DNA from: Propionivibrio limicola | GTDB lineage: Bacteria; Pseudomonadota; Gammaproteobacteria; Burkholderiales; Rhodocyclaceae | DNA: 64,000 nucleotides | NCBI RefSeq assembly: GCF_009469695.1 | Contig: NZ_SSSR01000004.1 | Span: forward strand, 62,001 to 126,000 | Direction: 5' to 3' | Part shown: piece by piece, positions 1 through 64,000 of the stretch | Layout of the letters: each line of letters begins with the position of its first letter | Numbering within the stretch: position 1 is the stretch's first letter | Notes under the pieces: model-generated | What the model saw: only the letters and a program-made list of their open reading frames with translations | The model's database searches: none | What the model was told of the DNA's origin: nothing | Translations under genes and position numbers: made by a program

Positions 1-54
1 GAGTGCGCAATTCTGCGTATTATCGGTTCCGCTCCCTCCGGCGATAATGTCCGC

Positions 55-927
55 ATGAATCCGCATTCCGTCCTCCAGCCGCCGACGCCCCCCACGCTAT
101 CGCCGGTCTGGCACGCCAAGCTACACCTTGGTTTCGTAAGCAGCGATGGCCGCACCGTGCTGCGCGAGAACCGGCACGCCGGCCCCTTGCGCGTGCAGAA
201 GGCGCTGCATCCGGAGGGCGAGGCGGTGTGTCAGGCGATTGTGCTGCATCCGCCGTCGGGCATTGCCGGGGGCGACCAGTTGCTGATCAACGTCCATGTC
301 GGCCCTCAGGCCCACGCGCAACTCACCACGCCGGGCGCGGGCAAGTGGTATCGCTCGGGCGGTGCCGATGCCTCGCAAACACTCGATTTCACCGTCGCCG
401 ATCAGGCCATTCTCGAATGGCTGCCGCAGGAGACGATTGTGTTCGACGGTGCCAAAAGCCGCATGGAAACGAAGGTGCTGCTCGGCGAGGGCAGCCGCTA
501 TCTCGGCTGGGAAATCCTCTGCCTTGGCCGCAGCGCCTCCGGGGAACGTTTCGACCACGGCCACATCGGCCTGCACACGCGCATTGAGCGCCATGGCCAG
601 CCGCTGTGGCTGGAACGCGGCCGCATCGAAGGAGCTGACCCGATGCTCGCCAGCGTCGCCGGCTGGGCCGGGGCGAGCGTCGGCGGCACGCTGCTAGCGA
701 CCTTGCAGCCTGGCGACGAGATCGCCGCGCTGCTGGAAACCTGCCGCTCCATCGCCCCCGCCGACGGAGCCGAACACGCGCTGACCGCCTTGCCGAATCT
801 GCTCGTCGCCCGCTATCTTGGACATAACAGCGAGGCGGCGCGCCTGTGGTTCGCCGCGCTCTGGCAAAGCCTTCGCCCGGCCCTGCTCGGCCGCCCCGCC
901 CTGACACCCCGCATCTGGAACACCTGA
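55..927 (+). CDS. ureD: Urease accessory protein UreD
   Basis: UreD is the scaffold that binds the apo-urease trimer and recruits UreF and UreG for nickel insertion in the cytoplasm. The 290-residue length is normal for the family. The N-terminal half carries recognisable UreD stretches: [12 protein letters not shown] near residue 65, [10 protein letters not shown] near 92 and [12 protein letters not shown] near 122. It is the first gene of an eight-gene urease cluster, 22 bases ahead of ureA. The ATG at 55 is the only well-placed start seen. The 54 bases upstream are too short to judge a promoter. Identification is firm from both sequence and context. Confidence 0.95.
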
Positions 928-949
928 ATTTCCCTCACAAGGAGCCCGT

Positions 950-1252
950 ATGGAACTCACCCCCCGCGAAAAAGACAAGCTGCTCATTTTCACCGCCGGC
1001 CTGCTCGCCGAACGGCGCCGTGCGCGCGGCTTGAAACTCAACTACCCAGAAGCCATCGCGCTGATCACCTGCGCGATCATGGAAGGCGCCCGCGACGGCA
1101 AGAGCGTCGCCGAGCTGATGAGCGAGGGCACGAAAGTGCTGAGCCGCGCCGACGTGATGGACGGCATCGCCGAGATGATTCCGGAGATTCAGGTCGAAGC
1201 CACCTTCCCCGACGGCACCAAGCTCGTCACCGTTCACCACCCTATCGTCTGA
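950..1252 (+). CDS. ureA: Urease gamma subunit UreA
   Basis: This is the smallest structural subunit of the (alpha-beta-gamma)3 nickel urease, which hydrolyses urea to ammonia and carbamate. At 100 residues it has the standard length of the separate gamma subunit. It opens with the typical [14 protein letters not shown] and contains [14 protein letters not shown] and the C-terminal [13 protein letters not shown]. An AAGGAG ribosome-binding site lies just before the ATG at 950. It sits between ureD and ureJ and is co-directional with the whole cluster. Confidence 0.97.
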
Positions 1253-1267
1253 CCCGAGGAGTTCATC

Positions 1268-1840
1268 ATGTCCAAACGCTTCCTTCCCCTGCTGCTTGCC
1301 GCCCTGCCGCTCGCCGCTTTTGCCCACACCGGCCACGGCGATCACGGTTTCGTGGATGGTTTCGCCCATCCCTTCCTCGGCCTCGATCACCTGCTGGCGA
1401 TGCTGCTCGTCGGCGTCTGGAGCGTCATGCATGCGAAGACGGCACGGCAGGTCTGGCAAGCACCGGCAACCTTCATCGCCCTGCTCGCCACCGGCGCCAT
1501 GCTCGGCCAGCACGGCATCGTCGTGCCGCAACTCGAACCGCTCGTCGCCGCTTCGGTGCTGGTGCTCGGCGTGATGCTGGCGGCGCCGTTCCGCATGCAC
1601 GCCTCCGCCGCTCTCGCGGTCATCGGCGGCTTCGCGCTCTTTCACGGCATGGCGCACGGCGGCGAACTGCAACAAGGCTCGACGATCATGGCCGGCATCG
1701 TGCTCGGCTCGGCCGTGCTGCACGGCATCGGCATGGGCTTCGCCCACGTCGTACTGAAAAACCGTCCGACACTGGCGCTGCGTCTCGGCCAACTCGTTGC
1801 CGTGATTGGCGGCGGGCTCGTTCTCTCCACTGTTCTGTGA
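1268..1840 (+). CDS. ureJ: HupE/UreJ family nickel transporter-like membrane protein
   Basis: The 190-residue polytopic membrane protein belongs to the HupE/UreJ family, which is thought to help nickel cross the membrane for urease or hydrogenase. It has a cleavable-looking signal peptide (residues 1-19, ending AAFA) followed by HTGHGDHGF. It then shows the family signature [13 protein letters not shown] near residue 36 and a second His motif [10 protein letters not shown] near 125. Several hydrophobic segments follow. It sits between ureA and ureB, with a GAGGAG-type ribosome-binding site. Nickel transport by this copy is inferred from the family and context. The stop codon overlaps the region just before the ureB start. 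Confidence 0.9.
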
Positions 1841-1848
1841 GGCCGAAA

Positions 1849-2150
1849 ATGATCCCCGGAGAAATGCTCGTCGAAGCCGGCGAACTCGAACTCAACGCCG
1901 GCCGCCCGACGCTGACGCTGGTCGTCGCCAACACCGGAGACCGGCCGATCCAGGTCGGTTCGCACTACCACTTCTTTGAAACCAACGCCGCGCTGTCCTT
2001 CGACCGCGAAGCCGCCAGAGGCTTCCGGCTCGACATCGCCGCCGGCACCGCCGTGCGCTTCGAACCGGGCCAGACGCGCACCATCCAACTCGTCGCGCTG
2101 GCTGGCGAACGCCAGGTCTACGGCTTTCGGGGCATGATTCAGGGGGCCTT

Positions 2151-2154
<4 letters not shown>
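1849..2154 (+). CDS. ureB: Urease beta subunit UreB
   Basis: This is the urease beta subunit, which packs against UreA and UreC in the trimer. The ATG at 1849 gives [13 protein letters not shown], matching the family N-terminus. An in-frame GTG at 1837 would add only four atypical residues. The resulting 101-residue length is standard. Diagnostic stretches are [35 protein letters not shown] and the C-terminal VYGFRG. Its stop overlaps the ureC start (ATGA at 2151-2154), which suggests translational coupling of the two subunits. Confidence 0.97.
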
Positions 2155-3857
<1,703 letters not shown>

Positions 3858-4454
3858 ATGATCCATCTCATGCTGATCCTCAACCACCGCACCCAACTGC
3901 CGGCGACCGATTCGGTATCGCTGGCGTACGACGAACGCAAACGCAGCCGCCTCAAAGTAACGCTCGCCTCAGGCAAGGAGGCCGGGATTTTTCTCGAGCG
4001 CGGCGACCACCTGCACGGCGGCGACCGGCTGCAGGCCGAGGACTCGACCGTCGTTGTCGAAATTCTCGCCGCCCAGGAAAAGCTGATCGAAGCCACCGCC
4101 GATACGCCGCTGCTCTTCGCCCGCGCCGCCTACCACCTCGGCAACCGGCATGTGCCGGTGCAGATTCTGCCGAACACGAACGGCGGCACGCTGCGCTTCC
4201 AGACCGACCACGTACTGGCCGAAATGGTCAAGGGGCTGGGCTGCACGGTGGCCGAAACCGAAGCGCCGTTTCAGCCGGAATCAGGCGCCTATGGTTCGCA
4301 AGGAGGCCATCACCATGGTCACGGCCACGATCATGGTGACGAACATGCGCATCACAGCGAGGAGCACGCCCGCCTGCACAACCCCGGCCACGGCCCGCAC
4401 CGCTCAATGCCGAAGATCCACGAGTTCAACAATTTCAAACCGGCGAAGTCGTGA
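3858..4454 (+). CDS. ureE: Urease nickel metallochaperone UreE
   Basis: UreE delivers nickel to the UreD-UreF-UreG-urease complex. This copy has 198 residues with the UreE core (LILNHRT near the start, SGKEAGIFLERGDHLHGGD, AYHLGNRHVPVQI). It also has a long C-terminal tail of about 40 residues very rich in His, with alternating His-Gly, His-Asp and His-Glu, typical of nickel-storing UreE. The start may be the ATG at 3858, directly after the ureC stop, or the ATG at 3870, which gives MLILNHR. The stop overlaps the GTG start of ureF. Confidence 0.96.
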   Translation: MIHLMLILNHRTQLPATDSVSLAYDERKRSRLKVTLASGKEAGIFLERGDHLHGGDRLQAEDSTVVVEILAAQEKLIEATADTPLLFARAAYHLGNRHVPVQILPNTNGGTLRFQTDHVLAEMVKGLGCTVAETEAPFQPESGAYGSQGGHHHGHGHDHGDEHAHHSEEHARLHNPGHGPHRSMPKIHEFNNFKPAKS

Positions 4455-5143
4455 CCACATTGTCGTCTCTGGCACTGATTCGCCTCATGCAACTGGTCAG
4501 CCCGGCCCTGCCGGTCGGCGCCTACACCTATTCGCAAGGCTTGGAATGGGCCGTCGAGTCCGGGCGCATCCGCGACGAAACGGGCGCCGGCGCGTGGATC
4601 GGCGATCTCATGCGGCACGGCATCGGCCGCTTCGAGGCGCCGCTGGTGGCAGCGCTGATACGCCATTGGTCCGTTGGCAACTCCGCTGAAATCGCCCGCC
4701 TCAACGCCGACTTTCTGGCCAGCCGCGAATCCGCCGAACTGCGCGCCGAAACGCTGCAGATGGGCTTTTCGCTCAACCGCCTGCTGGCCGACCTGCGCGA
4801 CCCGGCGCTGGACAACTTGCGCAGCGGCCTTGCCGACTTGCCCGAAATCGCCTTCCCGACCGTCTGGTCCGGCCTCGCCGCCGCCTGGCAGATCGACCGG
4901 CAGACGGCCGTTGTCGGTTATCTCTGGGCCTGGGCCGAAAACCAGGTGATGGCCGCGCTCAAGGCCGTGCCGCTCGGCCAGGCATCCGGCCAGCGTCTGC
5001 TGGCCGAACTCGGGCAAGCGGTGCCGCCGATTGCGGCCACGGCCCTCACGCTGCCCGAAAGCGACTGGTCAAACCTGACCCCGGCGTTCGCGCTCTGCTG
5101 CGCCCGTCACGAAACCCAATATTCCCGACTTTTCCGATCGTAA
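4451..5143 (+). CDS. ureF: Urease accessory protein UreF
   Basis: UreF is an all-helical accessory protein that bridges UreD and UreG and gates GTP-dependent nickel transfer. The 230-residue protein shows family stretches: [20 protein letters not shown] near the N-terminus, [25 protein letters not shown] and, near the end, [18 protein letters not shown]. The likely start is the GTG at 4451, overlapping the ureE stop as GTGA. It is followed after 4 bases by ureG, so the last three accessory genes are tightly coupled. Confidence 0.95.
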
Positions 5144-5147
5144 TCAC

Positions 5148-5774
5148 ATGAACACAAAAACCACTTCCCGCACTTCCCCCTTGCGCGTCGGCATCGGCGG
5201 CCCCGTCGGCTCCGGCAAGACCGCGCTGACACTGGCCCTCTGCCAGGCGCTGCGCGACCAGATCGACATGGCCGTCGTCACCAACGACATCTACACTGCC
5301 GAAGACGCCAAGTTCCTCGTTAACCACTCGGCGCTGCCGCCCGAGCGCATCATGGGCGTCGAAACCGGTGGCTGCCCGCACACAGCGATCCGCGAGGACG
5401 CTTCGATCAACCTCGAAGCCATCGACCGTCTGCAACGCGCTTTCCCCAACGTACAGCTGATCCTCGTCGAATCGGGCGGCGACAACCTCGCGGCCACCTT
5501 CTCGCCCGAGTTGTCCGATTTGACGATTTACGTCATCGACGTCGCCGCCGGCGAGAAAATCCCGCGCAAGGGCGGCCCCGGCATCACCAAATCCGACCTG
5601 CTGGTGATCAACAAGATCGACCTCGCGCCGATGGTCGGCGCCTCGCTGGAGGTCATGGCGCAGGATGCCAAGGCGCAGCGCGGCACGCGGCCGTTCGTTT
5701 TCTCCAATCTGAAAACCGGCGAAGGGCTCGACAAGATCATCGCCTTCATCCGCGAACGCGGCATGCTCGACTAA
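5148..5774 (+). CDS. ureG: Urease accessory GTPase UreG
   Basis: UreG is a SIMIBI-class GTPase that powers nickel delivery to urease. The 208-residue protein has the P-loop GPVGSGKT (residues 18-25), the switch region [11 protein letters not shown], the Cys-Pro-His nickel-binding motif [13 protein letters not shown] and the conserved [16 protein letters not shown]. It also has the base-recognition motif NKIDLA. It is the last gene of the urease cluster. The next gene, pgeF, converges on it with only four bases between stops. No clear terminator is seen in that gap. Confidence 0.98.
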
Positions 5775-5778
5775 AAAC

Positions 5779-6549
5779 TCAGTCGCGATCGAGCCAGATC
5801 ATCGACGCCATGCGGCCGGTCTGGCCGTCGCGCCGGTAGGAGAAGAAGCGTTCGCGGTCGGTGACGGTGCAAAAATCGCCACCGAATACTTTCCGCACGC
5901 CTTGTTGCGCCAGCCTTTGCCGCGCCAGCAGGTAAATATCGGCCAGCCATTTTCCGTCGCCGCCTTCGGACGACGGCCGAAAAGCCACAGCGGCCTCGGG
6001 CGTTCGCGCCATGAACGCTGCCCGCACTTCGCTGCCAACTTCAAAGGCGTCCGGCCCGATCGCCGGCCCAAGGTAGGCCAGAATCTCGCCCGCAGGAACG
6101 CGCATGGCGGCGATCGTTTCTTCCAGAATGCCGGCGAGCAGGCCCCGCCAGCCGGCATGTGCGGCCGCAACGACCGTTCCCGCCGTGTCACAAAAAAGCA
6201 CCGGCAGGCAGTCGGCCGTCATTGCCGTGCAGACAACGCTGGGCGCACGCGCCCAAGCAGCATCGGCCTCGGGCGGCACAACCGCCGCCAGGTGGATCGC
6301 CGCATCGACAACGCTTGTCCCATGCACCTGATTGAGCCAGACGGGAGGCGCGCCAACGGCTTCGGCGACGAGCACGCGATTGGCCGCCACGGCGCGGGGG
6401 TCATCGCCCACATGGTCGCCGAGGTTGAGGCTGGCATAGGGCCCCGTGCTCACACCGCCGCGCCGCGTCGTGATCAGGCTGCGCACGCCCGACGGGGCCG
6501 GCCACGCCGGGATAATCAGCGCGTCCGGCGCCGGCGCGTTAGTCGACAT
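5779..6549 (-). CDS. pgeF: Multicopper-polyphenol-oxidase-fold purine nucleoside phosphorylase (YfiH/PgeF)
   Basis: A YfiH/LACC1-family protein of about 256 residues. The family acts on purine nucleosides, and the E. coli member also corrects peptidoglycan errors. The zinc-site motifs are all visible: NQVHG, TADCLPVLF and AAHAGWRGLLAGI, followed by YLGPAIG. I place the start at the ATG at 6549 (MSTNAPAPD). The open frame extends upstream to 6627 only inside rluD. The start overlaps the 3' end of rluD by 11 bases, a common rluD-yfiH arrangement that suggests one transcript. Confidence 0.92.
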   Translation of the reverse strand: MSTNAPAPDALIIPAWPAPSGVRSLITTRRGGVSTGPYASLNLGDHVGDDPRAVAANRVLVAEAVGAPPVWLNQVHGTSVVDAAIHLAAVVPPEADAAWARAPSVVCTAMTADCLPVLFCDTAGTVVAAAHAGWRGLLAGILEETIAAMRVPAGEILAYLGPAIGPDAFEVGSEVRAAFMARTPEAAVAFRPSSEGGDGKWLADIYLLARQRLAQQGVRKVFGGDFCTVTDRERFFSYRRDGQTGRMASMIWLDRD

Positions 6550-7672
6550 CGTCCTCATCCTCGCCGCTGTCGCCGTAGGCGTAGATGATTTCCGGGCCGT
6601 CTTCAAATTCGTCGTCCCAATCCTCATCCTCTTCTTCGGCCAACGCCTTGGCCTCGAAGGCCAGCATCCGCGCCATCTCGATAATCTCAGCCATGTCTTC
6701 GGGCAAACTGGACCGCCAGAGCATCGGCTTTCCGGTCAACGGATGCACGAATCCGAGCCGACGGGCATGCAGCGCCTGCCTCGGGAACTCCGGGCCGATC
6801 GGCACGCGGCTCGCGCCACCGCCGTAGACGGGATCGCCGACGAGCGGATGACCGATCGACGTCATATGCACGCGAATCTGGTGCGTGCGTCCGGTTTCCA
6901 GCGCGCATTCGACGAGCGTGCAGTCAATGAAGCGCTCGACGACGCGATAATGCGTCCGCGCGGGTTTCCCCGACTTGACGACGGCCATTTTCGTCCGCTG
7001 CGTCGAATGGCGGCCAATCGGCGCATCGACGGTGCCGCCCCTTTCAACCGCCCCGCGCACCAGCGCCTGGTAGTAGCGCTTGACGGTCCGCGCCTGCAAC
7101 TGGCGGACAAGGTCGGTCTGCGCTTCCAGCGTCTTGGCGACGACCATCAGGCCGGTCGTGTCCTTGTCGAGCCGGTGCACAATGCCGGCGCGCGGCACCC
7201 TTTCCAGCGCTGGTGCATGATGCAACAGGGCGTTGAGCAGCGTGCCGCTCCAGTTGCCGCTGCCCGGATGGACGACCAGACCGGCCGGCTTGTCGATGAT
7301 CAGGATCGCTTCGTCCTCATGCACGACGTTGAGCGGGATGTCTTCCGGCCGGGACGACAGGCTATGCTCGTCCAGCGCCTCGACCACCTCGATGGTTTCG
7401 CCGCCCCACAACTTGTGCTTCGTCTCGGTCACCGCTTCGCCATTCACGAAAACCCGGCCTTCGCGGACCCACCCTTGCAGACGGCTGCGCGAATGTTGCG
7501 GGCATAGCTGCGCCAGCCCCTGATCAAGCCGCCGCCCGCCCCAATCGGGCGGAACGTTCAGAGTTAGCCTGGGGCTTGCGCTATAATCGGTGCGCTTGTT
7601 TTGCGCATCGGCGCTCCCGCCATTACTGCCGGTCGCCTCGATATCAATTTTCTTTTGTGGATTTTTCATCAT
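6539..7672 (-). CDS. rluD: 23S rRNA pseudouridine synthase RluD
   Basis: RluD makes pseudouridines in helix 69 of 23S rRNA. The protein has an N-terminal S4-like RNA-binding domain (RRLDQGLAQLCPQHSRSRLQ...GRVFVNG) and the catalytic loop HRLDKDTTGLMVVAKT with the essential Asp. It ends in an unusual tail of about 35 residues made mostly of Asp and Glu. The only ATG starts compatible with the domain are at 7669 and 7672; no ATG, GTG or TTG occurs in the stretch between them and the S4 domain. The 7672 start shares its bases with the divergent bamD start. Length 377 residues, against 326 in E. coli, because of extra sequence at both ends. Confidence 0.92.
   Translation of the reverse strand: MMKNPQKKIDIEATGSNGGSADAQNKRTDYSASPRLTLNVPPDWGGRRLDQGLAQLCPQHSRSRLQGWVREGRVFVNGEAVTETKHKLWGGETIEVVEALDEHSLSSRPEDIPLNVVHEDEAILIIDKPAGLVVHPGSGNWSGTLLNALLHHAPALERVPRAGIVHRLDKDTTGLMVVAKTLEAQTDLVRQLQARTVKRYYQALVRGAVERGGTVDAPIGRHSTQRTKMAVVKSGKPARTHYRVVERFIDCTLVECALETGRTHQIRVHMTSIGHPLVGDPVYGGGASRVPIGPEFPRQALHARRLGFVHPLTGKPMLWRSSLPEDMAEIIEMARMLAFEAKALAEEEDEDWDDEFEDGPEIIYAYGDSGEDEDDVD
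7583..7588 (+). promoter_or_regulatory. Probable -10 element of the bamD promoter
   Basis: A perfect TATAAT lies about 83 bases before the bamD ATG, in a GCGCTATAATCGGTG context. No good -35 hexamer is present; the best, TTCAGA, is spaced 19 bases away. The site lies inside the presumed coding sequence of the divergent rluD N-terminus. Assignment is inference from sequence. Confidence 0.5.
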
Positions 7673-8465
7673 GCGTAGTTTAGCGGTTATTGCGGCGCTT
7701 TTCCTCGCCACGCTCATGGCGGGCTGCGGACTTCTTCCCGAAGTGAAGGATGAAACGATTGGCTGGTCGGCCAACAAGCTCTATACCTCGGCCAAGGATT
7801 CGCTGAATGAAGGTTCCTACGAAACAGCAATCACCTATTACGAAAAACTCGAATCGCGCTATCCCTATGGCCGCTTCGCCCAGCAGGCGCAAATCGACAT
7901 CGCTTACGCCTACTGGAAATCCGACGAACGCGAGTCGGCGATTGCCGCCTGCGACCGCTTCATCAAACTGCATCCGAACCACCCGAATGTCGATTACGTT
8001 TACTACCTGCGCGGCTTGGTCAACTTCAACGAGGATCTCGGACTGCTCGGGCAAATCAGCCAGCAAGACATGACCGAGCGCGACCCGAAAACCGCCCGCG
8101 AATCGTTCGAGGCCTTCCGCGAGTTGATCACCCGTTTTCCGGACAGCAAGTACACGCCCGACGCCAGATTGCGCATGACCTACCTCGTCAACGCGCTGGC
8201 TTCACTTGAAGTCCACGTCGCCCGCTACTACATGAAACGGGGCGCTTATCTGGCCGCTGTGAATCGCGCCCAGTACGTCGTCAAGAGCTACCCGGACGTT
8301 CCGGCCACCGAGGAAGCGTTGTTCATCATGGTCAAGGCCTACGACCTGCTCGGCATGAACGATCTGCGCGATGACGCTGAACGCGTCATGCGCAAGAACT
8401 TCCCGGACAGCGTTTATTACACCCGCGGACTGAATCGTCCGGAACCGTGGTGGAAGCTCTGGTAA
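7671..8465 (+). CDS. bamD: Outer membrane assembly lipoprotein BamD (ComL)
   Basis: BamD is the essential lipoprotein partner of BamA in outer-membrane protein insertion. The 264-residue protein begins with a lipoprotein signal peptide ending LMAGC (Cys19 is the lipidation site). It then has TPR-like helices (ETAITYYEKLESRYPYGRFA, AIAACDRFIKLHPNHPNVDY, VNRAQYVVKSYPDVPATEEAL) typical of the family. The ATG at 7671 is chosen because it starts directly before the signal peptide. A longer in-frame opening from 7590 would bury the signal. It is divergent from rluD and followed by a hairpin terminator. Confidence 0.96.
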   Translation: MRSLAVIAALFLATLMAGCGLLPEVKDETIGWSANKLYTSAKDSLNEGSYETAITYYEKLESRYPYGRFAQQAQIDIAYAYWKSDERESAIAACDRFIKLHPNHPNVDYVYYLRGLVNFNEDLGLLGQISQQDMTERDPKTARESFEAFRELITRFPDSKYTPDARLRMTYLVNALASLEVHVARYYMKRGAYLAAVNRAQYVVKSYPDVPATEEALFIMVKAYDLLGMNDLRDDAERVMRKNFPDSVYYTRGLNRPEPWWKLW

Positions 8466-8480
8466 GAAGAGCGAAGCAAA

Positions 8481-8514
8481 CAACACGGGCGGCCACGGTC
8501 GCCCGTTGTCTTTA
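8481..8514 (+). terminator. Rho-independent terminator after bamD
   Basis: A GC-rich hairpin (CGGGCG paired with CGCCCG, extended by CAAC/GTTG with one bulge) is followed by a short T-rich stretch. It lies 16 bases after the bamD stop and between convergent genes, so it may act on both strands. Confidence 0.65.
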
Positions 8515-8528
8515 TCGCCCCCTTTCCA

Positions 8529-10949
8529 TCACCCCGACTGCTTGATCGCCAGCAACGCCTGATTGCGGAGCGTTCGCAGCAGTGAAAGCTCCTTTTCCGG
8601 AATGACGATTTCGCTGGCGTTGTCGCAATCAGCGTAAATCATGGCGACCGGATTTCCCTTGATGCACAACGGGAAAATCACGAAGGTGCCGGCATTCACA
8701 CCTCGCCGGAACCAGTCCGGGATGCGCCCGACGATCTTCGGATCATCGGTATCGGTAATCAGGATATCGACGTTTTTCGACAGCGCCGCGTGGAAAATAT
8801 CTGGAGCGAAGGCCAGCGAGAAATTGAAGCGCTTGGCAATTTCCTGCGCATCCGGCCCGAAACCGAAACGTCCCACCATCGCGTTCTTCTTGGCGTCGCG
8901 AACGCACAGAACGACACGCTTGAATCCTTTGGCCCGGTACATGGTTTCGAGGATGATGCGCAGCACATCGTTGAGCTTGAAGTTTTCCTCGACCAAGGTG
9001 TTACTGATGTCCTGAATACCGGCCATCAGGATGGCTTCAGGGTTGCCGGTTGCGGTGGGCGTGGCCTCGTCCTCCCCGCCCGGGAGCGGTGGGCTACCTG
9101 GCGCACCGGCCGGCACCGCTTCACTCAGGATGGTTCCGGCGGTATGGGTTATGACCGGTGCGCCGCCCGCCTCGCCCGGAGCATTTTCCTTTGCCGCCTT
9201 TCCGCCCCAGGCGCGCATTTGCCGGGCAAACGATGACTGCTTCAGATTCAGGCCGATGATCCCGGCGAATTGGGAAACTTCCTGGAACGAACTCTCCATC
9301 GTCTCGCGCAACACTTGCTCGCTGAGCAGGACATTCTCGCCGTAGCGCGCGATGGCCTTTTGCAATGCCTTGGTCTGCAGATCCGGTGGCACATCCGAAA
9401 TCAGCGCACACAATTCATTCGAAAAAGCCGACAGCACGCGCATTTTCTCCTCGCTCGTCGCCGCCTTGCGGACGGTTCCGGACGGCAGCCGGCGCATGCT
9501 GTTCACGATCAGGCCGGGAAACCCCCAGGTACGCGCAATCGCGATGCCCAGTTCTTCGAACGAAATTCCGAGCACCTGCAGCGTGGCGGCTTCCTCACTG
9601 CACGACTTTTGCTCGACGACACGCCGGATTTCATCGCTCTCTTCGGGAAAGTAATACTGGCAAAGCAGGCGGCCGAGATTGTGGAACATCGAGCAGATGA
9701 AAAGCTGCTCGGCATCGCGGGTGCCGGACTTGACGCTGATGTCTTTGGCCAGGATGCCCGCCAGATTGGCACGCAGGAATTCTTCCTTGAGCTGATTGGC
9801 GTTCCCCTTGTTTTGCAGATGCTCGAACAGCAGGACGGTTACGGCGATATTGCGCACCGCATCGAATCCGAGCACGAGCACGGCGCGCGAAATCGTGCTG
9901 ATATTGCCGCCACCGGCCTGGCGATAATAGGCCGAATTGACGAGACGCAAGATCTTGTTGGTCAGCGAGAAATCTCTCAGGATCGAGCTCGACAGATTGG
10001 CGATGCTCTCCTTTTCCGAACCGGCAATTTTGTTGATCGTGCTGACCGACTCGGACAGCGCCGGAAAATCGCTCTTGTGCCGCATGCGCCGGAGCAGGAA
10101 ATCAATCGTGCTCTGTTTCGCATCGGCCGAGGCTGCGACTTCCCCATCCCGCGCAAGGTAATGATCAATCGCATCGCGCATTTGCCCGATGGTCGCAAAG
10201 CGTTGTTCGGGATCGCGGGCAATTGCCTTGTAGAGCAGGCTTGCCAGTTCATCGTCGAGTTCGATGCCCGATTTTTCGGGAATCCGGATGTCTTTGTCGG
10301 TAATCCGGCGCATCGATTCGTGAATGTCTTTCCCTTGCACGGCGCGCTGCCCGGTCAGCAGTTCGTAGAAGACGAGGCCCACCGAAAAGACATCCGAGCC
10401 TTCGGTATTTTCACGCTGGGTGATGTACTCCGGTGCCATATAGGCCGGCGTTCCCATGAATTCCTTGCTGTTCGCCTGCGCTTCCGTCCGCGCCGCGATG
10501 CCGAAATCCATGACGCGTGGCATGCCGGCGTCGTCGATGAGAATGTTGCTCGGCTTGATGTCGCGATGGATGATTCCCGCCGCGTGGGCATGAGCAATCG
10601 CATCGAGCACCGGCCGCAGGATGGCAATGGCTTTGACCGTCGTCAGGCGGCCGCTTTCCCTGAGGTAATCAACCAGGTTCTTGCCGGGCACGTACTCGAA
10701 AACGAGATAAAGATCCCCCCGTTCTTCGCCCGCCTCGAAAATCGGCACGATATTCGGATGACGCAACTGGCTGACCATGCGCGCCTCCGCAAGAAGTTGC
10801 TGGTTCTTTTGCCGGTCAGGGTTGGAAAAATGCAGCGTCTTGATCGCCACTTCCCGCTCGAGGTGCGGGTCGCGTGCAAGATAAACAACGCTTTGCGCCC
10901 CTCTGCCGAGTTCCCGAATGATCCCGAAGCGCCCGATGTGTTTGCCCAT
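8529..10949 (-). CDS. Ser/Thr protein kinase - HDOD - GAF fusion protein
   Basis: An 806-residue multidomain signalling protein. Residues 8-270 form a Hanks-type kinase with a glycine-rich loop (GRGAQSVV, 15-22), VAIK Lys37, HRDIKPSN (128-135), DFG (148-150) and APE (172-174), so it looks active. Residues about 285-500 form an HDOD domain (SILRDFSLTNKILRLVNSAY; AVLVLGFDAVRNI). A linker rich in Pro, Gly and Ala follows, then a C-terminal GAF-like sensor (about 640-806). There is no transmembrane segment, so it is probably cytoplasmic. It is divergent from a chemoreceptor. The substrate is unknown. Domain calls are confident; the role is not. Confidence 0.88.
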   Translation of the reverse strand: MGKHIGRFGIIRELGRGAQSVVYLARDPHLEREVAIKTLHFSNPDRQKNQQLLAEARMVSQLRHPNIVPIFEAGEERGDLYLVFEYVPGKNLVDYLRESGRLTTVKAIAILRPVLDAIAHAHAAGIIHRDIKPSNILIDDAGMPRVMDFGIAARTEAQANSKEFMGTPAYMAPEYITQRENTEGSDVFSVGLVFYELLTGQRAVQGKDIHESMRRITDKDIRIPEKSGIELDDELASLLYKAIARDPEQRFATIGQMRDAIDHYLARDGEVAASADAKQSTIDFLLRRMRHKSDFPALSESVSTINKIAGSEKESIANLSSSILRDFSLTNKILRLVNSAYYRQAGGGNISTISRAVLVLGFDAVRNIAVTVLLFEHLQNKGNANQLKEEFLRANLAGILAKDISVKSGTRDAEQLFICSMFHNLGRLLCQYYFPEESDEIRRVVEQKSCSEEAATLQVLGISFEELGIAIARTWGFPGLIVNSMRRLPSGTVRKAATSEEKMRVLSAFSNELCALISDVPPDLQTKALQKAIARYGENVLLSEQVLRETMESSFQEVSQFAGIIGLNLKQSSFARQMRAWGGKAAKENAPGEAGGAPVITHTAGTILSEAVPAGAPGSPPLPGGEDEATPTATGNPEAILMAGIQDISNTLVEENFKLNDVLRIILETMYRAKGFKRVVLCVRDAKKNAMVGRFGFGPDAQEIAKRFNFSLAFAPDIFHAALSKNVDILITDTDDPKIVGRIPDWFRRGVNAGTFVIFPLCIKGNPVAMIYADCDNASEIVIPEKELSLLRTLRNQALLAIKQSG

Positions 10950-11175
10950 TCTATGTTTCTATCAATTGAGTCCGAGTATTTCCTGTGGCCGATATCCGCC
11001 CTTCTTTTGATGCGAAAGATCGGTACGTCCGAGGCAAGGCCGCGATAGTAACTATTTTCCGGAACGCATTGCACGTATCTGCGTTTGAATGTAAGAATTT
11101 GTTCAGAAATTTCCGTACCGGTTATTTTTGCTTCGAGTCTGCCAGGTTCGAGTTTTCAACCTAAGAAGGATCGCC

Positions 11176-12798
11176 ATGAAGAACGTCACAATCGCTCAAC
11201 GAATCCTGCTCTTGATCGCCACTTCGGTCATTTCACTGCTGCTGGTCGGAGGCGCCGGCCTCTATGTTGCGAATAAGCAGGCAGAAGGAATAAAGATCAT
11301 CGTCGAAGACAGTCTGACCAGCATTCAAACTCTGGGCGAAGCCCGACAAATGTTCATGGCGCTGCGGCTCAGTGTCTATGGCCACGTAATGAGCACCGAC
11401 CCGATGACCAAACTGGGCGTTGAAAGCATGGTCAATTTCAACCGGGAAGAAGTCGAAAAGTTTCTCAAGGAATACGAAAAACTGTTGAGCAATGACGAGG
11501 ACAAGAAATTGCTCGAAGCGGATGTCAGCAGCTTCAAGGCCTATATCGATCTTGTAAACAACGAGGTGCTCCCGAAGTCACGCCAGAATGACAGTAGCGC
11601 GGGCGATATGGTGATTACCGAGCTCTCGGCGCTCGGTTTCAAAACTCTTGAAAACCTGAACGCCCATATGGAGTTCAACAGAGGCAACGCCGAGAAATAC
11701 ACGCAAGAAGCCATGCAGACCTCTGCGCAAGGGAAAATAACCTCGTTGATCGTCATTGCCCTCGGCATCGCATTTGCCGCCGGCTTGGGGCTCTTTACAC
11801 TGCGCTCGATCAAATCGTCGTTGAGCCAGATTCAATCAAGCGTGAACCTGATTGAACGCGATCTCGACTTCACGGTACGCGCCCGAGTCGCCGCCAATGA
11901 TGAAATCGGACAAACCACCGTCTCGCTGAATCGGCTCCTCGACAAATTGCAGAACAACCTGAAATCGATTTCCCAGAGCGCACAATCGGTAGCGACGGCC
12001 GCTGGCCAAATGGCAAGCACGTCGAACCAAGTGGCTACCGCGTCCCACCAGCAAAGTGAAGCGGCTTCCGATATGGCGGCTACCGTCGAAGAAATGACGG
12101 TCAGCGTCAATCATGTCGCCGATCGGGCGCTGGAAGCCGATCGAATTTCCGATGAGTCAGGGCAACTGGCGATCTCGGGCGAAAAGGTGATCGGCCAGAC
12201 CGTCAACGACATTCAGGACATTGCTTCGACTGTCCATGAGGCTGCCCGTCTCATTCAGGGACTGGAAGAGCACAGCCAGCAGATTTCCAAGGTCGTCACC
12301 GTCATCAAGGAAGTCGCCGACCAGACCAACCTGCTCGCGCTCAACGCCGCCATCGAAGCCGCACGCGCCGGCGAACAGGGGCGTGGATTTGCCGTCGTGG
12401 CGGATGAGGTGCGCAAACTGGCTGAACGCACATCATCATCGACGCAGGAAATCTCAACCACGATCGATGCCATCCGGATCAGCGCCGGCGACGCTGTGGC
12501 GAGCATGCAAGGCGTCGTCAGCAAGGTTTCGCAGGGCGTCGACCGGGCGCAGGAAGCCAGCGAGTCGATCAAGCAAATCGGCGAAGGCAGCCGCCACGCG
12601 GTCGCCATGGTCGAAGAAATCGCGTCTGCGATCCGCGAACAGGGCGCGGCCACCAACAACATCGCAACGCAGGTCGAACGGATCGCCCAGATGTCGGAAG
12701 AAAGCAGCGCGGCGGCCACCAACAGCGCCAGTGTCGCCAATGATCTCGACCGTCTGGCAACGGACATGCAGCGTATCGTCAGCGCCTATCGTCTGTGA
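11176..12798 (+). CDS. Methyl-accepting chemotaxis protein
   Basis: A 540-residue chemoreceptor. It has an N-terminal membrane helix (about 10-30) and a periplasmic four-helix-bundle-type sensor of about 160 residues. A second membrane helix follows ([20 protein letters not shown]), then a HAMP domain and a long cytoplasmic coiled coil. The CheA/CheW-contacting hairpin tip is canonical ([20 protein letters not shown]). The ATG at 11176 follows an AAGAAGGA ribosome-binding site. In-frame codons from 11128 precede that site. It is divergent from the kinase-HDOD gene. The ligand cannot be told from sequence. Confidence 0.95.
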
Positions 12799-12819
12799 TT
12801 TATTGGCGCATGTACCCTC

Positions 12820-12853
12820 GCCCGGTGGCAACCTCGTTCCCACCGGGCTTTTT
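12820..12853 (+). terminator. Rho-independent terminator after the chemoreceptor gene
   Basis: A nine-base perfect stem (GCCCGGTGG with CCACCGGGC) and an 11-base loop are followed by five T residues. It starts about 20 bases past the stop codon of the chemoreceptor. Confidence 0.88.
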
Positions 12854-12869
12854 ATCTCAAGCGATTCAT

Positions 12870-13334
12870 TCAGCCCCAGACCAGACGTGGCGCCGACCCG
12901 ACCTCGCCGTACACGCACGCCGCCTGGGAAAACTCGACCAGCAGTTTTTTCGCGTCTTCTGCACTGACCTGAAGCAGCAGGTAACCCGGTTCGTCCGGCC
13001 AGGAAGAATCGTCGGCGATGTTGCAGGCCGCGAAAGTTGGCCAATCGTGCCCGGCAACGTACCGATCAAGACGCTCCTGACGCATCGGATTTTCGTTGTC
13101 GCTCCGCTTACCGCCCGGATTGCAGGCGGTCACGATGCACCACGTAGCAGCGCCTTGCTGCCGTAAAAAGGCGTCGAAAGCCGGGTTCCGGCGGCCAATT
13201 CTCAGGTCGAAAACGCCACCGGATGTAGATACGCGATAGGTGGTTGCGCGAAAAGCCGCTTCAAGCGTTTTCGATGCCACGAGTTCAAACTGGAGCGTCG
13301 GCTTCGCCCGCCGCTTCGATTTCTTCCAGAGCAC
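12870..13334 (-). CDS. DUF3293 family protein
   Basis: A small cytoplasmic protein (up to 154 residues) that matches the DUF3293 pattern: an N-terminal AFRATTYRV stretch, then FLRQQGAATWCIVTACNPGG, ENPMRQERLDRYV and a C-terminal QAACVYGE. No biochemical function is known to me for the family. The start is uncertain. The first codon at 13334 overlaps the rmuC 3' end by 50 bases, whereas a GTG at 13280 would begin just after the rmuC stop and still include the conserved core. It is probably co-transcribed with rmuC. Confidence 0.7.
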   Translation of the reverse strand: MLWKKSKRRAKPTLQFELVASKTLEAAFRATTYRVSTSGGVFDLRIGRRNPAFDAFLRQQGAATWCIVTACNPGGKRSDNENPMRQERLDRYVAGHDWPTFAACNIADDSSWPDEPGYLLLQVSAEDAKKLLVEFSQAACVYGEVGSAPRLVWG

Positions 13335-14658
13335 CTAATCTCACCTGCGCTTCGTTGACCGGGAGCGCCTCGACGCCTTTGAGCTTGCGTTCGATCTGCC
13401 GCGTCCGAACGCCGGCCGACTCGATGCTCTTCGTGGCTTGTTCAAGCTTCTTGCGCGTCGATTCGAGCGCCTCGCCGAACTTGCCGAATTCGGTCTTCAC
13501 CGCGCCAAGAACAGCCCAGACTTCGGACGAGCGCTGCTCGATGGCGAGCGTGCGGAAACCCATTTGCAAGCTATTGAGCAGTGCCGCGAGCGTCGTCGGC
13601 CCAGCCAGATTGACTCGATAGTCGCGCTGCAGCGTTTCCGCCAGGCCGGGGCGACGCAACACCTCGGCATACAGACCTTCGGTCGGCAAATAGAGAATGG
13701 CGAAATCGGTCGTGTGCGGCGGTTCCACGTACTTGTCGCGAATTTTCTTCGCCTCGTCGCGCAAGCGCGTTTCCAGCGCTTTCGACGCCTGTTCGACGGC
13801 GGCCGACTCGGCACGCTCCTGCGCTTCCACCAACCGTTGATAATCTTCGACGGGGAACTTGGCGTCGATTGGCAACCAGACGGGTTTTCCGGCCCCCTTC
13901 CCTGCTTCCTTGCCCTGACCCGGCAGGCGAATGGCAAACTCGACGCGTTCGTTCCCCGTCGAGCGCGTCACGACGTTCTTCTCGTACTGCTCGGCCGTCA
14001 GCACCTGATCGAGCAAGGCTTCCAGCTGGACCTCGCCCCACGTCCCGCGCGTTTTGACGTTGGTCAGCACTTTTTTCAGGTCACCAACGCCCGCCGCCAG
14101 ATTCTGCATTTCGCCCAAGCCCTTGTGGACCTGTTCCAGGCGTTCGCTGACCAGCTTGAAGGAATCACCGAGGCGCTGTTCGAGCGTTGCATGCAACTTC
14201 TCGTCGACGGTTTTGCGCATTTCCTCAAGCTTGTTGGCGTTGTCGGCCTGAATCGCACCGAGGCGCGTCTCCACCGACTGGCGCAACTGTTCGAAGCGTT
14301 GCTCATTGCTCTGCGTCAGCCGCGCCAGTTGCTGGGCAAAAGCTTCCAATTGCTGCCCCTGCAAGGTGCCGAGTTGGCCGACGTGCGCCGCCAGCGCTTT
14401 GGCCAGGCGATCAAGTGACTGCGACTGCTCCTCGCGATCGCCGCGAGCCAACGCCGTCGCCTCCTGACGGCTACGCGCCATCTCTTCGCGCAGCTCGCGC
14501 TCGACCCGCGTCAAACCGTTTTCCAAGGCGCTGCCTAATGCGTTGAAATAAGGTTCGATGGAATCGTCAGTGCGGTTAGCACGTCGCCAGAGCGAAAAAA
14601 CAAAAAACAATACGAGAACACCTGCAAGCAGCAGCGCGATCAAGACAAATTCAGTCAT
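13285..14658 (-). CDS. rmuC: DNA recombination protein RmuC homologue
   Basis: A 457-residue RmuC-family protein. It has an N-terminal membrane anchor (residues 4-24, VLIALLLAGVLVLFFVFSLW) and a long coiled coil (about 35-200). The C-terminal nuclease-like RmuC core contains WGEVQLEALLDQVL, WLPIDAKFPVEDYQRL and FAILYLPTEGLYAEVLR. RmuC limits recombination between short inverted repeats in E. coli, and its family core is distantly related to restriction endonuclease folds. The start ATG at 14658 directly precedes the membrane helix. Confidence 0.92.
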   Translation of the reverse strand: MTEFVLIALLLAGVLVLFFVFSLWRRANRTDDSIEPYFNALGSALENGLTRVERELREEMARSRQEATALARGDREEQSQSLDRLAKALAAHVGQLGTLQGQQLEAFAQQLARLTQSNEQRFEQLRQSVETRLGAIQADNANKLEEMRKTVDEKLHATLEQRLGDSFKLVSERLEQVHKGLGEMQNLAAGVGDLKKVLTNVKTRGTWGEVQLEALLDQVLTAEQYEKNVVTRSTGNERVEFAIRLPGQGKEAGKGAGKPVWLPIDAKFPVEDYQRLVEAQERAESAAVEQASKALETRLRDEAKKIRDKYVEPPHTTDFAILYLPTEGLYAEVLRRPGLAETLQRDYRVNLAGPTTLAALLNSLQMGFRTLAIEQRSSEVWAVLGAVKTEFGKFGEALESTRKKLEQATKSIESAGVRTRQIERKLKGVEALPVNEAQVRLGALEEIEAAGEADAPV

Positions 14659-14728
14659 GCAAGTCCTTCATTCTTATTGAAAACAGGTCGGCAAAATGTT
14701 CGCCCTGACCGTTCCTGAGTGAAAACAT

Positions 14729-17700
14729 TCATTTCAAGGAAAAGTCGGCGCGACTTGCCTTGCCTTTCGATTCTTCGCCTACCGCGGCTTCGGGCGCTTC
14801 CAGACGACTCGGCCGCAGAAATACACGTTCGGCTGGCACTTCGTGGGCAAGAAACCAGTCACGAACAGCCTTGGCTCGGCGGTCACCCAGCCTGAGAAGA
14901 TCGTCTTCGTCGATCGTGGTGTTGGCCAGCATGAGTTTTTCCATTTCCTCCACCGGCAAGCGTTTGACCATTCCAATCATATTGCGCGGTTTCGGGAATT
15001 TTTCCGAACGATAGACGCGTTCCAGCAGGGATGGATATTCCTGTGGTGTCACGTCGATGCCGGACGTGCCCCCGGTCTCTATTCCCTTCTTCGTCATATC
15101 TTCGCGCTTCGCGGCCCGGACGAGCCGATCGATGCGTGCCCGTTTCAGCCCTTCACGGTCATTTTCGGGATCGATGCGGCCCTCGATTTCAAGCTTGAGG
15201 CTCGGTCTGTCGATCAGCGCCTTGGCCAGATTCTCCAGCCGCTTTTCCGCCTCTGGCGTAATCGCCGCACGCCCATAGGCGAACTCGATATTCGACAATT
15301 CCTCGCCACCGCCAAAAACCGAACCGAGTAGCGCAAATGGCGACGTCACGGCTTTGGCGATCAGATTGACGAAAACCCTGACGATCAGGCCACCGACACT
15401 GAATTCAGGATCGTTCAGTGAGCCGGAAATCGGCAGGTTGACGTCGATTTCTCCGTTGCGGTTCTTGAGCAGCGCCACCGCCAGTGTCACCGGCAACTTC
15501 GTGGCCTCCGGACTATCGACCGGTTCACCGAACGTCAGCTGATCAAGGAACACCCGGTTTTCGGCTTCCAGTTGATCATTCTCGATTTTGTATTTGACGA
15601 ACAGGGAGAGCTTGCCTTTCTCGATGGCGTACCCGGCGTACTTGCCGGAATACGTCGAGAATGAGGTCATTTCGATGCCCTTGACCTCGGCCTGCAGATC
15701 GAGATACGGCTTGGCCAGCAGCGGATTGATCTTGGCTGTGATGGTAAGTGGCGCGACGTTGTCGTAGGCGCCTCGCAGGTCGAGATTGGCGACTGTGCCC
15801 GGTTCCGAGGACAGGCCCGAAACGCGGCCACCAACCTTTCGCAGATTCGCCGTGTAGTTTGGCTTTACGAAGTTGTCGGTAAAGCGGACGCTGCCGCCCT
15901 GCAAAGTGATCTTGCCGATCTTGACCGGCGTTGCTGGTCCCTTGCTGGTCTCGAGCGGCACCGCCGCCTTGCCCTCTGCGGCTTGGTTGGCGACCGATCC
16001 CGGCCCACTCGGATCGGATACAGAGGATGGCGCTTTACCTGCTTCGCGAACCTTCTGCTCCGGCTGGCGGACAATCTGCATGAGATTGAGTTTACCCTCC
16101 GGGCTGACGATGACCCGTGCAAAGAAATCGGACAGCGCAACTTCACCGATCGAAACCGAATCCGGATTCATGCGGACATCGACATTGCCCAGGTGGAACG
16201 ATTTCCAACGCAGGAAATCCGCCGAGTTCAACTTGTCCACCGAATAGAAATCACCGATGGTCACATCGCCGTTAAAGGCGCTCTGGAAACTTGGAGCGGA
16301 TTCGCTTTTAGCTTGGCTCTGACGAAGCTGCACTCCCCCCTTTAGCGTAACCAGTCCTTGAGTGACGTCGATGTTGAGCTTCTCTGAAAAATACGGCTGC
16401 AACGGCAGCAGCTCGATGGTTTTTGCATCGACGTTCAGCCGCGCCTCCAACGGTGCCGGCTTTACCGTTCCATCGAATGCCAGAACGCCACGCTTGTTCA
16501 GATTGAACCTCGTCTTGACCTTTGCCGTTTGCGCCGGATCGGTTGACAGATCAAGCACTTCGAACGAGAGGCCGTTGATCGTCTGCAGGGCTGCCGGGGA
16601 CACCGCCTTATCCTCGAAACGCAGGCCGATCTTGTCGCCCACATAGCGCTTTACGGTAATTTTCCAAGGGGCGGAAGTATCTTTACGGGCCGCTTCGGCG
16701 ACCCGCAGCGCCGGCGGTTTTATCCAGTCGATCCGGCCATCGGCAAGACGTCGAATCAGGCCGCTGCCCCCATTCACGTTCACATCTCCGAGAACGATTT
16801 CATGCCGTGCCAGATCGAGCTGGCCGCCTTTCACGGTGAATTGGTCGATCTTCAGCCATTCACCGGCCGCCACCCGCCAGGACAGATCAAAGCCGGCCTT
16901 TTCCTTGTTTTCCTTATTCGGACTGGACAGTTTTTGCGCCCCGAACTCAATGGCATCGATGCTGGCCTTGAACGGTGCTCCGTGTGATTCGTCAAGCCAG
17001 CGCAACGCGCCGCCGCTGATCTTCGCGTGACCAATCGACCATTCGATCGCCTCCTTTCCATTGCCTGCCTTTTTCTCGGATGGAGGACTGTTCGCGCCAT
17101 TCTGTCGCGGCAACAGGGCAAGCCAGTTGATCGCCCCTCGCTTATCGACATGGGCGCTAACCTCTGGCGAATCAACCAGAATATTGTCAATAACGAATTT
17201 GCCCGCCACCAAATCTGCCGATTCGACGGCAAGATCAAGACGCTTCATTGAAACCAGGGGCGAACCGCCCTCGTCGTCGATTTCAATGTCTTTGAGCGCC
17301 GATGTTCCGGAAAGCAGGACCGATGGCTGATTGTCAGCCTCCAGGCGGAAGGTGATCTTCAGGCCGGTATCCAGCGTTCCCGAGACCACCTTGATTGGCA
17401 GTCGAAGCGGCGCATAGCCGAGGTACTTCGCCAGCTCCAGATCCGTCAAATCGAGGTCGATCTCGCTCTCAAGCGATTGGGCAAAAGGCTTGCTGCGCCC
17501 CTTGATCGCCAGCGGCGCCCCATTGAAATTCGCCGAGAAAGCCGGTTCAACAAAAATATCCGCCGCGTACGCCATGCTCGATACGAACGGGATACTCAGA
17601 TTGATGTCGCTGGCGACATGCTTTTCCCCAACGGTCTGATCGTCGAATTCGACACGCCCCCCCTGCAATTGAATGTTGTTGAGCGAAAAAGACGGCGTTG

Positions 17701-18142
17701 GATCGTCATTCTTTGGCCGAGCCATGAACTCGTCCAGAAGATCCGAAAAGTTGTAGCTCCCATCAGGATGACGTACCAGCTTCAGTGCGGGATTCACCAG
17801 GCGAATCTCGTTAATGACGGGACCTCCCCGCAGCAGGGAACTGGCCTCGACATTCAGGTAAAGGCTGTCGAAACCGGCAAAGGAACCCCCTCCGTCACGT
17901 TCGCCGATACTGACCCCGTCAACGGTCACCGACAAGGCATAAGGGTTGATGCGTATCTTTTCCACCGATACGTTGCGGTGCAAAACCTCGCCCAAGGTGT
18001 CGAGCAGCAACGACTTCACAATCGGCGGCAGGACAAAAAAGCCAAGAATCCCGACCGTAACAACCGCAATGAGGAAACGCACGCCATATTTGCGCGTTCG
18101 CGGAGACTGAATCAGCGTCGCCATTTTTTTCGAGTCGATCAT
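14729..18142 (-). CDS. Giant DUF748/AsmA-like envelope protein
   Basis: A protein of about 1137 residues. The start is taken as the ATG at 18142 (MIDSKKMATLIQ), just before a single N-terminal membrane helix (FLIAVVTVGILGFFVLPPIV). A longer in-frame extension to 18445 lacks family character. The body is a long beta-rich DUF748 repeat region, related to AsmA/TamB bridge-like proteins implicated in lipid transport to the outer membrane. Near the C-terminus there is an OmpA-like segment (ITPEAEKRLENLAKALIDRPSLKLEIEGRID is the region, about residues 955-985). Function in this organism is inferred from the family only. It is divergent from the receiver-GGDEF gene. Confidence 0.8.
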   Translation of the reverse strand: MIDSKKMATLIQSPRTRKYGVRFLIAVVTVGILGFFVLPPIVKSLLLDTLGEVLHRNVSVEKIRINPYALSVTVDGVSIGERDGGGSFAGFDSLYLNVEASSLLRGGPVINEIRLVNPALKLVRHPDGSYNFSDLLDEFMARPKNDDPTPSFSLNNIQLQGGRVEFDDQTVGEKHVASDINLSIPFVSSMAYAADIFVEPAFSANFNGAPLAIKGRSKPFAQSLESEIDLDLTDLELAKYLGYAPLRLPIKVVSGTLDTGLKITFRLEADNQPSVLLSGTSALKDIEIDDEGGSPLVSMKRLDLAVESADLVAGKFVIDNILVDSPEVSAHVDKRGAINWLALLPRQNGANSPPSEKKAGNGKEAIEWSIGHAKISGGALRWLDESHGAPFKASIDAIEFGAQKLSSPNKENKEKAGFDLSWRVAAGEWLKIDQFTVKGGQLDLARHEIVLGDVNVNGGSGLIRRLADGRIDWIKPPALRVAEAARKDTSAPWKITVKRYVGDKIGLRFEDKAVSPAALQTINGLSFEVLDLSTDPAQTAKVKTRFNLNKRGVLAFDGTVKPAPLEARLNVDAKTIELLPLQPYFSEKLNIDVTQGLVTLKGGVQLRQSQAKSESAPSFQSAFNGDVTIGDFYSVDKLNSADFLRWKSFHLGNVDVRMNPDSVSIGEVALSDFFARVIVSPEGKLNLMQIVRQPEQKVREAGKAPSSVSDPSGPGSVANQAAEGKAAVPLETSKGPATPVKIGKITLQGGSVRFTDNFVKPNYTANLRKVGGRVSGLSSEPGTVANLDLRGAYDNVAPLTITAKINPLLAKPYLDLQAEVKGIEMTSFSTYSGKYAGYAIEKGKLSLFVKYKIENDQLEAENRVFLDQLTFGEPVDSPEATKLPVTLAVALLKNRNGEIDVNLPISGSLNDPEFSVGGLIVRVFVNLIAKAVTSPFALLGSVFGGGEELSNIEFAYGRAAITPEAEKRLENLAKALIDRPSLKLEIEGRIDPENDREGLKRARIDRLVRAAKREDMTKKGIETGGTSGIDVTPQEYPSLLERVYRSEKFPKPRNMIGMVKRLPVEEMEKLMLANTTIDEDDLLRLGDRRAKAVRDWFLAHEVPAERVFLRPSRLEAPEAAVGEESKGKASRADFSLK

Positions 18143-18335
18143 AGTGGGCTGTCCGCAAGGCAAGTTGGATATCTGGATGGCAAATTTATCATGAACAGTC
18201 GCCCCTCTTGCCCAAAATGCAAACAAGCCGAGCGACAGCAGAGCCGCTTGATTCATGCATTCAACCCATAGTGAACGGCCCGGAATACCGTCTTTCGGGC
18301 TAAAATCCCGCCCAGCCCTTTCCCCATGCCCCTCC

Positions 18336-19289
18336 ATGAAAACCTTGGTTATTGAAGACAGCAGAACGACGCTCAAGATCCTCTGCAGCCATCTTGAACG
18401 AATGGGCATTACTCCGATTCCGGCAGAAACCGGACTCTCGGGCATCGATCTTTTCCAGAAAGAACGACCGGACCTCGTACTGCTCGATATCGTGATGCCA
18501 GACGTCGACGGTTTCGAGGTGGCCAGGAAAATTCGTCAGCTGGAATTACAAGGTCAATGGACGCCCATCATTTTTCTCAGTGCGCTGACAAAGGATCAGG
18601 ATATTGAGAGAGGCATCGCGGCAGGAGGCGACGACTATATCCTCAAGCCGGTGAGTGAAATCGTCCTTGGGGCAAAAATCCGGGCCATGTTGCGCATTAT
18701 CCAGATGCGCCAATCACTACTCGTCCTGACCCAAAAGCTGGATGCCGCGAATCAGGAACTGCGACGTCTTACCTCGCTTGACGGTTTGACCGGCATCGCC
18801 AACCGGCGGCATTTCGACAACATCCTCACGCGGGAATGGCAACGCGCCATGCGTCGTGGCGACGAAGTGGCAATCCTGATGTGCGATATCGACTTCTTCA
18901 AGTTGTTCAACGATACGTATGGCCATCAGAACGGCGACGCCTGCCTGATCAAGACGGCCCACGCACTGACAGCGTGCATTGAGCGCGGTGGCGACCTCGT
19001 GGCTCGTTATGGCGGCGAGGAATTCGTTGCCATCCTGCCTGGTACAACGTTGGAAGGTGCCGTCCATATCGCAGACCAGATGCGGTTAGCCGTTCAGAAT
19101 TTGTCCATTCCACACCCCTCATCCCCCTTCGGATTCGTAACCGCAAGCCTGGGAGTGGCTTCTGGGGTGGCCATGCCTGAAACATCGCCGAATGATTTGA
19201 TTCACGCGGCCGATCAGGCACTATACAAAGCAAAACACGGGGGAAGAAACCGCGTCTGCCAGACCGCGGCTCTTGCCCCCGAAAGCTAA
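18336..19289 (+). CDS. Response regulator with GGDEF output (diguanylate cyclase)
   Basis: A 317-residue protein. It has an N-terminal receiver domain (acidic pocket IEDS, phospho-acceptor Asp51 in LLDIVMPDVDG, conserved Lys in LKPVSE), a short coiled coil and a GGDEF domain. The GGDEF domain holds the active-site motif GGEEF, preceded five residues upstream by an RGGD inhibitory I-site. It should make cyclic di-GMP when phosphorylated. The ATG at 18336 gives MKTLVIEDSRTT; the upstream in-frame extension is not receiver-like. A lone receiver gene follows after 18 bases. No histidine kinase is encoded nearby. Confidence 0.92.
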   Translation: MKTLVIEDSRTTLKILCSHLERMGITPIPAETGLSGIDLFQKERPDLVLLDIVMPDVDGFEVARKIRQLELQGQWTPIIFLSALTKDQDIERGIAAGGDDYILKPVSEIVLGAKIRAMLRIIQMRQSLLVLTQKLDAANQELRRLTSLDGLTGIANRRHFDNILTREWQRAMRRGDEVAILMCDIDFFKLFNDTYGHQNGDACLIKTAHALTACIERGGDLVARYGGEEFVAILPGTTLEGAVHIADQMRLAVQNLSIPHPSSPFGFVTASLGVASGVAMPETSPNDLIHAADQALYKAKHGGRNRVCQTAALAPES

Positions 19290-19307
19290 GAGACAAACGG
19301 GAATCAA

Positions 19308-19700
19308 ATGGAACACGGCAGTGCCAAGGTGTTAATTGTCGATGACAATGATTTGATGCGCACATTGCTGCGCGGGATTCTTCGCAACGAGGATTGCTTC
19401 ATTGCAGGAGAAGCCAAAAACGGCCTGCAGGCGCTCGAATTTATAGAACGCAATCCGCCCGACATCGTTTTCATGGACGTGATGATGCCGCTGATGGACG
19501 GCCTGGAAGCATTGCAGAACATCAAAAAGAAATACCCGGACATCGTTGTCGTCATGATTACCGGCAATCCAAGCGTCGACAACGTGCATGAATCGATCGA
19601 CAACGGCGCCAACGGTTTCATAGTCAAACCTTTTAACTCCGCCAAAGTCATCGACACCCTGCACCGCGTGTGGCCAAAGAAACAGACCTGCATAGCCTGA
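19308..19700 (+). CDS. Single-domain response regulator (CheY-like)
   Basis: A 130-residue stand-alone receiver domain. The acidic pair is in IVDDND (residues 10-15), the phospho-acceptor is Asp57 in IVFMDVMMPLMDG, the switch Thr is in VVMITGNPS, and the conserved Lys is in GFIVKPFN. There is no output domain, so it probably acts by protein contact. It lies 18 bases after the receiver-GGDEF gene on the same strand, so the two likely work in one phosphorelay or share a kinase encoded elsewhere. Confidence 0.9.
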   Translation: MEHGSAKVLIVDDNDLMRTLLRGILRNEDCFIAGEAKNGLQALEFIERNPPDIVFMDVMMPLMDGLEALQNIKKKYPDIVVVMITGNPSVDNVHESIDNGANGFIVKPFNSAKVIDTLHRVWPKKQTCIA

Positions 19701-19715
19701 CCAAGAAACCGGGCG

Positions 19716-20477
19716 CTAGAAACTGTTTTTCCACTCACGCAAGGCCGCAAATACCGTACGCGGATCACTCGCGCCAGGAATCCGGTTCTGCACGGACGCA
19801 ATCACTTCCGGCATGGCACAACGCAAGAATGGGTTTGTCGCCTTTTCGAGAGCAAGCGTCGAGGGTACCGTCGGCAACGATTGCGCACGCGCGAGCGAAA
19901 CATCCGCCGCGCGCTTCCTTAATAGGAGATTCCCCGGTTCGACGGCCAATGCAAAGCGCAGGTTAGCTTCCGTATATTCGTGAGCGCAGTAGATACGTGT
20001 GTCATCCGGCAACGCCGCCAATTTGAGCAGCGAGTCGTACATCTGATTGGGCGTGCCTTCAAAAATCCGTCCGCAACCGGCACCAAACAATGTGTCGCCG
20101 CAAAACAGGCAGTTATCGGCGTAAAAAGCCAGATGCCCGGCCGTATGCCCCGGCACCGACAACACTTCAAATTCGACATCACCCAAACCAGGGAAAATAC
20201 GCTCGCCACCATATAAAGGATGCGTCATGGCTGTGATAGACTCCGCGCCCGACCCATACACCTCAGGCTGGCAATGCACCACCAGACCGGTAACGCCGCC
20301 CTGATGGTCCGAATGATGATGGGTGACGAAAATCGACCTTAATTTCAGTTCGCCCCGCATGAGAACATCCAGCACCGGACGTGATTCACCAGGGTCTACA
20401 ACAACCACCGAGCCGCCTTTGCGGATCAGCCAGATGTAGTTATCCTTGAAAGCAGGAATTCCGATTACTTCAAACAT
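19716..20477 (-). CDS. gloB: Hydroxyacylglutathione hydrolase (glyoxalase II)
   Basis: Glyoxalase II hydrolyses S-lactoylglutathione to lactate and glutathione, the last step of methylglyoxal detoxification. The 253-residue protein is a metallo-beta-lactamase-fold enzyme with the metal motif THHHSDHQGG near residue 52. It has the further ligand VPGHTAGHLAFY, the glyoxalase II signature GDTLFGAGCGRIFEGT and the substrate-side YCAHEYTEANLRFA. It is divergent from a methyltransferase gene, an order I recall as common in betaproteobacteria. Confidence 0.96.
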   Translation of the reverse strand: MFEVIGIPAFKDNYIWLIRKGGSVVVVDPGESRPVLDVLMRGELKLRSIFVTHHHSDHQGGVTGLVVHCQPEVYGSGAESITAMTHPLYGGERIFPGLGDVEFEVLSVPGHTAGHLAFYADNCLFCGDTLFGAGCGRIFEGTPNQMYDSLLKLAALPDDTRIYCAHEYTEANLRFALAVEPGNLLLRKRAADVSLARAQSLPTVPSTLALEKATNPFLRCAMPEVIASVQNRIPGASDPRTVFAALREWKNSF

Positions 20478-20504
20478 TGGTTGATTTTGGAAGAACGGCG
20501 GAAA

Positions 20505-21245
20505 ATGTCAATTCCCGAATTCGATGCATGGTTGCAAACTCCACTCGGACGCTACGTCATGGCTTGGGAGCGAACCAAGGTCAACGCGCTTGTTGTCGAC
20601 CTGTTCGGCTACAACGCTCTTCAAATCGGGCTGCCGCAATATAACCTGCTCGCACAGAATCGCATTCCGCTGCGCAAAGTCATTGGCGAATCGGGTGATG
20701 TCGATGTCTTTTGCGATCCGCGTGAACTACCTTTCGCCGCAAACAGCATTGACCTCATCGTGATGCCCCATGCGTTCGAATTCAGCACCAACCCGCACCA
20801 GATCTTGCGGGAAGTCGAGCGCGTGTTAATTCCCGAGGGGCAACTCGTTATTACCGGATTCAACCCGATCTCACTCTGGGGAGTGCGTCAGTATCTGGGA
20901 AAAATCACCGCCACGGGCAATGATTTCCCTCTCAACGGACACTATATTTCCGTGCTACGACTGAAGGACTGGTTGCAATTGCTCGGGTTCGACGTCGACC
21001 GGGGTAATTTCGGCTGTTACGCGCCGCCGTGCAACGATCAGCGCTGGCTTAAACGATGCCGCTTCATGGAAGCCGCCGGAGATCGTTGGTGGAGCTTTGC
21101 CGGCGGCGTCTATTTGCTGCGCGCCGTAAAACGTGTGCGGGGAATGCGCCTCATCATGCCTGAGTGGGGACCGAAACAGGCGGCGGTCAATGGATTAACC
21201 GCGATTACACACAAGGAATTTGATCAACGTGGTCAGCGAAACTAG
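20505..21245 (+). CDS. Class I SAM-dependent methyltransferase
   Basis: A methyltransferase-11-type protein of 246 residues, using the ATG at 20505 ([18 protein letters not shown]). A TTG at 20481 would add eight residues. Recognisable elements are [23 protein letters not shown] (acidic loop and post-motif region) and [22 protein letters not shown] (motif III-like). The glycine-rich SAM loop (motif I) is degenerate, being replaced by [12 protein letters not shown]. The substrate is unknown. It sits between gloB and rnhA, and its 3' end overlaps the rnhA start. Confidence 0.85.
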
Positions 21246-21687
21246 CGTTAATATCTTTACCGACGGCGGTTGCCGCGGCAACCCCGGCCCCGGCGGCTGG
21301 GGCGTCCTCCTGCGAGCAGGCACCGCCGAAAAGGAACTCTGGGGGGGCGAAGCGGAGACCACAAACAACCGGATGGAACTCACCGCCGTTATCCGCGCCC
21401 TTGAGGCTCTCAAACGCCCCGTCTCCGTCAGTATCCACACCGATTCCCAATACGTGCAAAAAGGCATCAGCGAATGGATACACAACTGGAAGCGTAACGG
21501 CTGGAAAACGGCCGATCGAAAACCGGTCAAAAACGCCGACCTCTGGCAAGAACTCGATAGCCTCGTCAAGCATCACCAAATCCGCTGGGTCTGGGTCAAG
21601 GGCCATGCCGGACACGAAGGCAATGAACGAGCTGACCAGCTAGCCAATCGCGGTATCGATGAAGTGCTCGGCATTACCCAGCGATAG
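21229..21687 (+). CDS. rnhA: Ribonuclease HI
   Basis: RNase HI degrades the RNA strand of RNA-DNA hybrids. About 152 residues with the full catalytic set: Asp in [17 protein letters not shown], Glu in [12 protein letters not shown], Asp in IHTDSQYV, and His/Asp in [16 protein letters not shown]. The start is set at the GTG at 21229, which is 11 bases after an AAGGAA ribosome-binding site. A TTG at 21220 is too close to that site. It overlaps the end of the upstream methyltransferase by 17 bases and is followed by dnaQ, the usual rnhA-dnaQ pairing, here co-directional. Confidence 0.96.
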
Positions 21688-21734
21688 CCAAATCATTCAG
21701 CCGCCCTCTCAAACAACACAAGGCACTACAGCTT

Positions 21735-22466
21735 ATGCGCCAAATATTTCTCGATACCGAAACAACCGGCCTTGAGCATAAACTCGGCCATCGCATTATT
21801 GAAATTGGCTGCGTTGAGATGCGCAATCGACGCCTGACGCACAAGCACTTTCACCGCTACCTGAACCCGGACCGCGATATTGACGCGGGCGCGCTCGCAG
21901 TTCACGGCATCAGCCTCGAATTTCTTCAGGACAAGCCGCGCTTTAACGAAATAGCCGAGGAATTCCTCGATTTTATTCGCGGCGCTGAACTCATCATTCA
22001 TAACGCCCCCTTCGATGTCGGCTTTCTGAACGCCGAACTGGCCCGGCTTGACCTGGCCCCCATTAACACGGTGTGCCATGGCATCGTGGACACCCTGCGT
22101 CTTGCCAAAGAGATGTTTCCGGGCAAACGAAACAATCTTGATGCGCTGTGCGATCGCTACGGAATCGACAATTCGCATCGAACCCTGCACGGCGCGTTGC
22201 TTGACTCGGAGATTTTGGCCGAAGTCTATGTCGCCATGACCCGTGGCCAAGAAAGCCTGGACATGGGGATTTCAAGCGATGCCCCTGCCCCATCCGATAT
22301 CAACATTGCCCCAATAAGCCTGTCGACAAGCGGAAAACAGCGAATAATCAGAGCCTCCGAGACCGAACTCGCCGAGCATCACAACGTGCTACAGACGATT
22401 CAGAAGGAGGCCAAGGGAAAATGCCTCTGGCTTCCTACGGAAACCATAGACCGAGCAGACGCCTGA
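21735..22466 (+). CDS. dnaQ: DNA polymerase III epsilon subunit (proofreading exonuclease)
   Basis: The 243-residue 3'-5' proofreading exonuclease of the replicative polymerase. The DEDDh motifs are clear: ExoI DTETTG (residues 7-12), ExoII HNAPFDVGFLN, and ExoIII with HRTLHGALLDSEILAEVY supplying the His and Asp. A C-terminal tail of about 60 residues likely binds the alpha subunit. It is the last chromosomal gene before the left end of the genomic island, which begins about 100 bases downstream. Confidence 0.97.
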   Translation: MRQIFLDTETTGLEHKLGHRIIEIGCVEMRNRRLTHKHFHRYLNPDRDIDAGALAVHGISLEFLQDKPRFNEIAEEFLDFIRGAELIIHNAPFDVGFLNAELARLDLAPINTVCHGIVDTLRLAKEMFPGKRNNLDALCDRYGIDNSHRTLHGALLDSEILAEVYVAMTRGQESLDMGISSDAPAPSDINIAPISLSTSGKQRIIRASETELAEHHNVLQTIQKEAKGKCLWLPTETIDRADA

Positions 22467-22571
22467 CCGTGCCGTGTGCGCAAAGCGCCATGACGGTAAC
22501 CGTACCTGACAGTGGACGTGTTACGTCATATCGCCTTCACTTGCTCTTGGATTTCGACGGACACAACCGGA

Positions 22572-22675
22572 GTTGCACGAACACAAAAAAGACCAGCCCC
22601 CACTTGAATTAGTCGGTTTCTGGCCTTTGATGGATTAGCTTCGACTTTCAGATGGTGCCGGAACCGGAATCGAAC
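22572..22675. repeat. Left attachment repeat of the tRNA-Leu island
   Basis: This stretch of about 104 bases is an imperfect direct copy of 35423-35529. The last 23 bases (22653-22675) reproduce the 3' end of the tRNA-Leu(UAA) gene, including the CCA end and the T-loop TCGAAC, with one base deleted and one substituted. The rest resembles the region just past the tRNA, including a decayed copy of its terminator. It marks the far end of the integrated element. Bases 22467-22571, between dnaQ and this repeat, hold nothing I recognise. Confidence 0.75.
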
Positions 22676-22726
22676 ACGCGCATTAACTAATTGATTAAAA
22701 GAACTAATATATTTCTATGTTTTTTT

Positions 22727-22747
22727 GTTACCGTCAAAGTTACTGTC
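22727..22747 (+). promoter_or_regulatory. Left pair of integrase arm-type sites
   Basis: Two nine-base direct repeats, GTTACCGTC and GTTACTGTC, are spaced 12 bases start to start. The same pair with the same 12-base spacing occurs at 35371-35391, at the other end of the island. Paired short repeats just inside both ends, next to an integrase gene, are what arm-type integrase-binding sites look like. The role is inferred. Confidence 0.6.
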
Positions 22748-22844
22748 AAAAAAATTTGCTGTTCGCTTTTTTCCAATTCCACCGTCTGATGTCTGAGCTT
22801 CATGGAGCTTCGTTATCACGAACAAACGCGGTTAAAGCGGGGCG

Positions 22845-23027
22845 TCAAAGGGCGATGTCCTCGTGACTCATGAAAACAACCACACCGCCATAGTCGGCCG
22901 GCAACCCCGCCCGCTGTAAGGCTTCTTCTTCGGACTCGCCGTCATCACGCCGGACGACTACGAAACCGGGCTGACCGCGCCTTCTCGCGGCCTCGACAAG
23001 TGCGATGCGTCGTTCCAATCGGGTCAT
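22845..23027 (-). CDS. Small hypothetical protein of the island
   Basis: A 60-residue protein with an Arg-rich helix at the start (RLERRIALVEAARRRG), then a beta-strand-like GFVVVRRDDGESEEEAL and a C-terminal GGVVVFMSHED. No family recognised. Its ATG overlaps the stop of the upstream DUF5681-like gene (23024-23027), so the two are probably one operon. Small gene pairs of this kind are often seen in phages and integrative elements, which fits the island setting. Confidence 0.55.
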   Translation of the reverse strand: MTRLERRIALVEAARRRGQPGFVVVRRDDGESEEEALQRAGLPADYGGVVVFMSHEDIAL

Positions 23028-23455
23028 TTGGATTTCTCCTCCAAGGCGGCGATACGGGTTTCCAATTCAATCGTTTCGAGCGCTTTCCGTTGCGCTTCGA
23101 TCAGGCCCGACAACGTAGTGGCTTCGCCCAGTAGCAACTGACCGTCGGCGACGGCCTTGAAAATTGCCTGCTGCGCGGCGCTGATGCCGGCGATGGTCGA
23201 GGTCTCGGGCAGTTCGAGTGATATCGGCCGTTCTCGTGCCGGGGGGCAAAGCCGGTCGAGTACCAGCCGGGCGGCGCTCAGGTCGCCTGCCTTGGCCGCC
23301 TCGATAACCGCTTCGGTGATTTCCTTGGCGCCGTTCTCCATTAACGTCAAGAGCATCGTCGTCGCCTTGTTACGCGTTCCGGCCGGCTTCCCCTTCGGAT
23401 TTCCCGACTGTCCGGGTTTCCATGCCTGAGGCGGTGCTTTTCGCTGTTCGGTCAT
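23024..23455 (-). CDS. DUF5681-like protein
   Basis: A 143-residue protein whose N-terminus carries the DUF5681 hallmark WKPGQSGNPKGKPAGTRNKA (residues 12-31). A helical body of about 100 residues follows, rich in Ala and Glu. The family occurs in phages and mobile elements and has no assigned function that I know of. It is translationally coupled to the following 60-residue gene by a four-base overlap. The pair is the first coding content inside the left end of the island. Confidence 0.75.
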   Translation of the reverse strand: MTEQRKAPPQAWKPGQSGNPKGKPAGTRNKATTMLLTLMENGAKEITEAVIEAAKAGDLSAARLVLDRLCPPARERPISLELPETSTIAGISAAQQAIFKAVADGQLLLGEATTLSGLIEAQRKALETIELETRIAALEEKSK

Positions 23456-23939
23456 TGTTCTGCCTCTGTAAAATCAGAGAATTCCATCTTAAACAGTATG
23501 TCGCGCGCACCAGCATTTTTGCGTGTGCTCAACATGAGAAAACCGCGCTTCAAGTTAAAATTGGTTGTCTCTATCGCGTTGAACGGCAGCTTTTTCTGTT
23601 TGGCGAACTCACACTACCGCCCCTATCCCGACTTTCTTTGTTTCGCTGCCCCGACGGCAGGTTGCGGAGTTGCCCAGTCGTTCTGAGCCGGGACCGACCG
23701 AGAACTACTCGGCCACAGCAGACCTTGGGCATCTGGCCAGACTCGGGCTGCAATGCGCCGGTTACCGGCCGCTCAGCATCTAATGGCGATCAATGACATC
23801 TTGCTGTTCGATGAACTTGAACTCCCGACCCGCCGCTGACGGTCGATTGGTCTGGGGCCAAGGGAAGGTATGGAGTAGAACAGTCGCGCGAGGAGGCCTC
23901 TCAAGGGCAAACCAACCAGCCTTTGCCGACGTTCCACGG
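23456..23939. other. Non-coding or degraded stretch in the island
   Basis: No convincing gene on either strand. The open frames present are short, have no recognisable domain and lack good ribosome-binding sites. It may be decayed mobile-element sequence, but I see no transposase motif. Confidence 0.4.
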
Positions 23940-24071
23940 CTAGTCCGATTGGTCGGCGTAGGGCTTGATAGGCAGCCCCTCCATGGCGGCTTGGAGCGCT
24001 GACCGCGTGATTAGCCATTCGTCATCCGCAGAGGGCACAGTCGCATCAAGAGCACGCAACAGGGCTGGCCT
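23940..24071 (-). pseudogene. Possible gene remnant
   Basis: A minus-strand frame open between a stop at 24072-24074 and a TAG at 23940-23942. It encodes a peptide whose later part (DDEWLITRSALQAAMEGL and on) has the composition of a real C-terminus. There is no ATG start, and only TTG or internal codons could start it. It could be the tail of a gene truncated when the island was assembled. No family recognised. Confidence 0.25.
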
Positions 24072-24102
24072 TTACGAAATCTTGATAAACCTGGCCCCAA
24101 TC

Positions 24103-24137
24103 TTGTCACTGTTTTGACAGTCATCCTCCTAGCATGA
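24103..24137 (+). promoter_or_regulatory. Dyad operator/promoter element, copy 1
   Basis: A 35-base element containing the inverted repeat TTGTCA/TGACAG-type arms around a 5-6 base centre, ending in CTAGCATGA. It matches 24419-24453 at about 26 of 35 positions. It lies 26 bases before the start codon of the 69-residue membrane protein gene. A KdpE or other activator site overlapping a weak promoter is the likely role (inference). Confidence 0.5.
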
Positions 24138-24162
24138 AAGCGTCACCTAAAGGAGTTCTGTC

Positions 24163-24372
24163 ATGACGATCATCAGTTCTGTTTTGACTCTTGCCACGAA
24201 TCCGTTGCTAATTTTCGCTGTTCTAGTCGCGATTGCGGTCGCCATCGTTCTGGTGGCGCAGGTTATTGCCGGGCAACTGTTCGGGCGACCTCAGCCTGCG
24301 CAGCGTGTATTGGGGAGCGAGACTGCGCATGAGGAGCCGCGCTCAGTAATTTTTGTAGAGCAATTCTGGTAA
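24163..24372 (+). CDS. Small single-pass membrane protein upstream of kdp
   Basis: A 69-residue protein with one strong hydrophobic segment (residues about 14-40, LLIFAVLVAIAVAIVLVAQVIAG) and a polar C-terminal tail. A good AAGGAG ribosome-binding site lies seven bases before the ATG. I do not recognise the family. It is preceded by the same dyad element that precedes the kdp operon, so it is probably controlled together with potassium uptake. It could be an accessory or regulatory peptide of the Kdp system; this is inference. Confidence 0.6.
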   Translation: MTIISSVLTLATNPLLIFAVLVAIAVAIVLVAQVIAGQLFGRPQPAQRVLGSETAHEEPRSVIFVEQFW

Positions 24373-24418
24373 GCACACCGGCCGCTTTTATGTCTTCTTG
24401 ATAGCGAGAATCTGTTTC

Positions 24419-24453
24419 TTGTCAGCATTTTGACAGGCACTTTTCTAGTATGA
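24419..24453 (+). promoter_or_regulatory. Dyad operator/promoter element, copy 2 (kdp operon)
   Basis: Second copy of the 35-base element, with arms TTGTCA and TGACAG and ending CTAGTATGA. It lies 32 bases before the first small reading frame of the kdp operon. TAGTAT is a plausible -10, and no good -35 is present at 17 bases, as expected for an activator-dependent promoter. KdpE is encoded in the same locus and is the natural candidate. Confidence 0.55.
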
Positions 24454-24484
24454 GTTTGTCGCGTAACCGGTATGGAGTCCCACC

Positions 24485-24577
24485 ATGGATATGGTCTATT
24501 TCACGCTTATAGGGTTGTTGTTCGCTCTGATGTTTGCTTTTGCTGCCGGCTGCGCCCGGCTCGGAGGAATCAAATGA
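24485..24577 (+). CDS. 30-residue membrane peptide preceding kdpF
   Basis: A tiny gene of 30 codons starting at the ATG at 24485 behind a TGGAG ribosome-binding site. It encodes one hydrophobic helix (YFTLIGLLFALMFAFAAGC) followed by a short basic tail (ARLGGIK). Its stop overlaps the kdpF start as ATGA, so it is translationally coupled to kdpFABC. Short peptides at this place occur in other proteobacterial kdp operons as far as I recall, but I know no function. It may be an extra stabilising subunit like KdpF. Confidence 0.65.
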   Translation: MDMVYFTLIGLLFALMFAFAAGCARLGGIK

Positions 24578-24666
24578 TCTGGCTCTACATTCTCAGTGGC
24601 TTGGTTGCTGCCGGACTGTTTGTCTATCTGGTTGCGGCGCTGCTTAACCCGGAGAATTTCTCATGA
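24574..24666 (+). CDS. kdpF: KdpF, small subunit of the potassium-transporting ATPase
   Basis: A 30-residue single-helix peptide (MIWLYILSGLVAAGLFVYLV, then AALLNPENF), matching KdpF in length and in the C-terminal LLNPENF-type motif. KdpF stabilises the KdpABC complex in the membrane. Both ends overlap neighbours by four bases (ATGA with the upstream peptide and with kdpA). Confidence 0.92.
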   Translation: MIWLYILSGLVAAGLFVYLVAALLNPENFS

Positions 24667-26441
24667 ACTCGCATGCATGGGAACTTCTTGTTCTCTACCT
24701 GACCGTTCTTTTGCTCACGGTCAAACCGATGGGCATATACCTCGCTATGGTGATGGAGGGCGAGTTTGCCTTCGTCCGGAAAACCGAGCGCCCGCTCTAT
24801 CGCCTGTGTGGCATCCGTGCCGAAGAGGAAATGGGCTGGCTCAAATACACCTTCGCCATCCTGCTCTTCAATGCACTCGGCGTTCTCGCGGTCTACGCGT
24901 TGCAGCGGCTGCAGGCCTGGTTGCCGCTCAATCCGCAGGGGATGACCAACGTTAGTCCGGACTCGGCGTTCAACACGGCCGTCAGCTTCGCCTCGAACAC
25001 CAACTGGCAAGGCTACGGCGGCGAGTCGACGATGAGCTACCTGACGCAGATGCTGGCGCTGACCGTGCAGAATTTCCTTTCCGCGGCCACCGGCATCGTC
25101 GTCGTCATCGCGCTGATCCGCGGCTTCGCCCGCCACACGGCGGCGAGCATCGGCAACGCCTGGGTCGACCTCACGCGCATCACGCTGTACGTCCTGCTGC
25201 CGATCTCCATCGTCTATGCCGTGTTCCTGGTCGGCCAGGGATCGATCCAGAACTTTGATGCGTACAAGGACGTAACGACGATGGAAGTCACCAAGTACGA
25301 CACGCCCAAGCTCGACGCCGCCGGTCAGCTGGTCAAGAACGAAAAAGGCGTAGTCGTCACCGAGCCCACCGAAGCGAAAACCCAGACGCTGGCCATGGGT
25401 CCGGTCGCCTCACAGGAAGCGATCAAGATGCTCGGCACCAACGGCGGCGGTTTCTTCAACGCCAACTCGGCGCACCCCTTTGAAAACCCGACGCCGCTTT
25501 CCAACTTCGTCCAGATGCTGTCGATCTCCCTGATTCCCGGTGCGCTGTGCTTCACCTTCGGGCGCATGGTCGGCGACACCCGCCAGGGCTGGGCCGTGCT
25601 GGCGGCGATGACGATCCTGTTCATCGGCCTGGCGATTGCGGCCATGGCCTTCGAGCAGCAGGCCAACCCGCTGCTGACCCAACTCGGCGTCGACCCGGCG
25701 CTCGGCAACATGGAAGGCAAGGAGGCGCGTTTCGGCATCGCCGAGTCCGGCCTGTTCGCCACGATCACCACCTCGGCGTCCTGCGGCGCAGTCATTGCCA
25801 TGCACGACTCGTTCATGCCGCTGGGCGGCCTGATTCCGCTGATCGGCATGCACCTCGGCGAGGTGGTCTTCGGCGGCGTCGGCACGGGCCTGTACGGCAT
25901 GCTGGTATTCGCCATCCTGGCGGTGTTCATTTCCGGCCTGATGATCGGGCGTACGCCGGAATACCTGGGCAAGAAGATCGAGACCTACGAGATGAAGATG
26001 ACCTCGATCGCCATCTTGGTGACGCCGCTGCTGGTGCTGGTCGGCACGGCCATCGCGGTGATCGCCGCCGACGGGCGCGCGGGCATCGCCAACCCCGGCG
26101 CACACGGCTTCTCGGAAATTCTCTACGCCTTCTCGTCGGCCGCCAACAACAACGGCAGCGCTTTTGCCGGCCTCTCGGCCAACACGCCGTTCTACAACAC
26201 GCTGCTCGGGCTGGCCATGTGGTTCGGCCGCTTCGGCGTGATCGTGCCGGTGCTGGCCATCGCCGGCTCGCTGGCCGCCAAGAAGCGCCTGGCCGTCACC
26301 GAAGGCACGCTGCCGACGCACAGCCCGCTGTTCGTCGTACTTCTGGTCGGCATCGTGCTGCTGGTCGGTCTGCTCAACTACGTGCCGGCGCTGGCGCTCG
26401 GGCCGGTCATCGAGCAATTGATGCTCTTTGCCGCGCACTGA
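24663..26441 (+). CDS. kdpA: Potassium-transporting ATPase subunit A
   Basis: KdpA is the potassium-channel-like, ion-translocating subunit of the high-affinity KdpFABC pump. The 592-residue protein has about ten membrane helices. The four selectivity-loop regions typical of the superfamily of K+ transporters are visible: [53 protein letters not shown] and [20 protein letters not shown]. It overlaps kdpF by four bases and is followed by kdpB after 11 bases. Confidence 0.98.
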
Positions 26442-26452
26442 TTGGAGACAAA

Positions 26453-28543
26453 ATGACGCGCAAGACTTTTACCCTCTTCGATCCGGAACTGGCCGTCCCG
26501 GCCGTCACCGACGCGTTCCGGAAACTCTCCCCGGCGGTGCAGTGGCGCAATCCGGTGATGTTCGTCGTATATATCGGCAGCATCCTGACCTCGGTGCTCT
26601 GGATTCAGGCGCTGGGCGGCCAGGGCGAGGCACGAGTGGTGGAAAACCCGGGTTTCATCCTGGCCATCGCCCTGTGGCTGTGGTTCACGGTGCTCTTCGC
26701 CAACTTCGCCGAAGCGCTGGCCGAAGGCCGCAGCAAGGCGCAGGCCGCTTCGCTGCGCGGCCTGAAGAAGGAGACCTTGGCCAAGAAGCTCCATGAACCG
26801 CACCTCGAATCGAAATGGCAGATGGTCCCGGCCACCGACCTGCGCAAGGGCGACGTGGTGCTCATCGCCGCGCACGAGTTCATCCCGGCCGACGGCGAAG
26901 TCATCGAAGGCGTCGCCTCGGTCGACGAATCGGCGATCACCGGCGAATCGGCGCCGGTCATCCGCGAATCCGGCGGCGATTTTTCCTCGGTCACCGGCGG
27001 CACACGCGTGCTGTCCGACTGGATCATCGTGCGCGTCACGGTCAATCCCGGCGAGACCTTCGTCGACCGCATGATCGCCATGGTCGAGAACGCCAAGCGC
27101 CAGAAGACGCCGAACGAGATCGCGCTGACCATCCTGCTCGTCGCGTTGACCATCGTCTTCCTCGCCGTGACGGTCACGCTGCTGCCGTACTCGATGTTCA
27201 GCGTCGACGTCGCCGGAGCCGGCACGCCGGTCAGCATCACCGTGCTGATCGCGCTACTCGTCTGCCTGATCCCGACCACGATCGCCGGGCTGCTCTCGGC
27301 CATCGGCGTGGCCGGCATGAGCCGCATGATGCAGGCCAACGTCATCGCCACCTCCGGACGCGCGGTCGAGGCGGCCGGCGACGTCGACGTGCTGCTGCTC
27401 GACAAGACCGGCACCATTACCCTCGGCAACCGCCAGGCTTCGGCCTTCCTGCCGGCCGACGGCGTCACCGAGGCCGAACTCGCCGACGCCGCGCAACTCG
27501 CCTCGCTCGCCGACGAAACGCCGGAAGGGCGCAGCATCGTCGTCCTCGCCAAGCAGCGCTTCAAGCTGCGTGAACGCGACATCCACGCGCTCGACGCCCA
27601 CTTCGTGCATTTCACGGCACAGATGCGCATGAGCGGCGTCAATCTCGGCGAGCGGCAGATCCGCAAGGGCGCGGCGGAAGCCATCAAAGCCTTCGTCGAA
27701 GCCGAGGGCGGCAGCTTCCACAAATCGGTGAGCGGCAAGGTCGACGACGTCGCCCGCCGCGGCAGCACGCCGCTGGTCGTCGCCGAATCAAGCCAAGGCA
27801 AGGTGCGCGTCCTCGGCGTGATCGAACTGAAAGACATCGTCAAGGGCGGCATCAAGGAGCGTTTCGCGGAACTGCGCCAGATGGGCATCAAGACGGTGAT
27901 GGTCACCGGCGACAACCGCGTGACAGCCGCCGCGATCGCCGCCGAGGCCGGCGTCGACGACTTCCTTGCCGAGGCCACGCCGGAAGCCAAGCTCAAGCTG
28001 ATCCGCCAGTACCAGTCGGAAGGCCGCCTGGTGGCGATGACCGGCGACGGCACCAACGATGCGCCGGCGCTGGCCCAGGCCGACGTCGCCGTGGCCATGA
28101 ACACCGGCACGCAGGCGGCCAAGGAGGCCGGCAACATGGTCGACCTCGACTCCAACCCGACCAAGCTGATCGAGGTCGTCGAGACCGGCAAGCAGATGCT
28201 GATGACGCGCGGGTCGCTGACGACGTTTTCCATCGCCAACGACATCGCCAAGTACTTCGCGATCATTCCGGCAGCCTTCGTCAGCACCTACCCGCAGCTT
28301 TCCGCGCTCAACGTCATGGGCCTGGCCAGCCCGTCGTCGGCGATCCTCTCGGCGGTGATCTTCAACGCGCTGATCATCGTCTTCCTGATCCCGCTGGCCT
28401 TGAAGGGCGTCAAATACCGCCCGCTCGGCGCGGCCACGCTGCTGCGCCAGAACCTGGCGATCTACGGCCTCGGCGGCATCGTCGCCCCCTTCCTCGGCAT
28501 CAAGCTGATCGACGTGCTGATCGCCGCGGCTGGTCTAGCCTGA
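26453..28543 (+). CDS. kdpB: Potassium-transporting P-type ATPase subunit B
   Basis: The 696-residue catalytic subunit, a P-type ATPase. The phosphorylation motif DKTGTIT, the actuator loop TGES (ITGESAPV) and the hinge motif [16 protein letters not shown] are all present. Six to seven membrane helices flank them. The start is the ATG at 26453 ([12 protein letters not shown]) behind a TTGGAG ribosome-binding site. The reading frame is open far upstream inside kdpA but without KdpB features. It works with KdpA, KdpC and KdpF in ATP-driven potassium uptake. Confidence 0.98.
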
Positions 28544-28559
28544 ACAACAGGAGAAATCA

Positions 28560-29132
28560 ATGAAAACCCTGCTCCGTCCCGCCCTCAGCCTGTTCGTCTT
28601 GCTGAGCCTCATCACCGGCCTTGCTTATCCGTTCCTGGTGACCGGCCTCGCCAAAACCGCCTTCCCGGAGAAAGCGAGCGGTAGCCTGATCGTCAAGGAT
28701 GGCAAGACGGTCGGTTCCCGCCTGATCGGCCAGAACTTCAGTGACCCGAAATACTTCTGGGGCCGTCCCTCGGCCACCGGACCGATGCCGTACAACGCCG
28801 CCGCCTCGGGTGGCTCAAACCAAGGGCCGCTCAACCCGGCGCTGGTCGACGCGGTCAAGGGCCGGATCGAGGCGCTGAAGGCCGCCGATCCCGACAACAC
28901 TCGGCCGATCCCGGCCGATCTGGTCACCGCTTCGGCCAGCGGGCTCGACCCGCACATAAGCCCGGCCGCGGCGGCCTATCAGGCCGGCCGCATCGCCCGC
29001 TTGCGCGGGATCGAACCGGCGGCGCTCGACGCCCTCGTCGCGCAACACACCGAAGGTCGCCAATGGAGTATCTTCGGCGAACCTCGAGTGAGTGTGCTGG
29101 AACTCAATCTTGCCCTCGACGCCTACCGGTAG
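28560..29132 (+). CDS. kdpC: Potassium-transporting ATPase subunit C
   Basis: A 190-residue KdpC with one N-terminal membrane helix ([20 protein letters not shown]) and a periplasmic domain carrying family motifs: [21 protein letters not shown] and [18 protein letters not shown]. KdpC assists KdpA/KdpB coupling and nucleotide affinity. An ACAGGAG ribosome-binding site precedes the ATG. kdpD follows after 21 bases. Confidence 0.97.
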
Positions 29133-29153
29133 CCCGAACAAGAGAATGCGAGC

Positions 29154-31847
29154 ATGGACATCGAACGTCCCAATCCCGACCAACTGCTGAGCCAGGTCAC
29201 TGCCGAGGAGGCCAAGGCCAAACGGGGAAAGTTGAAGATTTTCTTCGGTGCTTCGGCGGGCGTCGGCAAGACCTACGCGATGCTGAGCGAGGCGCGGCAG
29301 CAACTTCTGCAGGATGTGGACATCGTCATCGGCGTCGTCGAGACGCATGGCCGCATCGAAACCGAAGTCATGACCGACGGCATGGAACGGATTCCGTTGC
29401 ACGAGACTCCTTACCGCGACCATGCGCTGAAGGAATTCGACCTCGATGCTGCACTGGCCCGCAAGCCGGCCATCATCCTGATGGACGAGCTGGCGCACTC
29501 GAACGTCGTTGGGTCGCGGCATCCGAAACGCTGGCAGGACGTGCAGGAACTGCTCGACGCCGGCATCGACGTATATACGACGGTCAACGTCCAGCATCTC
29601 GAAAGCCTCAACGACATCATCAATGGCATTACCGGTATCAAGGTCTGGGAAACCGTGCCCGACCGCGTTTTCGACGAGGCGGACGAGGTTGTCGTCGTCG
29701 ATTTCCCACCCGATGAACTGATCGAGCGCTTGCGGCAGGGCAAGGTGTATCTGCCGGAACAAGCGAAGCTGGCAGCGAAGAATTTTTTCCGCAAGGGCAA
29801 TCTGCTCGCGTTACGCGAACTGTCGCTGCGCCGTACAGCCGACCGCGTCGACGGCGAAATGCAGGCGTATCGCCGCCGCACCCTCATGGCACGCGTCTGG
29901 CCGACGCGCGAATCGCTGCTGGCCTGTGTCGCCGCCGGCGAACATGGCGAAAAAATCGTCCGTACCTGCGCTCGTCTGGCCGCCCAACTCGACGTACCGT
30001 GGCATGCCGTCCATGTTGAACCCTCGTCGCCTTCCGGCGAGAGCGAACGTGCGCGCCAAGAAATTCTGCGCGTTCTGAAGTTGGCCCAGGATCTCGGCGC
30101 TACCACTGCTGTCCTGCCTGCTCCTGCGGTTGCCTCTGCGCTGGTGCGTTATGCGCGGGAACATAATTTGTCGCGTCTCGTGATGGGGCGTCCATCGCGG
30201 CGCAGGCCATGGCGGCGGCCCCTTGGAGATGCGATCGAGGCTGAGGTCGACGATCTGGATATCCTGCGCGTATCGCTGGCAAAAAGCACTCCGCAAAAAG
30301 CGTCAGAACCAGTTCGCCCCCTTGCTCGAACCCCGATCCGCTGGAACGATTATCTGGCCGCACTCGCTGCGTGTGGCACAACCGCGTTACTGGCAACACC
30401 CCTGCTCGGCGTGCTCGAACTCTCGAACATCGTCATGCTGTTCCTGCTCGCGGTGGTCGGCGTGGCGCTGCGCTTTGGCCGAGGACCGGCGGTGGCGGCG
30501 GCCTTTGTTGGCGTTGGGCTGTTCGACCTTTTCTTCGTGCCGCCGCGCTTTTCTTTTGCCGTCAGCGATTTCCAGTATCTCGTCACCTTTGCCGTCATGC
30601 TCGTGGTGGCGCTAGTCGTCGGGCAACTGACCGCGGGCCTGAAAGTGCAGGTCGAGGCCGTCACCGAACGGGAGCGGCGCGTCACCGGGCTTTACGAAAT
30701 GTCGCGCGACCTGTCGGCGGCCCTGATGGCGGAGCAGGTCGCCGAGATCGGCTCACGCTTTCTCGCGACGGAATTCGGTTTCAAGTCGGCCATCCTGCTG
30801 GCCGACGAGAAGGACCGTCTTCGAGTGATGCCGGGCGCTGCGTGCGATGTCGATATGGGCGTTGCGCAATGGTCTTTCGATCGGGGCGAGGCGGCCGGCC
30901 GTAGCACCGATACGCTGCCAGCCAGCAAATGTCTGGTCGTGCCTCTCAAAGCCACGATGCGCCTGCGCGGCGTACTGGCGATCGAACTGGAAGGCATCGA
31001 TCTGCTTCGACCGGAACAGCGGCGCCTGATCGACACCTGCGCTTTGCTGATGGCGATCTCGTTCGAGCGCATTCACTATATCGAGGTAGCACAGCGGACC
31101 ATTGTGCAAATGGAATCCGAGCGACTGCGCAACTCGCTTCTGTCCGCGATTTCGCATGATCTGCGTACGCCGTTGGCGTCGCTGGTTGGAGTAGCCGATA
31201 CGTTGCAGATGACGAAGCCGGCTCCGACCAGCCAGCAGCTGGAATTGATTCAGACGATGCGCAATTCGGCGATGCGCATGAACGCCTTGGTCGGCAATCT
31301 GCTCGACATGGCGCGTCTGGAATCTGGTGCCGTGCATCTGAACCAGCAGTGGCAGCCACTCGAGGAAGTCGTCGGCAGCGCGCTCGCCAGCGGTGCGGCG
31401 ATGCTGGAGGGACGGCCATTGAAGGTAGATCTGGCGCCAGATCTACCGCTCCTACACCTTGATGCCGTCTTGATTGAGCGCGTCCTATTCAACGTGCTGG
31501 AAAACGCTTGCAAATTCACCCCCGCCCTTTCGCCGATCGAAATCGAAGGCCGGGCCGACAGCCAGCAGGTGATCGTTACGATTAGTGACCACGGGCCGGG
31601 GTTGCCTCCCGGCCGCGAGGAAGCCATCTTCGAGAAATTCGAGCGGGGCAGCAAGGAAAGCGCGACCCCCGGCGTTGGCTTAGGACTCGCCATCTGTCGC
31701 GCCATCATGCAGGCCCACGGAGGAACAATTCACGGCGCGACACGCGCAACGGGCGGCGCGCAGTTTATTCTCGCGTTCCCGCGCGGGGAGCCGCCCAGCG
31801 ATGATGGAACAGCCGTTGAGAATCCAGAGGAGCCGGGCCATGAGTGA
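29154..31847 (+). CDS. kdpD: Sensor histidine kinase KdpD
   Basis: An 897-residue full-length KdpD. It has an N-terminal cytoplasmic KdpD domain with Walker A (GASAGVGKTYAM, about residues 33-44) and a universal-stress-like domain (about 250-370). A four-helix membrane block (about 400-500) and a GAF-like region follow, then HisKA with His668 in AISHDLRTPL and a HATPase domain (NVLENACKFTP; GVGLGLAICRAI). It senses potassium limitation and phosphorylates KdpE. Its 3' end overlaps kdpE by eight bases. Confidence 0.97.
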   Translation: MDIERPNPDQLLSQVTAEEAKAKRGKLKIFFGASAGVGKTYAMLSEARQQLLQDVDIVIGVVETHGRIETEVMTDGMERIPLHETPYRDHALKEFDLDAALARKPAIILMDELAHSNVVGSRHPKRWQDVQELLDAGIDVYTTVNVQHLESLNDIINGITGIKVWETVPDRVFDEADEVVVVDFPPDELIERLRQGKVYLPEQAKLAAKNFFRKGNLLALRELSLRRTADRVDGEMQAYRRRTLMARVWPTRESLLACVAAGEHGEKIVRTCARLAAQLDVPWHAVHVEPSSPSGESERARQEILRVLKLAQDLGATTAVLPAPAVASALVRYAREHNLSRLVMGRPSRRRPWRRPLGDAIEAEVDDLDILRVSLAKSTPQKASEPVRPLARTPIRWNDYLAALAACGTTALLATPLLGVLELSNIVMLFLLAVVGVALRFGRGPAVAAAFVGVGLFDLFFVPPRFSFAVSDFQYLVTFAVMLVVALVVGQLTAGLKVQVEAVTERERRVTGLYEMSRDLSAALMAEQVAEIGSRFLATEFGFKSAILLADEKDRLRVMPGAACDVDMGVAQWSFDRGEAAGRSTDTLPASKCLVVPLKATMRLRGVLAIELEGIDLLRPEQRRLIDTCALLMAISFERIHYIEVAQRTIVQMESERLRNSLLSAISHDLRTPLASLVGVADTLQMTKPAPTSQQLELIQTMRNSAMRMNALVGNLLDMARLESGAVHLNQQWQPLEEVVGSALASGAAMLEGRPLKVDLAPDLPLLHLDAVLIERVLFNVLENACKFTPALSPIEIEGRADSQQVIVTISDHGPGLPPGREEAIFEKFERGSKESATPGVGLGLAICRAIMQAHGGTIHGATRATGGAQFILAFPRGEPPSDDGTAVENPEEPGHE

Positions 31848-32532
31848 AATTCGCGCCAAGATATTGATTGTTGAGGACGAGGCCGATATTCGCCGGTTCG
31901 TGCGCATGGCCTTGGAAAGCGAGGGGCACGAGGCTTTTGAGGCAGACTGTCTCAAGCGCGGACTCATCGAAGCGGGAACGCGACGCCCTGATCTGATCGT
32001 GCTTGATCTTGGGTTGCCCGATGGCGATGGGGTGGATTTCATCCGCGATCTGCGCGGCTGGTCCAACTCGCCGGTCGTCGTGCTTTCCGCGCGTAGCGGC
32101 GAGAACGACAAGATCGCCGCGCTCGATGCCGGCGCTGACGACTATCTGGTTAAACCATTTGGCGCGGGGGAACTGATGGCACGCGTGCGCGCTCAGTTAA
32201 GGCGTCGGGCGCAACAGGCAACGCCCGGCGAGCCGATGATCCGCTTTGACGATATCTGCCTCGACTTGAGTCGCCGCGTTGTCGAGCGCAACGGCGAACC
32301 GTTACACCTGACTCCGATCGAATACCGCCTGCTGGCCTGCGTGGCCACGCAACCCAATCGCGTCATTACGCACCGACAATTGTTGAAACTCGTCTGGGGA
32401 CCGGGGCACATCGAAGATACCCATTACGTACGTGTGCACATGGCCAATCTGCGCAAGAAAATCGAGCGCGATGCATCGATGCCGAAGCACATAGTCACGG
32501 AGTCTGGAATCGGCTATCGTTTCGTCTTGTGA
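31840..32532 (+). CDS. kdpE: Response regulator KdpE
   Basis: A 230-residue OmpR-family regulator. The receiver domain has Asp56 (LIVLDLGLPDGDG), the switch Ser in VVLSARS and Lys in LVKPFGAGEL. The C-terminal winged-helix DNA-binding domain has LTPIEYRLLACVA and the final GIGYRFVL. The start is the ATG at 31840, giving MSEIRAKILIVEDEAD; an in-frame start at 31801 lies within kdpD. It should activate kdpFABC, plausibly through the duplicated dyad elements upstream. The 212 bases from here to the IS end hold nothing recognised. Confidence 0.96.
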   Translation: MSEIRAKILIVEDEADIRRFVRMALESEGHEAFEADCLKRGLIEAGTRRPDLIVLDLGLPDGDGVDFIRDLRGWSNSPVVVLSARSGENDKIAALDAGADDYLVKPFGAGELMARVRAQLRRRAQQATPGEPMIRFDDICLDLSRRVVERNGEPLHLTPIEYRLLACVATQPNRVITHRQLLKLVWGPGHIEDTHYVRVHMANLRKKIERDASMPKHIVTESGIGYRFVL

Positions 32533-32806
32533 GGCGGTTATTTTCTCAAAAGACGAGGTGCTGATCATCGCGCGCGGCGACTCAGAGTTTTGTCGCAAGC
32601 GACTGCCCCGGGAAAACACCTCTCTTGGCGTGGCCGAGTGACGGCTTGCCATTGCATACGTACCGTTTCGGTCAGGCAGGCGGGCTGCAAAGGCCGAACA
32701 CTTCTCAGTCAGCCCCTGCTCTGTAAGACGGCTCCCTCCAGAAATGGCGTAGGCTGGAAATCAAAGAGTCCACCGTTTTGTAGAATTTGCCAAACGGAGG
32801 ACAGAG

Positions 32807-33109
32807 ATGGAACGCATCCCGAACGGGGTATATACGCCGGAATTTCGGTCAGAGGCCGTCAAGCTGGTAGAGCAGGAAGGCTTGTCGGTCGATCAGGCCG
32901 CGAAGCGGCTCTCGGTGCCCAAAAGCAGTCTGGGCAACTGGGTCAGAGCGGCCCGGTTAGGCAAGTTGCCGAAGGCTGGACAAGGGCAGCGGCCGCCCAC
33001 GGAGACGGAAATGGAATTGGCGCGGTTACGCAAAGAGTTGGCAGAAGTCAAACTGGAGCGTGATTTGCTAAAAAAGTGTGCGGCGTATTTCGCGAAGGAG
33101 TCGCGGTGA
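32807..33109 (+). CDS. IS3-family transposase OrfA
   Basis: A 100-residue protein with an N-terminal helix-turn-helix (YTPEFRSEAVKLVEQEGLSV, then QAAKRLSVPKSSLGNWV) and a C-terminal leucine-zipper-like coiled coil (ELARLRKELAEVKLERDLLKK). The A AAA AAG heptamer at 33070-33076 is in the correct frame for -1 slippage into orfB, yielding the OrfAB transposase. The ribosome-binding site GGAGGA lies just before the ATG. Confidence 0.93.
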   Translation: MERIPNGVYTPEFRSEAVKLVEQEGLSVDQAAKRLSVPKSSLGNWVRAARLGKLPKAGQGQRPPTETEMELARLRKELAEVKLERDLLKKCAAYFAKESR

Positions 33110-33981
33110 AATACGAGCGGATCGAACAATTGCGACATCAGCACCCTGTGGCGGTCTTGTGCCGAGTATTGGACGTATCGGAGAGCGGCTATCACGCCTG
33201 GCGTAAGCGCCCACCGTCGGCGCGTCAGCAAGAGGCTGTCCGTTTGGAAACCGAAATCCGTGCCGCGCATCAGCGGACGCGGGAAACCTACGGCCCCAAA
33301 CGCTTGCAATCCGATCTGGCCGATCATGGCGTCGCAGCCAGTGTCGATCGCATCAAACGGATTCGCCGAAGGCTGGGGCTGCGTTGCAAGCAGAAACGAA
33401 AGTTCAAGGCGACAACTGATTCGCGGCACGCCTTGCCGCTGGCCCCCAACCGACTGAATCGGCAATTTGCCGTCGAGGCGCCAAACCAGGCCTGGGTAAC
33501 GGACATCACCTACATTGCGACGGATGAGGGCTGGCTCTATCTGGCGGGCGTCAAGGATCTGTTCAGCGGCGAGCTGGTGGGCTACGCCATGTCAAAGCGC
33601 ATGACCACGCCTCTGGTCATGCAAGCGTTGTTCCGGGCCGTCGCTGCCAAGCGACCAAAGGAAGGGCTGCTTCACCACTCGGATCGCGGCAGTCAGTATT
33701 GCGCTCATGCTTACCAGAAGCTGCTACGTCAATTCGACATGCACGCGTCCATGAGCCGTAAAGGGAACTGTTGGGACAACGCCCCGATGGAAAGCTTCTG
33801 GGGAACCTTGAAAACCGAACTCGTGCATCACCGACGTTTCTCCTCCCGCGAACAGGCGCAACGAGAAATCACCGAATACATTGAGATCTTTTATAACCGC
33901 ATCCGCAAGCAGGCGCGTCTTGGCTATCTTTCTCCTGCTGCGTTCAACCAAAAATACTATGCAGAAAAGATAGCTGCTTAA
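33106..33981 (+). CDS. IS3-family transposase OrfB (DDE catalytic domain)
   Basis: The catalytic part of the IS3 transposase. The frame is open from 33076. An independent GTG start at 33106 overlaps the orfA stop as GTGA, but the main product is probably an OrfAB fusion made by -1 frameshifting. It has an N-terminal helix-turn-helix-like segment (VAVLCRVLDVSESGYHAW) and the rve integrase core. The DDE residues are Asp in WVTDITYI, Asp in HHSDRGSQY and Glu in NAPMESFWGTLKTE. The frame is intact, so the element may be active. Confidence 0.93.
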   Translation: MKYERIEQLRHQHPVAVLCRVLDVSESGYHAWRKRPPSARQQEAVRLETEIRAAHQRTRETYGPKRLQSDLADHGVAASVDRIKRIRRRLGLRCKQKRKFKATTDSRHALPLAPNRLNRQFAVEAPNQAWVTDITYIATDEGWLYLAGVKDLFSGELVGYAMSKRMTTPLVMQALFRAVAAKRPKEGLLHHSDRGSQYCAHAYQKLLRQFDMHASMSRKGNCWDNAPMESFWGTLKTELVHHRRFSSREQAQREITEYIEIFYNRIRKQARLGYLSPAAFNQKYYAEKIAA

Positions 33982-34127
33982 CACGGTGGACTCTTTGGTT
34001 GACGACCTATGCCAAACCGTCAACTGCGTTTTTTCGCATCCGCCCCAGATCCGGGTGTAACGAGTAATCGCTGCAAATAGGGAGGGCTTTTTTGTTAGTA
34101 AAGGGAGGGGGCAGCGCGGCCAACTTT

Positions 34128-35342
34128 CTAGGCGGCGCTTCCTCGAAGAGTCAACACATCTGCGCCCGCTTTAAGCTTGTCGAGGTAGTCAGCCCATAGT
34201 TGCATCATCGCTTTGCGCTCTTTCAGGAACCTCGTCCGGTTGTACGCCGTACCGAGGGCATCAGGAACCGAGTGCGCCAGTTGGTGCTCGATCACTTCCG
34301 GTTTCTGGTGCAGTTCTTCATGCAGGATTGTCCGCGCCATCGCGCGGAAGCCGTGTCCTGATATTTCGGTCCGCGTGTCATAGCCCATGCGGCGCAGGGA
34401 GGCGTTGATGGCCGCGTCAGACATGGGCCTTTTCGGATCGCGGCCGGGAAAGACGTACTGTCCTTGACCGGTCAGCGCATAAAGCTCTCTCAAAATCGCT
34501 ACGGCTTGCGAGGCCAGCGGAACCAAATGGTCGGTATCGGTTTTTGTAACCAAATAGCGCCACTCCGCTTTGTTCAAGTCGAAATCTGCCCATTGAGCCT
34601 TCCTAAGCTCGCCCGGTCGGACAAACAGCATTGGTGCCAGCCGAAGCGCGCAGTGAACGACGAAGGTGCCACGAAAGCCGTCGATAGCGCGGAGCAGCTC
34701 GGCAGCTTCTCTGGGCGTTGTAATTGCCGCGAAGTGTTCGCCGCGAGCCGGAGGAAGGGCGCCTCTAAGATCGGGGCATGGGTCACGTGTTGCCCGGCCG
34801 GTTGCAATCGCATAGCGGAAGCATTGGCTGATTTCGCTTCGTATCTTGTGGGCCGTGTAACGTGCGCCGCGTTCGTCGACGCGACGCATTACGGAGAGAA
34901 TCTCTGGGGCGGTAATCGCCGAAATCGGCCTTTCGCCAAGCCATGGGAAGACGTCGTTTGTCAGGCGGGCAAGCGCCTTTTTGTACTGGGCTTCTTCGAC
35001 AACGGCGCGCTTATGCTCAAGCCATTCCCGGCAAATGATTTCAAAGGAATTGCTGGCGCGCGCCTCTGTCGCCGCCTTCGTTGCCTTTCTGTGTTCCCCC
35101 GGGTCGATCCCGGCTGCAATCTGTTCGCGTGCCGTATCGCGTTTCTCGCGAGCGGCTTTCAGGCCCACATCCGGATAAACACCCATTGATAGTGTTTTGC
35201 GTTTGCCGGCAAAACGGTAGTCCATGCGCCACCAGCGCGAACCGTTGGGCGTGACGAGCAGGTACAACCCCTTGTCGTCGGAAAGTCGGACTGGCTTTTC
35301 CGCAGGCTTTGCGCTGCGAACCGCGATATCAGTAAGTGCCAT
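34128..35342 (-). CDS. P4-type tyrosine integrase of the island
   Basis: A tyrosine recombinase of about 404 residues. It has the N-terminal DUF4102-type arm-binding domain (LTDIAVRSAKPAEKP...LYLLVTPNGSRWWRMDYRF), a core-binding domain and a catalytic domain. The catalytic domain has Arg in VRPGELRKAQW, the H-x-x-R box HGFRAMART, HQLAHS and the nucleophile Tyr in GTAYNRTRF. The start is the ATG at 35342, with AAGGAG eight bases upstream. An in-frame start at 35381 lies within the repeat region. It sits beside the 3' end of tRNA-Leu, its presumed target. Confidence 0.95.
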   Translation of the reverse strand: MALTDIAVRSAKPAEKPVRLSDDKGLYLLVTPNGSRWWRMDYRFAGKRKTLSMGVYPDVGLKAAREKRDTAREQIAAGIDPGEHRKATKAATEARASNSFEIICREWLEHKRAVVEEAQYKKALARLTNDVFPWLGERPISAITAPEILSVMRRVDERGARYTAHKIRSEISQCFRYAIATGRATRDPCPDLRGALPPARGEHFAAITTPREAAELLRAIDGFRGTFVVHCALRLAPMLFVRPGELRKAQWADFDLNKAEWRYLVTKTDTDHLVPLASQAVAILRELYALTGQGQYVFPGRDPKRPMSDAAINASLRRMGYDTRTEISGHGFRAMARTILHEELHQKPEVIEHQLAHSVPDALGTAYNRTRFLKERKAMMQLWADYLDKLKAGADVLTLRGSAA

Positions 35343-35391
35343 GACAGTAACTCCTTTTGAGAGGGATCCTGTTACTGTCAAAGTTACTGCC
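35343..35391. promoter_or_regulatory. Right integrase arm-type sites and int leader
   Basis: GTTACTGTC (35371-35379) and GTTACTGCC (35383-35391) repeat the left-end pair at the same 12-base spacing. A third copy in opposite orientation (35343-35351) sits between the int ribosome-binding site and its ATG. Integrase binding here could also repress its own gene (inference). Confidence 0.6.
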
Positions 35392-35422
35392 TTTTTTGCC
35401 GGCTTTCAAGGTATTTTGTTGG

Positions 35423-35529
35423 ACTGCAGCGGACGCAAAAAAGGCCAGAAACCTTGTATTTACTGGGTTTTCTGGCCTAAATCGGACGGCTTTGGACTTG
35501 TTTATGGTGCCCGGAACCGGGATCGAACC
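35423..35529. repeat. Right attachment repeat of the tRNA-Leu island
   Basis: About 107 bases matching 22572-22675 imperfectly. It spans the downstream flank and terminator of tRNA-Leu and the last 25 bases of the tRNA gene itself (35505-35529). The integration core is most likely in the T-arm/acceptor end, as is usual for P4-type integrases. Confidence 0.75.
35436..35480 (-). terminator. Terminator of tRNA-Leu
   Basis: On the minus strand, a stem of AGGCCAGAAAACC-type arms is followed by six T residues. It lies 25 bases past the tRNA-Leu 3' end and partly explains the A/T-rich end of the attachment repeat. Confidence 0.8.
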
Positions 35530-35591
35530 GGTACAGCCTTGCGGCCGAGAGATTTTAAGTCTCTTGTGTCTACCAATTTCACCATCCGGGC
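35505..35591 (-). tRNA. tRNA-Leu (anticodon UAA)
   Basis: 87 nucleotides with a long variable arm as in leucine tRNAs. The acceptor is GCCCGGA/TCCGGGC with encoded CCA, the anticodon loop is CTTAAAA (anticodon TAA) and the T-loop is TTCGATC. It is intact and is the integration site of the adjacent island. Confidence 0.96.
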
Positions 35592-35623
35592 TACAGAATA
35601 TCTTACGGCAACGGGAAGCCAAC

Positions 35624-35656
35624 AAAAAAAGGAAATGCCAAAGCATTTCCTTTTTT
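35624..35656 (-). terminator. Terminator after the Gly-Cys-Gly tRNA operon
   Basis: The stem GGAAATG/CATTTCC has a six-base loop and is flanked by seven A and six T, so it can work on either strand. It directly follows tRNA-Gly and separates it from tRNA-Leu, which may therefore have its own weak promoter. Confidence 0.85.
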
Positions 35657-35660
35657 AAAC

Positions 35661-35736
35661 TGGAGCGGCAGAAGAGTCTCGAACTCTCGACCTATACCTT
35701 GGCAAGGTATCGCTCTACCAACTGAGCTACTGCCGC
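35661..35736 (-). tRNA. tRNA-Gly (anticodon GCC), copy 2
   Basis: 76 nucleotides, encoded CCA, anticodon loop TTGCCAA. The acceptor is GCGGCAG paired with CTGCCGC. It differs from copy 1 in the acceptor, anticodon and T stems, but mostly by paired changes that keep the stems intact. Confidence 0.97.
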
Positions 35737-35822
35737 ATCTCTTGGCAAATCCCCTACAGGACCTACACAAGCTATAACCTTTTCAAACCCAGATAAATTA
35801 AACTCTAGGCCTTTGATATTAC

Positions 35823-35896
35823 TGGAGGCGCGAGCCGGAGTCGAACCGACCTACACGGATTTGCAATCCGGTGCATAACCGCTTTGCTATCGCGCC
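35823..35896 (-). tRNA. tRNA-Cys (anticodon GCA)
   Basis: 74 nucleotides with encoded CCA. The acceptor is GGCGCGA with its partner TCGCGCC, the anticodon loop is TTGCAAA and the T-loop is TTCGACT. It is the middle gene of the Gly-Cys-Gly cluster. Confidence 0.97.
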
Positions 35897-35941
35897 GCAC
35901 CTAGCCGACGTAGTACCGCAACCTACGCGGCCCCAACAAAC

Positions 35942-36017
35942 TGGAGCGGGAGACGAGTCTCGAACTCGCGACCTCAACCTTGGCAAGGTTGCGCTCTACC
36001 AACTGAGCTACTCCCGC
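35942..36017 (-). tRNA. tRNA-Gly (anticodon GCC), copy 1
   Basis: 76 nucleotides with encoded CCA, acceptor GCGGGAG/CTCCCGC and anticodon loop TTGCCAA. It is the first gene of the cluster, just behind a consensus promoter. Confidence 0.97.
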
Positions 36018-36032
36018 GTGAAGCGAGTGCGC

Positions 36033-36060
36033 ATTATATAGCACGGGCAAACGGTGTCAA
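36033..36060 (-). promoter_or_regulatory. Sigma-70 promoter of the Gly-Cys-Gly tRNA operon
   Basis: On the minus strand, a perfect TTGACA and a perfect TATAAT are separated by 16 bases. The expected start point is about 8 bases before the first tRNA-Gly. A GC-rich discriminator (GCGCAC) follows, typical of stringently controlled stable RNA promoters. Confidence 0.9.
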
Positions 36061-36147
36061 TATTTTTATTGTTTTTGCGCCACCAAGCAAGACGCAAAAA
36101 AACACACCATTGGTTTATTCCGCATACCCCAATGCCATGCGCCATTT

Positions 36148-36639
36148 TTACGCGGAAAGATTCGCTAAAGGGGATCGTTTTCTAATCGCACTGAGCAATC
36201 CGTAGCTCGCATCCTCAACCATGTCCAACACTCGGTCAAACCCCTGAGCCCCCCCGTAATACGGATCAGGCACCTCGACTTCGACGTGGCGACTCGAATA
36301 CTCCATGAACAGATTGATTCGGGTGGAGGATTCAGGGGGGCACAGCGTCTTTAGCGCAGCCAGGTTATTGCGATCCATCGCCAAAATCAGATCGAATTCC
36401 TGGAAATCTTGCGAACAAACCTGTCGCGCCCGCAGCAGCCCGATATTGTATCCACGCTTTATGGCCGCCTCTTGAGCACGGGGGTCGGGCGCTTCGCCAA
36501 CGTGATAGCCATGCGTTCCCGCAGAATCGACCGCCACCAAATGGAGAAGATTATTCGCTGCCAGTACATGCCGAAACACTCCCTCAGCTGTCGGCGACCG
36601 ACAGATATTGCCCATGCAGACGAAGAGGACTTTTATCAT
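36148..36639 (-). CDS. Low-molecular-weight protein tyrosine phosphatase
   Basis: A 163-residue LMW-PTP. The P-loop CMGNICRS (Cys8 to Arg14, C-X5-R) opens the protein and the general-acid Asp lies in VPDPYYGG. The start is set at the ATG at 36639 (MIKVLFVCMGN). A TTG at 36654 would add five residues and directly abuts the uvrB stop. It probably shares a transcript with uvrB. Targets of such phosphatases include tyrosine kinases of polysaccharide export, but no such kinase is present here. Confidence 0.94.
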   Translation of the reverse strand: MIKVLFVCMGNICRSPTAEGVFRHVLAANNLLHLVAVDSAGTHGYHVGEAPDPRAQEAAIKRGYNIGLLRARQVCSQDFQEFDLILAMDRNNLAALKTLCPPESSTRINLFMEYSSRHVEVEVPDPYYGGAQGFDRVLDMVEDASYGLLSAIRKRSPLANLSA

Positions 36640-36654
36640 GGATGAACTTGCCAA

Positions 36655-38724
36655 TTATTGAGGATGATCGGGAACCACCGTACCGAACAGTCTTTCTTTC
36701 AGGCGCAACAATTCATCGCGCGTGGCGGCTGCCTTCTCGAATTCAAGATTTTTTGCAAACGCGGCCATCTCTTTCTCAAGCCGTTTGACTTCCTGAGTCA
36801 ATTGTTTCTCACTCAGGGCGTTGTAGCCTGCATGCGATTCTGCGGCCTTAAGTTCGCGTTGCGCCGCATTCGAATCGTAAACGCCATCAATAATATCCTT
36901 GATTCGCTTGGTCACCCCTCTGGGGGTTATGTTATGCGCTTTGTTGTAACTGATTTGTTTGATGCGTCGCCGTTCGGTTTCCGCGATAGCACGTTGCATT
37001 GAGCCCGTAACCCGGTCGGCGTAAAGAATGGCCGTGCCGTTGAGGTGGCGGGCTGCGCGGCCAATCGTCTGAATCAGAGAGCGTTCCGATCGCAGGAACC
37101 CCTCCTTGTCGGCGTCAAGAATGGCGACCAAAGAGACTTCAGGTATATCCAACCCCTCGCGCAGCAGGTTGATGCCGACAAGCACATCAAACTTGCCGAG
37201 GCGCAGGTCGCGAATGATTTCGACGCGCTCAACGGTATCGATGTCCGAATGGAGATAGCGGACGCGGGCACCGTTCTCCCCGAGAAAATCGGTCAACTCC
37301 TCCGACATTCTTTTGGTTAACGTGGTGACCAAGACGCGTTCATCACGCGCCACCCTCAGCCGTATCTCGGAAAGCAGGTCGTCAACCTGCGTCATTGCCG
37401 GCCTGATGATGATCTCGGGGTCCACCAATCCTGTCGGACGGACAACTTGCTCAACCACCTGCCCCTGGTGTTGATTCTCGTACTCACCCGGTGTTGCTGA
37501 TACGAAAATGGTTTGCCGGGAGAATGCTTCGTATTCTTCGAATTTCAACGGTCGGTTATCCAGCGCCGAAGGAAGGCGAAAACCGTAATTAACCAGATTT
37601 TCCTTCCGCGACCGGTCGCCTTTGTACATCGAGCCGATTTGCGAAATCGCTACATGCGACTCGTCAATAAACATCAGCGCGTCGGACGGCAAATAGTCGA
37701 GAAGGGTCGGCGGCGGCTCTCCCGTCTTGCGCCCCGACAAGTGACGCGAGTAATTTTCGATACCTTTGCAAAAGCCAAGCTGATCGAGCATTTCAAGATC
37801 GAAACGCGTGCGTTGCTCGATACGCTGCGCTTCAACCAGGCGCCCCTCCCTGTTGAAAAAGTCCGCGCGCTGTCGCAACTCTTCCTTAATCGCTTCAATC
37901 GCGCGCAGCACTGTCGCACGAGGCGTCACGTAGTGCGAAGACGGGAAGACGGTGAAACGGGCCAGCTTGGCCTCCAAGTGACCGGTCAGCGGATCGAACA
38001 ACTGCAACCCGTCGATTTCATCGTCGAACAGCGAGATACGAATAGCGTGTTCGGCATGTTCCGCCGGAAAAACGTCGATAACATCGCCCCGGACACGAAA
38101 GGTCCCACGATGAAAATCAAGTTCATTACGTTCGTATTGCATCTCCGCAAGGCGCTTGATGACAGCACGTTGCCCCATCCGGTCGCCGACTCGCATGGTC
38201 AGAATCATCTGATGGTATTCGTCACGATCACCGATGCCATAAATACATGATACGGTAGCCACGATCACGCAGTCACGTCGCTCCAACAGGCTCTTGGTTG
38301 CCGAAAGCCGCATCTGTTCGATGTGTTCGTTGATTGCCGAATCCTTCTCGATGAACAGGTCGCGCGCCGGAACATAAGCTTCGGGCTGATAGTAATCGTA
38401 GTAGGAGACGAAGTATTCGACGGCATTGTCCGGTAGAAACTCCCGGAACTCGGAATACAACTGCGCCGCCAGCGTTTTATTCGGCGCCAACACGAGCGCC
38501 GGTCGCCCTGTTCGGGCGATCACGTTGGCCATCGTAAAAGTCTTGCCTGACCCGGTCACACCGAGCAACGTCTGATAGGACAGCCCGTCATCCAGCCCCT
38601 CAACAAGCCGGGCGATCGCCTCAGGCTGATCGCCCGCCGGCTCGAACGGTTGATAGAGCCTGAAAGGACTTCCTTCAAAAGTGACAAAATCGGGCTTATC
38701 CGGCTTTTTCGGAGACGTCATCAT
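36655..38724 (-). CDS. uvrB: Excinuclease ABC subunit B
   Basis: UvrB is the damage-verifying helicase-like subunit of nucleotide excision repair. The 689-residue protein has Walker [15 protein letters not shown] and the beta-hairpin region [20 protein letters not shown]. It also has the DESHV box, C-terminal helicase motifs ([26 protein letters not shown]) and the UvrC-binding UVR domain near the end ([20 protein letters not shown]). It is divergent from an aminotransferase gene. I saw no LexA-type CTGT-N8-ACAG box upstream. Confidence 0.98.
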
Positions 38725-38883
38725 GCTAGAATTTTACGTTGAATTTTGACGACTGCCGTGGCTTTCGAATAAGCCAACGGCACCAATTTTCCCTTCATTT
38801 ACAACCGTCGATGGCGCATCCCGACCCCGACATTCCTTCCGTCGATCGGCTACGTCATGCCTACTACTTACGGAGTACCCGAC

Positions 38884-40086
38884 ATGTCTTCCTCGATTTT
38901 TTCTGCCGTTGAAATGGCACCGCGCGACCCGATTCTTGGGCTGAACGAAGCTTATAACGCCGACTCGCGTTCGACCAAGGTCAATCTGGGCGTTGGCGTT
39001 TATTTCGACGATAACGGAAAAATCCCCCTGCTCAACGCTGTCAAGGTTGCAGAAAAAGTTCGCCTGGATAGCATGCCGGCACGAGGTTACCAGCCAATCG
39101 AGGGACTTGCGGCCTACAATCAAGCCGTGCAGGTAATGCTGTTTGGCAAGGAATCTCCGCTCCTCACCGAAAGCAAAGTGGTCACGGTTGAGGCCCTGGG
39201 TGGCACCGGCGCCCTCAAAGTTGGCGCTGATTACCTGAAACGTCTCATGCCCGACTCCAAGGTTTACATCAGTGATCCCAGCTGGGAAAACCATCGCGGC
39301 ATTTTCGAGAGTGCGGGCTTCCCGGTCGAAACCTATCCCTACTACGACGCAGAAACCCGTGGCGTAAACTTTGACGCCATGAAAGCAAGGCTTGATGCAT
39401 TGGCGCCTCAATCGATCATTGTCTTGCACGCCTGCTGCCACAACCCGACCGGAGCCGACCTGACGGAAGATCAATGGCGCCAAGTCATTGACATCATCCG
39501 CTCACGTAGTTTGATTGCGTTTATCGACATGGCCTACCAAGGCTTTGCCGAAGGCCTTGAGAAAGATGCAACGGCGCTGAATCTTTTTGCCGCTTCGGGT
39601 CTGCAGTTCTTTATCTCGACCTCCTATTCGAAGTCGTTTTCGCTTTACGGCGAGCGCGTTGGCGCATTGTCGGTCGTTACGGACTCCAAAGACGAGGCCG
39701 CGCGCGTCATGTCACAAGTCAAGCGCGTCATTCGTACCAATTATTCGAACCCGCCGACGCACGGCGGAGCGATTGTGGCAGCCGTCCTCTCGAATCCTGA
39801 ATTGCGCCAAATGTGGGAAAACGAACTTGCCGGCATGCGCGACCGTATCCGCACCATGCGCAGCAGCCTGGCCGAGAAACTGAATGCCAAAGGCGTCGCC
39901 CAGGATTTTTCGTTCATCACCAAACAGCGCGGGATGTTCTCCTACACAGGGCTGACCGCCGAACGGGTCGCTCGCATGCAGAGCGAATTCGGCGTCTATG
40001 CGGTAAGCACCGGCCGTGTCTGCATGGCCGCGCTGAACTCGAAAAATATTGATTACGTCGCTGACGCGATCGCGGCTGTTCTGTAA
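38884..40086 (+). CDS. tyrB: Aromatic/aspartate aminotransferase (class I)
   Basis: A 400-residue pyridoxal-phosphate aminotransferase of the aspartate/tyrosine family Ia. Diagnostic parts are the substrate loop DPILGLNEAYNAD, HACCHNPTGADLT, IDMAYQGFAEGLEKD, the Schiff-base lysine in SYSKSFSLYGERVGAL, and the C-terminal ERVARMQSEFGVYAVSTGRVCMA. The start is the ATG at 38884 (MSSSIFSAVEMAPRDPI) behind a GGAG ribosome-binding site. Sequence alone does not separate AspC from TyrB activity. The symbol reflects the usual betaproteobacterial naming next to uvrB. Confidence 0.9.
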   Translation: MSSSIFSAVEMAPRDPILGLNEAYNADSRSTKVNLGVGVYFDDNGKIPLLNAVKVAEKVRLDSMPARGYQPIEGLAAYNQAVQVMLFGKESPLLTESKVVTVEALGGTGALKVGADYLKRLMPDSKVYISDPSWENHRGIFESAGFPVETYPYYDAETRGVNFDAMKARLDALAPQSIIVLHACCHNPTGADLTEDQWRQVIDIIRSRSLIAFIDMAYQGFAEGLEKDATALNLFAASGLQFFISTSYSKSFSLYGERVGALSVVTDSKDEAARVMSQVKRVIRTNYSNPPTHGGAIVAAVLSNPELRQMWENELAGMRDRIRTMRSSLAEKLNAKGVAQDFSFITKQRGMFSYTGLTAERVARMQSEFGVYAVSTGRVCMAALNSKNIDYVADAIAAVL

Positions 40087-40105
40087 GGGTTTTCCCTTCG
40101 CTTTA

Positions 40106-40137
40106 CGCCAGCCGCAATAGGCGGCTGGCGTTTGTTT
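40106..40137 (+). terminator. Rho-independent terminator after the aminotransferase gene
   Basis: A ten-base perfect stem (CGCCAGCCGC/GCGGCTGGCG) with a five-base loop is followed by TTTGTTT. It lies between convergent genes. Confidence 0.9.
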
Positions 40138-40152
40138 ACCGCAACCAAAACA

Positions 40153-42048
40153 CTACGACGATCGATGACCCGCTTGCACGATCGGCGACCGAAGATTCCC
40201 GCCTATGTTGATGGGCACCTGCATCCGGCTGGCAGTCCCCATGATTTGCAGTTCCAGGTGGCCATTTACGTTCAGATCGTTATCGACAGCCAGATGGCCG
40301 GTCGAACGCATACGCCCGGAGTCGATGACCAACCCCGTGAGTTGATAACCTCTCGATGAGACTCTTACCTTCCCGGTCAGTTCTTCGAATGCCGTCGCTC
40401 CGCCTTGCACAGGCGTGCCGGCGACACGACGCGCTGCTTCGGCCAGGTCGATTCCGGAAATCACGCCGCGCCGAACTGCAATATCGCCTTCTGTATTTAA
40501 CGTCCTAAGGATTTTTTCCCAAGAGCCTGTCGCTGCGGAAAAGCGGATTTTTCCTGTCAGCTCTCCCGAAAACTGCTGACCAAGGCCGATTGCCGGACCG
40601 AATGTCGACAAGTTGATCCGTTCAAAAGACAGGGCACCCGAGATATCCGCAGGTACTTGCCGGTTTGGCGACACAATAGCCAGCCCCCCCTGGACCCGGC
40701 CACCAAAAATGCGCAGATCCATGGCATCGACATTTAATACCCCCTCGACCACGCGCCCATGCACCGAGACTGAGTCGAAGCGGTGACGCGAACCATCTGG
40801 CACCTTCCAGCCGACCCCCTCCATGGTGAAATCAATGGTACGCCCTTCTTGTTTCAGACGTAGCGACAAGTCCTTATCGGCCGTACTGAGCAAAAGGGAA
40901 TCCAGCTGTTTGGATGACGTTAGCCTAACCTCGCCTGCCATCCCGGATATTTTCACTCCCCCATAAGCGATACTGACATCTTCAATGCCCATCTTGCCAA
41001 CCGGCGACGCACTCACGGACGCGACAATTGAGGCAAATGTGCCGGTCTGTTCTGGTCCCAACTCGATTCCTTGCACCACGACGTCTGAAACCAATTCGCC
41101 GCGACCAAATGATGAAGAAATATTGGGTAGCAACCTGACCTGATCGACCTGAAGCCCGTGCTTTCCGGCCATTTCTTTTGCGCCGGCCCCGACCTTCACC
41201 TCTTTGAGAATAAGTCGTGGCGTCGGAAAAAAAGCCACTTGAATTTGACTTACATTGACTGGCAATCCAGTCAATCGAGAGATCGACGCTTCAAACGCTG
41301 CCAAGTGGTTGTTGTAGGGATAGAGAACCGCCACGACGGGCGCTAGAACTATCACGCCGATCAATATCGAAAAGAATGCGCGAAGTCTTGAGCCCCGTTT
41401 CGCCGTTTCGTGCGAAAAACCCGGAATGCGCGTTTGGGGCCGAGCACAGGGTTTATCAGCTTTGCCCCGCTGAAATAACCCCGCAAGCGTTTTCAGGGCT
41501 CCCCTGATTTTCAGGCCTACGCCGGACGATTCACTTGCCTGAGGAGGCTCATCGGGGATTGGTGCAGGCCGGGATTGGGGGGCAAGGGACAGAGGCGCCC
41601 CGCCACCTCCCAGCGAAGCATTCCGAATTCCTCTTTCAAAATGAGACACCGACAGCATCGTGATGGACATATCCGACGCTTGCATGGAATCTTTTTCGCG
41701 CTGCCCGTACGCCGGAATTTCAGAGGTTCGTGAACGTTGAGCAAACAACACTTCATCATCGCTGCGCCCTACTGCTTCGCGGATTGCCTTTGCGACGCTC
41801 TTCCCCTCCGCCCAGATCGGGTCCTGATCGATTTTCGGAGCGGTTTGAATAAATCCGCCTTTCTCAAGTTCAAGCAGGGTGTTTTCAGTCAGCTGAGGAT
41901 TGCCGGTTTTCCCGCAAAGGCCAGCAAATGAGGTTTTCCCATCGACCAAAATCAAAATCATGCGCATGTTTCGCTGAACGAGGCGTGTCCGCTGCCGCAT
42001 TGCTTCTTCGCCAGCACTCGTTTTTACGTAGACAACATTCGGTTCCAT
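40153..42048 (-). CDS. AsmA-family protein with N-terminal cytoplasmic regulatory-like domain
   Basis: A 631-residue protein in three parts. Residues 1-70 resemble a small winged-helix-like module found at the start of many betaproteobacterial signalling proteins (ILILVDGKTSFAGLC...LLELEKGGFIQT). A disordered Pro/Ser-rich linker runs to about 220. A single membrane helix (224-243) follows, then a long AsmA-like beta-rich periplasmic part. That part has the AsmA C-terminal pattern DLAEAARRVAGTPVQGGATA and FEELTGKVRVSSRGYQLTGL. AsmA proteins affect outer-membrane assembly. Attaching a cytoplasmic module is unusual. The start ATG at 42048 begins the N-terminal module. Confidence 0.8.
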   Translation of the reverse strand: MEPNVVYVKTSAGEEAMRQRTRLVQRNMRMILILVDGKTSFAGLCGKTGNPQLTENTLLELEKGGFIQTAPKIDQDPIWAEGKSVAKAIREAVGRSDDEVLFAQRSRTSEIPAYGQREKDSMQASDMSITMLSVSHFERGIRNASLGGGGAPLSLAPQSRPAPIPDEPPQASESSGVGLKIRGALKTLAGLFQRGKADKPCARPQTRIPGFSHETAKRGSRLRAFFSILIGVIVLAPVVAVLYPYNNHLAAFEASISRLTGLPVNVSQIQVAFFPTPRLILKEVKVGAGAKEMAGKHGLQVDQVRLLPNISSSFGRGELVSDVVVQGIELGPEQTGTFASIVASVSASPVGKMGIEDVSIAYGGVKISGMAGEVRLTSSKQLDSLLLSTADKDLSLRLKQEGRTIDFTMEGVGWKVPDGSRHRFDSVSVHGRVVEGVLNVDAMDLRIFGGRVQGGLAIVSPNRQVPADISGALSFERINLSTFGPAIGLGQQFSGELTGKIRFSAATGSWEKILRTLNTEGDIAVRRGVISGIDLAEAARRVAGTPVQGGATAFEELTGKVRVSSRGYQLTGLVIDSGRMRSTGHLAVDNDLNVNGHLELQIMGTASRMQVPINIGGNLRSPIVQAGHRSS

Positions 42049-42148
42049 AGCAGGGATCTATCTTGTTTAGCCAAAGGGAGCCAGGTTGGCGCGCATTGGC
42101 AGGCGGTTATCAATGAGAGATAGGGCCGGCAATGCCAATACGAATTGG

Positions 42149-42177
42149 TTGACATGATAGTCGTCACAGCCTAGAAT
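42149..42177 (+). promoter_or_regulatory. Sigma-70 promoter of tRNA-Asn
   Basis: A perfect TTGACA, a 17-base spacer and TAGAAT (five of six). The -10 ends 14 bases before the tRNA. Confidence 0.88.
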
Positions 42178-42191
42178 GACGACTTCTTTAT

Positions 42192-42267
42192 TCCCCGATA
42201 GCTCAGTTGGTAGAGCGCCGGACTGTTAATCCGTAGGTCCCTGGTTCGAGCCCAGGTCGGGGAGCCA
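42192..42267 (+). tRNA. tRNA-Asn (anticodon GUU)
   Basis: 76 nucleotides with acceptor TCCCCGA/TCGGGGA, discriminator G and encoded CCA. The anticodon loop is CTGTTAA (anticodon GTT) and the T-loop is TTCGAGC. It has its own promoter and terminator, so it is a single-gene unit. Confidence 0.97.
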
Positions 42268-42280
42268 AAAATATCAAAAA

Positions 42281-42306
42281 AGCCAATCTTGCTGATTGGC
42301 TTTTTG
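42281..42306 (+). terminator. Terminator after tRNA-Asn
   Basis: The stem AGCCAATC/GATTGGCT has a five-base loop and is followed by TTTTT. An A-run before the stem lets it also serve the convergent FAD-oxidase gene. Confidence 0.88.
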
Positions 42307-42337
42307 CTTTTGGTGACCAATTTTTACTGCCTGATTT

Positions 42338-43771
42338 TTAACCCGCCTCAGCCTGCCTCACAAGGGTCGGATCAAATAATTTCCCCGGATTCATTAATCC
42401 TTTCGGATCAAGCGCCTGTTTGATCTCAAGCATCATCTTCATCTCGACCGAACTCTTGTAGCGTAGCAACTCGCTACGTTTCAACTGTCCTATGCCATGC
42501 TCGGCGCTAATCGTGCCCCCTAGCGAATGCACGATGTCATAGACAATTCTGTTGACCTGCGATTGGGCTGCGAGAAAGGCAGTGTTTTCACCTGCTTCCG
42601 GCTTTGACTGGTTGTAATGCAGATTACCGTCACCGACGTGCCCGAAAGCGACGATCCGGATTCCCGGGAAGGCATTTTCGAGCGCCGCGCCAGCACGCGC
42701 CAGAAATTCGCCGATACGCGAAACGGGCACGGCGATATCGTGTTTGATACTAAACCCTTCGATCTTCTGTGCCTCACTGATATTTTCCCGCAGGGTCCAC
42801 AAGCGTTTTGCCTGTTCAATGTTTTGCGCAATAACCGCATCAGTGACGTCACCACGCTCGAACGCCTTCTCCAAGAACGCTTCCAAGGCAGCCGCCAGAG
42901 TACCCTCATCGTTCGACGACGAGATTTCGACGAGCAGATACCACGGACTGCCGGGCAATGGCGCCTGAGCGTCACGGATGTGTTTGAGAACAAGGCCGAG
43001 AGAAACATCCGACACCAACTCACACGCAGTCAGCGATGTATCAAAGTCTGCCTGCAACGAACCAAGGACCTTGACGGCAACATGAGGGGAATCAATCGCC
43101 AACCACGCGGTTGCCGTTGCGCGAGGTAGGGGGAATAGCTTCAGCACTGCGGCGGTAATGATTCCCAGCGTTCCTTCAGCGCCGATGAAAAGCTGCTTGA
43201 GATCATAACCTGTGTTGTCTTTACGCAAACCGCGCAATCCGTTCCAGATATCGCCATTCGGTAACACGACTTCCAGGCCGAGAGTCAATTCGCGGGCATT
43301 GCCATAACGTAGAACCTGCACGCCACCCGCGTTTGTGGAAAGATTCCCGCCGATTTCGCACGTCCCCTCGGCGGCCAGCGAAAGCGGAAAAAGGCGCTCC
43401 GCATTGAAGGCGGCGTCTTTTACTGCCTGAAGAACACACCCTGCTTCGACGGTGATTGTGTTGTTGGCCGGATCAATGTCGCGAATTCTATTCAGGCGAG
43501 AGACGTTGATAAGCACCGCCTCACCCTGCTGATCAGGAATCCCGGCACCGCACAGACTGGTATTCCCGCCTTGAGGAACCATGGGAACGCCCGCCTCCGC
43601 ACACAAACGGACAACAGCCGCCACTTCTTCCACCGAACCCGGCCGCACGACGCAACGGGCAGCCCCTTGGTAACGCCCCCGCCAATCTTTCAGGAAGGGG
43701 GACATACCATCGGTATCGGTCAGCACATAATTGCCACCAACGATCGCGGCCAAGCGCTCGATGAGCGACAT
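42338..43771 (-). CDS. FAD-linked D-2-hydroxyacid dehydrogenase (GlcD/D2HGDH-like)
   Basis: A 477-residue VAO/PCMH-fold flavoprotein. The FAD-binding part has VPQGGNTSLCGAG, GGNLSTNAGGVQVLRYGNAREL and LFIGAEGTLGIITAA. The C-terminal FAD-oxidase domain has the metal-binding-type FGHVGDGNLHYN and AEHGIGQLKR. Family members oxidise D-2-hydroxyglutarate, D-lactate or glycolate. The single-gene setting, without glcE/glcF, favours a D-2-hydroxyglutarate-type enzyme, but the substrate is not decided by sequence. It is followed by the H-NS-like gene upstream on the same strand. Confidence 0.88.
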   Translation of the reverse strand: MSLIERLAAIVGGNYVLTDTDGMSPFLKDWRGRYQGAARCVVRPGSVEEVAAVVRLCAEAGVPMVPQGGNTSLCGAGIPDQQGEAVLINVSRLNRIRDIDPANNTITVEAGCVLQAVKDAAFNAERLFPLSLAAEGTCEIGGNLSTNAGGVQVLRYGNARELTLGLEVVLPNGDIWNGLRGLRKDNTGYDLKQLFIGAEGTLGIITAAVLKLFPLPRATATAWLAIDSPHVAVKVLGSLQADFDTSLTACELVSDVSLGLVLKHIRDAQAPLPGSPWYLLVEISSSNDEGTLAAALEAFLEKAFERGDVTDAVIAQNIEQAKRLWTLRENISEAQKIEGFSIKHDIAVPVSRIGEFLARAGAALENAFPGIRIVAFGHVGDGNLHYNQSKPEAGENTAFLAAQSQVNRIVYDIVHSLGGTISAEHGIGQLKRSELLRYKSSVEMKMMLEIKQALDPKGLMNPGKLFDPTLVRQAEAG

Positions 43772-43780
43772 TTCAAACGC

Positions 43781-44101
43781 CTAACGGTTGATAAGGCAAT
43801 CTTCGAGACGGCCACCCGCCTCAAGAAGCGAGCGAACCCATTTGGGCTTGGGACCCTTGCCGCCGTGCCACGTTTCGGCCGGATTGTTGGGATTCTGGTA
43901 TTTCGCTTCCTTGGTCGCCGATTGCGCTTTTTTGGAGGAAACGGCTGCCGTCAAACCGAGTTCCTGAGCAGTAAAGCCGTACAACCGGACGTTGCTGCGG
44001 GTAAGCTCAAGCGCTTCCTGGCGCTGGCCATCCAGGATCGCCTTTTTCTTAGCCTGCAATTCGGCAATTTGCTGTTCAAGTACTTGGATTTCGTTGCTCA
44101 T
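43781..44101 (-). CDS. H-NS family nucleoid-associated protein
   Basis: A 106-residue histone-like protein. It has an N-terminal coiled-coil oligomerisation region (IQVLEQQIAELQAKKKAIL) and the C-terminal AT-hook-like DNA-binding motif YQNPNNPAETWHGGKGPKPKW, followed by VRSLLEAGG. The start is the ATG at 44101 (MSNEIQ), with a GGAGGAACC-type ribosome-binding site. The frame is open upstream to 44182 but that part overlaps rimO and is not H-NS-like. It probably silences foreign or AT-rich DNA. Confidence 0.92.
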   Translation of the reverse strand: MSNEIQVLEQQIAELQAKKKAILDGQRQEALELTRSNVRLYGFTAQELGLTAAVSSKKAQSATKEAKYQNPNNPAETWHGGKGPKPKWVRSLLEAGGRLEDCLINR

Positions 44102-44132
44102 TGGTTCCTCCAGATCGATTATGGTTGTGTGA

Positions 44133-45461
44133 TTACTGGGTAATGATTTCTGCGTACAGATCGTGTTCGTCAGCATCGACAATGCTCACCTGCAAAAAGT
44201 CGCCAGGCTCGGCATCGAAGTAACCGTCGACGAAGACAAGACCGTCGATTTCCGGCGCGTCAGCCGACGATCGGGCAATCACGCCTTCCTCATCAACTTC
44301 GTCAACGAGCACGGCGATCTCGCGCCCGATCTTGGCGGCCAGCAGTTCGGCGGAGATGTCTTCCTGCACATCCATCAGACGGCGGCGACGCTCCTCGCGC
44401 ACCTCATCCGGCACCGCGCCCGGCAGTTCGTTGGCGGCAGCGCCGTGGACCGGCGAGTACGGGAAGCAGCCGACGCGGTCGAGCCGTGCTTCTTCGAGAA
44501 ATTCCAGCAGTTCCTCGAATTCGGCCTCGGTCTCGCCGGGGAAGCCGGTGATGAAGGTGCTGCGGATGGTGAGATCCGGACAGATCGCACGCCAGGCTTT
44601 GATGCGCTCGAGATTGTTTTCGGCGCTGGCCGGCCGTTTCATCGCCTTGAGAATACGAGGGTTCGCATGCTGGAACGGCACGTCGAGGTACGGCAGTATT
44701 TTGCCCTCGGCCATCAGCGGAATCAGTTCGTCGACGCTCGGATACGGATAGACGTAGTGCAGGCGCACCCAGATGCCGAACTCGGCCAGCGCCTCGCACA
44801 GCTCCTTCAGCCGCGTTTTGACCGGCCGACCGCCGACGAAGCCGGTGCGGTACTTCACATCGACGCCGTAGGCGCTGGTGTCCTGCGAGATGACCAGCAG
44901 TTCGCGCACGCCGGCCTCGGCGAGATTCTTTGCCTCCTGCAGCACATCGCCGATCGGCCGGCTGACCAGCGGCCCGCGCAGCGACGGAATGATGCAGAAC
45001 GTGCAACCGTGATTGCAGCCTTCGGAAATCTTGAGATAAGCGAAGTGCTGCGGCGTCAGTTTGATGCCCTGCGGCGGAACAAGGCTGGTAAACGGATCGT
45101 GCGGCTGCGGCAGGTAAGCGTGCACGTTCTGCAAGACCTCGTCGGCGGCATGCGGCCCGGTAATCGCCAGCACCTTCGGATGCGTCTCGCGCACCAGATC
45201 CTGCTTTGCGCCTAGGCAACCGGTGACAATCACCTTCCCGTTGGCCTCCAAGGCCTCGCCGATCGCTTCGAGCGACTCCTCAACCGCCGCGTCGATAAAA
45301 CCGCAGGTATTGACGATCACCAGATCGGCACCTTCGTAGGAGGGAGAAAGGATGTAACCTTCGGCGCGAAGCTTGGTGAGAATCTGCTCAGAATCGACCA
45401 AAGCCTTCGGGCACCCCAGGCTGACCAACCCAATCGTCGGGATTTTTTCACTAATATTCAA
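44133..45461 (-). CDS. rimO: Ribosomal protein S12 methylthiotransferase RimO
   Basis: RimO adds a methylthio group to an Asp of ribosomal protein S12. The 442-residue radical-SAM enzyme has an N-terminal UPF0004 domain ([42 protein letters not shown]) with three cluster cysteines. The radical-SAM motif is [11 protein letters not shown], and a C-terminal TRAM domain ends [20 protein letters not shown]. The conserved [20 protein letters not shown] confirms the family. It is divergent from the TPR gene. Confidence 0.97.
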
Positions 45462-45569
45462 AACGTTGATCTCGACAACAAAAAATTTTGGCGATCATAC
45501 CGCAGTTGACGTCGCACTTGGCGGGTTAGCCGCTTAATTACCTGTTCCCAAACAATTCAACATCAGGCC

Positions 45570-46970
45570 ATGGACCCATCTGACGAGCACGCCGATATTT
45601 GCCCGGAAGCGGAAGAACTTTTTTTTGCAGGCGTCTGCCTGACCGAAAGCGGAGATGTGGCAGGAGCGCAAGACGCCTACCGCAAGGCACTGGCAATCAG
45701 CCCGGATTTTGCTGAGGCACACGCCAATCTGGGTTTGCTGCTCGAACGTAACGCGCAATTCGACGCGGCAGAGCACCATCAACGGCGAGCCGTCGAGATC
45801 AATCCTCAACAACCCCAGTTTCTGATTAACCTTGGCGCCCTGCTTATCCGTCTGAAGCGTTTTGACGAAGCTGAATTGATTTGTCGCCAAGCCCTGCTTC
45901 AGGCGCCGTTGTCAGCGTCGGCGTGGACCAACCTTGGTGTTCTGCAAACCTGTACCTTCCAGGACGCCGAAGCCGAACAATGCCACCGGACGGCTATCGC
46001 GCTCGACGCGGAGAACTTGTCGGCACCGACCAACCTCGCGCATCTATTGCTTCGCCAGGGCCGCTATGAAGAGGGCTGGCGCTATTACGAGCAACGCAAA
46101 ACATACGAACAACTCGAACGCCTGTTTACTTTCCCGCGCTGGCAAGGCGATCCGCTTCACGGAAAAAAACTGCTGATCGGTATCGAGATGGGGCACGGCG
46201 ACATGATCCAGTTCAGCCGTTATGCCCGCATCGCCAAGGAACATGGCGCTTCACGCGTTGGCATTCTGTGCCATCCCGGGCTCAAACGATTATTTGAGAG
46301 CCTTGCGGGCGTTGATGAAATCATTGCCGCGAACGAAACCGTCCCCCGCGAGGGCTGGGATTACTGGACGCCACCGATGAGTTTTCCCTACTTCTTCAAA
46401 ACACGCCTCGACTCGATCCCGGCACAGATTCCTTATCTGTCGGCAAAACCGGATCAAATTCGTCGCTGGGCACAAGCCATCGGGAGTGAAGAAAAGGGAA
46501 AACGAATCGGAATTGTCTGGCGCGGCAACCCCCGCTTTGAAAACGACGCGGACCGGTCCATCCACGACATGGCGCTACTCGCATCATTGGGAGACATCGC
46601 GGGCACCCGGTTTTTCAACCTGCAGAAAGGTTTGACCGCTGACGAGGCGAACGAATTGTCGACCCACCTGCCTTGCGACGACCTCGGCCCCCAACTTGAC
46701 GACTTTGCCGACACCGCCGCCGTCGTCGAAAATCTCGACCTCGTCATCACCGTGGACTCGGCCGTCGCCCACCTCGCCGGCGCGCTCGAACGCCCGTGCT
46801 GGGTTCTATTGCCGGCTTTCAAGACCGACTGGCGCTGGTTGCTGAATCGCGACGATTCGCCCTGGTATCCGGCAGGAATGCGGCTTTTTCGGCAAGACAA
46901 GCCGGGCGACTGGGCGACGGTGTTGGGCAAGGTCAGAAAGGCGCTGGAAGGTTTGGTTACCGCCAACTGA
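45570..46970 (+). CDS. TPR protein with glycosyltransferase-9-like C-terminal domain
   Basis: A 466-residue protein. Residues about 15-175 are tandem TPR units (AGAQDAYRKALAISPDFAEA; AHANLGLLLERNAQFDAAEH; SAWTNLGVLQTCTFQDAEAE). Residues about 200-460 resemble the ADP-heptose/GT9-type fold (LLIGIEMGHGDMIQFSRYA, RIGIVWRGNPRF, VITVDSAVAHLAGALERPCW). Such proteins are common in betaproteobacteria; some modify flagellin or surface structures, but no function is assigned here. It is divergent from rimO with a 108-base gap and convergent with phaB. Confidence 0.82.
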   Translation: MDPSDEHADICPEAEELFFAGVCLTESGDVAGAQDAYRKALAISPDFAEAHANLGLLLERNAQFDAAEHHQRRAVEINPQQPQFLINLGALLIRLKRFDEAELICRQALLQAPLSASAWTNLGVLQTCTFQDAEAEQCHRTAIALDAENLSAPTNLAHLLLRQGRYEEGWRYYEQRKTYEQLERLFTFPRWQGDPLHGKKLLIGIEMGHGDMIQFSRYARIAKEHGASRVGILCHPGLKRLFESLAGVDEIIAANETVPREGWDYWTPPMSFPYFFKTRLDSIPAQIPYLSAKPDQIRRWAQAIGSEEKGKRIGIVWRGNPRFENDADRSIHDMALLASLGDIAGTRFFNLQKGLTADEANELSTHLPCDDLGPQLDDFADTAAVVENLDLVITVDSAVAHLAGALERPCWVLLPAFKTDWRWLLNRDDSPWYPAGMRLFRQDKPGDWATVLGKVRKALEGLVTAN

Positions 46971-47004
46971 CGATTGGTTGCACGTCGCTCAACATCACAC
47001 TTCG

Positions 47005-47760
47005 TCAACTCATGTGCATGCCACCGTTGATCGAAAGATCGGCGCCGGTCATGTAAGCGGCGGCGTCCGAGACGAGATAGGCGACAAGCGCGGCGATTTC
47101 GTCCGGCGAGCCAAGGCGCCCGACCGGAATCTGCGGCAACACCTTCGAGGTCATGATTTCGGTGGGAATAACCGACGTCATCGGCGTCTCGATATAGCCC
47201 GGCGACACCGTATTCACCGTCACGCCATAACGTGCCACCTCCAACGCCAGCGCTTTCGTAAAACCGTGCATCCCCGCCTTGGCCGCCGCGTAGTTGGTTT
47301 GCCCGAACGCGCCTTTTTGCGCATTGACCGAGGAAACGTTGATCACCCTCCCCCACTTGCGCTCGACCATACCGTCAATGACTTGCCGGGTCATGTTGAA
47401 AACCGACCCCAGATTGGTGTCGATGACCGCATCCCAATCGGCGCGGGTCATGCGCCGGAAGGTCATGTCACGCGTAATGCCGGCGTTGTTGACCAGCACA
47501 TCGACCGGCCCAACCTCGCGTTCAACGGTTTCTACGCACGCCCGACAAGAATCGTAGTCAGCCACATCGCACGGGATGGCGAAACCCGTGAAGCCTGCCC
47601 CGCCACCCATCTTCTCCCGCATAAAGTCCTGCCAGGCGGAAACCTTCGCATTGCCCGGCGTATGCGTCGCGACAACCTTGAAACCGAGCATCGCCAGCTG
47701 CCCACACACAGCCTGACCGATTCCGCCCATTCCTCCAGTGACCAGCGCTACCTTCTGCAT
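47005..47760 (-). CDS. phaB: Acetoacetyl-CoA reductase PhaB
   Basis: A 251-residue short-chain dehydrogenase that reduces acetoacetyl-CoA to (R)-3-hydroxybutyryl-CoA with NADPH, supplying polyhydroxyalkanoate synthesis. Cofactor loop TGGMGGIG (residues 8-15), NNAGITRD, and the catalytic Ser/Tyr/Lys in NVSSVNAQKGAFGQTNYAAAK region. PhaB-type features are RKWGRVINVSSVN, the C-terminal SPGYIETPM and the final SINGGMHM. No phaA or phaC is in the window. Confidence 0.92.
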   Translation of the reverse strand: MQKVALVTGGMGGIGQAVCGQLAMLGFKVVATHTPGNAKVSAWQDFMREKMGGGAGFTGFAIPCDVADYDSCRACVETVEREVGPVDVLVNNAGITRDMTFRRMTRADWDAVIDTNLGSVFNMTRQVIDGMVERKWGRVINVSSVNAQKGAFGQTNYAAAKAGMHGFTKALALEVARYGVTVNTVSPGYIETPMTSVIPTEIMTSKVLPQIPVGRLGSPDEIAALVAYLVSDAAAYMTGADLSINGGMHMS

Positions 47761-47841
47761 TTCGCTCCTTTTCGTCTGAAAACGGTAAAAAAGCGCCCAC
47801 TATCCAGATTCAGCGCCGCAAGTCAAAGCGAAAAAGCCTCC

Positions 47842-47913
47842 TCACTTTTCCTTGCGCAACGGGCATTTTTTGCACTGCGGCGTTTTCTTGCAGCATTTCT
47901 TGCTTTTGCTCAT
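47842..47913 (-). CDS. 23-residue Cys/Lys-rich peptide
   Basis: A tiny gene of 23 codons plus stop with a near-ideal ribosome-binding site (AGGAG six bases before the ATG). It begins 30 bases after the DUF2325 gene on the same strand. The peptide has four Cys and ten Lys. A vicinal Cys-Cys pair occurs near the start (KKCCKK) and a C-x-x-C (CKKC) follows it, then a short basic tail. The pattern suggests metal or Fe-S binding or nucleic acid contact. I recall similar short Lys/Cys-rich products beside DUF2325 genes but know no function. Confidence 0.65.
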   Translation of the reverse strand: MSKSKKCCKKTPQCKKCPLRKEK

Positions 47914-47943
47914 GACGATCTCCTTCACGAAACCAAAGGCCAT

Positions 47944-49302
47944 TCAGGGAGACTCGGGCGGCGCGGACGGCTCCGCCCGAATTTCCATTTTCCCGGCCTG
48001 ACTGACAACGCGCCCGAAGCTGGAAAGCCCGGTGTTTTTAACAAACATGCAGGGTTTACCGGTTCGTTTGCACTGTTCTTTCACCCGCCAATAGGCGTTA
48101 TGACTGATGCAGCCGACTTGGCAAATCACAATATCGGCGGCCGCCAAGGCGCCGTCGATGCGATGCAAATTTTCCTCCCGCCCTCCGTCGTGATGCATAA
48201 ACCGGCCACCATTGCCTTCGACGACTTCGCGGTAGGAGTTGATGGCACCGGAACGCCCGCCGACACAAAGGACACATTTCCCGGAAAGCGTTTCCGCCTC
48301 ACCGTCGATCCGCATCAGCCCGTCGGCTGGCGGGGCGGGCCAATCCTCAGTTCCGACACCTTCACTTTCCTGCGTCAGCACTTCGATCGTTTCTTCGGCA
48401 TATTTTGCGAATTGGCGCAGCCGAACCACTTCCAGCTCCAGTTCCTTCTCCCGCAGACGCAGCGCATCGAGACGGGCTTCGGCATCAAGCAAGCGCTGGG
48501 CGAGTCGCTGGCGCTCTTCCAGGAAGGGAATCTCGCGACGCAAAACCGCCATTTCGTTATTGAGCCGCTCATTGACAGCACCACGGGCCACAACATCGGC
48601 TTTCAGATCTGTCACCTGCAGCCTGAGTTCGAGAATCACGCGAGCCTCTTCGGTGCGCTGACGGCCGCTTTTCTCACGCAACGACTCATTTTCCTGCCGC
48701 AATTCCGCGCACTTCTGTTTCAGAGCCTGTATCGCATGATGGTCGGCGCGCGCCCCAGCCCCGACCTGGTGCTGCAGCATATGGATATCGGCATGCACAT
48801 CCTGTTCCAGGACGGCGTCGCACGCGGGATGCGTGCACACGGCCCAGAGCACGCCCGGAACTTCAATGTTGTCGCGCGATGCTTCACGCCACGCCAGCCT
48901 CAATTCACTCGCTGTTTTGAAGGCGGAAAACTTCTTGATGATCAGGGCGTTGCGGCGATCCAGAATCCTGTTCATCTTTTCCGACAACGGGCAGCGCTCG
49001 CTGCATACACCAACCGCGATGGTATGCCAAACGTAATCGGTTGTTGTCGTAGGATATTGGAGCTGTTTGCCAATGATCTGGCGCAGTTCCGCCACATCGA
49101 AACACACGCCGACAACCGGGCAGTGATATTTCTCCGATAACTCCCAGAGCTTCCGCCGGCGTTGGGATGCGGAGCGGACAACCGGAGCAGGCGGCTCGGT
49201 GACGGACGGCGGCGAAAAAATCCCCATCCATTGGCGCTCACTGAGTTTATCCCCCGCCAATGGCGGGACGGCCAATGCATTGAAACCACTGTTTGCTGAC
49301 AT
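47944..49302 (-). CDS. DUF2325 domain protein with Cys-rich N-terminal domain
   Basis: A 452-residue protein. The N-terminal part (about 55-170) has several Cys/His pairs (YHCPVVGVCFD, GVCSERCPLSEKMNR, WAVCTHPACDA). A long coiled coil (about 185-315) follows, then a C-terminal DUF2325 domain (about 340-440). That domain has KCVLCVGGRSGAINSYREVV, FMHHDGGREENL and ADIVICQVGCISHNAYW. DUF2325 has a Rossmann-like look and unknown function. It is the middle gene of a three-gene unit behind Fur-box-like repeats. An iron-linked role is inferred from that context only. Confidence 0.8.
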   Translation of the reverse strand: MSANSGFNALAVPPLAGDKLSERQWMGIFSPPSVTEPPAPVVRSASQRRRKLWELSEKYHCPVVGVCFDVAELRQIIGKQLQYPTTTTDYVWHTIAVGVCSERCPLSEKMNRILDRRNALIIKKFSAFKTASELRLAWREASRDNIEVPGVLWAVCTHPACDAVLEQDVHADIHMLQHQVGAGARADHHAIQALKQKCAELRQENESLREKSGRQRTEEARVILELRLQVTDLKADVVARGAVNERLNNEMAVLRREIPFLEERQRLAQRLLDAEARLDALRLREKELELEVVRLRQFAKYAEETIEVLTQESEGVGTEDWPAPPADGLMRIDGEAETLSGKCVLCVGGRSGAINSYREVVEGNGGRFMHHDGGREENLHRIDGALAAADIVICQVGCISHNAYWRVKEQCKRTGKPCMFVKNTGLSSFGRVVSQAGKMEIRAEPSAPPESP

Positions 49303-49319
49303 TCCTTACCTCCGCAAGC

Positions 49320-49775
49320 TTAGTCGTTCAGCGGCGCGCGCCGGTCGGCGAGGTTAGCCAATTCGGCGGCCAATTGATCGCGCTCGGCAGCAATTCGACT
49401 GCACTCCGCGTGCGCATCATGCAAGTTCTTTTCCAGCGTCCATACCTGACAGGCTGTGTTGGCGAGCCTTTCGTTGTCTTCACTCAACAGCATCAACCGA
49501 CGGCCCATCTCGACCATGGCAACACCAGATTCCAGTCTTTGGATTCGCTCACGATAAACATGGTTCAGTGATTCGAGACGGGATACATCGCCCATTAGCC
49601 GCGAAATGCGTTTCGTGCTTTCCAGCGCACCCCGATGCAATCGCCGCCGACAGTCGCGCAATGCTTCGACGAGAACCTGAACCTGTTCCGATGCCACGTC
49701 CTGCCTCACGGCGGGGGCAAAGCTCAGTTCACACACATCGTCGACGCAACCTTTCGTTTCGACGGGGATTAGCAT
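49320..49775 (-). CDS. Hypothetical coiled-coil protein, first gene of the DUF2325 operon
   Basis: A 151-residue soluble protein of unknown family. After a short N-terminal segment (residues 1-25, two Cys) almost the whole chain is predicted helical with heptad-like patterns (LVEALRDCRRRLHRGALEST; IAAERDQLAAELANLADRR). It has an AGGAGAAG-type ribosome-binding site and ends 17 bases before the DUF2325 start. The DUF2325 protein also has a long coiled coil, so the two could form a complex (inference). Confidence 0.65.
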   Translation of the reverse strand: MLIPVETKGCVDDVCELSFAPAVRQDVASEQVQVLVEALRDCRRRLHRGALESTKRISRLMGDVSRLESLNHVYRERIQRLESGVAMVEMGRRLMLLSEDNERLANTACQVWTLEKNLHDAHAECSRIAAERDQLAAELANLADRRAPLND

Positions 49776-49853
49776 GATGTCTTCTCCTTGCAGGTTATGG
49801 AACGCCGCAGTGCATCGGCAATTACGGAGCCATGATCGAAGCTCGCACCGCGC

Positions 49854-49872
49854 TATTGCGAACCATTCTCAC
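49854..49872 (-). promoter_or_regulatory. Fur-box-like site, proximal
   Basis: TATTGCGAACCATTCTCAC. It resembles the proteobacterial Fur-box variant with TGCGA and TTCTCA arms, and lies about 80-97 bases before the first gene of the DUF2325 operon. It pairs with a second copy 44 bases further upstream. Fur binding is inferred. Confidence 0.6.
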
Positions 49873-49897
49873 ATAGAGGGCAGGAAACGGTCAATCC

Positions 49898-49916
49898 TAT
49901 TGCGACACATTCTCAT
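49898..49916 (-). promoter_or_regulatory. Fur-box-like site, distal
   Basis: TATTGCGACACATTCTCAT, 16 of 19 positions identical to the proximal copy. Two copies in one intergenic region argue for a real operator rather than chance. Confidence 0.6.
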
Positions 49917-49931
49917 CGAAAAGAGCGGAGT

Positions 49932-49957
49932 AAAAAAATGGGCCGCAACAGCGGCCC
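49932..49957 (-). terminator. Minus-strand terminator upstream of the DUF2325 operon
   Basis: On the minus strand, a GGGCCGC/GCGGCCC stem with a short loop is followed by A and seven T. It would stop transcripts coming from the tesA side and so isolates the DUF2325 operon. Confidence 0.8.
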
Positions 49958-50006
49958 GCTCGGGATAGCTTGAAACGCCGAACGAAGGGTGCGGGCGATT
50001 GGACTA

Positions 50007-50150
50007 TTATCGGCAATTTCCAGCATGCGCTAGGGTGACCGGCAGATCAAAAACGAAGACACGAACGCCGGCCAGAATGGTCTGCTGGTAGCGCACCTGA
50101 CCACTCTCGGTCACCGTCACCGGGTGCAAGATGTGTTCGTTGCCTGAACA
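50007..50150 (-). pseudogene. Possible truncated OsmC-like gene remnant
   Basis: A minus-strand frame open from a stop at 50151-50153 to a TAA at 50007-50009, with no ATG. Its translation (VTVTESGQVRYQQTILAGVR, then VFVFDLPVTL) has the pattern of the N-terminal strands of OsmC-type peroxidase-fold proteins. It stops after about 45 residues. It is probably a decayed gene end. The match is by eye and weak. Confidence 0.3.
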
Positions 50151-50195
50151 TCAAATTGATCCGTTTCGTAATTCCGTAGAGAGGGAACGAAAAAT

Positions 50196-50813
50196 TTATT
50201 GCAACAACGGCGCCAGACCTTGCCAGACGTTCTCCAGCAAGAGCGGTTGCGCCTCGGCCGTCGGGTGCAAATTGTCGGCCTGAAAAAGGCGTCGATCGGT
50301 CACCACACCGTCGAGGAGAAAATCGACATGGGCCGTCTTTCGCAGCCGAGCCACATCGCCGAACACGGCGTGGAACTGCTCGGCGTAAGCACCATAGTTG
50401 GGCGGCAAACGCTGCCCGACAATCACGACCTTCGCCTTTATCCGGAGCGCCGTGTCGGTCATTGCCAGCAGGTTGTCGCGTATCGTCTCGACAGGCAAAC
50501 CGCGCAGTCCATCGTTGGAACCGAGCGCGACGATCACGATCTGAGGATTGTGCTTGCGAAGTGCCGGATCGATCCGGGAACGACCGCCGCTGGTCGTTTC
50601 GCCGGAGATGCTGACATTGACGACGTTATAATCGAGCCTCTTTTCCTGCAGGCGCTTGCCCAGGAGACTTGGCCAAGCGGCGTCCTTGCGGATGCCATAC
50701 CCGGCCGACAGTGAATCTCCAAGAACAAGGATGGTGCTGGCGGCATGCACGGCTGGCGCCAGCACAACGCAAGCGGCGACCGACAACCAATAGATGAATG
50801 GAATGCAACGCAT
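50196..50813 (-). CDS. tesA: Multifunctional acyl-CoA thioesterase I / lysophospholipase (GDSL)
   Basis: A 205-residue periplasmic SGNH hydrolase. It has a signal peptide (residues about 1-25, ending AVHA) and block I GDSLSAGYG with nucleophile Ser34. Block III is ALGSNDGLRG with the catalytic-site Asn, and block V is DNLHPTAEAQ with Asp and His. The start is the ATG at 50813, directly before the signal peptide. The frame is open further up, but only antisense to the ABC ATPase gene. Its start codon overlaps that of the divergent ATPase gene. Confidence 0.94.
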   Translation of the reverse strand: MRCIPFIYWLSVAACVVLAPAVHAASTILVLGDSLSAGYGIRKDAAWPSLLGKRLQEKRLDYNVVNVSISGETTSGGRSRIDPALRKHNPQIVIVALGSNDGLRGLPVETIRDNLLAMTDTALRIKAKVVIVGQRLPPNYGAYAEQFHAVFGDVARLRKTAHVDFLLDGVVTDRRLFQADNLHPTAEAQPLLLENVWQGLAPLLQ

Positions 50814-51498
50814 GGCAACGGAAATCCCGATAGTGGTTAACGTCAGCCACCTGACAAAAACCGTGGACAACGGCGGCGAACCTCTAACCATTCTGCACGA
50901 GAATTCCTTTTCCGTCGCGGCGGGGGATACGGTAGCCATCGTCGGCGCCTCCGGTTCCGGCAAATCGACCCTGCTCGGGCTGCTTGCCGGACTCGATCTG
51001 CCGAGCAGTGGCTCCGTCACGCTCGACGGCCAATCGCTCACCAAACTCGACGAAGATGCGCGCGCCGTTCTGCGCGGTCGCCTGCTCGGTTTCGTCTTCC
51101 AGTCATTCCAACTGCTGCCGTCGCTGAATGCGCTCGAAAACGTCATGCTGCCGCTCGAACTCGCCGGCACGGCCAACGCCCGGGCCGAGGCGGAATACTG
51201 GCTGGAGCGCGTCGGCCTCGCCCACCGCCTGCGCCATTATCCGAAGCACCTGTCCGGCGGCGAACAACAACGCGTCGCCCTCGCCCGCGCCTTCGCGCCA
51301 GCCCCCAAGCTTGTGCTCGCCGACGAACCGACCGGCAATCTCGACGCGACCACCGGGCATCAGATCGTGGAATTGATGTTCGCCCTGAATGCCGAACGCG
51401 GCACGACGCTGATTCTCGTCACGCATGATGAAGAAATCGCCGCCCGCTGCCGTCGCCGTCTGCGCATGAACGCCGGCAAGATTGAAGAAATTGAGTGA
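50812..51498 (+). CDS. ybbA: ABC transporter ATP-binding protein (YbbA/LolD-like)
   Basis: A 228-residue ATPase of the MacB/LolD class. Walker [10 protein letters not shown] (residues 45-53), Q-loop [21 protein letters not shown] region, signature [14 protein letters not shown], Walker [13 protein letters not shown] and the H-loop VTHDEEIA. Position next to tesA matches the E. coli tesA-ybbA pair. The FtsX-type permease that normally follows (YbbP) is absent here; a YqhD-like reductase comes next. The start is the ATG at 50812; an in-frame ATG at 50794 lies inside tesA. Confidence 0.9.
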
Positions 51499-51537
51499 AC
51501 AAATCATCGTAATCTATTGATATAAAGGAAAATGTAT

Positions 51538-52683
51538 ATGAAGTTCACGTATTCAAATCCGACCGCGCTTTATTTCGGTCAGGGCAAAATCGCGGCGATT
51601 GCCAAGGCCATCGATCCGGCGAAAAAAGTTCTCGTTATCTACGGCGGCGGCTCGATCAAGGCGAACGGCGTCTATGACCAGGTCGCCGCCGCGCTCGACG
51701 GCCGGCAATGGCTGGAGTTTTCCGGCGTCGAACCCAACCCGACGGTCGAGACGCTCGACAAGGCCGTGGCGCTGATCCGCAAGGAAGGCGTTGACTTCAT
51801 CCTCGCCGTCGGCGGCGGCTCAGTCATCGACGGCAGCAAATACGTAGCCGCCGCTGCGTGTTACGACGGCGACGGCTGGGACATTCTGACCGGCCGCCAC
51901 CGCGTCAGCCAAGCCTTGCCGCTCGGCGCCGTGCTGACGCTACCGGCAACCGGCTCGGAATCGAATGGCGGCGCCGTCATCACCCGCAAGACAACGAAAG
52001 AAAAACTCGTTTTCTCCTCCGATGCCGTTTTCCCGCGCTTTGCCGTGCTCGATCCGGACGTTATCAAGTCGTTGCCGGAACGACAAATCGCCAACGGCAT
52101 CGTCGATGCATTCGTCCATGTCTGCGAGCAATACCTGACTTACCCGGCAAAAGCATGGGTGCAGGACGGCTACGCGGAAGTGCTGTTGCGCAATCTCGCC
52201 AACCTCGCCACCCAGTTCAAGGAACGCGACAGCGATTCCTGGCGCGCAAATTTCATGTGGACGGCCAACCAAGCGTTGAATGGCCTGATCGGTGCCGGCG
52301 TGCCGCAGGACTGGGCAACGCACATGATCGGCCACGAACTCACCGCCCGTTACGGCCTCGACCATGCGCGCACGCTGGCCATCGTCCTCCCCTCGTTGTT
52401 GCGCAACCAGATTGAAAACAAACGCGTCAAACTCGCCCAGATGGGGCGCAACGTGTTCGGCCTCATTCCCGGCCTCGATCTCTCCGAGCGCGCCATCGCA
52501 TCGATTGAAGACTTGTTCCGTAGTCTGGATGTTCCTGTGCGACTCAGCGAGGCTGGCATTAACGATCCCGAAGCCGCCGACGCCATCTCCGCCGCACTCC
52601 GGACACACGGCATGGAGAAGCTCGGCGAACGCGGCGCCGTTACACTGGAAGTGGTCCGCGACATCCTCGTTGGGGCCGCCTGA
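51538..52683 (+). CDS. yqhD: Iron-containing alcohol dehydrogenase / aldehyde reductase (YqhD-like)
   Basis: A 381-residue group III alcohol dehydrogenase. Family markers are the N-terminal NPTALYFGQGKIAAI, the NADP-site GGGSVIDGSKYVAAAA region, ATGSESNGGAVITRKTTKEK, and metal ligands in FVHVCEQYLTYP and MIGHELTARYGLDHARTLA. The last motif fits the YqhD type, which reduces short aldehydes with NADPH. The start is chosen at the ATG at 51538, eight bases after AAAGGA. The ATG at 51532 is too close to that site. Confidence 0.9.
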   Translation: MKFTYSNPTALYFGQGKIAAIAKAIDPAKKVLVIYGGGSIKANGVYDQVAAALDGRQWLEFSGVEPNPTVETLDKAVALIRKEGVDFILAVGGGSVIDGSKYVAAAACYDGDGWDILTGRHRVSQALPLGAVLTLPATGSESNGGAVITRKTTKEKLVFSSDAVFPRFAVLDPDVIKSLPERQIANGIVDAFVHVCEQYLTYPAKAWVQDGYAEVLLRNLANLATQFKERDSDSWRANFMWTANQALNGLIGAGVPQDWATHMIGHELTARYGLDHARTLAIVLPSLLRNQIENKRVKLAQMGRNVFGLIPGLDLSERAIASIEDLFRSLDVPVRLSEAGINDPEAADAISAALRTHGMEKLGERGAVTLEVVRDILVGAA

Positions 52684-52733
52684 TTCTTGCTGTTCTGGCA
52701 TCGAGGCTGGGGCGAATTCAAAAGGGAAGCGAA

Positions 52734-52762
52734 CTTGAAAACGCTTCCCCCATCCTCCATAT
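52734..52762 (+). promoter_or_regulatory. Sigma-32 heat-shock promoter of hsp20
   Basis: CTTGAAA (perfect -35), a 14-base spacer and CTCCATAT (one mismatch to CCCCATNT). It is well placed 44 bases before the hsp20 start codon. Confidence 0.78.
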
Positions 52763-52805
52763 TGGATTCACACGGGACACCCCGGTGATTTGCAAGGAGG
52801 AAAAA

Positions 52806-53240
52806 ATGGCCAATATTTCGCGCTACAACCCCACCGACGATGCATTTGACGATCTCTTTCGCGGCTTCTTCCTGCGTCCGGTACGCGTCGGTCTTGAAGG
52901 GCAACCTGACGTTCAGATCAAGCTTGATGTGAACGAAGACGACAAGGCTTATACCGTTCACGCGGAAATTCCCGGCGTGAAAAAGGAAGACATTCACGTC
53001 ACGGTGGAAGGGGGCATGGTCGCCATCACTGCCGAAGTGAAGAAGGAAAAAGAGGAAAAGGACAAGGAAGGCAAGAAAGTGCTGCGCAGCGAACGGTATT
53101 TCGGCAAGGTTTCGCGTTCGTTCTCACTCGGACAGGATGTTGATGAATCGGCCGTAACGGCCAAATACACGGACGGCGTCCTTGAATTGACGTTGCCGAA
53201 GCGCGCCGAGTCGAAATCGAAACGGATTGAAATCCAGTAG
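52806..53240 (+). CDS. Small heat-shock protein Hsp20
   Basis: A 144-residue alpha-crystallin-type chaperone holding unfolded proteins. It has a short N-terminal arm (RYNPTDDAFDDLFRGFFLRP), an alpha-crystallin domain (about 40-130: DVQIKLDVNEDDKAYTVHAE; IPGVKKEDIHVTVEGGMVAI) with the conserved GVLELTLPK near the end, and a C-terminal tail ending SKRIEIQ. The ATG at 52806 follows an excellent AAGGAGG site. A sigma-32 promoter precedes it, so heat induction is expected. Confidence 0.95.
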   Translation: MANISRYNPTDDAFDDLFRGFFLRPVRVGLEGQPDVQIKLDVNEDDKAYTVHAEIPGVKKEDIHVTVEGGMVAITAEVKKEKEEKDKEGKKVLRSERYFGKVSRSFSLGQDVDESAVTAKYTDGVLELTLPKRAESKSKRIEIQ

Positions 53241-53266
53241 TCCTTCACCTGGCATTCAACACACAG

Positions 53267-53300
53267 GGGCACGGAGAAAGCATTCTCCGCGCCCTTCGTA
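53267..53300 (+). terminator. Possible terminator after hsp20
   Basis: A hairpin with arms CGGAGAA and TTCTCCG, extended by GGC/GCC with one mismatch. The following stretch is only moderately T-rich. Confidence 0.4.
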
Positions 53301-53326
53301 TTTTCGGACTTGACGCGCCAAGGAAG

Positions 53327-54538
53327 TCAGCCCGGCGCGCGGTGGTTGAATACCTGGCGCAAATACGCAAGGAAGGTTTCGTTTTCGCACAGCGTCTTGC
53401 CGGGCGAATCGGACAGTTTGGCGACCGGCTGGCCGTTGCATGACAGAATCTTCATGACGATATTCAGCGCTGCATGCGGCGTATCGTTGGTCAGCGCGGT
53501 ACCGATGCCGAACGCCGTTTGCACACGGCCTTTGAAGTGCTGATAGAGCTCGACAGCACGCGGAATGGTCAACGCGTCAGAAAAAACGAGACGTTTGGTC
53601 TTCGGTTCCAGGTTCAACGATTTGTAGTGCGCGATGGCCTTCTCGCCCCACACGAACGGGTCGCCGGAGTCGTGCCGCAACCCGTCGAAGAGCTTGGCAA
53701 AGTAGAGATCGAAATCGGCGAGAAACGCATCCATGCCGACCACGTCGGTCAGCGCCACGCCAAGGTCGCCGCGGTACTCCTGCACCCATCCCTCCAGCGC
53801 CGCCTTCTGGAAATCGCGCAGTCGAAAACCGAAGGACTGGTAGGCCTGCAGATATTCGTGGGCCATCGTGCCGACGGGTGTAACGTCGAATTTCCGGGCG
53901 AGATAGACGTCCGAGGTGCCGCGAAAATGCTCCGGCACTTCCTCGACGAGCGTGCGAATGACTTCTTCATGCCATGCGCCGGAATATCGCCTCCGAAGAC
54001 CGAAGTCGAAGAAAACGAACTTCTCTTGCCCGGAAATCAGTTCGTCACGACGCGCACGAAGAAAATCGATCTTTTCCCGCAGCCGCCGGCGCGCCTCTTC
54101 CAATACGGAAGTATCGTGCGGTAGCCGCCGAAAATACAGTTCATTGACGATGTAAAGAACGAAAATCTCGAACGCCATGACATGCACCAGCGGTCCCTTG
54201 ACCGTGATGCGCAGGTTTCCCCCCGCGGCGCTGACCTCGATGAAGTGCCGCTGAAAACGGAACAGCGTCAGAAAATCGACGAAATCGCTCTTGATGAAGC
54301 GCAGGCCACGCAGGTAATCGAGTTCGCCGGCCGTAAAGCTCAGCGTGCAGAGGTGATCTAGCTGGGCATTAACCTCGTCCTTCAATTCGGCCAGCGGAAA
54401 AGCCATCCGGTTCCGGCAGACAAACGCATATTCGGCCTGCGCGCCGGGATGGCTGTGCAGCAAAGCCTGCCACATGGTGAATTTGTAGAGATCGTTCTCC
54501 AGCAGACTGTGAACGACCGGTTCTCGACAAAGGCTCAT
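53327..54538 (-). CDS. pncB: Nicotinate phosphoribosyltransferase
   Basis: PncB converts nicotinate and PRPP to nicotinate mononucleotide in NAD salvage. The 403-residue protein has the N-terminal [21 protein letters not shown], the conserved [32 protein letters not shown] (active-site region), [12 protein letters not shown], and [18 protein letters not shown]. The start is the ATG at 54538; the frame is open upstream to 54643 without family features. A nicotinamidase-like gene lies 196 bases upstream on the same strand. Confidence 0.96.
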
Positions 54539-54734
54539 TATTGTTCTCCGATTCGGCCGAATACGGCGCACGCCGGCTCTCCGGCAATATCCGGTTCTTT
54601 CCGCCCAGGACTCAGGGCAGCATTTTGGAATGGTGCTGGGCATCGCCGCAAATCAGGCGACGCGAGATGTCGCGAAATATCTCTGAGTATCCGATGAATC
54701 AGCTATCGGACGACAACCCCGCACTCAATGCCGG

Positions 54735-55610
54735 TCAGCCAGCCGCATTTGCCAGCAACTCCGGCAGCACGTCACTCGAACGCGCAATCCGCACGCCACG
54801 CAACCGCATGGCGTCAATGAAAGACTCATACTCCGATTCGAAACCACTGACCGGGCTCATGCAATCGGTCAACAGCACCAGCTTTCCGGCCTCCGCCGCC
54901 GGAAAGTTCTCGACGATATGCTCAACGGTTGCCTTGACGCAGTGGCTCCCCGCCTCACCCGCGATCAGGATCGTATCGGCCATTTTCAGCTGTTCGATGA
55001 AAGCCGTGTTGAGCTGCGTCGCCGGATCATCGTCCAACGGCACTTCGGCTTTGATCGCGCTGTAGTGTTCCGTCCACGGATTCGTGCCTTTGATCAGCTT
55101 GCCGACCACACGCCCGAATTTCTCTTCCCAGCGATTGTAGGCATGGCGCACGTCAGCGTGCACGTTGTTGCCCCATGTGCCGATTTCGCAATGCACCGGC
55201 CAGACCATGTGAACATAGCGGCCGTTCGCTTCCAGCACCTCAAGATAGGCCAGCACCCGCGGCGCCGCGGCCTTGTCCCGCGGGCGGAAACGACCATTGC
55301 AGACATCGGCCGCGCGGATCTGGGTAAACGGCGCCACCGCCGCGCCATCGCTCGTCAGCCAGAACGGCGGATGCGCAATATCGACGCGATGGTGCGAGTC
55401 GAGTGTGACGGTGATGGCCGTCAGCCCATCACCGCCCTGATCGATCAGCGTAGCGAGCCGCTGCATGTCGGCATGCGCCCCCGAAACAGGAAGGGCCGGC
55501 GTCTCATACTCATGGGGCTTGCCTGGAAGTGCCGGACAGTAATCCGACGGCAGATCGCAAAAGTCGTTTTGCGGATCGATGATAACGAGATGGATTGATT
55601 TACCGGCCAT
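54735..55610 (-). CDS. Nicotinamidase-like cysteine hydrolase
   Basis: A 291-residue isochorismatase-superfamily protein. Triad candidates are Asp in IIDPQNDFCDLP, Lys in LIKGTNPWTEHYS and Cys in GEAGSHCVKATVEH. A metal-site-like D-x-H plus His occurs in TLDSHHRVDIAHPPFW. These fit nicotinamidase (nicotinamide to nicotinate), and the next gene downstream is pncB, the following step. It is longer than the usual 180-215 residues of PncA, with an insertion around residues 30-50 and 90-130, so another amidase substrate is possible. Confidence 0.8.
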   Translation of the reverse strand: MAGKSIHLVIIDPQNDFCDLPSDYCPALPGKPHEYETPALPVSGAHADMQRLATLIDQGGDGLTAITVTLDSHHRVDIAHPPFWLTSDGAAVAPFTQIRAADVCNGRFRPRDKAAAPRVLAYLEVLEANGRYVHMVWPVHCEIGTWGNNVHADVRHAYNRWEEKFGRVVGKLIKGTNPWTEHYSAIKAEVPLDDDPATQLNTAFIEQLKMADTILIAGEAGSHCVKATVEHIVENFPAAEAGKLVLLTDCMSPVSGFESEYESFIDAMRLRGVRIARSSDVLPELLANAAG

Positions 55611-55691
55611 TGCAAATCTCCAGATGCAGACGGCTTATCATATCCCGCGCTTTCGGTTTTTCGCAGTTTTGTTCTTTGGGTTGCCCCCAAA

Positions 55692-55721
55692 TTGCCCGGC
55701 AGGAGCAGAGTTGCCTAGAAT
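55692..55721 (+). promoter_or_regulatory. Possible sigma-70 promoter of xsc
   Basis: TTGCCC (four of six), an 18-base spacer and TAGAAT (five of six). The -10 ends 44 bases before the xsc ATG. Confidence 0.45.
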
Positions 55722-55765
55722 CCGGGCTTGTCCGATATCGCTATCCCCGAGCAAAGGAATCCATC

Positions 55766-57493
55766 ATGGTTCAGTCGCACATCAAGCAACGCATGACGCC
55801 CTCCGAGGCGTTTGTCGAAACCCTCGTCGCGCACGGCGTGACTGACGTCTTCGGGATCGTCGGCTCGGCATTCATGGATGCGCACGATCTCTTTCCGCTT
55901 GCCGGCATCCGCTTCATTTCCGTAGCTCACGAACAAAACGCCGCGCACATGGCCGACGGCTACGCCCGCGCCAGTGGCAAGGCGGGCGTCTGCATCGGGC
56001 AAAATGGGCCGGGGATTACCAATTTCGTAACCGCCGTCGGCGCTGCCTACTGGGCGCATTCGCCAGTGGTGGCAATCACCCCGGAGGCAAGCAGTCTGAA
56101 CATGGGCCTTGGCGGTTTTCAGGAAACGGAACAGTTGCCGATCTTCTCGAAGATCACCAAATGGCAGGGCCACGTCGCCAACCCGGCGCGCATCGCCGAA
56201 CTGACCGGTCGCGCCTTCCACTATGCGTTGCACGAACGCGGCCCGACGCAACTCAACATCCCGCGCGACTTTTTCTACGGCGAGATTGAAACGTCCATCC
56301 CCCGGCCTGTCACGATCGGACGCGGCCCCGGCGACAGCGAGGCCATCCGCGCTGCCGCCCGACTGCTCGCCGACGCGAAATTTCCCGTCATTCTCGCCGG
56401 CGGTGGCATCGGTGTCGCCAACGGCATGGAAGAACTCAAGCGTCTCGCCGAACAGCTGACGGCGCCGGTCGCCAATTCCTACCTGCACAACGACACCTTC
56501 CCGGCCAGCCATCCGCTTGCCGCCGGACCATTGGGCCATCAGGGTTCGAAAGCCGCAATGCGACTGATCGCCAAGGCCGACATCGTGCTGGCCCTCGGTT
56601 CGCGCCTGAGCCCGCTCGGCGCCATTCCGCAGTACGACCTAGACTACTGGCCGACGGAAGCGAAAGTAATCCAGGTCGACGCCGACTTCCGCGCCCTCGG
56701 TCTGGTCAGACCGGTCGATATCGCCATCCACGGCGACGCCCGCGCCACCGCCGTGGCACTGATGGATGAACTCGTCAAAAGCGACGGATGCCGCGCCCCC
56801 GATACGACGCGCCTTGCCGAAATCACCCGCATCAAGGCCGAATGGGCGCAGGAACTGGCCTCAATGGTTGGAGAAAATCAAGAAGGTCGCATCGACCCGC
56901 GCCGGGCGCTGACCGCATTGGCCAAGGCGATGCCTGCCAACGCCATGGTCACAACCGACATCGGCAACGTCTGCTCGATCGCCAACAGCTACCTGAAGTT
57001 CGAGGCGCCAAACTCCTTTTTCGGTGCCATGGCCTTCGGCAATTGCGGTTATGCACTACCGACGGCGATGGGCGCCAAGATTGCCCGCCCTGACCGCCCA
57101 TCGATCGCCTACGTCGGCGACGGCGCCTGGGGGATGAGCCTCAACGAAGTAATGACCGCCGTGCGCGAGAACATCCCGGTCGTCGCCGTTGTTTTCGAAA
57201 ATGCGCAATGGGGCGCCGAGAAGAAAATCCAGATCGAGAACTTCGGTAATCGCATCCAGAGCACCGAACTGGCCAACCCGGACTACGCTGAACTGGCACG
57301 CGTCATGGGCGCCGATGGCATCGTCGTTTCCGAAGAAGACGAGGTTGGCGACGCGCTCAGAACCGCCGTAGCCTCCGGCCGCCCCACGGTCATCAATCTG
57401 AAGCTGACGAAAGCACTCGGAAATCTTTTCCAGCGCAATGCCGTCAAGTCCCCCGTTCGGTTGCTCGAAAAATACGCCGCGCACAGCAGATAA
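55766..57493 (+). CDS. xsc: Sulfoacetaldehyde acetyltransferase
   Basis: Xsc is a thiamine-diphosphate enzyme that turns sulfoacetaldehyde plus phosphate into acetyl phosphate and sulfite, the end step of taurine and other C2-sulfonate degradation. The 575-residue protein begins with the Xsc-typical MTPSEAFVETLVAHGVTDVF after nine extra residues, has the activating Glu in SVAHEQNAAHMADGYARA and the TPP motif GDGAWGMSLNEVMTAVREN. NAQWGAEKKIQIENFGNRIQ marks the C-terminal part. The ATG at 55766 follows AAAGGA. No tau, pta or sulfite-exporter gene is adjacent, so it is an orphan here. Confidence 0.92.
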   Translation: MVQSHIKQRMTPSEAFVETLVAHGVTDVFGIVGSAFMDAHDLFPLAGIRFISVAHEQNAAHMADGYARASGKAGVCIGQNGPGITNFVTAVGAAYWAHSPVVAITPEASSLNMGLGGFQETEQLPIFSKITKWQGHVANPARIAELTGRAFHYALHERGPTQLNIPRDFFYGEIETSIPRPVTIGRGPGDSEAIRAAARLLADAKFPVILAGGGIGVANGMEELKRLAEQLTAPVANSYLHNDTFPASHPLAAGPLGHQGSKAAMRLIAKADIVLALGSRLSPLGAIPQYDLDYWPTEAKVIQVDADFRALGLVRPVDIAIHGDARATAVALMDELVKSDGCRAPDTTRLAEITRIKAEWAQELASMVGENQEGRIDPRRALTALAKAMPANAMVTTDIGNVCSIANSYLKFEAPNSFFGAMAFGNCGYALPTAMGAKIARPDRPSIAYVGDGAWGMSLNEVMTAVRENIPVVAVVFENAQWGAEKKIQIENFGNRIQSTELANPDYAELARVMGADGIVVSEEDEVGDALRTAVASGRPTVINLKLTKALGNLFQRNAVKSPVRLLEKYAAHSR

Positions 57494-57532
57494 CGAAACC
57501 GGGCGCTCTCGAAAACTGAACGGCCAAAACAA

Positions 57533-57560
57533 AACAGCCCGAGGAAATTCCCGGGCTGTT
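57533..57560. terminator. Bidirectional hairpin terminator between xsc and the next gene
   Basis: AACAGCCCG/CGGGCTGTT arms with a central AAATTC-type loop. The minus-strand side continues into TTGTTTT, so it best serves the convergent minus-strand gene. It can also end xsc. Confidence 0.65.
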
Positions 57561-57606
57561 GCTATCACCTATTCACCACCATTCCACAATGGGCGTGGCA
57601 AAAAAC

Positions 57607-58053
57607 TTATTCGGCCGAATTATCAGGCGCCGGTTTCGGCGCTGCAGAAACCTCGGCGGTGGCGCCTCCGGAATTCGATGAATCATTTTGCTGACCAGTT
57701 GGCCTCTCGCCCATCGGCTTTTTCGGACGACGATGCTGGCGTTTCGGATGGCGCGCTTCCTGTTTGGGATTGGCGCCATCACCTTGGGGACGCGCATCCT
57801 GACGTGGGCCGCTGTTATTGACGGAAGGCCTGGCGTTTTGGTTGCGGTCCTGGCGACGTCCCTGCCCGGAATTTCCCTGCCGTTTATCCTGCGTTCGTTC
57901 CGAGTACCGGTTGCTGTTTTCCCGATTTCCAGGCGCTGTCTGGATCTCAAGCTCATTAAGCTCGTCCCATTCCGCATCGGTACGATCCCGATCAGGAATG
58001 GCAAGGAGTTCGCGAATTCGACGACGCAAATCGTTTAGCTGTGAATCATTCAT
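57607..58053 (-). CDS. Charged, low-complexity hypothetical protein
   Basis: A 148-residue protein. The first 40 residues form an amphipathic helical module (NDSQLNDLRRRIRELLAIPD, then RTDAEWDELNELEIQ). The remaining hundred are disordered and rich in Arg, Gln, Asn, Pro and Lys, with RNA-binding-like basic patches (KRQHRRPKKP). No family recognised. I take the ATG at 58053; an in-frame start at 58071 is possible. A terminator follows. It may contact nucleic acid or ribosomes, by composition only. Confidence 0.6.
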   Translation of the reverse strand: MNDSQLNDLRRRIRELLAIPDRDRTDAEWDELNELEIQTAPGNRENSNRYSERTQDKRQGNSGQGRRQDRNQNARPSVNNSGPRQDARPQGDGANPKQEARHPKRQHRRPKKPMGERPTGQQNDSSNSGGATAEVSAAPKPAPDNSAE

Positions 58054-58244
58054 CGATGCATTATGTACCACACAATGTCAGTGATTCAATACCGGGCGGA
58101 AAAGCACACAAGGAGGACTTATTGCGAACAAGTCCAGACCGGGGAGCTATAACCCCGGAATCAATTCAATTGCTTTGATTACGCATTTGCAATTGCAACC
58201 GCTTGGCGACTTTTTCGGCTAACAAGCGGTTAAGGCTGGGTTAA

Positions 58245-58344
58245 GGTGGCGAGCCTTACCCCCGGCACTCACAGTAAATGGCTGTGGCTGCTTCCTTCCG
58301 GACCTGACCAGGTTCACCACCCTGCAATGCGGGGAGACCCGCCG
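58245..58344 (-). ncRNA. ffs: 4.5S RNA of the signal recognition particle
   Basis: On the minus strand the strongly conserved SRP domain IV core is present: CAGGTCCGGAAGGAAGCAGC with its partner strand around GTGAACCTGGTCAGG. It is flanked by pairing outer arms (GGCGGGTCTC side with the GGGGGTAAGGCTCGCC side). The length of about 100 nucleotides fits bacterial 4.5S RNA. Ends are approximate: the 5' end is set from the promoter, and the 3' end from loss of pairing. Confidence 0.93.
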
Positions 58345-58350
58345 GCGCGA

Positions 58351-58379
58351 ATAGTATCACAACACAGTCCGCATGGCAG
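58351..58379 (-). promoter_or_regulatory. Probable promoter of the 4.5S RNA gene
   Basis: On the minus strand, CTGCCA (four of six), a 17-base spacer and TACTAT (four of six). The spacing puts the start point at about 58344, where the RNA pairing begins. Confidence 0.5.
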
Positions 58380-58437
58380 ATGGTTTCGGACTATTTGAAA
58401 CGCTACGCTTTGTGACTCAGCGCGTCCGAGACCCGCA

Positions 58438-59748
58438 TCAGCGACAACCGACCGGAAAAACCGCCGCGAAACCACCACCACGCGTGCGAAAATTGGTCGT
58501 TTGACCTTGATAGAGACGTGCCGAGACGAGTTGCACGGCATCGCGATACACATAGTTGCGCAGATCCAGCTTGAGCCGGTGTTCGACGCCATCAACAAGC
58601 AGGTGGCGCTCCGATGGCGGCACCAACGCCTGCGCGATGAAGCCGCCTTGGGCGATTTCATCGAACACGCGCTTCGTGACTTTGTCGCCCCGGTAGGCGC
58701 CCTTGCTGCCGTAGCCGGCGCATGGCTTGAAGAACCACTGCTTGCGCGTCGCCCAGAAAGAGACGGCATTTTCCGGCGTCACTTCCGACGTCGCGGGGAC
58801 GCCAAGCTTGATAAGCTGCCGGTCGGCTGCGCTGACGCCGATGGCGGCAAGCCACGCGTCATCGGACAGGGCGACCAGATTGCGTTTGTCGGCATACAGC
58901 GCGTGCGCCCGCGGATGCGGGGTCAGCACCACTGCACCGGCCAGATACGCGGCCTGTAACGCGGCGTTACCCGGTTCTTCAAGGGCGAAATCGGTCAGGC
59001 GGTTATAAACGAGATCGATGACCTGCCCATCATGCCGCAGAAATTGCCCGTCAAACTCCAGCTCACTCGGCGACAGCACACGTGTCGCGATCCCGTGAGC
59101 CTCGAACAGTTGACGGAAAAGTTCGAATTCCGGGGAGAGGAATTGTTCCTCCGGCGATTCGTCGACAATGGCTATGCAGTTGAGCGGCGTATTTCCGCGC
59201 TCAAGCCGCCATTCTTCGAAAAACATCGCAGCAAAACTCTCCTCGACGCCGTGCCGGGTCGCGCAGGCGGCATCGAACGAAGGGCAACACGCCTGTTGTG
59301 CGCCGAGCAGACGCGCAACCAGCATCCCGCCGCCGGCGTTGGTGTTGATCTCGATCAAGCGAGGACCATCGTCGCCAAGATGAAAGTCAAACCCCAAAAA
59401 TGCGCCGGCCGCCTTGGGTTCGAAGCAACGCGCATTCTCGGGCGCGTAGGCCAGAACGCGCTTCTGCCACGCGGGCAAGGCAACAACACGCCCGATGGCC
59501 TTGATCAATCCGGCCATGAAATCAAGGTGCGTTTGCGCGACATAGACGCGCGTATCGGCAAAGAGATGGGGGCGCGAGGCCAGCAGTTCCTGATAGGAAA
59601 ACCCTTCCCACTCGAACGCCCGCTGGAGTGCGGCATGATCGACTGTCCGGCAGAAGCAATCCTGGTTGAGGATTGCCGCGGCTTCCCGGCAATCCGGTGG
59701 CAAATCGGCCCGGTTGATTAATTTCGGTCGATGCGCCGTCATCGTCAT
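58438..59748 (-). CDS. ATP-grasp-like protein of unknown substrate
   Basis: A 436-residue protein with an ATP-grasp look. FLGFDFHLGDDGPRLIEINTNAGG supplies an EINTN-type metal motif, NCIAIVDESPEEQFLSPEF is a linker, and FWATRKQWFFKPCAGYGSKG a nucleotide-loop-like segment with KP and GSKG. The order suggests a circularly permuted ATP-grasp like those in glutathionylspermidine-synthase-type ligases. I do not recognise the exact family or substrate. Its ATG overlaps the stop of the dinG-like helicase by four bases, so it is the last coding gene of that operon. Confidence 0.6.
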   Translation of the reverse strand: MTMTAHRPKLINRADLPPDCREAAAILNQDCFCRTVDHAALQRAFEWEGFSYQELLASRPHLFADTRVYVAQTHLDFMAGLIKAIGRVVALPAWQKRVLAYAPENARCFEPKAAGAFLGFDFHLGDDGPRLIEINTNAGGGMLVARLLGAQQACCPSFDAACATRHGVEESFAAMFFEEWRLERGNTPLNCIAIVDESPEEQFLSPEFELFRQLFEAHGIATRVLSPSELEFDGQFLRHDGQVIDLVYNRLTDFALEEPGNAALQAAYLAGAVVLTPHPRAHALYADKRNLVALSDDAWLAAIGVSAADRQLIKLGVPATSEVTPENAVSFWATRKQWFFKPCAGYGSKGAYRGDKVTKRVFDEIAQGGFIAQALVPPSERHLLVDGVEHRLKLDLRNYVYRDAVQLVSARLYQGQTTNFRTRGGGFAAVFPVGCR

Positions 59749-61670
59749 GCTGTCCGGAAGAACGCCAGCACGTCATCGAGCACGCGCGTCCGCTTCATCG
59801 GCGGCAGGCTGCGCCAGACACGCTTGCCGTAGGGTTTGTCGATCAGGCGCGGGTCGCAGATCATCAGGACGCCGCGGTCAGCCTCATCGCGGATCAGCCG
59901 CCCCGCGCCCTGCTTGACGTTGATAACCGCGCGCGGCAACTGGTACTCCATGAACGCATTGCGGCCGTCCTGCTTCATGCGATCGATGCGCGCAGACAAA
60001 ACTGGATCGTCGGGCGGCGCAAACGGCAGCTTGTCGATGACCACCAGCGACAGCGCCTCGCCGCGCACATCGACGCCTTCCCAGAAGCTCTGGCTGCCGA
60101 CCAGAATCGCATTGCCGAGGCGACGAAAACGCTCCAGCAATTCGTTCTTGCTGCCCTCCCCTTGCATCAACAACGGCAGCTTGAGTCCGGCGCGTTCCAG
60201 TTGTTCCTCAAGCAATTCGCGGGTCCGGCGCATGGCGCGCAGTGAGGTACAGAGGAAAAAGGCCCGCCCACCGCTCGCCTGCACAACCGGAAACGCGGCT
60301 TTGACCACGGCTTCGGTGTAGGTGTAAGTATTCGGGTCCGGCATGCCGGTCGGTACGTAGAGAACGGCCTGCTGGCCATAGTCGAACGGGCTTTCCCACG
60401 AAGCCGATTCGGCATCGACCAGCCCCATTTCGGCGCAGTAGTGGCCGAAATCCTGTAGCACGGCGAGTGTCGCGGAGGTGAAAACCCACGCCCGCGGATG
60501 GCCGCTCATCTGCTTCTGCATGATGCTGGCGATGACGAGCGGCGTCGCATTGAGTTGCAGCGAATGCGTGTAAGTCTCGCCCCAGCGCACGTACTCCTTG
60601 TCGGCGCCGGTTTGCCAGCGCCGCAGCTGGGCCAACAGTTCGCCGGTACGCCGCCAGCAGTTTTCCAGCCCCTCGGAACGCTGCGCCTGTGTTTCCAGCA
60701 ACGCCGCGAGCACGTCAAGTTCGCGGATCAGGCCGACCAGGTTATTGTCGAAGCCCGCACGTTCCTCAAGCTGGGCGAGCGAAAACCGCGCCGGGTCGAC
60801 CGGCAGCGTCAGGCGCAAATCCTTGGCCGCCTTTTCGACGATGCCGCAGATCTTCGGCAGATCGAGACAATCGCGCGCTGAAGCGAGCCCTTCGACCTTG
60901 GTATCGCGGACAAGATCGAGAACCTGCGCCGTCGATACGTTGTTGCCGAAAAAGAGACTGGCGGTTTCGGGCAACTGGTGCGCCTCGTCAAAAATCACGG
61001 TGTTGCAGGCGGGCAAAAGCTCGGCCGTGCCTTCGTCACGCAGCATCACGTCGGCAAAGAAAAGGTGGTGATTGACGACAACGAGATCGGCGGCCAGCGC
61101 CTCGCGCCGTGCGGCGAGTACAAAACATTCCTTGTGGTGCGGACACTCCTGGCCGAGACAGTTTTCCCGCGTCGACGTCACCATCCCCCAGACCGGCGAT
61201 GTTTCGGAGACTTCGCCGCATTCGGCTTTGTCGCCGGTTTTGGTCTGTTTGGCGAAACGGGCGATGCGCGCCGCGTCGGCGGCATCCTCGCGCGTGAAAA
61301 ACCGCCCGTCGCCTTGCGCCTTCTCCAGATGGTAGTGGCACAAATAGTTGGCACGCCCCTTGAGTAGCGCCACCTGCACTGGCGCGCCGAGCACGTCGCG
61401 CACCATCGGGATATCTTTGGAGAAAAGCTGATCCTGCAGGTTCTTGGTGCCAGTCGAAACGATCACCTTGCCACCGGAAAGTAGCGCCGGCACGAGGTAG
61501 GCAAAGGTTTTGCCGGTACCGGTGCCGGCCTCGGCGACAAGCACCTTGTTGGCCGTGATCGCCGCTTCGATGCGTTCGGCCATTTCGAGCTGTTGCGGGC
61601 GCAGGCGATAGCCGGAAATACGCTTCGCCAGCAAGCCGTCGGGGGAAAAAACTTCGGTCAGCGACGGCAC
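59745..61670 (-). CDS. DinG/YoaA-family ATP-dependent DNA helicase
   Basis: A 641-residue XPD-like superfamily 2 helicase. Walker A AEAGTGTGKT (residues 46-55), four candidate Fe-S cysteines between about 110 and 185 (including CLGQECPHHKECF), the DEAH box IFDEAHQLPETA, and C-terminal motifs SQSFWEGVDVRGE and QGAGRLIRDEADRG. Such helicases resolve R-loops, D-loops or help repair. It starts with a GTG at 61670 that shares its first G with the last base of the glnQ stop (TAGTG). YoaA-like and DinG-like are hard to separate by eye. Confidence 0.93.
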   Translation of the reverse strand: MPSLTEVFSPDGLLAKRISGYRLRPQQLEMAERIEAAITANKVLVAEAGTGTGKTFAYLVPALLSGGKVIVSTGTKNLQDQLFSKDIPMVRDVLGAPVQVALLKGRANYLCHYHLEKAQGDGRFFTREDAADAARIARFAKQTKTGDKAECGEVSETSPVWGMVTSTRENCLGQECPHHKECFVLAARREALAADLVVVNHHLFFADVMLRDEGTAELLPACNTVIFDEAHQLPETASLFFGNNVSTAQVLDLVRDTKVEGLASARDCLDLPKICGIVEKAAKDLRLTLPVDPARFSLAQLEERAGFDNNLVGLIRELDVLAALLETQAQRSEGLENCWRRTGELLAQLRRWQTGADKEYVRWGETYTHSLQLNATPLVIASIMQKQMSGHPRAWVFTSATLAVLQDFGHYCAEMGLVDAESASWESPFDYGQQAVLYVPTGMPDPNTYTYTEAVVKAAFPVVQASGGRAFFLCTSLRAMRRTRELLEEQLERAGLKLPLLMQGEGSKNELLERFRRLGNAILVGSQSFWEGVDVRGEALSLVVIDKLPFAPPDDPVLSARIDRMKQDGRNAFMEYQLPRAVINVKQGAGRLIRDEADRGVLMICDPRLIDKPYGKRVWRSLPPMKRTRVLDDVLAFFRTA

Positions 61671-62449
61671 TAGAGCATGCTCTCCAGAAAGGCCCGCGTG
61701 CGCGGGTGCTGCGGCGAGGCGAAAAATTCGCGCGCGGGCTGTTCCTCGACGATAGCGCCATCGGCCATGAAGATGACGCGACTCGCCACTTCGCGGGCAA
61801 ATCCCATTTCGTGTGTAACGACGACCATCGTCATGTGCTCGTCGGCCAGTCCGCGCATCGTGCGCAGTACTTCGCCGGTCAGTTCCGGATCGAGCGCCGA
61901 GGTCGGCTCGTCAAACAGCATGATGTCCGGCTCCATCGCCAACGCCCGGGCAATCGCCACGCGCTGCTTCTGCCCACCGGAGAGGCGCGACGGGTAACTA
62001 TCGCGCTTGTCGAACAGGCCAACCTTCTTCAGCAACGCTTCGGCCTTGGGCACAACCTCGTCACGGCGCAGACCTTTGACGGTCATCGGCGCCTCGATGA
62101 TGTTCTGCAGCACGGTGAGATGCGGAAACAGGTTGAAGTGCTGGAAGACCATGCCCATCTTGCCGCAGACGCGGCGAATCGACGCCTCGGAAACGTAACG
62201 GCAAGCCCCGCTGCCATCGGTCGTGACCAATGGCTCGCCTTCGATCTCGATGCTGCCGCGATGGATCGTTTCGAGGTGAATCAAGCAGCGCAGGAACGTG
62301 CTCTTGCCCGACCCCGACGGGCCGATGACGGCAACCACCTCTCCTTTGCCCACTTCAAGCGAAACGCCCTTGAGTACCTCGACCGGACCGAAGTGCTTGT
62401 GGATGTCGACAGCGCGAATCATCGGTGCAATTGAAGAAGTCTCAATCAT
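61670..62449 (-). CDS. Polar amino acid ABC transporter, ATP-binding protein (GlnQ-like)
   Basis: A 259-residue ATPase: Walker [10 protein letters not shown] (43-51), Q-loop [18 protein letters not shown], signature [16 protein letters not shown], Walker [16 protein letters not shown] and the H-loop [14 protein letters not shown]. It fits the HisP/GlnQ class for polar amino acids. The first ATG at 62449 overlaps the permease gene by eight bases; an internal ATG at 62422 ([12 protein letters not shown]) is an equally good start by family length. Confidence 0.94.
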
Positions 62450-63092
62450 AGACAGCGTATTTCTTTTCCAGGCGCTGGAAGCCGTAGGTCAGCACGAGGG
62501 TCATGATCAGATAGAAGGCGGCGGCGACGACAAACGGCGAGATCGTGAAATCGCGCTGAACGATGCCGCGCGCGGCACGCAGGAGATCGTTCATCGCCAG
62601 CACGTAAATCAACGACGTGTCCTTGACGAGCGTGATCGTCTCGTTGCTCATCGGAGGCAGGATGCGCTTGACGACCTGCGGCAGCACGATGCGGCGCATG
62701 GTCTGCGGATAAGTCAACCCAAGCACGCGTGCGCCTTCATATTGGCCGCGATCGATTGACTGGATGCCGGCACGGAAAATCTCGGCGAAATAGGCCGCGT
62801 AATTGAGCGTAAAGGCGAGAATCGCCGCCGGAAAATCCGGCAACCGAATGCCGATGACCGGCACGAACGGCAAGGCAAAATAGATGAACAACATCTGCAG
62901 CATCAACGGCGTACCGCGCATCAGCCAGATGTAGCCGTTAACCACACCACCGAGCACGCGAAAACGCGAGAGGCGGACCAAGGCCAGCGCCAGCCCAAGC
63001 GGCACCGACAAGAGCAGCGTGATAATGAAAACTTGCAAGGTCACCCCGGTTCCCTGCAACAGGGGGGGCATGATATCGAACACGTAGTTCAT
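62442..63092 (-). CDS. Polar amino acid ABC transporter, permease
   Basis: A 216-residue membrane protein with about five helices and the HisM/GlnP-type coupling motif: [33 protein letters not shown] spans it (key residues EIFRAGI and GQYEGA). A second diagnostic is [17 protein letters not shown]. As a single permease it should work as a homodimer with the downstream ATPase. The binding-protein gene lies 98 bases upstream. Confidence 0.94.
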
Positions 63093-63190
63093 TGATGAGA
63101 GCAGAAAAAATCCGGCCCGGCAGGCCAGCGAAAAAACGCGAGTCTACCGGAAGGCCGGATGGTTCAGGCAAATCTTAGGAGATTGCCCGT

Positions 63191-63994
63191 CTATTTTTTG
63201 ATGATGTCGCTACCGAACCATTTGGTCGAAATGGCACCGGCTGCACCGTCGGCCTTCATGTCGTTCAGAACTTTCTCCAGTTCGGCCATCAGCTCCAGAT
63301 CATCGGTACGAGTGCCAACGCCGTAGTCCTCGGTACCGAAATTTTCGTCGAGCACGCGATACTCGCCGGGCTTTTTGGCGATGTAATAGCGGCCGACAAT
63401 TTCGTCGACGACCAGCGCATCAAGGCGGCCGGCCGACAAATCCATCAGCGCTGTCACGTTGTCGCCGAACTTCTTCAGTTCCTTGATCGACTTGGCCGCG
63501 TCAACATCTTTCTGGACCGCATCGACGGCGCTGCTGCCGTCCTGTACGCCAAGTACCTTGCCGGCCAGATCGGCCTTGGCCTTGATCGGCGACTTCTCGG
63601 TCACGATCACGATCTGGTGATTTTCAAGATACGGTGCCGTGAACAGGATATTGGCCTTGCGCTCTTCGGTAATCGTCAAGCCGTTCCACAAGACGTCGAT
63701 GCGCTTGCCCTTAAGCTCCGCTTCCTTGGCATTCCAGTCGATCGGCTTGAAGGTCACCTCGGCGCCGAGCCGCTTGCCTGTCTCTTTCGCGAGATCGATA
63801 TCGAAACCAACCAGTTCGCCCTTCTCGTCGCGGAACCCCATTGGCGCGAAATTGTCATCGAGACCGATCACGATTGTTCGAGCCGCTGCAGTTGCCGGCG
63901 CCGCAGCGACGGGCGTTTCATCCTTCTTGCTGCACGCCCCCAGCAGGGCCACTGCCATCAGCCCGGCAATCACAATAAAAAATTGTTTCTTCAT
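63191..63994 (-). CDS. Polar amino acid ABC transporter, substrate-binding lipoprotein
   Basis: A 267-residue solute-binding protein of the SBP_bac_3 family. Its lipoprotein signal peptide ends LLGAC (Cys21) followed by SKKDE. Family motifs are FAPMGFRDEKGELVGFDIDL, IDVLWNGLTITEERKANILF and FTAPYLENHQIVIV. The protein is complete, and its ATG is six bases from the window end. The amino acid bound cannot be fixed; the sequence would suit cystine, glutamine or basic residues. First gene of the transporter-dinG operon. Confidence 0.93.
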   Translation of the reverse strand: MKKQFFIVIAGLMAVALLGACSKKDETPVAAAPATAAARTIVIGLDDNFAPMGFRDEKGELVGFDIDLAKETGKRLGAEVTFKPIDWNAKEAELKGKRIDVLWNGLTITEERKANILFTAPYLENHQIVIVTEKSPIKAKADLAGKVLGVQDGSSAVDAVQKDVDAAKSIKELKKFGDNVTALMDLSAGRLDALVVDEIVGRYYIAKKPGEYRVLDENFGTEDYGVGTRTDDLELMAELEKVLNDMKADGAAGAISTKWFGSDIIKK

Positions 63995-64000
63995 ATATTT

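Follow-up and report, generated by a model that had tools for sequence, protein, structure and literature searches.

We describe an operon that, as judged from sequence comparison, is very probably under iron (Fur) control, and we favor, with moderate confidence, the view that it is a Fur-repressed iron-starvation operon for an iron- or heme-binding regulator or adaptor of uptake. The operon lies in a stretch of 64,000 nucleotides that was analyzed as a whole (the window), and its layout, boxes, conservation and neighbors are read from the sequence itself. Three co-directional minus-strand genes, separated by 17 and by 30 bases, had been described in an earlier note on this DNA, and the coordinates agree with that description: gene 1 (151 residues) is followed after 17 bases by the DUF2325 gene (452 residues), which is followed after 30 bases by a gene for a 23-residue Cys/Lys peptide. 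The operon of the window itself contains no transporter gene. The features of the region, in the direction of transcription, are the following.

Positions 49957 to 49940, minus strand: intrinsic terminator (7 G-C pairs, T tail) for the minus-strand transcript that comes from upstream.
Positions 49901 to 49915, no strand assigned: Fur-box-like site 2, TGCGACACATTCTCA, three mismatches to TGAGAATNATTCTCA, just upstream of the -35 element.
Positions 49865 to 49894, minus strand: promoter-like sequence of the extended -10 type between the boxes, TTGACC (at 49894), 18 bases, GAGAAT (ending at 49865), with TG before the -10 element.
Positions 49857 to 49871, no strand assigned: Fur-box-like site 1, TGCGAACCATTCTCA, two mismatches to TGAGAATNATTCTCA, covering the -10 element.
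Positions 49320 to 49775, minus strand: gene 1, a coiled-coil protein of 151 residues, homologue of the MLAPLKDR... gene of relatives.
Positions 47944 to 49302, minus strand: long-form DUF2325 protein, 452 residues (PF10087, 86.8 bits).
Positions 48751 to 49179, minus strand: N-terminal all-helical Cys/His domain, residues 42-184 (alignment A6 and structure model).
Positions 48367 to 48816, minus strand: long helices or coiled coil, residues 163-312 (structure model).
Positions 47998 to 48276, minus strand: DUF2325 domain, residues 343-435, alpha/beta fold (Pfam and model).
Positions 47842 to 47913, minus strand: 23-residue peptide MSKSKKCCKKTPQCKKCPLRKEK, with CC and CxxC-Pro (list of open reading frames, relatives, codon differences).

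The promoter region contains two 19-base repeats that resemble Fur boxes (49853-49871 and 49897-49915, 44 bp apart). The pair had been reported with 16 of 19 positions identical; the repeats are indeed present, but 17 of 19 positions are identical. When the 185-base region was shuffled 300 times with its dinucleotides preserved, even 16 of 19 was never reached. Two promoter-like sites were found in the region, compared with 0.8 ± 0.8 in the shuffles, and the promoter-like site is therefore weak by itself. The terminator said to insulate the operon upstream was located on the minus strand at 49957-49940, just beyond position 49916, where the region described earlier ends.

The genome to which the window belongs (3.1 Mb) contains 50 sites with up to three mismatches to TGAGAATNATTCTCA, versus 12 for a reversed control; a random scatter of 50 sites would give 0.04 pairs within 50 bp. 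Only six sites carry two mismatches or fewer, and box 1 is one of them. For 16 of the 50 sites, not counting the two of the window, the neighboring genes were read by eye. By this reading, three of the five other sites with at most two mismatches adjoin FbpA-like, FbpC-like and barrel/FeoB-type genes, the other two (C22:309967 and C52:70465) have no recognized iron uptake genes next to them, and one of 11 three-mismatch sites lies by a recognized iron-related gene, a TonB receptor. A search for the FUR family in the same genome gave two PF01475 matches (best E 3.5e-46). A Fur-regulated operon should combine Fur-box-like sites above chance at its promoter with a Fur protein in the genome, and both were found.

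Genome contigs were searched for relatives with alignment A1, which yielded at least 513 related stretches; the best 80 of them, top-scoring and related to one another, were kept as loci. Their titles name Azonexus, Dechloromonas, Rhodoferax, Janthinobacterium, Duganella, Undibacterium, Lautropia and others, all of which we take to be betaproteobacterial, save one titled 'bacterium'. Box counts cover 77 of these best 80 of at least 513 loci, since L100, L115 and L123 had no open reading frame by our rule; the total length of 956,063 bases spans all 80 loci, not 77. The pattern TGA[GT]AATNATT[AC]TCA was found at 91 sites with up to two mismatches, versus 0 for the reversed pattern, and at 173 sites with up to three mismatches, versus 11. 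Box density in the 77 loci peaks at 0.84 per kb between -1000 and -500 and at 0.50 per kb between -500 and 0 of the DUF2325 gene; there is a smaller peak (0.29 per kb) at +1000 to +1500, and the remaining bins have 0-0.12 per kb. As comparison DNA, the window has one box in 64 kb and loci of short DUF2325 proteins have 11 in 46 kb, and none occurred in 20 kb of window flanks or in 58 kb of unrelated weak peptide matches.

A box with up to two mismatches between -1600 and +30 is present in 45 of the 77 loci counted among the best 80 of at least 513, and none was found in this interval in the other 32; Fur-box-like sites, which the earlier note proposed to look for upstream of DUF2325 genes, hence occur in 45 of these loci. 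In 15 of the same 77 loci, a second box (up to four mismatches) lies 41-43 bp from the strong one and, by reading, TTTACA and TATGAT are located between or under the paired boxes. All 15 are of the Rhodocyclaceae type by their titles, so the spacing may reflect one inherited event. In the sister genome G023 (locus L031), the sites are 45 bp apart, in a region shared with a divergent gene. This recurring two-box promoter is the best evidence that the boxes of the window would be functional.

Genes for iron and heme uptake are frequent next to the long DUF2325 gene. Among the best 80 of at least 513 loci, clustering of neighbors by blastp placed HemP in 44, TonB in 23, a single receptor cluster in 22 and ExbB in 19; at least one of the four is present in 60 of these 80, and 20 have none of them. 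Same-strand HemP reading frames are located within 500 bp upstream of the DUF2325 gene in 19 cases and within about 100 bp downstream in 12. We assigned the names of the receptor and TonB clusters by reading. Searches against protein families used single examples, none of them from the receptor cluster, and gave HemP (1.4e-17), MotA_ExbB (4.9e-33), TonB_C (6.5e-24), Ferritin (2.3e-18) and Fer2_BFD (5.2e-10). Ferritin-like and Bfd genes stand directly behind the DUF2325 gene in L037 and L044. The genome of the window (97.94% complete) gave no HemP match, so that a HemP-linked heme uptake unit, with HemP in the operon or elsewhere in the genome, was not found there; the neighbor argument is consequently not directly applicable to the window operon, which looks like a reduced version.

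According to the sections consulted of PMC9131926, HemP-family proteins act on heme receptors by activation or by post-transcriptional regulation, ChuP binds heme, and quite distinct mechanisms have been proposed for HemP, a small regulator; the consulted part of PMC7377471 describes a Fur box and iron control for Burkholderia hemP. HemP/HmuP/ChuP systems are Fur-controlled and tied to TonB receptors, as is predicted for the DUF2325 operon, and HemP adjoins the long DUF2325 gene in the 44 loci counted above, but these proteins differ from the DUF2325 protein in size and family (PF10636, 37 positions). The Fur-repressed TonB-ExbB-ExbD/receptor operons of betaproteobacteria likewise share box type and neighborhood with the DUF2325 loci but differ from the window operon, which is without a transporter gene.

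Boxes also precede short DUF2325 proteins: at most 90 bp before the start, a box with up to three mismatches was found in 10 of 14 short-form loci, and one with up to two mismatches in eight of 14. One short DUF2325 gene is cj1384c of Campylobacter jejuni. In the portions consulted of PMC3815106 and PMC4491227, it is highly iron-responsive and iron-repressed, carries a motif for Fur repression and shows upregulation in a fur mutant; those of PMC9426514 add that it is also PerR-regulated, adjoins katA and cj1386, encodes a product with seven Cys, and showed the strongest induction of all genes, 352-fold, when C. jejuni was killed by light. As far as these portions go, Cj1384 is like the window protein in having a DUF2325 domain, in being Cys-rich and in its upstream Fur motif; it is unlike it in length, since 104 residues are too few for the Cys/His N-terminal domain and the coiled coil, and the window gene differs from cj1384c, which lies by katA and cj1386 and is under PerR as well. 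Within the limits of comparative evidence, the iron (Fur) control proposed in the earlier note is strongly supported by the box pairs of related loci, the upstream boxes, the HemP/TonB/ExbB/receptor neighbors and cj1384c.

The same C. jejuni data (PerR regulation, the katA/cj1386 neighborhood and the 352-fold induction in light-killed cells, in the consulted portions of PMC9426514) could be read differently, with the Cys-rich DUF2325 protein acting as an oxidative-stress protein in peroxide or redox defense and being co-regulated by iron because the two stresses are coupled. The many conserved Cys of the DUF2325 protein and, by reading, a catalase gene next to one peptide relative (L165) would fit such a role. 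Since HemP, TonB, ExbB or the receptor cluster lie near the long form in 60 of the best 80 of at least 513 loci, and no peroxide-defense gene was recognized by eye among the 40 most frequent neighbor clusters, we consider this explanation unlikely.

The DUF2325 domain (PF10087) covers residues 343-435 of the window protein and scores 86.8 bits against a gathering cut-off of 33.6, which places the protein in this family. Conservation was followed in alignment A5 (73 proteins; five of the 77 reading frames were left out for length) and in alignment A6 (66 sequences including that of the window, seven of the 73 having been left out). Across the 73 proteins, C61, H93, H158, H174 and H178 are invariant in the N-terminal part and C346, C394, C398, H401, C411 and C418 in the C-terminal part; in the more diverse A1 (15 sequences), C61, H93, H158, H174, H178, H401 and C411 are still invariant. 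The N-terminal domain carries the motifs CPVVGVC, H93, TH158 and DIHMxxH174-178, with a conserved Cys-Pro dipeptide (C61 invariant and P62 in at least 90% of the 73 sequences). Cys-Pro is the heme regulatory motif. From the conserved Cys and His residues we infer metal, heme or Fe-S handling by the DUF2325 protein; an iron or heme role for it is somewhat favored, and sensing as such is less probable than that.

In the full-length structure model (pLDDT 85.6, pTM 0.48), the N-terminal domain is all-helical and is followed by two long helices and an alpha/beta domain; modeled alone, the N-terminal domain (residues 42-184) reaches pLDDT 90.1 and pTM 0.84. Fold searches with this domain returned no match at E<=0.001 in the PDB (best E 2.1) or among viral models, the best E of a PDB sequence profile search was 0.67, and no Pfam family matched the domain of the window. 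Kinship with the PocR sensory domain was considered and rejected, the hits of 4 of 66 members (best E 0.086) being taken as chance. Of 230 PDB sequence matches, the best 60 are all located on the coiled coil (residues 163-312), and neither PDB nor Pfam searches gave a solved structure or family that names a ligand for the DUF2325 protein. The N-terminal domain may represent a new metal- or heme-binding fold.

In fold searches, the C-terminal domain came closest to generic folds of the Rossmann, PTS-IIB and receiver types, with no match at E<=0.001. These matches would suit an iron-controlled operon whose proteins do something other than handle iron, for example nucleic-acid or nucleotide signaling through the Rossmann-like DUF2325 domain. 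The conserved Cys/His sets and the iron and heme neighbors speak against such a role, which we regard as highly improbable.

Gene 1 aligns with the MLAPLKDR... gene of relatives (35% identity over 133 residues, E 9e-21, in a single comparison), i.e., over most of its length, which speaks against an unrelated coiled coil. Homologues stand upstream of the DUF2325 gene in 21 of the best 80 of at least 513 loci, within 150 bp in 20 of them. A stretch of gene 1 also matches the internal coiled coil of long DUF2325 proteins of another class (50% over 64 residues), and this suggests that gene 1 and the DUF2325 protein share a coiled coil. Small proteins of 87 and of 110 residues encoded upstream of DUF2325 were compared with each other and gave a weak match (hhalign probability 21%).

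The 23-residue peptide could start further upstream and would then have 33 residues; the shorter form is favored by a ribosome-binding site and by relatives that start at the same codon or within two codons of it. Within the same family, 19 of 199 genomes and eight of 68 genera have relatives of it, the own genome included; class-wide, three of 369 genomes (again with the own one, the other two matches being partial) contain the peptide at E<=0.01. Codon differences between relatives comprise 24 synonymous and 11 non-synonymous changes in seven scored pairs, among which the window-L031 pair is not included and some sequences are used twice. This synonymous bias, together with the spread over eight of 68 genera, speaks against a chance reading frame. 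The peptide, in which CC-x5-CxxCP is fitted into 23 residues and whose CP is invariant in 10 peptides, belongs to a family-restricted peptide family; no Pfam or NCBIfam family matched it, Fer2_BFD included, although a 23-residue query has weak power.

The place of the peptide in the operon is another matter. Among 98 sources scanned, several of which end soon after the DUF2325 gene, the window and L031 are the only ones in which it adjoins DUF2325, and a regular expression for it detected nothing convincing in the best 80 of at least 513 loci. The short Cys/Lys-rich gene that the earlier note proposed to look for near DUF2325 was thus found there in two of 98 sources and occurs elsewhere away from DUF2325, and a fixed three-gene unit is not supported: gene 1, present in 21 of the best 80 of at least 513 loci, is a more regular partner of DUF2325 than the peptide. 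Of the earlier interpretation as a whole, comparison strongly supports Fur/iron control and does not support the fixed unit, and the metal, heme or Fe-S role is a reading of the Cys/His residues.

Neighbors of the peptide gene vary and, by reading, include a ferritin-like gene (L188), a catalase gene (L165), flavodoxin, tsaD, and ubiA/ubiD with ExbB-like genes. Boxes with up to three mismatches lie within 400 bp upstream of three of 19 distinct peptide loci (L189, L191 and L195), so most peptide genes are without a box of their own. Of the 18 other genomes with the peptide, 15 encode DUF2325 and three, all of one genus, lack it; among 58 genomes of the same family, a set that includes two peptide genomes (G023 and G048), 18 encode it. 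The Fisher p of this co-occurrence is 1.2e-4 by genome and 0.09 by genus; given the latter, the link may be one of shared descent. Loci L031-L047 and L065-L144 overlap in some genomes, and the sets were not summed.

A CxxC tail was noted by eye in 11 of 14 short DUF2325 proteins, in eight of them followed by Pro as in the peptide; QCASCPLKSA in L027 may be compared with QCKKCPLRKEK of the peptide. These tails and the CxxC of the peptide would suit an Fe-S or iron-sparing assembly factor, in which the Cys set and the CxxCP peptide would hold Fe-S clusters or iron, or pass them on, in starvation. Such a factor seems doubtful to us, as neither the peptide (in Pfam and NCBIfam) nor the N-terminal domain of the window (in Pfam) matched a family, and no Isc or Suf gene was recognized by eye in the 40 most frequent neighbor clusters. 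Bfd and other small Cys iron proteins are similar to the peptide in being small and Cys-containing, and peptide locus L188 lies, by reading, next to a ferritin-like gene, as the long DUF2325 gene of L044 lies by bfd; they differ in that the peptide fits CC-x5-CxxCP into 23 residues and has no Fer2_BFD match.

Returning to the Fur-repressed iron-starvation operon that we favor, its working could be as follows; the steps that we infer are that Fur binds the boxes, that the protein binds metal or heme and pairs with gene 1, and that it affects uptake. When iron is ample, Fur on the two boxes would clamp the promoter shut; when iron is short, the promoter would open, and the Cys/His DUF2325 protein would be made together with its coiled-coil partner. 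The main product, presumably soluble, would have three parts: the Cys/His helical domain, which most likely binds iron or heme, the long coiled coil, which may pair with that of the gene 1 product, and the DUF2325 alpha/beta domain as output. Most likely, the protein would sense or buffer intracellular iron or heme and adjust TonB/HemP-type uptake in starvation, with the 23-residue peptide as a putative metal-binding accessory captured by the operon here. A bolder version, which we hold to be quite speculative, makes the protein a new intracellular heme or iron sensor that would bind its ligand through HCPxxGxC, H93, H158-x-x-C161 and HxxxH and signal from the helical domain, through the coiled coil with gene 1, to a DUF2325 domain that tunes HemP/TonB uptake; the peptide would then be the detached CxxCP tail of short DUF2325 proteins, a metal-ligand module acting in trans.

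No role for the long betaproteobacterial form of DUF2325 was found in the consulted parts of the literature searched, a search that left subscription journals mostly outside. The operon presents a seemingly Fur-controlled gene with at least 513 relatives and without a role in that literature. For the study of very small metal proteins, the peptide family offers a test case, and the linkage to HemP provides a direct way into the adjustment of heme and iron uptake in these bacteria.

Downstream of the 23-aa Cys/Lys peptide gene, and separated from it by 81 bases, lies an acetoacetyl-CoA reductase gene, with a promoter-like site between the two. In the sister genome G023, the operon is accompanied by a second long DUF2325 gene, whose product belongs to a different class, its Cys cluster preceding the DUF2325 domain; several box-like sites occupy the region common to both. 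The G023 operon is also adjoined by a barrel gene that shares its Pfam family (PF13557) with one in the P. limicola genome. The latter, together with a box-like site, precedes a gene assigned as FeoB-type by reading its sequence.

Genes adjoining the operon, and the barrel locus
Window 47005-47760, same direction as the peptide gene: acetoacetyl-CoA reductase (TIGR01829, 351 bits)
L031 (G023 locus) 9554-11521, divergent from the operon: second long DUF2325 gene
L148 (P. limicola locus) 15173-18287: beta-barrel gene (PF13557) and box-like site, then FeoB-type gene

Additional small genes were observed in relatives. The first ORF of the operon encodes an apparently membrane-spanning peptide of ca. 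24-25 aa (for example, MNSLIVHVSIAALLLGTALLTAFPT) in 14 of the 24 loci taken, five of these 24 having no box and being left unread; no such peptide was found in the window. Two small Cys-containing protein families are encoded upstream of DUF2325 or of gene 1, the coiled-coil gene, among the best 80 of at least 513 DUF2325 relatives. A Pfam scan of a single example of each returned no match.

Small genes in related loci
Just downstream of the Fur-box promoter: tiny peptide ORF (L066, L067, L069-L073, L076, L079-L082, L084, L088)
L079:1636-1842: 87-aa type Cys family (23 of 80 loci, L079 and 22 more)
L119:5487-5819: 110-aa type Cys family (15 of 80 loci, L119 and 14 more)

The 23-aa peptide has relatives elsewhere in the bacterial family; at loci L188, L165, L169, L162, L168 and L172 these adjoin ferritin-like, catalase, flavodoxin and tsaD genes, as identified by reading the neighbouring sequences. 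Among short stand-alone DUF2325 genes from the same taxonomic order, 10 of 14 loci (L017, L019-L025, L028 and L029) have a Fur-box-like site whose distance upstream of the gene start is 29-81 bp.
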